34,795 nt of DNA, taken from NCBI GenBank assembly GCA_017465905.1, contig JAFTVE010000024.1:1-34795 (forward strand). The letters are read 5' to 3'. The position numbers and the translations under genes are program-made. The first letter of the stretch is position 1. Each line of letters opens with the position of its first letter. Positions 1 to 34,795 of this stretch are shown here, piece after piece. The stretch is from Bacteroidaceae bacterium. Its GTDB lineage: Bacteria > Bacteroidota > Bacteroidia > Bacteroidales > Bacteroidaceae. Under the pieces are notes generated by a model. It was not told the origin of the DNA and did no database searches. It worked only from the letters and a program-made list of their open reading frames with translations.

Positions 1-7
1 AACTCAA

Positions 8-2404
8 ATGCTACTACACTACATCAAAATAGCCCTGCGCAACCTGCGCAAATACCCCGCGCAAACCGCCATCTCCGTGCTCGGCCTCGCCGCCGGCTTC
101 GTCTGCCTCTCGCTCTCCGCCCTGTGGATGCACTACGAGAACACTTACGACACCATGCACAAGGACTATGAGAGAATCTATGCATTTCAAGATCCGTATT
201 ATGCCAAGGCTGAAGGAACTGACTGGAATTCCACTCGCCTGCTTACATCCATGACTCTGGCACGGGCACTGCCCACTTTCCCCGAAGTGGAGGCGGCTAC
301 CGCTTGCAGACAAATAGATGCGGAATTACTATATAATGGTATACGCGCCACACATCTTGAGACTGACTCCACCTTCCTGAACGTGTTTAATTTGCCACTC
401 ATCGAGGGAAGACATACCTTTCTCTATCGTCCCCATGAAATGGCACTGACCGAGAGCATGGCAAAGCGCCTATTCCCCGACAAGCGTTCACCGCTGGGCG
501 AGACCGTGAAATTTGGATTCAGCCAATATACGGTGGCGGCTGTGGTACCCGACTGCCCACCGCATAGCATCTTCGATTACGACTGCATCTATCGCTTTAT
601 GGAAGGCAACCATATTTACGACGAAGGCAATACAGGCATGGTCTTTGCCAAGGCTTACGAATTGGCCGATATGGATACGCTGGCCGCTCGTGCCTACCGC
701 TTCAAGATTTGGGGCGGCATTGGAGAAACGCATATGTTGCCGCTCAAGGAGTCACACCGCCATGGTGGTAATTACCTTAGCCTGAGCTATGCCCATTTGC
801 AGACCTTCTTCCTATGCAGTGTGCTGATGGTGGTGTGTGCGCTTATCAACTACCTGGTACTCTACCTTATCCGTCTGCGCAGTCGCGAGCGTGAGATGGC
901 CTTGCGCATTGTCAATGGTTCCACGGTAGGCGGACTGATGGCGATGTTCCTTATCGAAGTGGCTATCGTGCTCTTTGCAGCGATGGCATTCGGCATGCTG
1001 GGTGTAGAGTGGCTGTACAGACCATTCGCACGCTTCGCTTCCATCACGGCGGACTATGGCTACATTATGAGCCGTGCGCTATGGATAATGCTTATCACTG
1101 CAGGCATTTGTTTTGTCCTTTGTGTCGTGCCTATTGCCATTGTACGAAACCGCACACTCACGGGACGTACCCAAAGAAACGACGTTTCCCGCAAGATAAG
1201 TTCGTTCGTGCAACTCACCGTAAGCATGGCTTTCGTATTCTGCACGGTGGTCATGTTCCGCCAGGTGCAGCACTTGCGGCGCACCGACTGGGGATTTCGC
1301 CTCACAGAGCGTGCCGTGCTTCAGATTCATTATGAAGACACTTACCTCAATCCCTCGCTGCCCGAGTGGGAGATTGCCAACGAAGAACGTATGCTGACGG
1401 CAGTTTATTCCCATGCGAGCACGCTACCCATGGTGGCCGATGCCATGCTTGAGGCCAATGATATGGCTCATCGGAACGGTGGAATGGCTGCCGCACAGGT
1501 AGCGGCCAAGGAGAACGGGCCGTGGGAAGCGTTGAACTATATGATGGGATTTTGGGATATAGGTAACCCTGTCTATGGATTCACCGTGCTGGAAGGTGCT
1601 CTGCCACGCGAAGCAGAATGGAAAGACAATGAAGTGGTCATTACCGACAATATGCGCCGTGTCTTGGGATGGGAAACGGCCGTAGGACAGACTATTTATT
1701 GGCGGCAGTTTAATGCAGAGAAGTACGAACGTTGTGTGGTGGTAGCTGTCATCAAGGACATCTACGAGCAGATGGTCACTGATGAAGCACGCCCTATGGG
1801 CTTCCGTCCGCGCTCATTCTGCAAACGCGAATACTTTTCTGACCCAGAGGGCGACTGGGGAACACCAGAGCAGATCGTGCTCACCTATGAAAGGGATATG
1901 CGAGACGAGTTTACTGAGGCCGTAGAGCAACTGATGAAACAGAAGTTCCCCTCTTATGTGTATGACTTGAAGTTCTCGGAGGACGTATTGGCCGCCAAGC
2001 TCCGAAGCGAGACCAATCTGATGACAATCCTTGGCATCATCACCGCCGTCTGCATCCTCGTGGCCGTGTTTGGCGTCTACTCCATCGTGACGCTTGCCTG
2101 TGCCCAGAGGCGCAAGGAGATTGCCCTGCGCAAGATTCACGGAGCCACGTTGGCGGACATCCTCTCTATATTTATAAAGGAGTACGGACTCATCGTCCTT
2201 GCCGCCTCGGCCGTGGCCTTCCCCATAGGCTATATGATAATGAAGGAGTGGGTGGCGCAGTACGTGAAGCAAGCGCCCATCGCCTGGTGGATATATGCCG
2301 TCATCCTCCTCGCCATCGTCCTGCTCATCGCCCTCTCGGTAGGCTCGCGCGTATGGCGCACCGCACGAGAGAATCCGGCGGAGGTGATTAAGAGGGGGAA
2401 TTAG
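8..2404 (+). CDS. FtsX/MacB-type ABC transporter permease
   Basis: This 798-residue inner-membrane protein has the layout of a duplicated FtsX/MacB permease. One membrane helix lies near residues 20-42 and is followed by a large periplasmic (MacB-PCD-like) region. A first FtsX module spans about 262-380 and contains the cytoplasmic signature RSREREMALRIVNGS. A further helix near 400-425 and a second periplasmic part come next. A second FtsX module spans about 670-785, with the matching signature RRKEIALRKIHGAT. The protein starts with the usual YIKIALRNLRKYP motif, so the ATG at position 8 is credible and the gene is complete. No ATPase gene is visible; by family habit it would lie upstream of the window. 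In Bacteroidales such permeases often sit in clusters of paralogues for export of peptides, lipids or drugs, so the substrate cannot be named. Confidence 0.9.
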   Translation: MLLHYIKIALRNLRKYPAQTAISVLGLAAGFVCLSLSALWMHYENTYDTMHKDYERIYAFQDPYYAKAEGTDWNSTRLLTSMTLARALPTFPEVEAATACRQIDAELLYNGIRATHLETDSTFLNVFNLPLIEGRHTFLYRPHEMALTESMAKRLFPDKRSPLGETVKFGFSQYTVAAVVPDCPPHSIFDYDCIYRFMEGNHIYDEGNTGMVFAKAYELADMDTLAARAYRFKIWGGIGETHMLPLKESHRHGGNYLSLSYAHLQTFFLCSVLMVVCALINYLVLYLIRLRSREREMALRIVNGSTVGGLMAMFLIEVAIVLFAAMAFGMLGVEWLYRPFARFASITADYGYIMSRALWIMLITAGICFVLCVVPIAIVRNRTLTGRTQRNDVSRKISSFVQLTVSMAFVFCTVVMFRQVQHLRRTDWGFRLTERAVLQIHYEDTYLNPSLPEWEIANEERMLTAVYSHASTLPMVADAMLEANDMAHRNGGMAAAQVAAKENGPWEALNYMMGFWDIGNPVYGFTVLEGALPREAEWKDNEVVITDNMRRVLGWETAVGQTIYWRQFNAEKYERCVVVAVIKDIYEQMVTDEARPMGFRPRSFCKREYFSDPEGDWGTPEQIVLTYERDMRDEFTEAVEQLMKQKFPSYVYDLKFSEDVLAAKLRSETNLMTILGIITAVCILVAVFGVYSIVTLACAQRRKEIALRKIHGATLADILSIFIKEYGLIVLAASAVAFPIGYMIMKEWVAQYVKQAPIAWWIYAVILLAIVLLIALSVGSRVWRTARENPAEVIKRGN

Positions 2405-2453
2405 GGAGCCTCCCCCTGCCCCTCCCAAGGAGGGGTGACTCGGCATTGCGGAA
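2404..2453. repeat. C-rich interspersed repeat, copy 1
   Basis: Just after the permease stop lies a C-rich block ending in CCTCCCAAGGAGGGG, a short inverted repeat, followed about 6 bp later by GGCATTGCGGA. The same arrangement (C-rich block, inverted repeat, then GGCATCGCGGA) recurs inside the VapE-like gene near 25942-25996, so this is an interspersed repeat family rather than a terminator unique to this gene. It has no T-run, although it could still end transcription. Confidence 0.6.
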
Positions 2454-2567
2454 TAAAACAAGTTATGCAAACAAAAACGAACAAACCGTATACAAAATAA
2501 TTAAAACGACCTGTCTGCTTCACATGAACAAACAGAGCTGTAAGAGGTTATAATACCAGGAACAGAA

Positions 2568-3209
2568 ATGTTAGTATTTATGAACCTGATAATATTCCTT
2601 TTTATGGCAACAACGAAGATTGCAGCATACACGCTGCCTGTACTCCCCTATCCGACTCATGCATTAGAGCCTGTAATCAGTGAAGAGACGCTCAAGAACC
2701 ATCATGGTAAACATCTTGCCGCGTATGTAAACAACCTGAACAAACTGATACCAGGAAGTGAGTATGAAGGACTGTTGGTGGAAGAAATTGTGCAGCAAGC
2801 GCCTGACGGCCCCATCTACAATAATGCCGCACAGGTGATGAATCATCGACTTTACTTCGAGCAGTTTGTTCCGGCCTCACAATATAAAGCTCCAGGAAGC
2901 CGATTTACCAATGCCATCAACTTTCACTTCGGAGGGATGGATGCATTCAAAAGACAGATGACCGATGCTGCCATGAATGTTTTTGGTAGCGGTTGGGTAT
3001 GGCTGACCATAGATACAGAAGGCAGGTTGTCGATAGTGACAGAAGCAGGAGGAGGCAATCCTTGGCGACGTGGACTCACACCTATACTCGGTATCGATTG
3101 TTGGGAACACAGCTGGTATCTTGACCATGCATTCGACAAGAAAGCCCACTACGACAGCTTATGGGACATCATCAACTGGGATGTGATAGAAAATCGATTA
3201 CCCTTATAA
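2568..3209 (+). CDS. sodB: Superoxide dismutase, iron/cambialistic type
   Basis: Converts superoxide to oxygen and hydrogen peroxide using a bound metal. Counted from the first ATG, the metal ligands align as His45 (in NHHGKH), His93 (in NHRLYF), Asp177 and His181 (in DCWEHSWYLDH). The second-sphere Tyr is residue 53. Gln89, in AAQVMNH, is in the position used by iron enzymes. The C-terminal NWDVIENR is family-typical. Departures from close relatives are Arg94 where Thr is usual, Cys178 where Val is usual, and His187 after the last ligand motif. The N-terminus is extended by a hydrophobic stretch (residues 3-13) before TLPVLPYPTHALEP. Either the protein is exported, which is unusual for this enzyme in the group, or translation starts at the later ATG at 2604. 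No clear ribosome-binding site decides the start. A strong terminator follows, so it is probably monocistronic. Confidence 0.93.
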   Translation: MLVFMNLIIFLFMATTKIAAYTLPVLPYPTHALEPVISEETLKNHHGKHLAAYVNNLNKLIPGSEYEGLLVEEIVQQAPDGPIYNNAAQVMNHRLYFEQFVPASQYKAPGSRFTNAINFHFGGMDAFKRQMTDAAMNVFGSGWVWLTIDTEGRLSIVTEAGGGNPWRRGLTPILGIDCWEHSWYLDHAFDKKAHYDSLWDIINWDVIENRLPL

Positions 3210-3247
3210 AAAAGAAATGCGGAGCATGCTCCGCATTTCTTTTTTTA
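3208..3247 (+). terminator. Rho-independent terminator after sodB
   Basis: A perfect palindrome, with arm AGAAATGCGGAGCA and its complement at 3213-3240, is preceded by an A-run and followed by seven or more T. It starts just after the sodB stop codon. It can act on both strands but lies well downstream of the sulfatase stop on the minus strand. Confidence 0.9.
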
Positions 3248-3325
3248 TAAACAGCGTAAGTCCTATATAAGGATTCTTTATTTAATTGCCCTCCTTGATT
3301 AGAGAGTGAAGGCCATAAACAAAGT

Positions 3326-4858
3326 CTACAGCTCGGCTTTGAGCAGGTTTACCATACGCTCCACGACCTCTGGATGCTCCGCTGCCACATTGTGTTGCTC
3401 ACCCAAATCAGTAGCGATGTGATAGAGTTGTGCTTGTCGCGCATTGCCCAGCTCCGTATTGGTAAGGCTATTATAAGCATAGCCGTTCGATGGAGCTATA
3501 TATTTCCATTCCCCATCATAGATAGAGATGGAGCCCGCCTTCTCCACGATGTAGTCGCGTCCTTCCTCATCATTGCCCATTAGTGCAGGCAAAGCATCGC
3601 GACTATCGGGCGCAGCACCCTCATCGGCAGTGATACCCAACAGGGAAGCCATCGAGGCAAAGAGGTCGATATGCGACACTAACGCATGGCTCACACCTGG
3701 CTTGATGCGCCGTGGCCACGATACGATGAGAGGCACCCTCGTACCAGCCTCGAAGTTGCTATACTTGCCACCGCGCAAGTCACCCCATGGACGATGGTTG
3801 CCCAACAGTTCCACTGCCTGGTCGGCATATCCGTCATCCACCACAGGACCATTGTCGCTCGTGAGAATGACGAGTGTGTTTTCAGCTATGCCCCGACGCT
3901 CCAGCGCATCAAGCACGGCACCTACCGTATAGTCGAATTGTAGAATAGCATCACCTCGGGGCCCCATGCCACTCTTGCCTACAAAACGCGGGTGCGGATA
4001 GCGCGGTACGTGGATATCGTTTGTCCCCAAATAGAGGAAGAAAGGTTCATCGGCATGTTCCTCAATAAAACGTACGGCATGATGAGTGATGCTGTCGGCA
4101 ATGTTCTCATCTTCCCATAATGCTCCGCGACCACCCTTCATATATCCAATGCGCGATATACCATTTACGATGGCTTGGTCGTGTCCGTGATTAGGACTGG
4201 GATGGAGCTTCGTGAGCAGTTCGGGGTTGGTACGTCCCAAAGGCTCGCCAGCAAAAGGGGTACGGTAGCTAACAAAGATTGAGTCCGAAGGGTCAAGGCC
4301 CACTACCCTACCGTTCTCCACCCACACACAGGGCACGCGATCACCCGTAGCCGCCATGATGTACGAGTAGTCAAAGCCGATATCCGTAGGTCCTGGTGTT
4401 ATATGTCCGTTCCAATCCTGCATACCCGTCTTGTCGGCCAATCCCAAGTGCCACTTGCCTACGGCACCCGTAACATATCCCTGTTGTCGGAAAAGGTCGG
4501 CCACCGTCTGTTGTTCAGGCCTTATAATCATACCAGCATTGCCTGCCGCCACACCCGTATCGTTGCGTCGCCAGCTATAGTGCCCAGTGAGCAACGAGTA
4601 ACGCGAGGGTGTACTCGTAGCAGCCACAGCATGAGCATCAGTGAAGCGAAGCCCCGCTTCAGCCAATCGCTCTACCTGCGGCGTGTTTATGGTAGGCTCT
4701 CCATAGGGACTAAGATCACCATACCCCACATCATCGGCAAGCAGTAATATCACATTAGGACGCTTAGCATCAGTACGCACCCGCTTAGCCTTGCTTCCCG
4801 AGCAACCTGTGAGCATCGTAGTGCCCACACCCAAACATATCAGCAGACTTTTCTTCAT
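3326..4858 (-). CDS. Ser-type sulfatase (arylsulfatase family S1), lipoprotein
   Basis: Predicted sulfatase of 510 residues that removes sulfate esters, probably from host or plant glycans, in the periplasm or at the outer membrane. A lipoprotein signal ends in LTGC (Cys19). The metal site begins with NVILLLADDVGYGD (Asp42, Asp43). The modification motif is STPSRYSLLTG, with Ser82 as the residue to be oxidised to formylglycine. It is therefore the Ser-type, which in anaerobes needs the radical SAM maturase anSME. That gene is not in this window; the radical SAM gene at 8607-10247 belongs to a different family. Downstream motifs GKWHLG, LYLGTNDIHVP, LTSDNGP and GGKYSNFEAGTRVPLIVSWP match arylsulfatases. 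The substrate cannot be told from sequence. The gene stands alone, divergent from oxyR. Confidence 0.92.
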   Translation of the reverse strand: MKKSLLICLGVGTTMLTGCSGSKAKRVRTDAKRPNVILLLADDVGYGDLSPYGEPTINTPQVERLAEAGLRFTDAHAVAATSTPSRYSLLTGHYSWRRNDTGVAAGNAGMIIRPEQQTVADLFRQQGYVTGAVGKWHLGLADKTGMQDWNGHITPGPTDIGFDYSYIMAATGDRVPCVWVENGRVVGLDPSDSIFVSYRTPFAGEPLGRTNPELLTKLHPSPNHGHDQAIVNGISRIGYMKGGRGALWEDENIADSITHHAVRFIEEHADEPFFLYLGTNDIHVPRYPHPRFVGKSGMGPRGDAILQFDYTVGAVLDALERRGIAENTLVILTSDNGPVVDDGYADQAVELLGNHRPWGDLRGGKYSNFEAGTRVPLIVSWPRRIKPGVSHALVSHIDLFASMASLLGITADEGAAPDSRDALPALMGNDEEGRDYIVEKAGSISIYDGEWKYIAPSNGYAYNSLTNTELGNARQAQLYHIATDLGEQHNVAAEHPEVVERMVNLLKAEL

Positions 4859-4889
4859 GATATCATATGTTTTGTGTTATAGTTCACTG

Positions 4890-4897
4890 CAAAGGTA
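4890..4897 (-). promoter_or_regulatory. Candidate -7 promoter box for the sulfatase
   Basis: On the minus strand this reads TACCTTTG, a perfect fit to the Bacteroidales -7 consensus TAnnTTTG, about 30 bp before the sulfatase start. The matching upstream box is only TTTC about 21 bp away, so the call rests mainly on the -7 element. Confidence 0.5.
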
Positions 4898-4950
4898 ACC
4901 ATAAACAATCAGAATATCGAAACTTGTTTCATTTTTTAGTAGTTTGCCCC

Positions 4951-5120
4951 TATCTTTATGGCAAACCATGAAGATACTCTCGCTCGTTGCAAAAAGTTCA
5001 AGTAAACTTGGCTTTTCACTCGCTTATGCGTATCTTTATGGTAAACCATGAAGATACTCTCGCTCGTTGCAAAAAGTTCAAGTAAACTTGGCTTTTCACT
5101 CGCTTATGCGTATCTTTGCA
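4951..5120 (+). repeat. 80-bp tandem duplication in the oxyR promoter region
   Basis: The block 4951-5030 is repeated at 5031-5110 with a single difference (C at 4962, T at 5042), and a third copy begins at 5111 with TATCTTTGCA before diverging. Each repeat starts with a -7-like box: TATCTTTA in the two full copies and a perfect TATCTTTG in the last. Inside each copy is an ATG followed by an open frame, which lengthens the apparent oxyR reading frame upstream. The near-identity implies a recent duplication. Confidence 0.95.
5088..5118 (+). promoter_or_regulatory. oxyR promoter
   Basis: TTG at 5088-5090, a 20-bp spacer, then TATCTTTG at 5111-5118: a close match to the Bacteroidales promoter consensus. 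It ends about 30 bp before the chosen oxyR start at 5150. This makes the longer reading frame from 5048, which would begin upstream of the promoter, unlikely to be the real protein start. Confidence 0.75.
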
Positions 5121-5149
5121 GCTACATAACAAAACTTCAGAAAGCAAAC

Positions 5150-6076
5150 ATGAACATCCAGCAACTAGAGTACATTGTGGCGCTCGATAAGCACCGCCAC
5201 TTTCAAAGGGCAGCAGAGGCGTGTGGAGTGAGCCAACCGACACTAAGCGCACTGATACAAAAACTCGAAGAGGAACTCGACCTCATCCTTTTCGACCGCA
5301 AGAGTCACCCTATAAGCACAACAGAAAGTGGACGCGCCGTTGTGGACCAAGCACGTGTGGTGCTTTACCACATAGCACAATTGAAAGAGATGACACGCTC
5401 GGAAAAAGAGCTCAGTAGCGGCACCGTACGCATCGGAGTCATACCCACCGTAGCCCCCTATATCTTACCCCGACTATTCAAACAGATGCAGCAAATGTTT
5501 CCACAGATTGAGCTACGGGCCTTCGAACTGCGTACTGCAGTCATCATAGAACAGTTGCGCAAGGCCGAGCTTGACATGGCGATACTGGCCACACCACTCG
5601 AGCAACCCGATTTTCTGGAGATACCACTTTACTACGAAAAGTTTGCTGCCTACGTATCGCCCTGCGAAGAGCTTTACAACAAGGAGGAAATTGTAGCCAA
5701 CGAAATGCCAACCGAACACCTTTGGGTCCTGAAGGAAGGGCACTGCATGAGAAACCAGGTATTCAACTTCTGTCAGACCCAATCGACCTATTCAACGACT
5801 TACGAAGCGGGTAGCATAGACACGCTCATCAAGATTGTGGATGAGAATGGAGGCTACACAGTCATCCCTGAGCTGCACCTTCCCTTACTACACGACACAC
5901 AGCAGCAACATGTGCGCCATCTCTCGGCTCCCACTCCCGTACGCGAAATATCGCTTGTCATCCGTCAAGATTATGTTCGCGAACGCCTCATCAACTCGAT
6001 AGCCGATGCTGTAAAGGCTTTCATACCGGAAGAGATGCTCGACACACGCCTGAAGAAATTTGCCATCAAGCTGTAG
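5150..6076 (+). CDS. oxyR: LysR-type hydrogen peroxide sensor OxyR
   Basis: A 308-residue LysR-type transcription regulator that activates peroxide-defence genes. A winged helix-turn-helix occupies about residues 1-60 (FQRAAEACGVSQPTLSALIQKLEEELDLILFDR) and is followed by the two-lobed sensor domain. With the start at 5150, the redox pair is Cys199 and Cys208 in GHCMRNQVFNFC, the same spacing and even the same numbering as in E. coli OxyR. The open frame extends upstream to 5048, but that part overlaps the promoter and the duplicated leader, so MNIQQLEY is taken as the true start. Its stop is only 9 bp from the end of the convergent nuclease-family gene. The sodB gene lies about 1.9 kb away, beyond the sulfatase, in keeping with an oxidative-stress theme. 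Confidence 0.95.
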   Translation: MNIQQLEYIVALDKHRHFQRAAEACGVSQPTLSALIQKLEEELDLILFDRKSHPISTTESGRAVVDQARVVLYHIAQLKEMTRSEKELSSGTVRIGVIPTVAPYILPRLFKQMQQMFPQIELRAFELRTAVIIEQLRKAELDMAILATPLEQPDFLEIPLYYEKFAAYVSPCEELYNKEEIVANEMPTEHLWVLKEGHCMRNQVFNFCQTQSTYSTTYEAGSIDTLIKIVDENGGYTVIPELHLPLLHDTQQQHVRHLSAPTPVREISLVIRQDYVRERLINSIADAVKAFIPEEMLDTRLKKFAIKL

Positions 6077-6085
6077 CCAAAACAA

Positions 6086-7078
6086 TTATTGGAACTGTAA
6101 CCAAAGGTCGAAACATACGGGGAGGTGATCACTGACGCCTCCCCGATAATGTATGCCATTGTAGGTGCGCAAGGGACGACGACCACCATAGAGAGGCTCA
6201 GCCTCGGTGAGCGACTGATCGGAAGGAACCCATGCTCCAGAAGGTGCAAGGCATAAATGGCACGTCATGTCGAGCAAGGCAGGAGTGAGATACACATGAT
6301 CAATTTGTTGCCAATGTCCCTTGTAGCGGTAGCTTCCTCCAAGCGTATCGGTAATGCATACGAGGCGGTCATTAACAATGAGCGGGCGCAAGGCTTGGCT
6401 ACGTGAAGTATCATTGAAATCACCCATAGCAACAATACGCGGTACACTGCGTGCCGAAGTAAGGGAATCTACCACTTGACACATATATGCTACTACATCA
6501 TGGCGCAAACGAGCAGCCTTGCGACCATTGAGACGACTAGGGAGATGACAGACCAGAATATCAAGGGTATCGCCCGTTACTAGCGTACCACTCACACAGA
6601 GCATATCACGTACATGACTTCCCTTTGGAAGATAGTGTGCAGGCAGGCGCAACGAGCGACTGGCGAAGGGACGAAAAGAGGTAGTTTTATAAAGCAAGGC
6701 CACATCAATACCACGAGGGTCGAGCGATGAGGTAACCAGATATTCATAACGTGCAGTACGCAGCGATGAGCGGCGAGTGAGATCGTAGAGCACGCTATCG
6801 TTCTCCACTTCACATAAGGCAACGAACTCTGGAGCGCGGTCGTCACCAATAGTTGCCAACGTTTGACTCACAGCATGCAGTTTGTTCCAATAGCGGAAGG
6901 AAGTCCAGCGACGCAACGAATTGGGTAGGAAGGCCTCATCATGGGTAAGGCTGTCATCCTTGCAGTCGAAGAGGTTCTCCACATTATAGGTAACGAAGCG
7001 AAGTCGCTCCTGTGCTACAAGCGTCATCGGCCATAACAGCACGAGCAAAAAGCCGAACAGGCTACTCTTTCTTCCCAT
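6086..7078 (-). CDS. Endonuclease/exonuclease/phosphatase family protein, exported
   Basis: A metal-dependent phosphoesterase of the DNase I-like (EEP) superfamily, about 330 residues. Signature motifs in order are RFVTYNVENLFD (Asn ligand), ALCEVEN (catalytic Glu), CHLPSR, MGDFND and the final SDHLPV His motif. A clean signal peptide (MGRKSSLFGFLLVLLWPMTLVAQ, cleaved before ERLRF) supports the start at 7078 and a location outside the cytoplasm. An in-frame ATG at 7105 would add nine residues. It overlaps the stop of the upstream beta-helix lipoprotein gene by 17 bp, so the two are probably translated together. Whether it cuts nucleic acid, a phospholipid or a sugar phosphate cannot be read from the sequence. 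It is last in a six-gene leftward run. Confidence 0.88.
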   Translation of the reverse strand: MGRKSSLFGFLLVLLWPMTLVAQERLRFVTYNVENLFDCKDDSLTHDEAFLPNSLRRWTSFRYWNKLHAVSQTLATIGDDRAPEFVALCEVENDSVLYDLTRRSSLRTARYEYLVTSSLDPRGIDVALLYKTTSFRPFASRSLRLPAHYLPKGSHVRDMLCVSGTLVTGDTLDILVCHLPSRLNGRKAARLRHDVVAYMCQVVDSLTSARSVPRIVAMGDFNDTSRSQALRPLIVNDRLVCITDTLGGSYRYKGHWQQIDHVYLTPALLDMTCHLCLAPSGAWVPSDQSLTEAEPLYGGRRPLRTYNGIHYRGGVSDHLPVCFDLWLQFQ

Positions 7079-8555
7079 ACTCCACATACTGATAGCAACC
7101 TGCATCTATAGGACCTTCTTTATGGCGCGGCTGCCCATCCTTATCATACCCGAGTTGTTCTGTCGGGGCATAGAGTCCTATACCTCTCGCACATGACAGA
7201 GAGTCGAGATGGAAATCATAAATGAAGTTGTCATGGTCGATGGTACGGAAGTTGCTACGCGCATAGGCCACACTATCCTTATGCTCCCACACGATGTTGG
7301 AGAAATGCAACGAATCGGGTTCACGGGCCTCACCCTTAGAATTGATGAGTGAATGCGTGAAGACAAACTGAGCGTACTCAGAGTAGTCGACAGAGTCGGT
7401 CTTCTCCAACACCTTACCCATCAGTTCATCATCCTTAGAACCAGTAACAATGCAGTTGGCAAAAGTAGTAAATACCAACGGATAGATAACTTCATCCTCT
7501 GCATCGTAATTGGAGATGTTAAGCGCCACGCCTCGTTCGCTACTCCAAGGAAAAAAGTTTGCCATCGTGCAATGCCAGAACTGCAATAGCCCACCAAGAA
7601 TATTAACACAATGTCCACCAGCATTCGTAAAAAGACTATTAAAGATCTCAGCATTACAGAGCGTGAGCTGTAGGGCATCTTCGTCAACATTGTGTATTTG
7701 GCTGTCACGCATTCTCAACTTAAGGCGAGTCATATCGTTGCTCCTAGCACGCAGACCATAGGTACCGCTATGTATATCACAATGCTCGAAGATATTTCCA
7801 AAACTTGTCGGATGCAACGTGATACCACCCCACTGTGCTGAAAGGCGATCGTAGGGAAGATAGCTGAACATGCGGTCGGTGCGTGCGCCACGAAACACAA
7901 TGGGATCTTCCACCGTACCTATAGCCTCGATGCGTCCGTGTACCTGCACCTCCACCTTATCGCGCAAAAAAAGGCGTGTACCTGGCTCAAGATAGAGCGT
8001 GGCTCCCTCCTCGATGCGCAGACTGTCGTAAATAAGGTAAGGGCGGCGTGCTGTAAGCCGCTTGTCGGTATCAAAAACTTGACCGCGAAGCACGATAGCA
8101 TCTTGTCCGTAAGCGCAGAGTTGCACCTGCTGGCTGACACCGCTCTCAAGGAAAAACTGCAGAGAGTCACGCACCTCGAAAGGCTCGTCGTGACCACGAG
8201 GGTCGACAGTGACCTCCACGAAGACAAACAAGCTGTCGCCACCACGCACAGTGAAGTCACTGAAGCTGGTACCAGCCAACCCATCAAGATTGAGCCGGAA
8301 AGGCGAACGGTCACCACCAGCCAAAACAGCATTCGCAATACGCAAATCGGCTTTATTGCGATTGTATATCAGAAATGAATAGGTGGAGGAACTGACTGAG
8401 GTGAAAAGGGTATCGAAAGAGATCGTATCGGAGGAAAATGCCAACCGATGGGCAGGATCAGTGGAGTAGCCTTGCTCATCGCGGCAACTCGCCACACACA
8501 GCAGCGCTGTGGCTGCAAGCAACATTCCTATCAGTCTCGTCAGAAGCCTCATCAT
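7062..8555 (-). CDS. Right-handed parallel beta-helix lipoprotein
   Basis: A 497-residue lipoprotein (lipobox VASC, Cys24) of unknown exact role. An N-terminal beta-rich domain (about 30-160), rich in Asp and Ser, includes FDTLFTSVSSSTYSFLIYN. From about 185 to 400 there are short beta-strand repeats with Asn, His and Gly turns, such as GTVEDPIVFRGAR, WGGITLHPTSFGNIFEHCDI and GGHCVNILGGLLQFWHCTMANF. This is the pattern of a right-handed parallel beta-helix as in pectate-lyase-like folds. No catalytic set is recognisable, so it may bind rather than cut a polysaccharide. The C-terminus, GIGLYAPTEQLGYDKDGQPRHKEGPIDAGCYQYV, resembles the closing segment of many Bacteroidetes parallel-helix proteins. 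Its stop overlaps the start of the next gene, implying coupling. The first ATG is used; the second codon is also ATG. Confidence 0.85.
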   Translation of the reverse strand: MMRLLTRLIGMLLAATALLCVASCRDEQGYSTDPAHRLAFSSDTISFDTLFTSVSSSTYSFLIYNRNKADLRIANAVLAGGDRSPFRLNLDGLAGTSFSDFTVRGGDSLFVFVEVTVDPRGHDEPFEVRDSLQFFLESGVSQQVQLCAYGQDAIVLRGQVFDTDKRLTARRPYLIYDSLRIEEGATLYLEPGTRLFLRDKVEVQVHGRIEAIGTVEDPIVFRGARTDRMFSYLPYDRLSAQWGGITLHPTSFGNIFEHCDIHSGTYGLRARSNDMTRLKLRMRDSQIHNVDEDALQLTLCNAEIFNSLFTNAGGHCVNILGGLLQFWHCTMANFFPWSSERGVALNISNYDAEDEVIYPLVFTTFANCIVTGSKDDELMGKVLEKTDSVDYSEYAQFVFTHSLINSKGEAREPDSLHFSNIVWEHKDSVAYARSNFRTIDHDNFIYDFHLDSLSCARGIGLYAPTEQLGYDKDGQPRHKEGPIDAGCYQYVEYGKKE

Positions 8556-8606
8556 TGTAATTCTTAGATATCGAATATATAACGCACGACAGGTCGATAT
8601 ATTGTA

Positions 8607-10247
8607 TTACTCGCTGCTTGCCCGAGCTTTGAATATGGGCGCTGGACGCTGTGACATGCTATCGTAGCCAAACCAATAGCCATCTCCGTCAGCACCATCG
8701 GGCAGGAAACACATGCGCAAGGTTTCATTGAAGGTACCATAAAGCACTGTCCATGAAGCAGGAGGTTGCAAGCGTCCTGTAAGCACACGCTCGGCAGGAC
8801 GTTTCTTGAGCGACTGACCAGCCTCTATCCACGCCACTGTTGCCTCGGTTGTGTAATCTGGGTAGTATTCCTTACAGAAGAGGTAAAGTAACTCGCCACG
8901 GCGTTCAAGGCTCATGGGTTGGTCTATGTAGTTATGCCTGGTGAGATAGTCAAGGAAACGGTGAAGGAAGTCATCCTCATTCAAAATTAATCGACGCGTG
9001 ATATCTTGCCAAGCTGAAGTATTGTAAAACGCATCAAGCAGGCGCGACAATCGGCGAGCCTCTTGGAGCTGAGCACTACTGATGGCATCGGTCTCAAGCA
9101 CCTCGTAGGGGGGCATAGGTGAATAGCGCAAACCAAGCAGCGAGGCATCGCGACGCATGGCTGTCCCTGGGAGAAACTTCAACGACTCGAGCTGTATCTC
9201 GCCAGCTCCATACTCTGCCAAGGTGCGTATATCCTCATAAATTTGAGGCAACGTATAGAGCGGCAATCCAGCAATGAGGTCAGCATGCGTAACGAGATTA
9301 GGCAATGAGCAGAGAAAACGGAGCCCGTCCAACGCTTGCGACAGCGTCCCTTTGCGCTGGCTCGCCACGAGCACCTCTTGGCGCAGACTCTGGATACCAG
9401 CTTCGAGGTGAAGTAGCCCCTCGGGCAATGTCGTCAACACCTCACGCACAGAAGAAGGCAACAGAGCTGGATGAATCTCCAAATGGAAACGCAGGTGAGG
9501 ATGAAACTCGGTAAAGAGTTGCAACAGCGCTATCGCACGTTGCGGATTATAATTGAAAGTACGGTCAAGGACACGCACATCACGTATACCATGTTCACGA
9601 ATGCGGATAAGCCGAGCACGAATGACATCGATAGAGAGCGTGCGCACAGGGTCGCCCATTCCACTTACGCAGAAAGCACAGGAATTGAAGCACCCACGGG
9701 TAGTCTCAATCTGCACGAAGGGCTTTTCCCATACAAACAGGGAGCTCTCTTCCGGCGACTTCAGCGAATCGAAATGCGTCACGCGGGCAAGCCCTCCCTG
9801 ATGGTATACCCCATTATGCATGTAACATACTCCCGGAATACTCCCCCATGCCTCACGACAGTTCCATACGTTGAGCCAACGAGCAAAACTCTCCTCTCCC
9901 TCGCCAGAGAAAACGGCATCGACCTCAGCATGCCGACGCAAATAATCCTCATTGTCGCCCAGAAACTCGGGTCCACCAAGAATCACGGTCAACTGAGGCA
10001 TTAGTGCCTTTAGGCGAGAGACAATCTCCAGCAAGCGTTCATGTGTGAAAAGCCAAGCCGTAGCAGCTACAACATCGGGGCGATAGGCATAGATGGAATC
10101 GACCGTAGCTCCAAGCACCTCACTCGTGGTAGTCCACACCACGCTCCACTCCACATCCGTGCGTTCCATCACTTGGGCATGCAGCGCAGGCAATGCCAAT
10201 GAGCTATGAGCATACGAGCAGTTGAGATCTATCCAAAGAAGTTTCAT
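8607..10247 (-). CDS. B12-binding domain radical SAM protein (DUF4080 type)
   Basis: A cytosolic radical SAM enzyme of 546 residues. Residues 1-130 look like a cobalamin-binding Rossmann domain (LLWIDLNCSYAHSSLALPAL, then VILGGPEFLGDNEDYLRR), although the classic DxHxxG cobalamin His motif is not evident. The 4Fe-4S cluster motif CFNSCAFC places Cys186, Cys190 and Cys193. The TIM-barrel follows, with HLEAGIQSL and DLIAGLPLYT. The C-terminal part from about 370 (SPMPPYEVLETDAISSAQ and onward) fits the DUF4080 extension found on many Bacteroidales and Clostridia proteins. The reaction is unknown. It is not the sulfatase maturase, which lacks the B12-like domain and has extra cysteine clusters. 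It lies 30 bp after rmuC and 51 bp before the beta-helix lipoprotein gene. Confidence 0.9.
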   Translation of the reverse strand: MKLLWIDLNCSYAHSSLALPALHAQVMERTDVEWSVVWTTTSEVLGATVDSIYAYRPDVVAATAWLFTHERLLEIVSRLKALMPQLTVILGGPEFLGDNEDYLRRHAEVDAVFSGEGEESFARWLNVWNCREAWGSIPGVCYMHNGVYHQGGLARVTHFDSLKSPEESSLFVWEKPFVQIETTRGCFNSCAFCVSGMGDPVRTLSIDVIRARLIRIREHGIRDVRVLDRTFNYNPQRAIALLQLFTEFHPHLRFHLEIHPALLPSSVREVLTTLPEGLLHLEAGIQSLRQEVLVASQRKGTLSQALDGLRFLCSLPNLVTHADLIAGLPLYTLPQIYEDIRTLAEYGAGEIQLESLKFLPGTAMRRDASLLGLRYSPMPPYEVLETDAISSAQLQEARRLSRLLDAFYNTSAWQDITRRLILNEDDFLHRFLDYLTRHNYIDQPMSLERRGELLYLFCKEYYPDYTTEATVAWIEAGQSLKKRPAERVLTGRLQPPASWTVLYGTFNETLRMCFLPDGADGDGYWFGYDSMSQRPAPIFKARASSE

Positions 10248-10277
10248 ATCGGATCAGCAAGTCATCATTAGTTTGCC

Positions 10278-11588
10278 CTACTCTTCGGCCAGTTCATCGT
10301 CCAATGCCAAGATATCGCGAGAGTGGTCGGCAGGGAGTTCCTGTACCTGACGAAGCTTGCGTTCAATAGCTCGAGTACGCTTACCTATCACTTCATCGAG
10401 CTGCGAGCCTGCGGTCTCCAGATTCTTCTGCACCTTCTCGAGCATGCCGCCAAACTTACTAAACTCGGTCTTCACGGCAGCAAGCACCGTCCACACCTCG
10501 CTTGAGCGTTTTTCGATGGCAAGTGTACGGAAGCCCATCTGCAGACTATTGAGGATAGCGCCCAGCGTAGTGGGGCCTGTGACTATGACACGGAACTCAC
10601 GCTGAAGTTGCTCTACCAATGCTGTACGGCGGATTATCTCGGCATAGATGCTCTCAAAGGGGAGGAACATGATACCAAAGTCTGTCGTATAGGGAGGGCT
10701 GAGGTATTTGTCGCGTATGTCGCGAGCCATCTTCTTGACAATCTGTTCCAACTGATGCGAGGTGAGAGTAATGCGGTCCACATCGCCAGCCTCGTAAGCA
10801 TCCATATACTGCTCGTAAGCATCCTTGGGAAACTTGGCGTCAATGGGCAGGTATACACAGTCTATTCCATCGTCCTTGCCTGGGAGCTTCACAGCAAACT
10901 CAACAAACTCGGTACCCTTACGCTTTGTCTTCACATTGGCCTCGTATTGCTCGGGGCTGAGCATCTGCTCCAAAAGGGCAGCCAGCTGCACCTCTCCGAA
11001 GGTTCCGCGGGTCTTCACATTAGTAAGTACGCGCTTGAGTCCGCCCACATCTCGGGCAAGAGTCTTCATCTCACCGAGTCCCTGCTGTACGTTTTCAAGT
11101 TGGGTACGTACAAGCTCAAACGACTGTCCGATACGTTCGTTCAAGGTCTTCTGCAACTTCTCCTCCACCATAAGGCGCATGTCATCGAGGCGCTTCTCCG
11201 TAGTGCGAATCAGCTGCTCCTGCTGGCGAGTCATAGCCTCCAGTTTCTCACGCTGCAGTTCGTTAGTAGTAAGAAGGTTTCTGTTGAGGGTTTCCTGCAG
11301 CTGCTGCAGCTGTAGCATCTGGTTACCCACAATATCCTTACGCAAATCCTCTATCTTTGCATTCAACTCCATACGATTGGCCTGCATCTGCTCATGTGTG
11401 GTGCGGGTGAGTTCTTCACGCACGGTCTGCAACATACGATTATACTCGGCCAGCTGCTCAGCGACAAAGCGCTGCAGCTGCTCGGAATCTTGTGTACGTC
11501 TACGGCCAAGCTGCATCACCATAACAAAAGTAGCTACGAGCAACAGAGCGACAAGAGCCAACAGAATGATTATAACAAGCGATTCCAT
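10278..11588 (-). CDS. rmuC: DNA recombination protein RmuC
   Basis: A 436-residue RmuC family protein, which by family knowledge limits inversions or recombination at short repeats. An N-terminal membrane anchor (residues 4-26, SLVIIILLALVALLLVATFV) is followed by a long Gln/Glu/Leu coiled coil (about 30-160). The RmuC core at about 165-400 is a predicted PD-(D/E)XK-like nuclease fold, with GTFGEVQLAALLEQML, LPIDAKFPKDAYE and GPTTLGAILNSLQMGFRTLAIEKRS. The acidic C-terminus is poorly conserved. It starts 8 bp after the helicase stop and is clearly co-transcribed. Its presence beside so many short inverted repeats elsewhere in the window is suggestive but not evidence of a link. Confidence 0.95.
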   Translation of the reverse strand: MESLVIIILLALVALLLVATFVMVMQLGRRRTQDSEQLQRFVAEQLAEYNRMLQTVREELTRTTHEQMQANRMELNAKIEDLRKDIVGNQMLQLQQLQETLNRNLLTTNELQREKLEAMTRQQEQLIRTTEKRLDDMRLMVEEKLQKTLNERIGQSFELVRTQLENVQQGLGEMKTLARDVGGLKRVLTNVKTRGTFGEVQLAALLEQMLSPEQYEANVKTKRKGTEFVEFAVKLPGKDDGIDCVYLPIDAKFPKDAYEQYMDAYEAGDVDRITLTSHQLEQIVKKMARDIRDKYLSPPYTTDFGIMFLPFESIYAEIIRRTALVEQLQREFRVIVTGPTTLGAILNSLQMGFRTLAIEKRSSEVWTVLAAVKTEFSKFGGMLEKVQKNLETAGSQLDEVIGKRTRAIERKLRQVQELPADHSRDILALDDELAEE

Positions 11589-11596
11589 GAGCGATC

Positions 11597-12937
11597 CTAT
11601 TTGGCGATATCAATACGGGTTTTAACCCCCTTTATCTTTTCGTTACCCACAAGTGCCAGCAACTGTTTGACCTTGCCACGTCGCACCGTCACGTAGGCAT
11701 AATAATCGTGCACATCAATGTTGCCGACGTCCTCACGGCTCAGCCCACCCTTCTTGTAGAAGAATCCGGCAATGTCCACCTTATTGATTTTGTCCTTCTT
11801 GCCACGCCCAACATAGAGCGTCGTCCACTGCGGAGGTTGCGGACGTCCCGGGCGTTCGGGCAATTCAAAGTCTTCCACCTCATCGGCGACATATTCGGGC
11901 ACATGCTCCTCGGCGTGCAAGATGAGGTATGCATTGCCTTGCGCATCCCAACGGGCCGTACGGCCGGTACGGTGAATATAAGCATCTTCGCCTGCAGGCA
12001 TGTGATAGTGGACGATATGGTGCACCTCCGGGATATCCAATCCGCGAGCTGCAAGGTCGGTACTGACGAGAACATTACAACTGCCATTGCGGAACTTATA
12101 GAGAGCCCTCTCTCTGGCCTCCTGCTCCATGCCTCCATGATAGACTTCGTAGGAAAGCTTCTGCTCACGGAGATAACCACCTACCCTGTCGACCGATTCA
12201 CGATGGTTGCAGAACACGATAGACTGCCCAGCATCAAGCGTACACAACAGTTTGTAGAGAGTATGCAGCTTATCCTTACTCTCAGAATGCACCATATAGG
12301 TATGCACCCTCTTCTGCTGCTCATTCTCTGCGATATAGTTGAGCTTTACCGGACGTCGTATACCTGTAAATGCAGGTACCTCCTCAAGGTCTGTTGCCGA
12401 TGTCAAGTAGCGTTCACGCACTGCAGGCAACTTCTCGATAACCTCTTGCATCTCGGCTTGAAAGCCCAGCTCCAAGCACTTGTCAAACTCATCAATAATG
12501 AGCATACTTACGGTACGGGCATCAATATTCCCCTTAGTCAAATGGTCGTTCACGCGTCCGGGTGTACCTATTATAATAGATGGGCATAACCCCTTCATGG
12601 TACGATGCTCGTCCATTGCAGGGCGACCTCCGTAGACACTCATCGCCTTCCACGGCAACGCCATGGTGCGGAGTACGGTATCAATTTGAAGTGCCAGTTC
12701 GCGTGAGGGAACTATCACCAAGGCTTGCACGCCCTCTTGCCCCATACGCAAGCGTTCAATGAGCGGCAACAGATAGGCCAGCGTCTTTCCCGTACCAGTC
12801 GGCGAGAGCAGTATCACATCACTTGCATCGCGACAAGTCAAAAGAGCAGCCTCCTGCATCGGCGTAAGGCTCTCGATGGAGAGTCGCGCCAAGGCGTGCT
12901 GCTGATATTCGTTGAGTTGAAGATGAGTCATTGTCAA
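11597..12937 (-). CDS. DEAD-box RNA helicase with DbpA-like RNA-binding domain
   Basis: An ATP-dependent RNA helicase of 446 residues. The helicase motifs appear in order: SPTGTGKT (I), PSRELALQ (Ia), GTPGR (Ib), DEFD (II, in place of DEAD), TSAT (III), VFCNHRES (IV), STDLAARGLDIP (V) and HRTGRTAR (VI). After about residue 365, a domain beginning TTLYVGRGKKDKINKVDIAGF and ending in KGVKTRIDI fits the DbpA RNA-binding fold. By family knowledge this suggests a role in large ribosomal subunit assembly, but 23S hairpin-92 specificity is an inference. The DEFD variant is common in the Bacteroidetes members I know. It sits 14 bp after the aldo/keto reductase and 8 bp before rmuC. Confidence 0.93.
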   Translation of the reverse strand: MTMTHLQLNEYQQHALARLSIESLTPMQEAALLTCRDASDVILLSPTGTGKTLAYLLPLIERLRMGQEGVQALVIVPSRELALQIDTVLRTMALPWKAMSVYGGRPAMDEHRTMKGLCPSIIIGTPGRVNDHLTKGNIDARTVSMLIIDEFDKCLELGFQAEMQEVIEKLPAVRERYLTSATDLEEVPAFTGIRRPVKLNYIAENEQQKRVHTYMVHSESKDKLHTLYKLLCTLDAGQSIVFCNHRESVDRVGGYLREQKLSYEVYHGGMEQEARERALYKFRNGSCNVLVSTDLAARGLDIPEVHHIVHYHMPAGEDAYIHRTGRTARWDAQGNAYLILHAEEHVPEYVADEVEDFELPERPGRPQPPQWTTLYVGRGKKDKINKVDIAGFFYKKGGLSREDVGNIDVHDYYAYVTVRRGKVKQLLALVGNEKIKGVKTRIDIAK

Positions 12938-12951
12938 TATCTGATAATAGC

Positions 12952-13947
12952 TTATGCTAATATGGCATCTATTTCAGCCAATTCTTCGGCCGTAAAGGCG
13001 ATGTTCTCACGGGCATGGAGGTTCTTCTGCAGCTGCTCTACCGAGCTGGCTCCAATGATGACCGAGGTGACGCGTTCATCGCGCAGCAGCCATGCCAATG
13101 CCATCTCTGCCAGTGTTTGACCACGGCGTATAGCCACCTCATTGAGTGAGCGCAAACGGCCGATAAGCTCGTTGGTAAGAGCTTCAGGACGAAGGAAGTT
13201 GCTCTGAGTCATGCGAGAGCCTTCGGGAATACCCTGGAGGTAGCGGTCGGTAAGGAGCCCCTGAGCCAAAGGAGAGAAGGCGATGAATCCAGTGCCGTTC
13301 TGATGTGCCTGGGGAATGATTACCTCCTCGGGCTGACGTGTGAGCATATTATAACGTCCTTGATAAAGGATGCAATGAACGTCGTGTGCCTCAAGATAGG
13401 CATATGCCTTGCGTGCCACCTCCTCGGGATACTTGGACAGACCTACGTAGAGCGCCTTGCCCGAGCGGACGATATCGACCAATGCCTGCATCGTCTCTTC
13501 GAGCGGAGTATTAGGATCATGACGATGGGTATAGTAGATGTCCACGTAGTCGAGATTCATACGGCGCAGGCTTTGGTCAAGACTGGCCACAAGACTCTTG
13601 CGTGAGCCCCAGTCGCCATAGGGTCCCGCCCACATGGGATGTCCTGCCTTGGTAGCGATGAACATCTCGTCGCGATGGGTGTGCATGGAGCACTTCATGT
13701 ATCGGCCAAAACGCTCCTCGGCTGCTCCATTGGGAGGACCGTAGTTGTTGGCCAGGTCGAAATGGCAGATGCCATGGTCGAAGGCATAGTGCAGGATATC
13801 GAGTCCGCGAGCCTCGTCGTGATGCTCGCCGAAGTTATGCCAGAAGCCAAGAGAAATCTCGGGCAACAGGACTCCACTCTTACCGCAACGGCGGTAACCC
13901 ATGTTGTCGTAGCGAGAGGGACTGGGAACGTAAGTATTGTTTTCCAT
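12952..13947 (-). CDS. Aldo/keto reductase, YghZ/MgrA type
   Basis: An NADPH-dependent aldo/keto reductase of 331 residues, close to the YghZ (L-glyceraldehyde 3-phosphate reductase) group of AKR14-like proteins and to potassium-channel beta-subunit relatives. The catalytic tetrad can be placed as Asp64, Tyr69 (in LANNYGPPNGAAEERFG), Lys100 (in FIATKAG) and His141 (in YYTHRHDP). The cofactor-binding end IIGASSVEQLQKNL is typical. Early motifs YRRCGKSGVLLPEISLG and WHNFGEHHD match YghZ-type proteins. The likely role is detoxifying reactive aldehydes such as methylglyoxal, which is inferred from the family. It is first in the six-gene leftward cluster ending at 6086. Confidence 0.92.
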   Translation of the reverse strand: MENNTYVPSPSRYDNMGYRRCGKSGVLLPEISLGFWHNFGEHHDEARGLDILHYAFDHGICHFDLANNYGPPNGAAEERFGRYMKCSMHTHRDEMFIATKAGHPMWAGPYGDWGSRKSLVASLDQSLRRMNLDYVDIYYTHRHDPNTPLEETMQALVDIVRSGKALYVGLSKYPEEVARKAYAYLEAHDVHCILYQGRYNMLTRQPEEVIIPQAHQNGTGFIAFSPLAQGLLTDRYLQGIPEGSRMTQSNFLRPEALTNELIGRLRSLNEVAIRRGQTLAEMALAWLLRDERVTSVIIGASSVEQLQKNLHARENIAFTAEELAEIDAILA

Positions 13948-13982
13948 AACGAAAGAAATAAATGCAATATTATTAAACTCTA

Positions 13983-13990
13983 CAAAGATA
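13983..13990 (-). promoter_or_regulatory. Candidate -7 box for the six-gene leftward cluster
   Basis: Reads TATCTTTG on the minus strand, 36 bp before the aldo/keto reductase start, fitting TAnnTTTG. No good -33 box is visible upstream. A second TATCTTTG on the same strand lies at 14067-14074 and is an alternative. Confidence 0.45.
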
Positions 13991-14148
13991 CGAAGAAACG
14001 AGCGAGAAATATGAAGTTCACTTCAATATTTTTCACAGCGAGTACACTATATCTTCGCGGTTACCGCAAAGATACGAATTTTCTCCTCTTCACAATGCCT
14101 TCTTGTAGTTTTTTGCAATCTTCTAAGTGATTTTCGAATTATTCTACT

Positions 14149-14156
14149 TATTTTTG
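14149..14156 (+). promoter_or_regulatory. Candidate -7 box for the S46 peptidase
   Basis: TATTTTTG, 64 bp before the ATG at 14221, fits TAnnTTTG. The upstream box is not convincing. The intergenic stretch 13948-14220 otherwise holds only the opposing promoter candidates. Confidence 0.4.
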
Positions 14157-14220
14157 CAACTTATTTTTCAGACAAGATATTCCTGAACAGTATTGATATT
14201 CACATAAACTTTATTAAAAG

Positions 14221-16380
14221 ATGAAAAGACTAAGACTCTATGTAATGTTAGCGTTTGCCTGTACGCTCTTCGGTGCCCGGGCCGACGAAGGTATGTGGCT
14301 ACTCCAGATGATGGAGGAGCAGTATCTGGTAGACCAGATGAAACGCCAAGGCCTGCAGCTTGAGGGCACCGACCTCTACAACCCTGCCGGTTCATCAATC
14401 AAGGATGCCATCGGTATCTTCGGTGGTGGATGCACGGGCGAGATTGTCTCTCCCGAGGGACTCATCCTTACCAACCACCACTGCGGCTATGGTGCCATAC
14501 AGCAGCATAGCTCCGTGGAGCACGATTACCTCACCAATGGTTTTTGGGCTATGAGCCGTGCCGAGGAGTTGCCCACTCCCGGACTCGAGTTCACCTTTGT
14601 AGAGAAGATTGTTGACGTCACCGAAAAGGTGAACGCACTCATCGCGAGCGACAGCATCACCGAGGCCGAAGCACTATCCTACCAATTCCTTGGCGAGATG
14701 GCCAGCGAGGAGCTCAAGGCCAGTGAGTATGACGGCAAGCCCGGTATCGAGGCACTCATACGCCCCTTCTATGCCGGCAACCGCTACTACCTGTTCTTCC
14801 TGAAGGTATACTCCGATGTGCGCATGGTAGCCGCTCCCCCCTCATCGGTAGGTAAGTTTGGTGGCGAGACCGACAACTGGATGTGGCCGCGCCACACAGG
14901 CGACTTCTCCATGTTCCGCATCTATGCTGATGCCGAAGGCAACCCTGCACTCTATAGCAAGGACAACGTACCCCTGAAGACTCCCAAGCACCTGAGCGTC
15001 TCAATCAAGGGATTGAGCGAGGGCGACTACGCCATGGTGATGGGCTTCCCCGGGAGCACACAGCGATTCCTCACACGCAGCGAGATACAGCATCGCATGG
15101 ATTGCCAGAACACACCGCGCATCCAGGTTCGCGAGGCTCGCCAGGAGGTTCTGAAGAAGGAGATGGCCGCCAGCGACAAGGTGCGCATACAGTATGCAGG
15201 CAAGTATGCCAGCAGCAGCAACTATTGGAAGAACTCCATTGGTATGAACAAGGCCATTGTTGACAACAAGGTACGCGAGGCCAAGACCGAGCAGGAAGCA
15301 CGCTTCGCTCGCTTTGCAGCCGAGAAGGGCAACAACGACTATGCTACCGTAGTGGCAAAGATTGATGAGTTCATGACCAAGACATCGGCCGACGCATATC
15401 TCCGCATGGCCTTCACCGAGACCTTCATGATGGGCATAGAGTTCGGCGCTCCCTACCGCGTGATGGACAGCCTCAAGGTGGCTGTGAAATCAAAGAACAA
15501 GGAGGCCATCGCCAAGTGGAGCGACGAGCTGTGCAAGTCGTATGCCCAAGTACATAACAAGGACTACGACCACGAGGTAGACCGCAAGGTTGCCAAGGCC
15601 CTCTTTGCCCTCTATAAGGAGATGAACATTGAGTTGCCAGCCTTCTATGAAACCATCGAGAAGGACTACAAGGGCAACATCGACCACTACATCGACGACA
15701 TGTACGACAACTCCATTACCTCCAACGAGAAGAACCTGGAGAAGTTCCTCAAGAAGCCTTCAGCAAAGGCTATCGACAAAGACCTCGCTACAGCTTTCTC
15801 ACGTTGCAAATGGGAGATGTATACCCGCATCAATGCCGCCACCGCAGCTACCCGCGATGAGCTGCAGCTGCTCCACAAGACCTACGTCCGTGGACTTTGC
15901 GAGATGTATGCCCCCACCCCCAAAGCACCCGACGCCAACTTCACACTGCGCCTCACCTACGGCACCGTGAAGCCCTATAGCCCCAAGAACGGTGTCAACT
16001 ACGACTACTACACCACACTCGAGGGCGTGATGGAGAAGGAAGATGCCACCAACCCCGAGTTTGTAGTGCCCGAGAAGCTGAAGCAGCTGTATGCAGCCAA
16101 GGACTACGGACGCTATGCCCTGAGCGATGGACGCCTGCCCGTAAACTTCATCACCACCAACGACATCACCGGCGGTAATAGCGGTAGCCCCGTGATGAAT
16201 GCCTATGGCGAACTCATCGGTGCAGCCTTCGACGGCAACTGGGAGTCACTGAGTGGCGACATCAACTTCGACAACGACAAGCAGCGCTGTATCGTGGTGG
16301 ACATCCGCTACGTGCTCTTCATCCTCGAGAAGCTTGGTGGCTGCAGACACCTTGTAGATGAGATGACAATTGTGGAATAA
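14221..16380 (+). CDS. S46 dipeptidyl-peptidase, DPP7-like specificity
   Basis: A periplasmic serine peptidase of 719 residues that removes dipeptides from peptide N-termini, feeding amino-acid catabolism. The signal peptide ends ...LFGARA before DEGMW. The catalytic triad can be placed as His86 or His87 (in TNHHCG), Asp228 (in RHTGDFS) and Ser654 (in GGNSGSP). The residue 18 positions after the catalytic Ser is Gly672 (AAFDGNWE). In this family Gly at this place (position 673 in DPP11 numbering) marks DPP7, which prefers hydrophobic P1 residues, whereas Arg or Ser marks the acidic-specific DPP11. The helical cap occupies roughly residues 300-560. The length matches the family (about 700-720). 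A hairpin terminator follows at 16453, so the gene looks monocistronic. Confidence 0.95.
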
Positions 16381-16452
16381 GCAATCTCCAGAAGGAATGA
16401 AATAAAAGTCAGCCTTGAAAAAATCCCAACAAGGCTAAAGAAAGATTTATTC

Positions 16453-16491
16453 AGAGGCCGTCTAACAAGTTCGCTTAGTCGGCCTCTTTAT
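16453..16491 (+). terminator. Terminator-like hairpin after the S46 peptidase
   Basis: AGAGGCCG at 16453-16460 pairs with CGGCCTCT at 16480-16487. The stem is extended inside by CTAA/TTAG after one mismatch, and a short T/A-rich tail follows. It lies 73 bp after the stop codon. Confidence 0.7.
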
Positions 16492-16613
16492 TGTCTGTCA
16501 ACTGCAGATTTCAAAAGAAGCGCCAACAACTTTCACACAACATATAAGTGTAAAAAACACAACTAATCATCACAAATCACGCATTTTTCTTTTCGTAATA
16601 GCTAATATTTTTA

Positions 16614-16621
16614 TACCTTTG
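16614..16621 (+). promoter_or_regulatory. Candidate promoter of the glycogen operon
   Basis: TACCTTTG fits the -7 consensus and lies 28 bp before the synthase ATG. A weak upstream box (TTTC at 16591-16594) is 19 bp away. Confidence 0.6.
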
Positions 16622-16649
16622 TGGCTTAATAATTGAAAGTGATAATTGA

Positions 16650-18407
16650 ATGAGTGTACACAAATCAACCCCCGACTATATAATAGAGGTTAGTTGGGAG
16701 GTGTGCAATAAGGTAGGTGGCATCTACACAGTGCTCTCGACAAGAGCAAAGACAATTTTGACGAAGACAGATGCCCAATTGATGTTTATAGGTCCCGACC
16801 TTTGGAAAGAAACGGCGAACCCGCTGTTCAAAGAAGATAAACGCTTGATGGCCGGATGGCGCAAGAAAGCAACTGAAGAAGGTCTCAATATACGTATAGG
16901 ACGGTGGATGATTCCCGGTGAGCCGGTAGCCGTACTTGTAGATTTTACTCCTTATTATAATATAAAGAACGATATCTATGCCGAGGCATGGAATCTCTTT
17001 AAGGTGGATTCACTGCACGCCTATGGCGACTACGATGAGGCCAGCATGTTCTCATACGCAGCAGCCAAGGTTGCCGAGAGCTACTACCGCAACGAGATTG
17101 TAAAGAAAGCTAAGACCAGCCAGGCAGACAATAATTGTCAATTGCCCAAGGTAATCTACCAGGCACACGAGTGGATGACAGGCCTCGGTGCCCTCTTCCT
17201 CAAGCATTGGATACCCTCTATCGCTACGATATTTACAACCCACGCTACTTCGATAGGCCGTTCTATCGCCGGCAACATGAAGCCTCTCTATGACTATATG
17301 GAAGGCTACAATGGCGACCAGATGGCCGATGAGCTCAATATGCAGTCGAAGCACTCGATCGAGAAGCAGGCTGCCCATCGTGTCGACTGCTTCACCACGG
17401 TAAGTGAGATTACCGACCGTGAGTGCGCACAGCTGCTCGAGAAGAAGGCCGATGTCATCACGGTCAACGGTTTCGAGGACGACTTCGTACCCAAGGGTGC
17501 AGCCTTCACTGCCAAGCGCAAGGAGGCCCGCAAGGTGATGTTGAACGTAGCCAGCAAGCTGCTCGGTCAGGAGTTTGCCGACGACACCATCATCGTATCT
17601 ACCGGCGGCCGCTACGAGTTCCGCAACAAGGGAATCGATATCCTGCTCGAGTCGCTCAATCGCCTCGCCCATGAGCCTTCGCTCGACCGCGACGTGCTGG
17701 CATTCATCAATGTGCCTGCATGGGTAAAAGGTCCACGTATGGACTTAGTTGAAAGATTACAGATGAAAGAGGAAAGTAATTGTCAATTGTCAATTGCCAA
17801 TTGTCCATTAGAAAACCCTGTCATCACCCACGAACTCTACAACATGGATGACGACAAGGCCCTCTCGATGATGCGTGCCATCGGGCTCAACAACGCTCCC
17901 GAGAGCCGTGTGAAGGTAATCTTCGTGCCCTGCTACCTCAATGGCGACGACGGCATTTTCAACCTTCCCTACTACGATCTGTTGCCTGGCGACGACTTAG
18001 CGGTATACCCCTCTTACTATGAGCCTTGGGGATACACTCCGCTCGAGAGCGTAGCCTTCCACGTACCCACCATCACCACCGACCTCGCAGGTTTTGGCCT
18101 TTGGGCAAATTCATTGCAGAAAGTGGAAAGTGGAAAGATGAAAGATGAAAGTGGCAACGGTGAAAATTCTCCATTGTCCATTGTCAATTCTCCATTGGAG
18201 AGTGGCGTGAAGGTGATACACCGCACCGACAGCAACTGGGACGAGGCAGCCAACGAAATCAAGAACAGTATCTTGGCCTTTACCAAGATGGACGCTAAGA
18301 TGGTGACTCAGCTTCGCCGTCGCGCAGCCGACATCTCCAAGAAGGCGTTGTGGGACAAGTTCGTAAAATATTACCTCGAAGCTTACGAGGTAGCATTAAG
18401 TAAATAA
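16650..18407 (+). CDS. Glycogen synthase, GT3 family, with three heptamer-repeat inserts
   Basis: Builds alpha-1,4-glucan from a nucleotide sugar in the cytosol. It has 585 residues. It opens with [23 protein letters not shown], the start of eukaryote-like GT3 synthases found in Bacteroidetes. Further motifs are [37 protein letters not shown] and the donor-site region [20 protein letters not shown]. Three segments do not look like the family: about 153-166 (with NNCQLP), 368-388 (with [14 protein letters not shown]) and 490-516 (with [26 protein letters not shown]). The DNA of all three has an exact or near 7-bp period, and they lie between conserved blocks, so they appear to be in-frame repeat insertions in surface loops. 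The frame is intact throughout. The phosphorylase gene follows 25 bp downstream. Confidence 0.93.
17105..17146 (+). repeat. Heptamer tract inside glycogen synthase, site 1 (degenerate)
   Basis: About six 7-bp units in register, starting purine-rich (GAAAGCT) and ending AATTGTC then AATTGCC. It encodes the stretch ending NNCQLP (about residues 153-166), just before the conserved YQAHEW block. The first units are degenerate, so the left edge is uncertain. Confidence 0.55.
17751..17813 (+). repeat. Heptamer tract inside glycogen synthase, site 2
   Basis: Nine consecutive 7-bp units in perfect register. Four are purine-rich or related (GAAAGAT, TACAGAT, GAAAGAG, GAAAGTA), followed by ATTGTCA, ATTGTCA, ATTGCCA, ATTGTCC and ATTAGAA. 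The tract is 63 bp, which is both nine heptamers and 21 codons, so it keeps the frame. Confidence 0.9.
18119..18195 (+). repeat. Heptamer tract inside glycogen synthase, site 3
   Basis: Eleven 7-bp units in register: GAAAGTG twice, GAAAGAT twice, GAAAGTG, GCAACGG and TGAAAAT, then TCTCCAT, TGTCCAT, TGTCAAT and TCTCCAT. The first half is purine-rich and the second half is of the TTGTC(C/A)A kind, the same two-part order as at site 2. The reading frame stays open. Confidence 0.9.
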
Positions 18408-18432
18408 TAACTTATTAACCATTATAACTCAT

Positions 18433-20985
18433 ATGAAGATTAAAGTTAGTAATGCAAATTCACCCGCATGGAAAGAGGTGAACGTAAAGTCGCACATCCC
18501 CGCTGAGCTTGCTTGCTTGAGCGAGATGGCGCGCAACATCTGGTGGTCTTGGACACCCGAGGCCCGCGACATGTTCAAGAGCTTGAACCCTACTCTCTGG
18601 AAAGAGTGCGGACAAAACCCCGTGCTGCTGCTTGAGCGTCTCAGCTACGAGACATTGGAAGAACTGGCTAAGGACGAAGCTGTACTTGCACGCATCAACA
18701 AGGTGTACAAGCAGTTCCGTGCATATATGGACGTTAAGCCCAATGCAGAGCGCCCCTCAGTGGCTTACTTCTGCATGGAGTATGGTCTCACACACGTGCT
18801 GCGCATCTACTCAGGTGGTCTGGGCGTGCTCGCCGGTGACTACTTGAAGGAGGCTTCTGACTCTAACGTCGACATGTGCGCTATCGGCTTCCTCTATCGC
18901 TATGGCTACTTCACACAGAGCCTCTCTATTGATGGTCAGCAGATTGCCAACTACGAGGCTTCAAATTTCGCCAACCTCCCCTTGGAGCGCGTGATGGACG
19001 AGAACGGCAAGCCCCTTGTGGTAGCTGTCCCCTACATCAACTATCAGGTATATGCATACGTATGGAAGGTACAGGTAGGTCGTGTACCCTTGTACCTCCT
19101 CGACACTGACAACGAGCTCAATTCTGAGTTCGACCGTCCTATCACCTTCCAGCTCTATGGTGGTGACTGGGAAAACCGCCTCAAGCAGGAGATCCTGCTC
19201 GGTATCGGTGGTATGCTCACCCTCAAGGCTATGGGTATCACCAAGGATGTATACCACTGCAACGAGGGTCACGCTGCACTCTGCAACCTCTATCGCTTGA
19301 CCGACTATGTAAAGCAGGGCCTCAGCTTCAACCAAGCTATGGAGCTCGTTCGCGCTTCAGGTCTCTACACCGTACACACCCCCGTACCTGCCGGCCACGA
19401 CTACTTCGACGAGGGCCTCTTTGGCAAGTACATGAGCGGCTATGCACAGCAGCTCGGCATCAGCTGGGATGAGCTCATGGATATGGGCCGCATCAATCCC
19501 GGTGACAAGGGCGAGCGTTTCTGCATGTCAACCTTCGCTTGCAACACCTGTCAGGAGGTTAACGGCGTAAGCTGGCTCCACGGCAAGGTATCACAGGATA
19601 TGTTCTCTGGCATCTGGAAGGGCTACTATCCCGAGGAGAACCACGTAGGTTACGTAACCAACGGCGTACACTTCCCCACATGGGTAGCTTCAGAGTGGAA
19701 GAACCTCTACACCAAGGTGTTCGACAAGACATTCCTTGGCGACCAGTCAAACGAGAAGATTTGGGAGGCTATCTACAACGTATCTGACGAGACCATCTGG
19801 GAGACCCGTCAGGGCTTGAAGAACAAGCTCATCGCATACATCCGCGAGGAGTTCCGCAGCAGCTGGTTGAAGAACCAGGGCGATCCCTCACGTGTAGTAT
19901 CACTGATGCAGAAGATCACCCCCAACGCACTGCTCATCGGTTTCGGACGTCGTTTCGCTACCTACAAGCGTGCGCACTTGCTCTTCACCGACCTCGACCG
20001 CTTGGCCAAGATCGTGAACAACCCCGACTACCCCGTACAGTTCCTCTTCACCGGTAAGGCTCACCCCCACGATGGTGCAGGTCAGGGTCTTATCAAGAAG
20101 ATTATCGAGATTTCACGTCGTCCCGAGTTCCTCGGCAAGATCATCTTCCTCGAGAACTACGACATGCAGCTCGCCCGTCGTCTCGTATCAGGCGTAGATA
20201 TTTGGTTGAACACACCTACCCGTCCTCTCGAGGCATCAGGTACATCAGGTGAGAAGGCTTTGATGAACGGTGTTGTAAACTTCTCTGTACTCGACGGTTG
20301 GTGGCTCGAGGGCTATCGTCCCGGTGCAGGTTGGGCACTCACTGAGAAGCGCACCTATCAGAATCAGGATTACCAGGATCAGCTCGACGCTGCTACCATC
20401 TACAGCATCCTCGAGAACGAGATCGTACCTCTCTACTACAACAAGAACGCCAAGGGCTACTCTGAGGGTTGGATTCAGGTAGTGAAGAACTCAATCGCAC
20501 AGATTGCACCTCACTACACCATGAAGCGTCAGCTCGACGACTACTACACCAAGTTCTACAACAAGCTCGGCAGCCGCTTCGCTGCACTCTCGGCCAACGA
20601 CAATGCCAAGGCTAAGGAGATCGCCGCTTGGAAGGAGACAGTAGCTGAGCGTTGGGATTCTATCGAGGTAGTATCAGCTACCAACGTAGCCGATATGGAG
20701 GTTGTCAGCGGTGACGATGTGAAGCTCACCGTAGTACTCGACGAGAAGGGTCTCGACGATGCAGTAGGCGTAGAGGTAGTAACTATCGAAACCGACATCG
20801 AAGGCAAGGAGCACATCCACACCATCGACACCATGAACCTCGTTAAGCGTGAGAACAACATCCACACCTTCGAGGGCACACATGAGGTGAACAATTCCGG
20901 TACTTTCAAGGTTGCCTATCGTATGTATCCCAAGAATGTAGACCTGCCTCACCGTCAGGACTTCTGCTACGTTCGTTGGTTCTAA
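18433..20985 (+). CDS. glgP: Alpha-glucan (glycogen) phosphorylase, GT35
   Basis: Releases glucose-1-phosphate from glycogen using pyridoxal phosphate in the cytosol. At 850 residues it is the short prokaryotic type. Residues about 15-120 form the DUF3417 N-terminal domain ([19 protein letters not shown]). The phosphorylase core contains [45 protein letters not shown] and [13 protein letters not shown]. The cofactor Lys is Lys608 in [14 protein letters not shown]; relatives usually have Met where this protein has Glu607. The C-terminal 110 residues are beta-rich ([24 protein letters not shown]). Codon choice is strongly uniform, which suggests high expression. It pairs with the synthase 25 bp upstream, so synthesis and breakdown of glycogen share one operon. 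A strong terminator follows. Confidence 0.95.
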
Positions 20986-21007
20986 TAGGGACAGTTACCA
21001 AGCTGTT

Positions 21008-21051
21008 ATAAAGAAGCAAGGCTGACCGTGTGGTCAGCCTTGCTTCTTTAT
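21008..21051. terminator. Bidirectional terminator between glgP and mfd
   Basis: A perfect 20-bp stem (left arm 21008-21027, right arm 21032-21051) with the 4-nt loop GTGT. An A-rich start and a T/A-rich end let it work on both strands. It ends 18 bp before the mfd stop codon and 23 bp after the glgP stop, so it serves both converging genes. Confidence 0.92.
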
Positions 21052-21068
21052 ATATATACGTCCAAGAG

Positions 21069-24000
21069 TTATCGTTGCATCGCGAACAGTACATTCAGTG
21101 CGGCCTCAACCGTCTCAATACCCTTGATGAGCAGACTACGCTTGCCCGACAGTTCACGAAAACGGCACTCATAGGGAGTCATCGCCGTATAGTTCATCAC
21201 ACGCCCGAAGGCAGCACTGTCATAGTAGGGACTCTCGAGGTTGCTCACGAAGTAGAGGGCCATCTGGCCCCCCTTGAGCAGGATTTTCTCGATGCCGAGC
21301 TGCTTGCCTATGCGGCGGAGCGGTACCACGCGGAGCAGCTCCTCGCCCATCGGGGGCACAGGACCAAAGCGGTCGGTGAGGCGTGTGCGGAACTTGGCCA
21401 CTTCCTCATCCGTCTCCAAGCTATCAAGCTCGCGGTACACGAGCATGCGCTCACTGCTGGTGGGGATATACTCATTGGGGAACAGCAGTTCGAGGTCGCT
21501 CTCCACGGCACACTCCTCCACGAACCCGTCACCGCTGATCTTCTCGCCTTCGGCCACGTCGCCCATGAGGAGGTCGGCAAACTCATTGGTCTTGAGTTCG
21601 TGCACCGCCTCGCCCAGAATCTTCTGATAGGTCTCGTAGCCGAGGTCGGCAATGAAGCCGCTCTGCTCGGCACCCAGCAGGTTACCTGCACCGCGGATGT
21701 CGAGGTCCTGCATGGCGATATGGATACCACTGCCCAGGTCGGTAAAGTTCTCGATGGCCTGCAATCGGCGGCGTGCCTCGGGGGTGAGCACTGAGAGTGG
21801 TGGGGCCAGCAGGTAGCAGAAGGCCTTCTTGTTGCCACGTCCCACGCGGCCTCGCATCTGGTGCAGGTCGCTCAGGCCGAAGTTGTGTGCCTGATTGATG
21901 ATGATGGTATTGGCATTGGGTATGTCGATGCCGTTCTCCACGATAGAGGTGGCTATGAGCACGTCGTAGTCGTGGTTCACGAAGCTCATGATGACCTTCT
22001 CCAGCTCCTCGGGCGGCATCTGTCCGTGCCCGATACACACACGGGCATCGGGTACATTGCGTGTGACGAGTGCCGCCAGCTCGGCAAGGTTCTGTATGCG
22101 GTTGTTGATGATGAAGAGCTGTCCGTTACGGCTGAGCTCAAAGTTCACCGCCTCGCGGATAATCTCCTCATTGAAGGTGTGCACCTCGGTCTGTATGGGA
22201 TAGCGGTTGGGCGGCGGAGTCTGTATGACGCTCAGGTCGCGTGCCCCCATGAGCGAGAACTGTAGGGTACGCGGTATAGGGGTGGCCGTGAGCGTGAGCG
22301 TATCTACGCTCACCTTCAGCTGGCGCAGCTTCTCCTTCACCGATACGCCAAACTTCTGCTCCTCATCGATGATGAGCAGACCCAGGTCCTTGAACTTCAC
22401 GCCCTTGCCTATGAGCTTGTGCGTGCCCACCACGATGTTCACCTCACCGCTCTTGAGTCCCTCGAGCACCCTCTTCGTGTCGGCAGCCGAGCGTGCACGG
22501 CTCAGGTACTCCACGCGGCAGGGGAAGTTTTTCAGTCGCTCCGAGAAGGTGCGCCAATGCTGGTAGGCCAGCACGGTGGTGGGCACCAGCACCGCCACCT
22601 GCTTATTGTCACATGCCGCCTTGAAGGCAGCACGCACGGCCACCTCGGTCTTGCCGAAGCCCACGTCGCCACACACGAGGCGGTCCATCGGGCGCTGCCG
22701 CTCCATGTCGGCCTTCACGTCGAGCGTAGCCTTCAGCTGGTCGGGCGTGTCTTCGTAGAGGAAGCTCGCCTCCAGCTCGTGCTGCATGAAGCTGTCGGGG
22801 CTATAGGCAAAGCCCTTCTCCTGCGCACGCTGCGAGTAGAGCTTGATGAGGTCGCGGGCGATATCCTTGATCTTGGTCTTGGTGCGCTCCTTGAGCTTCT
22901 CCCACGCGCCCGTTCCCAGCTTATTGATGCGCGGTGCCTCGCCCTCCTTGCTCTTGTACTTGGAAATCTTGTGCAACGAGTGGATCGACACGAACACCAC
23001 ATCATCGTTGCTGTATACGAGCTTGATCACCTCCTGCGTGCTGTTGCCGTTGGGCATGCGCACCAGTCCGGCAAAGCGGCCCACACCGTGGTCGATATGC
23101 ACCACGTAGTCGCCCGGTTCAAACTGGCTGAGTTCCTTGAGCGAGATGGCCATCTTGCCGCTACGCGCCTTGTCGCTGCGGAGGTTATACTTATGGAAAC
23201 GGTCGAATATCTGATGGTCGGTAAAGCAGGCCACGCGCATGGTGTTGTCGATGAATCCGCCATGAATGGTCTTGTCCACCGCCGTGAAGGGGATATTGCT
23301 GCCGCGCTCCTCGAAGATGGTTTTCAGGCGCTCGGCCTGCTTGGTGCTGTCGGTGAGAATATACACTTGGTAGCCTCGCTCTATGAGGTCGGTGAGCGAC
23401 TGCTCCACCAGTTCGAAGTTCTTGTGGAAAAGCGGTTGGGGCGAAGTGTCGAAGGTTACCGTAGCATGAACAGCCGATGATGCCTTTGCGCCGAACTCGA
23501 TGCGGCGGAAGTCTGTGTTCTTGCGCAGGAAGTCTGAAGGGTCTAATAATTGACAATTGACAATGGACAATTCACAATTATTACCATCCGGTTGATTTAT
23601 CATCGCGGAGCCAATTGTCAATTGTCCATTGTCAATTGTCAATTGTTCTATCCTCTCATGCGCCCAGAAGTAATCCTGAAACGCCAGCGCACTGCCCTTG
23701 GGCAGGAAGTCGAAGAAAGAGACCTCATCCCCTGCCCCACCCTCGAAGTTAGGCACGATGCTCACCTGCTGCACCTTGTCGCGCGAGAGCTGCGACTCAA
23801 TCTCAAACGTACGTATGCTGTCAATCTCATCCCCAAAGAGGTCGATACGGTAGGGATACTCCGACGCATAGGAAAACACGTCGATGATGCTACCACGCAC
23901 AGCAAACTGCCCCGGCTCATACACATAGTCCACCCGCTCAAAGCCCTCGCCCGCCAGCGCCGCCTCCATCTGAGGTATCTCCACCGTGTCGCCCACGGCA

Positions 24001-24551
24001 AGGCGCACCGATCGGTCGTTCAAGGTATCGCGCGACACCACCAGCTCGGCCAGGGCATCGGGGTAAGTGACAATATACAATGGACAATTGACAATGGACA
24101 ATTGACAATTATTTTCACCCATACTCGCAGCCTCTATCTGTCTCTTCGCGGAGCCAATTGTCAATTGTGAATTGTCAATTGTCAATTTACTCGCCTCGCT
24201 GAGGCGAGTAAGCACCTCCGTGCGCAGCACCTCGTTGGCCGAGTCCTTCTGTCCGTACTTGATGGCCCGCTTGTATGACGAGGGCAGAAAGAGTACCCGT
24301 CCCTCGCCCAGCACCTGTGTGAGGTCGTGGTAAAAGTAGCCCGCCTCCTCCAAGTCGTTCAGTACAAAGAGCGCCACAGGCACTCGCCACGGCTCATCGG
24401 CGAGGGCCAATGCGCCGAACAGCATAGGAGCGGCCGAAGCCGCAAGCCCCTTCAGATGTATCGTACCCACCGCCTCGTCATTCCATACATGCCGCATGGC
24501 ACTCACTCCCGAGTGCCCGGCAAAGCGTTTCACCAAGTCCTGTATTTCCAT
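21069..24551 (-). CDS. mfd: Transcription-repair coupling factor Mfd with two repeat inserts
   Basis: ATP-driven translocase that removes stalled RNA polymerase from damaged DNA and recruits UvrA. It has 1160 residues. The N-terminal UvrB-like region contains PGQFAVRGSIIDVFSY and PYRIDLFGDEIDSIR. The RNA-polymerase-interacting domain has PGDYVVHIDHGVGRFAGL. The translocase has GDVGFGKTEVAVRAA (Walker A), DEEQKFGV (motif II), TLTATPIPRTL, ATSIVENGIDIPNANT and HQMRGRVGRGNKKAFCYLL, and the C-terminal TRCF domain ends the protein. Residues 121-160 and 301-337 are foreign to the family. Each carries QLTIGSA then a variable stretch then NNC(Q/E)LSIVNC, encoded by paired inverted heptamer repeats, and both fall in the UvrB-like half where loops are likely tolerant. 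No disruption of the frame is seen, so the gene is probably functional. Confidence 0.95.
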   Translation of the reverse strand: MEIQDLVKRFAGHSGVSAMRHVWNDEAVGTIHLKGLAASAAPMLFGALALADEPWRVPVALFVLNDLEEAGYFYHDLTQVLGEGRVLFLPSSYKRAIKYGQKDSANEVLRTEVLTRLSEASKLTIDNSQLTIGSAKRQIEAASMGENNCQLSIVNCPLYIVTYPDALAELVVSRDTLNDRSVRLAVGDTVEIPQMEAALAGEGFERVDYVYEPGQFAVRGSIIDVFSYASEYPYRIDLFGDEIDSIRTFEIESQLSRDKVQQVSIVPNFEGGAGDEVSFFDFLPKGSALAFQDYFWAHERIEQLTIDNGQLTIGSAMINQPDGNNCELSIVNCQLLDPSDFLRKNTDFRRIEFGAKASSAVHATVTFDTSPQPLFHKNFELVEQSLTDLIERGYQVYILTDSTKQAERLKTIFEERGSNIPFTAVDKTIHGGFIDNTMRVACFTDHQIFDRFHKYNLRSDKARSGKMAISLKELSQFEPGDYVVHIDHGVGRFAGLVRMPNGNSTQEVIKLVYSNDDVVFVSIHSLHKISKYKSKEGEAPRINKLGTGAWEKLKERTKTKIKDIARDLIKLYSQRAQEKGFAYSPDSFMQHELEASFLYEDTPDQLKATLDVKADMERQRPMDRLVCGDVGFGKTEVAVRAAFKAACDNKQVAVLVPTTVLAYQHWRTFSERLKNFPCRVEYLSRARSAADTKRVLEGLKSGEVNIVVGTHKLIGKGVKFKDLGLLIIDEEQKFGVSVKEKLRQLKVSVDTLTLTATPIPRTLQFSLMGARDLSVIQTPPPNRYPIQTEVHTFNEEIIREAVNFELSRNGQLFIINNRIQNLAELAALVTRNVPDARVCIGHGQMPPEELEKVIMSFVNHDYDVLIATSIVENGIDIPNANTIIINQAHNFGLSDLHQMRGRVGRGNKKAFCYLLAPPLSVLTPEARRRLQAIENFTDLGSGIHIAMQDLDIRGAGNLLGAEQSGFIADLGYETYQKILGEAVHELKTNEFADLLMGDVAEGEKISGDGFVEECAVESDLELLFPNEYIPTSSERMLVYRELDSLETDEEVAKFRTRLTDRFGPVPPMGEELLRVVPLRRIGKQLGIEKILLKGGQMALYFVSNLESPYYDSAAFGRVMNYTAMTPYECRFRELSGKRSLLIKGIETVEAALNVLFAMQR
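23541..23651. repeat. Inverted heptamer element in mfd, copy B
   Basis: On the plus strand, four TGACAAT-type units (23551-23578: TGACAAT, TGACAAT, GGACAAT, TCACAAT) face five AATTGTC-type units (23613-23647) across a 34-bp centre. The edges of the centre are TATT on the left and CGCGGAGCC on the right. The two arms can pair to form a long hairpin. The whole block is translated in mfd as residues 301-337. Confidence 0.92.
24066..24211. repeat. Inverted heptamer element in mfd, copy A, with adjoining hairpin
   Basis: Six TGACAAT-type units (24068-24109) face AATTGTC-type units (24156-24190) across a 46-bp centre. The centre begins TATTTTC and ends CGCGGAGCC, like copy B. Directly beside the right arm, 24187-24211 is a perfect 11-bp stem (TTACTCGCCTC and its complement) with a GCT loop, also within mfd coding sequence (LTRLSEASK). 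The block corresponds to about residues 114-161. Confidence 0.92.
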
Positions 24552-24618
24552 ATCCTACATGCACTTTGGGCAGACAAGACCATTGTCCCATCTGCCAAGC
24601 CTTATAATTTCGACACTA

Positions 24619-24626
24619 CAAAGGTA
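24619..24626 (-). promoter_or_regulatory. Candidate mfd promoter -7 box
   Basis: TACCTTTG on the minus strand, about 70 bp before the mfd start. A TTG is present on the minus strand about 18 bp upstream (24645-24647). Confidence 0.55.
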
Positions 24627-24714
24627 GCACTATTTTTCAAACCACAAGTCAACCTCGCTTGATTTTATCAATCTTCTACTGAAGCTAAAGGTTTTTATTT
24701 CATGTTTAGCGAGA

Positions 24715-24745
24715 AAAACCTGCCAGGGAGGCCCTGGCAGGTTTT
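24715..24745. terminator. Strong hairpin with the CCTGCCAGGG stem
   Basis: A perfect 14-bp stem (AAAACCTGCCAGGG and its complement) with an AGG loop, flanked by A and T runs. It lies in the 356-bp gap between mfd and the VapE-like gene and could end leftward transcription coming from that gene, or act as a repeat. The outer eleven pairs of the stem are the same as in the hairpin at 28652-28683. The rest of the gap, 24746-24895, shows nothing recognisable apart from a partial CTGGCAG followed by a T-run near 24881. Confidence 0.75.
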
Positions 24746-24895
24746 GTATTTTTGTTCATCGGAGATCACACCCACAACCAACATTTCAAACTCATTATGA
24801 GAATATTACAAGACTACATCTGTACAAAAACACACCACGAAAATCGTTCATTGCGCCCTATGCAATTACATGTTTGCCGCCTGGCAGTTTTTTTT

Positions 24896-24930
24896 AATTG
24901 ACAATTGTCAATTTGCGCGTAGCGCAAAAT
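24896..24930. repeat. Heptamer palindrome carrying the VapE stop codon, with small hairpin
   Basis: The palindrome AATTGACAATTGTCAATT (24896-24913) is one TGACAAT-type and one AATTGTC-type heptamer back to back. It is followed by the mini-hairpin TTTGCGC-GTA-GCGCAAA. The minus-strand TGA inside the palindrome (24908-24910) is the stop codon of the VapE-like gene, and the hairpin encodes its last residues. Confidence 0.85.
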
Positions 24931-26332
24931 ACCTCTTATTCTCGCGGCGCACCTGCTCAAATCCCATGCGACGGACATACATGCCGAAGGTGGTGCGCTC
25001 CACGCTCCGCATCAGCAGCGGGTCTATGCGGTGCAGGTAGTCATACACCGCCACCGCACTCCACAGCTCATCATCGGCGTAGTGCTTCTTCTTCGTCACG
25101 GGACTGAAGTGCTGCGTCAGCAGCTCCTCGGGGCCATGCTCCATCTTATAGGGTGCGTTGTGCTCCTCCAGGCGTAGCGTCTCCTCCTCGTCGAGCCAGT
25201 AGCGCATGCCCTCGTCGAGCAGGTGCAGCGCCTGCGCATAGAGCTGGGCGTGGTCGACGGGCGTGTCCACATCGATGGGTGCCGACAGCTCCACACAGAT
25301 GTAGCGGCGGCTTCCCGTGCGGTCGCGCAGCAGCATGCGGCGGTTGCTGGTGCCGATGAACGAAGCCATCCGCGGCATCTCCTCGAACTGGGCACGATGC
25401 GGGCGCTTCACCTTGATGTCCGCCAGCTGCAGCAGCCCCTTCAGCGTGGCATGTGCCGTGGCCGAGTGACGGTCAAACTCGTCGAGGTTCACCAGTAGGT
25501 GCTGCGCCATCTTGCGCAGGCACTGCTCCTCCTGCGCCAGATTGAACGTGTCGGTATAGTGCACCATCAGCTCGGGCGGCATCAGCAGTTTGGTAAACTG
25601 GCTCTTCCCCCACCCCTGCCGCTCGCTGATGAGCAGCGGACACAGGCAGTTGCCATACCGTCCCATGCGCCCCAAGGCCTGGGCCACCACCGCCACCATC
25701 CAGCGGCGCAGCAGCGTGAGGGCAAACTCATCGCCCGTCACCCTCCGCATGAGGTTGCCGATATGGTCCTCGCCGTCCCACTCGGGCAAGCAAGCGAAGT
25801 AGTCCGTCACGGGATTGTACCGCGTTGCCCGCCCACAGTCCACTATCGCCTGTATGTGACTGATGTACGGCACGTTGATGCCCGCATGCTGTAACTGCAT
25901 CAGCAGGTAGCGGCGCTGCTCGTCGTCCAAAGGACGAAAACAGCGGCCTCTCCCCCCGCCCTCTCCCGAAGAGAGGGAGCTTACAGGCATCGCGGAGACC
26001 TCCCTATATTCATAGCCCCTCGCCAGCACATTGTACCGAAACTCATACCGCTCCCACAAGTAGCGCTCGGCCCTCACGAGTAGCGTCTCTCCATTTGAGT
26101 TGGGAGATTCACCGTCATCGTTACTACGACGCCTTTCGACCTTCGAAATTCGAACGTCGTTCACCTCTGCCCCCTCATCCGTTGCCACCTGCGACTTGTC
26201 ATCTTGGGCGGCGCGAAAGATCTCGCCGTCCACCTTGCCATTCATACTCGAGAACAATTCTCTTTTCACACGCTTGGCAACGCGCTGCATCCAGCCGCGC
26301 AACTGCCCTACATAAACATAGATTTTCTTCAT
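24908..26332 (-). CDS. VapE-like P-loop ATPase (virulence-associated E family)
   Basis: A 474-residue protein resembling the VapE/VirE family of mobile-element primase-helicase-like proteins. The core runs from about residue 135. It includes YNPVTDYFACLPEWDGEDHIGNLMRR, the Walker A motif ERQGWGKSQFTKLL (Lys243, Ser244), the Walker B motif LLVNLDEFDRHS (Asp284, Glu285), a sensor-like FIGTSNRRMLLRDRTGSRRYI (Asn and Arg finger candidates) and a C-terminal winged-helix-like part ending YFALRAN. No primase active site is visible, so it may be only the helicase-like half. Residues about 34-47 and 113-131 derive from two interspersed repeat families inserted in frame, and the stop codon lies in a third. 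It diverges from the HU-like gene across the 22-bp repeats, a pairing I associate with Bacteroidetes genomic islands. Function in this genome is unknown. Confidence 0.82.
   Translation of the reverse strand: MKKIYVYVGQLRGWMQRVAKRVKRELFSSMNGKVDGEIFRAAQDDKSQVATDEGAEVNDVRISKVERRRSNDDGESPNSNGETLLVRAERYLWERYEFRYNVLARGYEYREVSAMPVSSLSSGEGGGRGRCFRPLDDEQRRYLLMQLQHAGINVPYISHIQAIVDCGRATRYNPVTDYFACLPEWDGEDHIGNLMRRVTGDEFALTLLRRWMVAVVAQALGRMGRYGNCLCPLLISERQGWGKSQFTKLLMPPELMVHYTDTFNLAQEEQCLRKMAQHLLVNLDEFDRHSATAHATLKGLLQLADIKVKRPHRAQFEEMPRMASFIGTSNRRMLLRDRTGSRRYICVELSAPIDVDTPVDHAQLYAQALHLLDEGMRYWLDEEETLRLEEHNAPYKMEHGPEELLTQHFSPVTKKKHYADDELWSAVAVYDYLHRIDPLLMRSVERTTFGMYVRRMGFEQVRRENKRYFALRAN
25942..25996. repeat. 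C-rich interspersed repeat, copy 2, inside the VapE gene
   Basis: A C-rich block with inverted repeat CCCTCTC...GAGAGGG followed by GGCATCGCGGA, matching the block after the permease at 2404-2453. On the coding strand it reads AMPVSSLSSGEGGGRGR in frame, a low-complexity segment placed between YEYREV and FRPLDDEQ. Confidence 0.75.
26198..26228. repeat. GTCATCTTG-type interspersed repeat inside the VapE gene
   Basis: The plus strand reads GTCATCTTGGGCGGCGCG, then AAAGATCTCG. A related copy, GTCATCCCGACAAAGCGAAG with GGGATCTCG, lies 165 bp away at 26394-26430 outside the gene. On the VapE strand it is translated as EIFRAAQDDKS in frame. Confidence 0.7.
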
Positions 26333-26342
26333 AATATATATT

Positions 26343-26391
26343 GTTTAGAGTTTTGTGCTTAGTGCTTAGTGTTTAATGTTTAGAGTTTGGT
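26343..26391. repeat. Heptamer tract of GTTTAGA/GCTTAGT units
   Basis: Seven 7-bp units in exact register: GTTTAGA, GTTTTGT, GCTTAGT, GCTTAGT, GTTTAAT, GTTTAGA and GTTTGGT. It begins 10 bp upstream of the VapE start codon, so this gene has a heptamer tract at both its ends. Confidence 0.9.
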
Positions 26392-26393
26392 GT

Positions 26394-26430
26394 GTCATCC
26401 CGACAAAGCGAAGCGCCGAGGGATCTCGCA
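26394..26430. repeat. GTCATCCCGA-type interspersed repeat
   Basis: GTCATCCCGACAAAGCGAAG followed by GGGATCTCG. It resembles a repeat I have seen scattered in many bacterial genomes, and it is the intergenic partner of the copy inside the VapE gene at 26198-26228. Confidence 0.65.
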
Positions 26431-26435
26431 GAGTC

Positions 26436-26575
26436 TTCGTCATCATTTTCGTTTTCGTTGAATGACACCGCGAAGATACGACATCCGAGATACCGTTTGT
26501 TCTGCAATTGATACGCTACGCGATATATTATCATCAATTCCATATTTAGTTATCGTTTTCGTTATCGTCATCGTT
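26436..26575. repeat. Two hexamer tracts (TTCGTT and GTTATC units)
   Basis: 26436-26459 has four 6-bp units (TTCGTC, ATCATT, TTCGTT, TTCGTT), and 26549-26575 has GTTATC, GTTTTC, GTTATC, GTCATC and a partial unit. Both are A/T-rich variants of the same hexamer. They occupy the 510-bp gap between the VapE-like and HU-like genes together with the heptamer tract and the palindromic array. Confidence 0.8.
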
Positions 26576-26669
26576 GAAAACCCGGTTTTCTTCCGCGAAG
26601 TTACAACCTTAAAACGCCCAAGTCAATACCCTGTCAATCAGCATAGTTACAAATAAAATGGACGGTTCG

Positions 26670-26701
26670 TTTGCATAATTCAGAACTATAGATTACCTTT
26701 G
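26670..26701 (+). promoter_or_regulatory. Promoter of the HU-like gene
   Basis: TTTG at 26670-26673, a 20-bp spacer, then TACCTTTG at 26694-26701: a full match to the Bacteroidales promoter consensus. The 22-bp repeats start 21 bp after it, in the expected 5' untranslated region. Confidence 0.85.
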
Positions 26702-26722
26702 TTCTAAGGTTTCATTTTTCGC

Positions 26723-26804
26723 TACCTTCGCGAAGATAAACCACTATCTTCGCGAGGATAGTCCGATACCTCCGCGAAGGTACTGCACTATCTTCGCGAA
26801 GGTA
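26723..26804. promoter_or_regulatory. Array of four 22-bp palindromic repeats (operator or iteron)
   Basis: Four copies of a 16-bp palindrome near TACCTTCGCGAAGGTA begin at 26723, 26745, 26767 and 26789, exactly 22 bp apart, or about two helical turns. Units 1, 2 and 4 carry one or two substitutions, and unit 3 has one. Related half-sites (CCGCGAAGATACG near 26468 and TTCCGCGAAGTTAC near 26592) lie farther upstream. The position between promoter and start codon suggests autoregulation by the HU-like protein. Replication iterons are an alternative, given the VapE-like gene next door. Confidence 0.9.
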
Positions 26805-26842
26805 GTCAGCAGAGGAACCTATGAAACAGAAAAAACAGACCT

Positions 26843-27490
26843 ATGAAAACGAAGAAATCAAAGCACGTACACACCCGCACCAGCTACACACCCGTAGTCA
26901 CCTGCAAGCTCAACAGCCGCCAGCTACTTTGCGGCAAGGACACCAACACCCAAGGCGTCGCCATCTCCGTAGCCTACCCACAGAGGGTAGACATCGAGCG
27001 TATGGCCATTGACATCAATGACGCCACCACAGCCACCGACACCGACGTGAAGCTCGTGTGGGATGCCCTGCGCCAGCAGATTACCGATGCCCTCAGCCAC
27101 GGCCACCGCGTACACCTCGACGGGCTGGGCACGCTCACCATGGAGCTCAGCAGCCACACCGGCCCTACAGCTCCCACGGGCAAGGACGTACGCATCAGCG
27201 CCATCCGCTTCCGTCCCGACAAGCACCTGCTCGACCGCCTTGCCGATGTCAAGTTCCGCATCGATGGCAAGGTGCGCCAGCCCCTCGCCGCGCCCGAGCT
27301 CGCCGATGCCCTGTACGAATACTTCGAGACACACGACGACATCAGCACCCGCGAGTTTGCCCGCATCAGCCATTACGCCATGAGCACCTCGTATCGCAAG
27401 ATCAGAGAGTACGTCGCCCTCGGCGAGCTGGAGCCCGTGCCCCGCGCCTCAGGCTACTACCGTCCCACGGCAGGAAACTTTGGAAAGTAA
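26843..27490 (+). CDS. HU-like DNA-binding protein with C-terminal helix-turn-helix-like extension
   Basis: A 215-residue protein. Residues about 1-125 fit the HU/IHF-like family of Bacteroidetes (SYTPVVTCKLNSRQ at the start, VKLVWDALRQQITDALSHGHRVHLDGLGTLTMEL in the middle, VRISAIRFRPDKHLLDRL at the end). Residues about 130-205 (PELADALYEYFETHDDISTREFARISHYAMSTSYRKIREYVALGELEPV) look like an added winged-helix DNA-binding domain. Such a two-domain protein could bind the 22-bp palindromes just upstream. This is an inference. An ATG at 26821 opens a different frame and is not used. It is divergent from the VapE-like gene. It is bounded downstream by a small hairpin and a hexamer tract. Confidence 0.8.
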   Translation: MKTKKSKHVHTRTSYTPVVTCKLNSRQLLCGKDTNTQGVAISVAYPQRVDIERMAIDINDATTATDTDVKLVWDALRQQITDALSHGHRVHLDGLGTLTMELSSHTGPTAPTGKDVRISAIRFRPDKHLLDRLADVKFRIDGKVRQPLAAPELADALYEYFETHDDISTREFARISHYAMSTSYRKIREYVALGELEPVPRASGYYRPTAGNFGK

Positions 27491-27491
27491 G

Positions 27492-27525
27492 ACACGCAAG
27501 CGTGTACGATAACGAAAACGATAAC
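27492..27525. repeat. Small hairpin plus hexamer tract
   Basis: The perfect hairpin ACACGC-AA-GCGTGT (27492-27505) is followed by GATAAC, GAAAAC, GATAAC, which is the opposite orientation of the GTTATC/GTTTTC hexamers at 26549-26575. It lies immediately after the HU-like stop codon and may double as a weak terminator. Confidence 0.7.
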
Positions 27526-27686
27526 CAGCTATCTCTCTGTTTATAGATGGGGGGAGTTTGCAAGCGCTAATAATTAACAGTTAGCCTATCGGAGGCCTTT
27601 TGAAATTTCTGATGCACCTGCCCTGTGAGAAAGGAGAAAAACTACTTTCACGAATAGTTTTCGTTTCATTATTCAGAATAAATATT

Positions 27687-27694
27687 TACCTTTG
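27687..27694 (+). promoter_or_regulatory. Candidate promoter of the toxin-antitoxin pair
   Basis: TACCTTTG, 38 bp before the antitoxin start. The upstream box is weak (TTTC about 20 bp away). Confidence 0.55.
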
Positions 27695-27732
27695 CGTTGT
27701 TGATATAATGTAAATAAACTAACAACACGATT

Positions 27733-28029
27733 ATGGACAGACCCTACAAGCAGACTCAGTCAGAAGTTCCTCATGCTTCCGAACCTATGGCAGCCTATGA
27801 CCGGGCAGCTTCGCGTACCATATTCAACAAAGCCCAGATAGAACTGCTCGACACGATGGCAAGCGTAGAGAGCGATGAGGAGCTGATGGCACTCAAGCAT
27901 GCCATCAGTGAGTTCTTTGCCCGCCGTGCCGATGAGGAGATGGAACGTCTATGGCAATCAGGCGAATGGAACGAGCAGACCTTGGAAGACCTTCGCAGTG
28001 CCCACTACCGTACACCCTATAAGCAATGA
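27733..28029 (+). CDS. Probable antitoxin partner of the PIN toxin
   Basis: A 98-residue protein of mixed charge, predicted mostly helical (FNKAQIELLDTMASVESDEELMALKHAISEFFARRADEEMERLWQSGEW). Its stop codon overlaps the start of the PIN gene in an ATGA junction, the usual layout of a type II toxin-antitoxin operon with the antitoxin first. The C-terminal stretch (WNEQTLEDLRSAHYRTPYKQ) would be the toxin-wrapping part. No DNA-binding motif is obvious. The name rests mainly on context and size. Confidence 0.75.
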   Translation: MDRPYKQTQSEVPHASEPMAAYDRAASRTIFNKAQIELLDTMASVESDEELMALKHAISEFFARRADEEMERLWQSGEWNEQTLEDLRSAHYRTPYKQ

Positions 28030-28442
28030 GTCGTCAGGTCGTAATAGATACCAACTGTTTGGTACAGATGATTTCGGCGCATAGCCCTTATCGTCCTGCA
28101 TGGCAAGCCTTTCGCGAAGGCCTATATACTCTATGCGTAAGTAACGATATCCTCAATGAATACAACGAGATATTGGAACGCGTTGCCAATGCCGTCGTGG
28201 CCCATAATATTGTAAATGCCATCGTTCGCAGTCCTTATACTCGTATGCTCGACCCTCATTTTCGCTTTGGACTTATAGAGCAAGATCCTGATGACAATAA
28301 ATTTGTTGATTGTGCCATCATCGCTGGAGCTGACTATATAGTAAGCGAGGATGCCCACTTTCGCGTACTTGCCGAAATACCTTTTCCTAATGTCAATGTC
28401 ATTCGAATGGATGAGTTTTTGCAGGACTTGAATCTCCTTTAA
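28026..28442 (+). CDS. PIN-domain toxin (putative RNase)
   Basis: A 138-residue PIN-domain protein of the COG1569-like group, expected to cut RNA with a metal ion. Candidate acidic residues are Asp8 (VVIDTN), Glu45 or Glu48 (LNEYNEIL), Asp90 and Asp95 (DPDDNKFVDCAII) and Asp109 (YIVSEDAHF). It overlaps the preceding small gene by 4 bp, the sign of a toxin-antitoxin pair. A hexamer tract begins 8 bp after its stop codon. Confidence 0.88.
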   Translation: MSRQVVIDTNCLVQMISAHSPYRPAWQAFREGLYTLCVSNDILNEYNEILERVANAVVAHNIVNAIVRSPYTRMLDPHFRFGLIEQDPDDNKFVDCAIIAGADYIVSEDAHFRVLAEIPFPNVNVIRMDEFLQDLNLL

Positions 28443-28449
28443 CAGCATC

Positions 28450-28497
28450 AACGTTATCGTTAACGTTAACGTCAACGTTGCAGCGCATCCGCGCTGC
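28450..28497. repeat. Hexamer tract with adjoining hairpin
   Basis: Five 6-bp units in register (AACGTT, ATCGTT, AACGTT, AACGTC, AACGTT; 28450-28479) run straight into the perfect hairpin GCAGCGC-ATCC-GCGCTGC (28480-28497). This is the same arrangement, in the other orientation, as the hairpin plus hexamers at 27492-27525. Confidence 0.85.
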
Positions 28498-28616
28498 ACC
28501 TGCCACCCGGCAAAAAAGTAATTCCGTATAACCGCCCGAGCACCCGAATCCTATCATACGTTCGTCCCCGTGGCGAATGTAAGGCGCTCGTTATTAGAAG
28601 AAAAAAGCGAAAACTT

Positions 28617-28651
28617 AATTTTCAATTCTTCATTCTCAATTTTCAATTCTT
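28617..28651. repeat. Heptamer tract of AATTTTC/AATTCTT units
   Basis: Five 7-bp units in register: AATTTTC, AATTCTT, CATTCTC, AATTTTC and AATTCTT. It directly abuts the hairpin at 28652. With the hexamer tract, it fills the 353-bp gap between the PIN gene and the next gene; the rest of that gap (28498-28616) shows no clear feature. Confidence 0.85.
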
Positions 28652-28683
28652 AAAAACCTGCCAAGTCCCCCTGGCAGGTTTTT
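28652..28683. terminator. Hairpin with the CCTGCCA stem, second copy
   Basis: A perfect 12-bp stem (AAAAACCTGCCA and its complement) with an 8-nt C-rich loop and a T-run. Eleven stem pairs are shared with the hairpin at 24715-24745. It can terminate rightward transcription from the PIN operon. It may also be a repeat flanking the VapE/HU/PIN segment. Confidence 0.8.
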
Positions 28684-28739
28684 ATTCGCGCTTCGCGCCT
28701 GTTATCCCCAACAATTGCGATTAACTTTCACGTCAAATA

Positions 28740-28771
28740 TTTGTTAGTTTACTTAATTAGAATTACATTTG
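28740..28771 (+). promoter_or_regulatory. Promoter of the DUF3791-like pair
   Basis: TTTG at 28740-28743, a 20-bp spacer, then TACATTTG at 28764-28771: a full consensus match ending 24 bp before the ATG at 28796. Confidence 0.8.
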
Positions 28772-28795
28772 TTGGCAAAATAGATTAGTAGTAAG

Positions 28796-29041
28796 ATGAG
28801 CACCTCCATAGATGTATATCGTAAAGTACACTTTGCCGTGATGGCTATTGAGGCCAGTGCGAAAAAGCAGAATGTGCCAGGACAAGAAATGCATCGCCGG
28901 TTGCGGGCACAGGGACTAATCCATAATCGCCTGTTCCGCCACTACGAGCTGTTGCATACGCAAAGTCTCGGATGGGTTGTTGACGACACGATAGAGACGT
29001 TGCATAATTGGGAAAACGAAGCCAAGGAGGAGGCAAAATGA
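28796..29041 (+). CDS. DUF3791-like small protein
   Basis: An 81-residue, probably helical protein. The part KVHFAVMAIEASAKKQNVPGQEMHRRLRAQGLIHNRLFRHYELLHTQSLGWVVDDTIETL resembles the DUF3791 family, small Bacteroidales proteins that end in a YE.LHTQ.....V.D motif and are often found as the first gene of a toxin-antitoxin-like operon with DUF3990. Family membership is from memory of the pattern. The gene lies 28 bp before a second small gene, and both share the promoter at 28740. Confidence 0.65.
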   Translation: MSTSIDVYRKVHFAVMAIEASAKKQNVPGQEMHRRLRAQGLIHNRLFRHYELLHTQSLGWVVDDTIETLHNWENEAKEEAK

Positions 29042-29069
29042 CAACACTTCAATCTGAGGAGGGAGCGCT

Positions 29070-29273
29070 ATGAGAGGCTCTGTACTTTGGCGTAAGATTA
29101 GCCATGTGATTGTGTTGTTGTCAGAGGCCCTTCATGTAGATGCCGAGCGAGCTATTGATTTGTTTTATTCCACAAAGACCTATCGTCTGTTGACCGATCC
29201 TAAGTCGGGGCTTCAATTGATGAGCGATAAATATATCCTGGAAGACGTTTTGGCTGAGTTGAATAACGTGTAA
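29070..29273 (+). CDS. Second DUF3791-like small protein
   Basis: A 67-residue protein (KISHVIVLLSEALHVDAERAIDLFYSTKTYRLLTDPKSGLQLMSDKYILEDVLAEL) with the FYSTKTY..L.D....L...S..Y...E pattern that usually accompanies DUF3791/DUF3990 operons. The expected toxin gene (DUF3990) is not found downstream: only a hairpin-rich gap follows. The pair may be an orphan antitoxin module left after loss of the toxin. A functional start at 29070 is chosen because an AGGAGGGAG motif precedes it. Confidence 0.6.
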   Translation: MRGSVLWRKISHVIVLLSEALHVDAERAIDLFYSTKTYRLLTDPKSGLQLMSDKYILEDVLAELNNV

Positions 29274-29288
29274 ATAATCACCCTTAAC

Positions 29289-29435
29289 CAGCAGCTCTGC
29301 TGCCCAGTTTTCGTTTGAGTTGCATGCAGCACTCTTTCGTGAGGCTAAAGCCTCAGCCGTCGCATCCGATGCTCATTCCGTATCGGCGTTATTGCTGTCG
29401 TCATCGTACAGCCAAAGGCTGTCTCATCGTTTTCG
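29289..29435. repeat. Cluster of small perfect hairpins with hexamer fragments
   Basis: Four mini-hairpins occur in about 135 bp: GCAGC-TCT-GCTGC (29291-29303), GAGGC-TAAA-GCCTC (29341-29354), GCATC-C-GATGC (29362-29372) and ACAGCC-AAA-GGCTGT (29408-29422). Hexamer pieces (GTCGTCATCGT, and ATCGTTTTCGT after the last hairpin) lie between and beside them. No gene is seen in 29274-29535. Confidence 0.75.
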
Positions 29436-29535
29436 TAAATACCAATTTCAATTCCAACAAATTGTGCAGATAAAAACGAGAAATCAATAGGCTATGTCAA
29501 GGAGTATTGGTAAATTTGTGATATGATTTCAACCT

Positions 29536-30198
29536 ATGAAAAGATTTTTCATGAATCAATTATCTCATAAGAACAAAGTGCTGAATGAACAGGAAAGAAC
29601 AGAACTCTGTAGTACGATTGATGGTTTTGTCAAAGAATTTTCGGAGTCAATAGACGCAGTCCACAAGTTGGCAGAAGATATAGAAACTTCCGAAAACGAG
29701 TGGTACAAGAAAACAAATCGTGAGTTTATTGCTATCGGTATTTTTGTAGCCTATTGCTTTTGTGATATATCTTTGATGACAAAGCAGTTCGTACAATCCT
29801 CTAATCCTTACGAAAGGGCATTCTTGCGCGGAAAGTTACAAGTATTACTCAACGAGAGCTTCAAAAAACTTTATGGGTTCTCCCAAACTGCCCAATGTAA
29901 TTCATACTTTGCTCGGTTAAAAAAACTTTCCGAATTATTCCCGCTATTTGAAAACGAAATAAAAAATTTTGAAACGAAGTTAAGAGGTTATTCCACTAAA
30001 AACACATGGTGGAAAGATGAGAGAGATGCTGAAGTGCATTTAGATATTGAAAAGTTGCACCAGTATCGGCATGAGGAAGTGGATGAAAGCAAGGTTGTAT
30101 TGGAGACTCTTCCTTTGATAGACATCTTTAATGAAATGAATGTTCTTTTAGAGATTCTCCATAAGGTTTTTATTGCCTATCTTAACACAAACGAATAA
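29536..30198 (+). CDS. Unrecognised alpha-helical protein upstream of the type I restriction genes
   Basis: A 220-residue protein with no family I can name. It is AT-rich relative to the core genes, highly charged, and predicted all-helical: a coiled-coil-like N-terminus (ELCSTIDGFVKEFSESIDAVHKLAEDIE), then a hydrophobic helix near 66-85 (FIAIGIFVAYCFCDISLMTK). Near residues 155-180 is WWKDERDAEVHLDIEKLHQYRHEEVDES. The R...H spacing there faintly recalls HEPN-type proteins, but this is weak. Its place between small toxin-antitoxin-like genes and hsdR suggests a mobile or defence role. The first ATG is used; MNQLSHKNK at the sixth residue is an alternative. Confidence 0.7.
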   Translation: MKRFFMNQLSHKNKVLNEQERTELCSTIDGFVKEFSESIDAVHKLAEDIETSENEWYKKTNREFIAIGIFVAYCFCDISLMTKQFVQSSNPYERAFLRGKLQVLLNESFKKLYGFSQTAQCNSYFARLKKLSELFPLFENEIKNFETKLRGYSTKNTWWKDERDAEVHLDIEKLHQYRHEEVDESKVVLETLPLIDIFNEMNVLLEILHKVFIAYLNTNE

Positions 30199-30278
30199 CC
30201 ACATCATTCATTGATAAAACCTAAGTAAAGGAAATCAAAATCCTATTGGAATAAATAGGCAATATCGAAGATTATCAC

Positions 30279-30286
30279 TACTTTTG
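30279..30286 (+). promoter_or_regulatory. Candidate promoter -7 box of the hsd operon
   Basis: TACTTTTG, 35 bp before the hsdR start, fits TAnnTTTG. No convincing -33 box is present. Confidence 0.5.
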
Positions 30287-30321
30287 CATTATTAAGGAAA
30301 CTTCTGATAATTTAGAACTAT

Positions 30322-34478
<4,157 letters not shown>

Positions 34479-34479
34479 G

Positions 34480-34795
34480 ATGGATACCAAGAAACTACGT
34501 CAAAAGATACTCGACCTTGCTATTCGTGGCAAACTCGTACCGCAAGATCCAAACGATGAGCCTGCATCAGTATTGCTCGAACGCATCCGTGCTGAGAAAG
34601 AACGATTGGTAAAGGAAGGAAAGATAAAGAAGTCTAAGGCTTCAAAAACTTCTGATACGCCCCATTATGAGCAGGTGCCGTTTGAGGTACCGAGTTTGTG
34701 GGAGTGGACAACATTGGGAGAAATATTTACCTTACAAGCTGGTAAAAATATAGCAGCAAAAGAAATCTCTGATAGGCAAGATGAAACATGTACTT
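34480..34795 (+). CDS. hsdS: Type I specificity subunit S, 5' part
   Basis: The first 105 residues of the DNA-recognition subunit, cut by the end of the window. The start (MDTKKLRQKILDLAIRGKLV, then QDPNDEPASVLLERIRAEKERL) is the typical N-terminal helix of HsdS proteins. It leads into the first target-recognition domain at VPSLWEWTTLGEIFTLQAGKNI. The rest of that domain and the central helix are outside the window, so the target site cannot be discussed. The ATG is one base after the hsdM stop codon. Confidence 0.9.
   Translation, partial: MDTKKLRQKILDLAIRGKLVPQDPNDEPASVLLERIRAEKERLVKEGKIKKSKASKTSDTPHYEQVPFEVPSLWEWTTLGEIFTLQAGKNIAAKEISDRQDETCT

Follow-up and report, generated by a model that had tools for sequence, protein, structure and literature searches.

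The mfd gene of a Bacteroidaceae bacterium, on the minus strand at positions 21069 to 24551 of the 34,795-nt stretch of DNA analyzed here (the window), holds two blocks of inverted heptamers within its coding sequence, and we were interested in how such palindromes came to lie inside a DNA repair gene and whether they belong to a family that spreads. An initial annotation had taken them for a small mobile hairpin hopping into genes in frame, comparable to the Rickettsia palindromic elements. The 1160-aa product of the host ORF matches Mfd structures in the PDB as well as Mfd in all 61 genomes searched.

Two heptamer hairpins within mfd

Each of the two elements (100-113 bp) consists of a heptamer arm, a short centre and a complementary heptamer arm. 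The one at Mfd site 2 (23547-23646, minus strand; 100 bp) encodes 33 residues; on the plus strand, its TGACAAT units span 23548-23579 and the ATTGTCA units of the other arm 23612-23646. Over 42 nt, these arms are 88% complementary (23538-23579 with 23613-23654), and the single strand folds strongly, at -50.4 kcal/mol (z -9.94), better than all 200 shuffles. The element at site 1 (24076-24188, minus strand; 113 bp) translates as KLTIDNSQLTIGSAKRQIEAASMGENNCQLSIVNCPL and has its plus-strand TGACAAT and ATTGTCA arms at 24068-24110 and 24155-24187, which are 91% complementary over 32 nt (24079-24110 with 24156-24187); its strand folds at -37.9 kcal/mol (z -3.72), again with all 200 shuffles worse. 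Both blocks are in frame within the Mfd ORF. Their places, shared design and reading frame, as initially annotated, were thus borne out in coordinates, arms, fold and ORF. In the predicted structure, the inserts are low-confidence stretches, and Rfam matched nothing in window positions 17000-25500.

The two centres have CGCGGAGCC in common (starts 23604 and 24147), and the centre motif GGCTCCGCG lies at 23604-23612 and 24147-24155 on the minus strand. Proposed initially as part of the design, the shared centre is indeed present in both mfd copies, but it marks only those two in this genome: exact copies of AATTGGCTCCGCG occur only there. With up to two mismatches, AATTGGCTCCGCG gave 57 matches versus 35 for the reversed control, and we rejected GGCTCCGCG as a stand-alone family mark in this genome. 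Similarly, CGCGGAGCCAATTG with up to three mismatches was found 3 times in the window versus 3.25 expected, no excess over chance. A different core, CCGGATGGTAATAATT, adjoins the site-2 arm (23576-23591, minus strand) and is kept in most of 16 aligned copies.

Dispersed copies and their reading frame

Allowing up to two mismatches, TGACAATTGACAAT occurs 29 times in the window, on both strands and with a few of the matches outside mfd, as against 0.29 expected from dinucleotide shuffles of the window (largest shuffle count, 2). Genome-wide, the TGACAAT heptamer yielded 155 overlapping pattern matches and its reversed control none; the 40 stretches examined cover most of the 100 matches with a listed place (C49:98231, e.g., is left out), a further 55 being unlisted. 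The initial annotation had tied its reading to further copies elsewhere in the genome, and these are present. TGACAAT arms do characterize both mfd blocks, but the heptamer is found genome-wide and its arrays are mostly single; in the stretches examined, 10 places score as full hairpins (E ≤1.1e-5). Of 52 array sites, we read 22 from the ORF table as lying in frame within long ORFs, among them uvrB, argS, topB and ilvD. These 52 comprise 48 sites plus 4 in the window, with inverted pairs counted once; several short or lone arrays were not included, of which the window holds three (17132-17154, 24889-24918 and 28617-28654). One window ORF (16650-18407) contains both a single in-frame array (17773-17814, plus strand) and a diverged in-frame hairpin (18107-18197, plus strand; 39.1 bits, E 1.1e-5) with an open frame, which folds no better than shuffles (z -1.15; 25/200 as good).

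The model behind these scores was built from 16 copies in 7 genes, and the site-2 and site-1 elements, which match it at 100.2 and 91.3 bits, are both training copies. Among 17 located copies, element length is 81-114 bp. Elements shared by unrelated genes are a 113-bp hairpin found in both mfd and an RND pump gene of genome G004 (104/113 identical, no gaps) and a composite element common to the malQ gene of G013 and a rhamnosidase gene in G001 (76/80 identical). Within the heptamer-arm design, the centre is variable and usually ends in a CCGGATGGCAATAATT-like core, which points in one direction in all in-frame matches carrying it. Arms vary in sequence and length between copies, and their sequence differs by species. 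They covary: 84.0% of cells are paired, and 10 pairs are changed on both sides versus 4.5 in shuffles (0/500 as high). In part, a heptamer dialect particular to each genome would lead one to expect this result, and kinship inflates the shuffle tests. The fit of own arms also exceeds that of swapped arms (mean 18.3 versus 15.6; 18 of 14400 permutations as high), while some swapped pairs match or beat own pairs and two G013 rows in this test hold nested elements. Across the genus, 17 of the 19 genomes mostly have 0-9 matches each to CCGGAKGGCAATAATT; some of these matches were not re-found or are out of frame. A plain arm-gap-arm pattern, with 21 matches per strand versus 1, was discarded, many of its matches not being heptamer hairpins.

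Do these elements respect the genes that they enter? Among 36 model matches examined (hand-picked, best strand, E ≤1.4e-5, one per place, including the 16 training copies), 29 are in frame inside ORFs and 7 out of frame; without the training copies, 13 of 20 are in frame. With the right anchor free to fall in any frame, all 35 intervals at eight further gene sites and all 11 at the RND-pump site were multiples of three and contained no stop. The former set represents 35 of 40 gene-genome pairs and leaves out the rhamnosidase gene of G008, G013 and G018 as well as ilvD and gcvPB of G008; the latter comprises the genomes that have a close orthologue, 11 of the 19. For mfd, both anchors were forced into one frame, which makes a length divisible by three uninformative; the site-2 comparison leaves out G007, G012 and G017, with G013 read separately. 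Two G018 matches contained a stop and the interval measurements for the same genes had none; one of these matches probably falls at the uvrB end, the other upstream of where gcvPB starts.

TGA starts none of the 15 units at the frame-critical phase, versus 27 of 41 at other phases and 49 of 79 in arrays that we take, from the ORF table, as intergenic. Because TGA is absent precisely at the phase in which it would be read as a stop, frame retention looks like a selection filter. Segment skipping or splicing was set aside, since every interval measured at the eight gene sites and the RND pump keeps the frame and is free of stops.

Empty, filled and swapped sites in related genomes

The genus genomes, which are drafts and in many cases incomplete, contain the same sites in different states. 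The mfd gene of the close relative G001 is free of both elements, so the outcome that the initial annotation had set against its reading, the same segments in all close relatives, does not occur. Its picture of a clean insertion holds in so far as the elements are absent there, but the site-2 element has replaced ∼22 native linker residues and does not lie beside them. Besides mfd in G001, empty or native sites were seen in the RND gene of G006, G007, G011 and G018 and in ilvD of G018. Other species carry different elements at the mfd sites, and several unrelated kinds use the same sites. Exchange of the element kind at one site was observed for mfd, the RND gene and the other gene sites, and at the latter, arms of different kind also mix within one element.

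Some of these states permit more than one history. Site 1 of G001 keeps AGTCAATTGTATAT and may therefore be a deletion scar, and local recombination is possible at site 2, because G001 and G014 share native sequence there. Repeated rounds of insertion and deletion could likewise account for the exchange and the chimeric arms.

Origin of the hairpins and known palindromic elements

In our judgment, the hairpins probably form a dispersed in-frame family with heptamer arms that spreads by copying and has frame-tolerant loops as its sites. Copies would remain in those genes of this uncultured Bacteroidaceae genus in which a loop can take additional residues and the frame stays intact; they would be spread and swapped by short-range copying in replication, through template switching between dispersed repeats, with quasipalindrome correction keeping the arms complementary and 7-nt slippage lengthening them, and the host would gain nothing from them. 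Of the hopping hairpin initially proposed, dispersal, in-frame placement and the occurrence of one hairpin in two unrelated genes stand, whereas mobility as an enzymatic process is something that we infer, no copying event or enzyme having been seen. MITEs are supposed to move as non-autonomous units, and a transposase, recombinase or reverse transcriptase could likewise have moved these hairpins whole, with arm and centre differences arising later. Whole hairpins in unrelated genes, the conserved core with its single direction in in-frame matches and the empty sites would all suit such transposition. We nonetheless consider it rather unlikely: the elements have neither fixed ends nor, unlike MITEs, fixed terminal inverted repeats, arms of different kind occur within one element, and visual inspection of the mfd and RND sites showed no target-site duplication. 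In addition, Y1 (RAYT), the sole transposase family tested, occurs in 7 of the 19 draft genus genomes and is absent from the element-rich, incomplete drafts G002, G004 and G017; since its distribution does not track the elements, we rejected RAYT as their mover.

Local events might also do without mobility, if change-tolerant loops gathered 7-nt slippage repeats and template switching at each site made the inverted arms. Period 7 indeed predominates among arrays, the same Mfd loops across Bacteroidales repeatedly contain arrays built from many kinds of heptamer, and most arrays of this genome are single. For full hairpins, however, this improbable account is contradicted by the shared core and by the recurrence of a 113-bp and of an 80-bp element in unrelated genes, which exclude independent local events; for single arrays it may still hold. 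Strong hairpins with covarying arms and the several repair genes affected could hint at elements kept for a function, e.g., as mRNA structure or protein-altering peptide, yet in close relatives with conserved flanks the hairpins are absent, replaced or swapped for unrelated kinds, and the inserts are predicted to form low-confidence loops, which makes this very improbable. An assembly artefact of metagenome bins, conceivable for drafts with repeats, is scarcely credible given intact frames with differing inserts at the same sites in different genomes. Going beyond a copying family, we suggest, as a possibility we ourselves hold doubtful, that the coding hairpins of Bacteroidaceae are modular and have their arms continually converted to the heptamer dialect of the species, fixed loops of housekeeping proteins being shared docking sites where unrelated kinds swap via a copying activity with a 7-nt step.

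In this Bacteroidaceae genus, a changing element set occupies DNA repair (mfd, uvrB, mutS2, topB), translation (argS) and metabolic genes, and 11-residue peptides of the kind found in the predicted proteins here derive from repeat DNA. As close relatives offer sites that are empty, filled or swapped, the origin and spread of protein-coding palindromes become directly testable. Neither these 11-residue peptides nor TGACAATTGACAATTGACAAT appear in the literature searched, which lies mostly outside subscription journals and in which, in agreement with the initial annotation, in-frame heptamer hairpins were nowhere found described for Bacteroidales.

To our knowledge, in-frame palindromic elements have been described chiefly from Rickettsiales. 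The comparisons that follow draw on the available portions of the papers cited. The Rickettsia palindromic elements (RPE), repeated hairpins 105-146 bp long that contain open reading frames, are found in frame in conserved protein genes and between genes (PMC2229807, where Wolbachia palindromic elements are cited by title). Our hairpins resemble them in size (100 and 113 bp in mfd; 81-114 bp overall, so somewhat shorter) and in lying in frame in conserved genes (29/36 matches; 46/46 intervals divisible by three). Unlike RPE, they reside in Bacteroidaceae instead of Rickettsiales, and tandem-heptamer arms differing by species, at sites shared with unrelated kinds, set them apart by description. 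We conclude that the family works like the Rickettsia elements but differs in host and build; the likeness initially drawn extends to size and in-frame habit.

Heptamer direct repeats such as TAACTGA are known from Cyanobacteria, Beggiatoaceae and some Bacteroidetes, and purC of Flexibacter litoralis holds one set of two (PMC4679880). They share with our elements 7-bp tandem units at many loci and a patchy spread that includes Bacteroidetes, but are mostly intergenic direct repeats, with one indirect in the main genome, and the available portion makes no mention of hairpins lying in frame at shared sites (PMC4679880). REP elements with RAYT are small dispersed palindromes, some inside ORFs and many in replication and genome repair genes (PMC3733652), just as mfd, uvrB, mutS2 and topB are hit here. 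In contrast with REP, there is no general GTAG/CGTC tag, these letters occurring anywhere, on either strand, in 2/16 and 3/16 copies, nor does the Y1 domain follow the elements.

Template switching between inverted-repeat arms, reportedly treated in other papers as well (PMC7202029, PMC8794818), would explain the covarying arms seen here. It homogenizes hairpin arms and alters coding sequence, and the available text describes it for in-place inverted repeats, not for whole-hairpin spread to new genes (PMC8604942). Enterobacterial RU elements with ORFs (PMC2759123) and PARCELs (PMC2996958) differ from our elements, the former being fixed units of 103-168 bp and the latter tandem 25-residue protein repeats, but are similar to them as small repeats with coding potential fused into proteins, PARCEL DNA also having dyad symmetry.

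In-frame hairpin elements at two sites of mfd

Both hairpin blocks that the initial annotation had described inside mfd were located on the minus strand of the window, at 24076-24188 (first site) and 23547-23646 (second site). Their 7-bp unit is found 29 times in the window vs 0.29 expected, far above chance, and as single strands both elements fold more stably than any of 200 shuffles (z = -9.94 for 23547-23646 and -3.72 for 24076-24188). In a predicted model of Mfd residues 1-420 (mean pLDDT, 86.3), the 10-residue means are 66, 54, and 47 across 121-150 and 57 and 50 across 311-330; such low values over the inserts would be as expected for tolerated loops.

Both elements are absent from mfd of a close relative. 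In relative G001, whose Mfd is 96 to 98% identical to that of our genome (G000), the first element is missing (anchors 84 nt apart vs 186 in the window), and the second site holds native residues, NEEGFSQQAVQAMDEATDCVLH, resembling numerous other Bacteroidales, in place of the 30 other residues present in the window. G014 has the same native second site, and a short array at the first. Elsewhere in the genus, the mfd sites carry GAAAATT hairpins (G002, G004, G008, G013, and G018), GC-rich palindromes (G002, G004, and G007), an octamer hairpin at site 2 (G003 and G016), or nested elements (G013); shorter segments with no obvious hairpin of such kind were seen in G005, G009, G012, and G015. At site 2 of locus L071 (same contig as G013 C76), another kind of insert, CHPEQREGSQ...ILHFVQNDT, is nested within a heptamer hairpin.

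The GC-rich palindrome is itself scattered through 13 of the 19 genomes of the genus, with most matches in G007 (43), G002 (42), and G004 (24); a copy of this kind that sits inside mfd of relatives, CACCCCTCCTTGGGAGGGG, lies at 2419-2437 of the window. Matches to TGACAAT and GAAAATK also vary by species (155/50 in G000, 2/81 in G003, 7/79 in G008, and 0/1 in G005).

Dispersal and survival in frame

Searching G000 with RACAATTGACAATNGACAATT, 2 mismatches allowed, returned the above 155 matches (overlapping ones counted) vs none for the reversed pattern. Forty stretches of this genome contributed 48 array sites which, with 4 in the window, make 52. By our reading, 22 of these are in frame within long ORFs; the remainder lie between genes, at gene ends, or in unclear positions. 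Array-bearing ORFs scored above the NCBIfam curated cut-off for ilvD, topB, a glutamate synthase-like gene, alpha-L-rhamnosidase, uvrB, and argS, and under it for malQ and a U32-peptidase-like protein; one had no NCBIfam match. Across the genus, several of the affected genes relate to DNA repair, topology, or nucleotide pools (mfd, uvrB, mutS2, topB, and mazG). At five loci (L031, L033, L045, L051, and L070), a longer dispersed repeat, CAAGATTCCTTGCTGGCTCGGCA or close variants, adjoins the arrays.

Within the window, the ORF at 16650-18407, which we take to be glycogen synthase (no NCBIfam family at E up to 1e-20), contains one single array and one diverged hairpin, both in frame, the latter folding at chance level (z = -1.15). 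Further heptamer arrays of different sequence (TGTTTAG and AATTTTC) lie at 26342-26393 and 28614-28654, and a 22/44-bp tandem repeat including TTCGCGAA at 26722-26807. Two tandem copies (98% match) of an 80-bp unit at 4951-5117 overlap the start of a presumably LysR-like ORF at 5048.

From its sequence, a perfect TGACAAT array in coding direction places an in-frame TGA every 21 nt. At this stop-prone phase, none of 15 units in in-frame arrays begins with TGA (TCA 11, GGA 2, GCA 1, GAA 1), a scarcity partly forced by our selection of open ORFs. TGA begins 27 of 41 units at the remaining phases and 49 of 79 units where the array was judged intergenic. Downstream of the arrays, the conserved protein resumes in mfd, argS, uvrB, and others.

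Exchange at fixed sites was also evident in eight further genes of four relatives, in which flanks are conserved and inserts unrelated, altered, or missing; the G000 inserts of argS and ilvD have nearly identical counterparts in G001 and G013, respectively. All 35 measured intervals (right anchor in any frame) are divisible by three and free of stops. An RND pump gene (a partial ORF whose top NCBIfam match, CusA/CzcA, scores below cut-off) has no insert in G006, G007, G011, and G018, holds a GAAAATT hairpin in G004, G013, and G014, and has four other inserts in G000, G001, G002, and G010, with 11 of 11 intervals multiples of three. By eye, the G000 insert (L251) seems to be of the CHPEQREGSQ...ILHFVQNDT kind, read from the opposite strand.

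Shared design and the making of copies

Near-identical elements recur in unrelated contexts: one 113-bp hairpin of G004 is present in both mfd and the RND pump gene (104/113 identical, ungapped), and another occurs in G013 malQ as well as in the G001 rhamnosidase gene (76/80). A CCGGATGGCAATAATT-like core anchors an alignment of 16 copies from seven genes. Their arms pair in 84.0% of cells vs 79.9% in shuffles, with 10 double-sided pair changes vs 4.5; none of 500 shuffles was as high on all five measures, although relatedness among sequences can by itself lift values above those of shuffles when no structure exists, and slid versions paired at 52.4% at most. Swapping arms between elements also lowers the fit; 18 of 14400 permutations reached the level of the own pairs. 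A covariance model built from these copies was run against three sets of loci; 29 of 36 matches examined are in frame inside ORFs (13 of 20 excluding training copies), and the 7 remaining ones either lack an open frame or have insufficient ORF around them. Where present in in-frame matches, the core is translated in a single direction, giving PDGNN or a variant.

These data show dispersal, survival in frame, and exchange at fixed sites. How copies arise we infer, with template switching as our first choice because the arms are chimeric and covarying and lack fixed ends, and because no target duplication was seen by eye. Transposition is a possible route; the distribution of the Y1 (RAYT) domain, present in 7 of the 19 genomes of the genus, does not follow that of the arrays. 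In the RND insert of G001 (L253), hexamer-like arms (AACGAT) flank CATCGCGGAGCC, which is the centre motif of the mfd elements read from the opposite strand; arms and centres thus seem to mix.

Arrays beyond the genus

Of 198 genomes from the order, 66 match the TGACAAT pattern; most have few matches, three (G000, G116, and G140) have more than 100, and in a few (e.g., G046 and G088) the reversed control is also high. Beyond the genus, all matches of the hairpin model were weaker (17 with E up to 1, the best of them at 6.6e-6). Among 101 tandem arrays surrounding mfd in 80 Bacteroidales loci, 45 have a period of 7, 14, or 21 vs 1 of 5 after shuffling in blocks of three. Within the 80 mfd ORFs (one, L071, from the genus), 26 such arrays with differing heptamers fall, as grouped by eye, at residues 107-155 (10), 308-362 (6), 416-419 (3), 988-1008 (5), and elsewhere (2).
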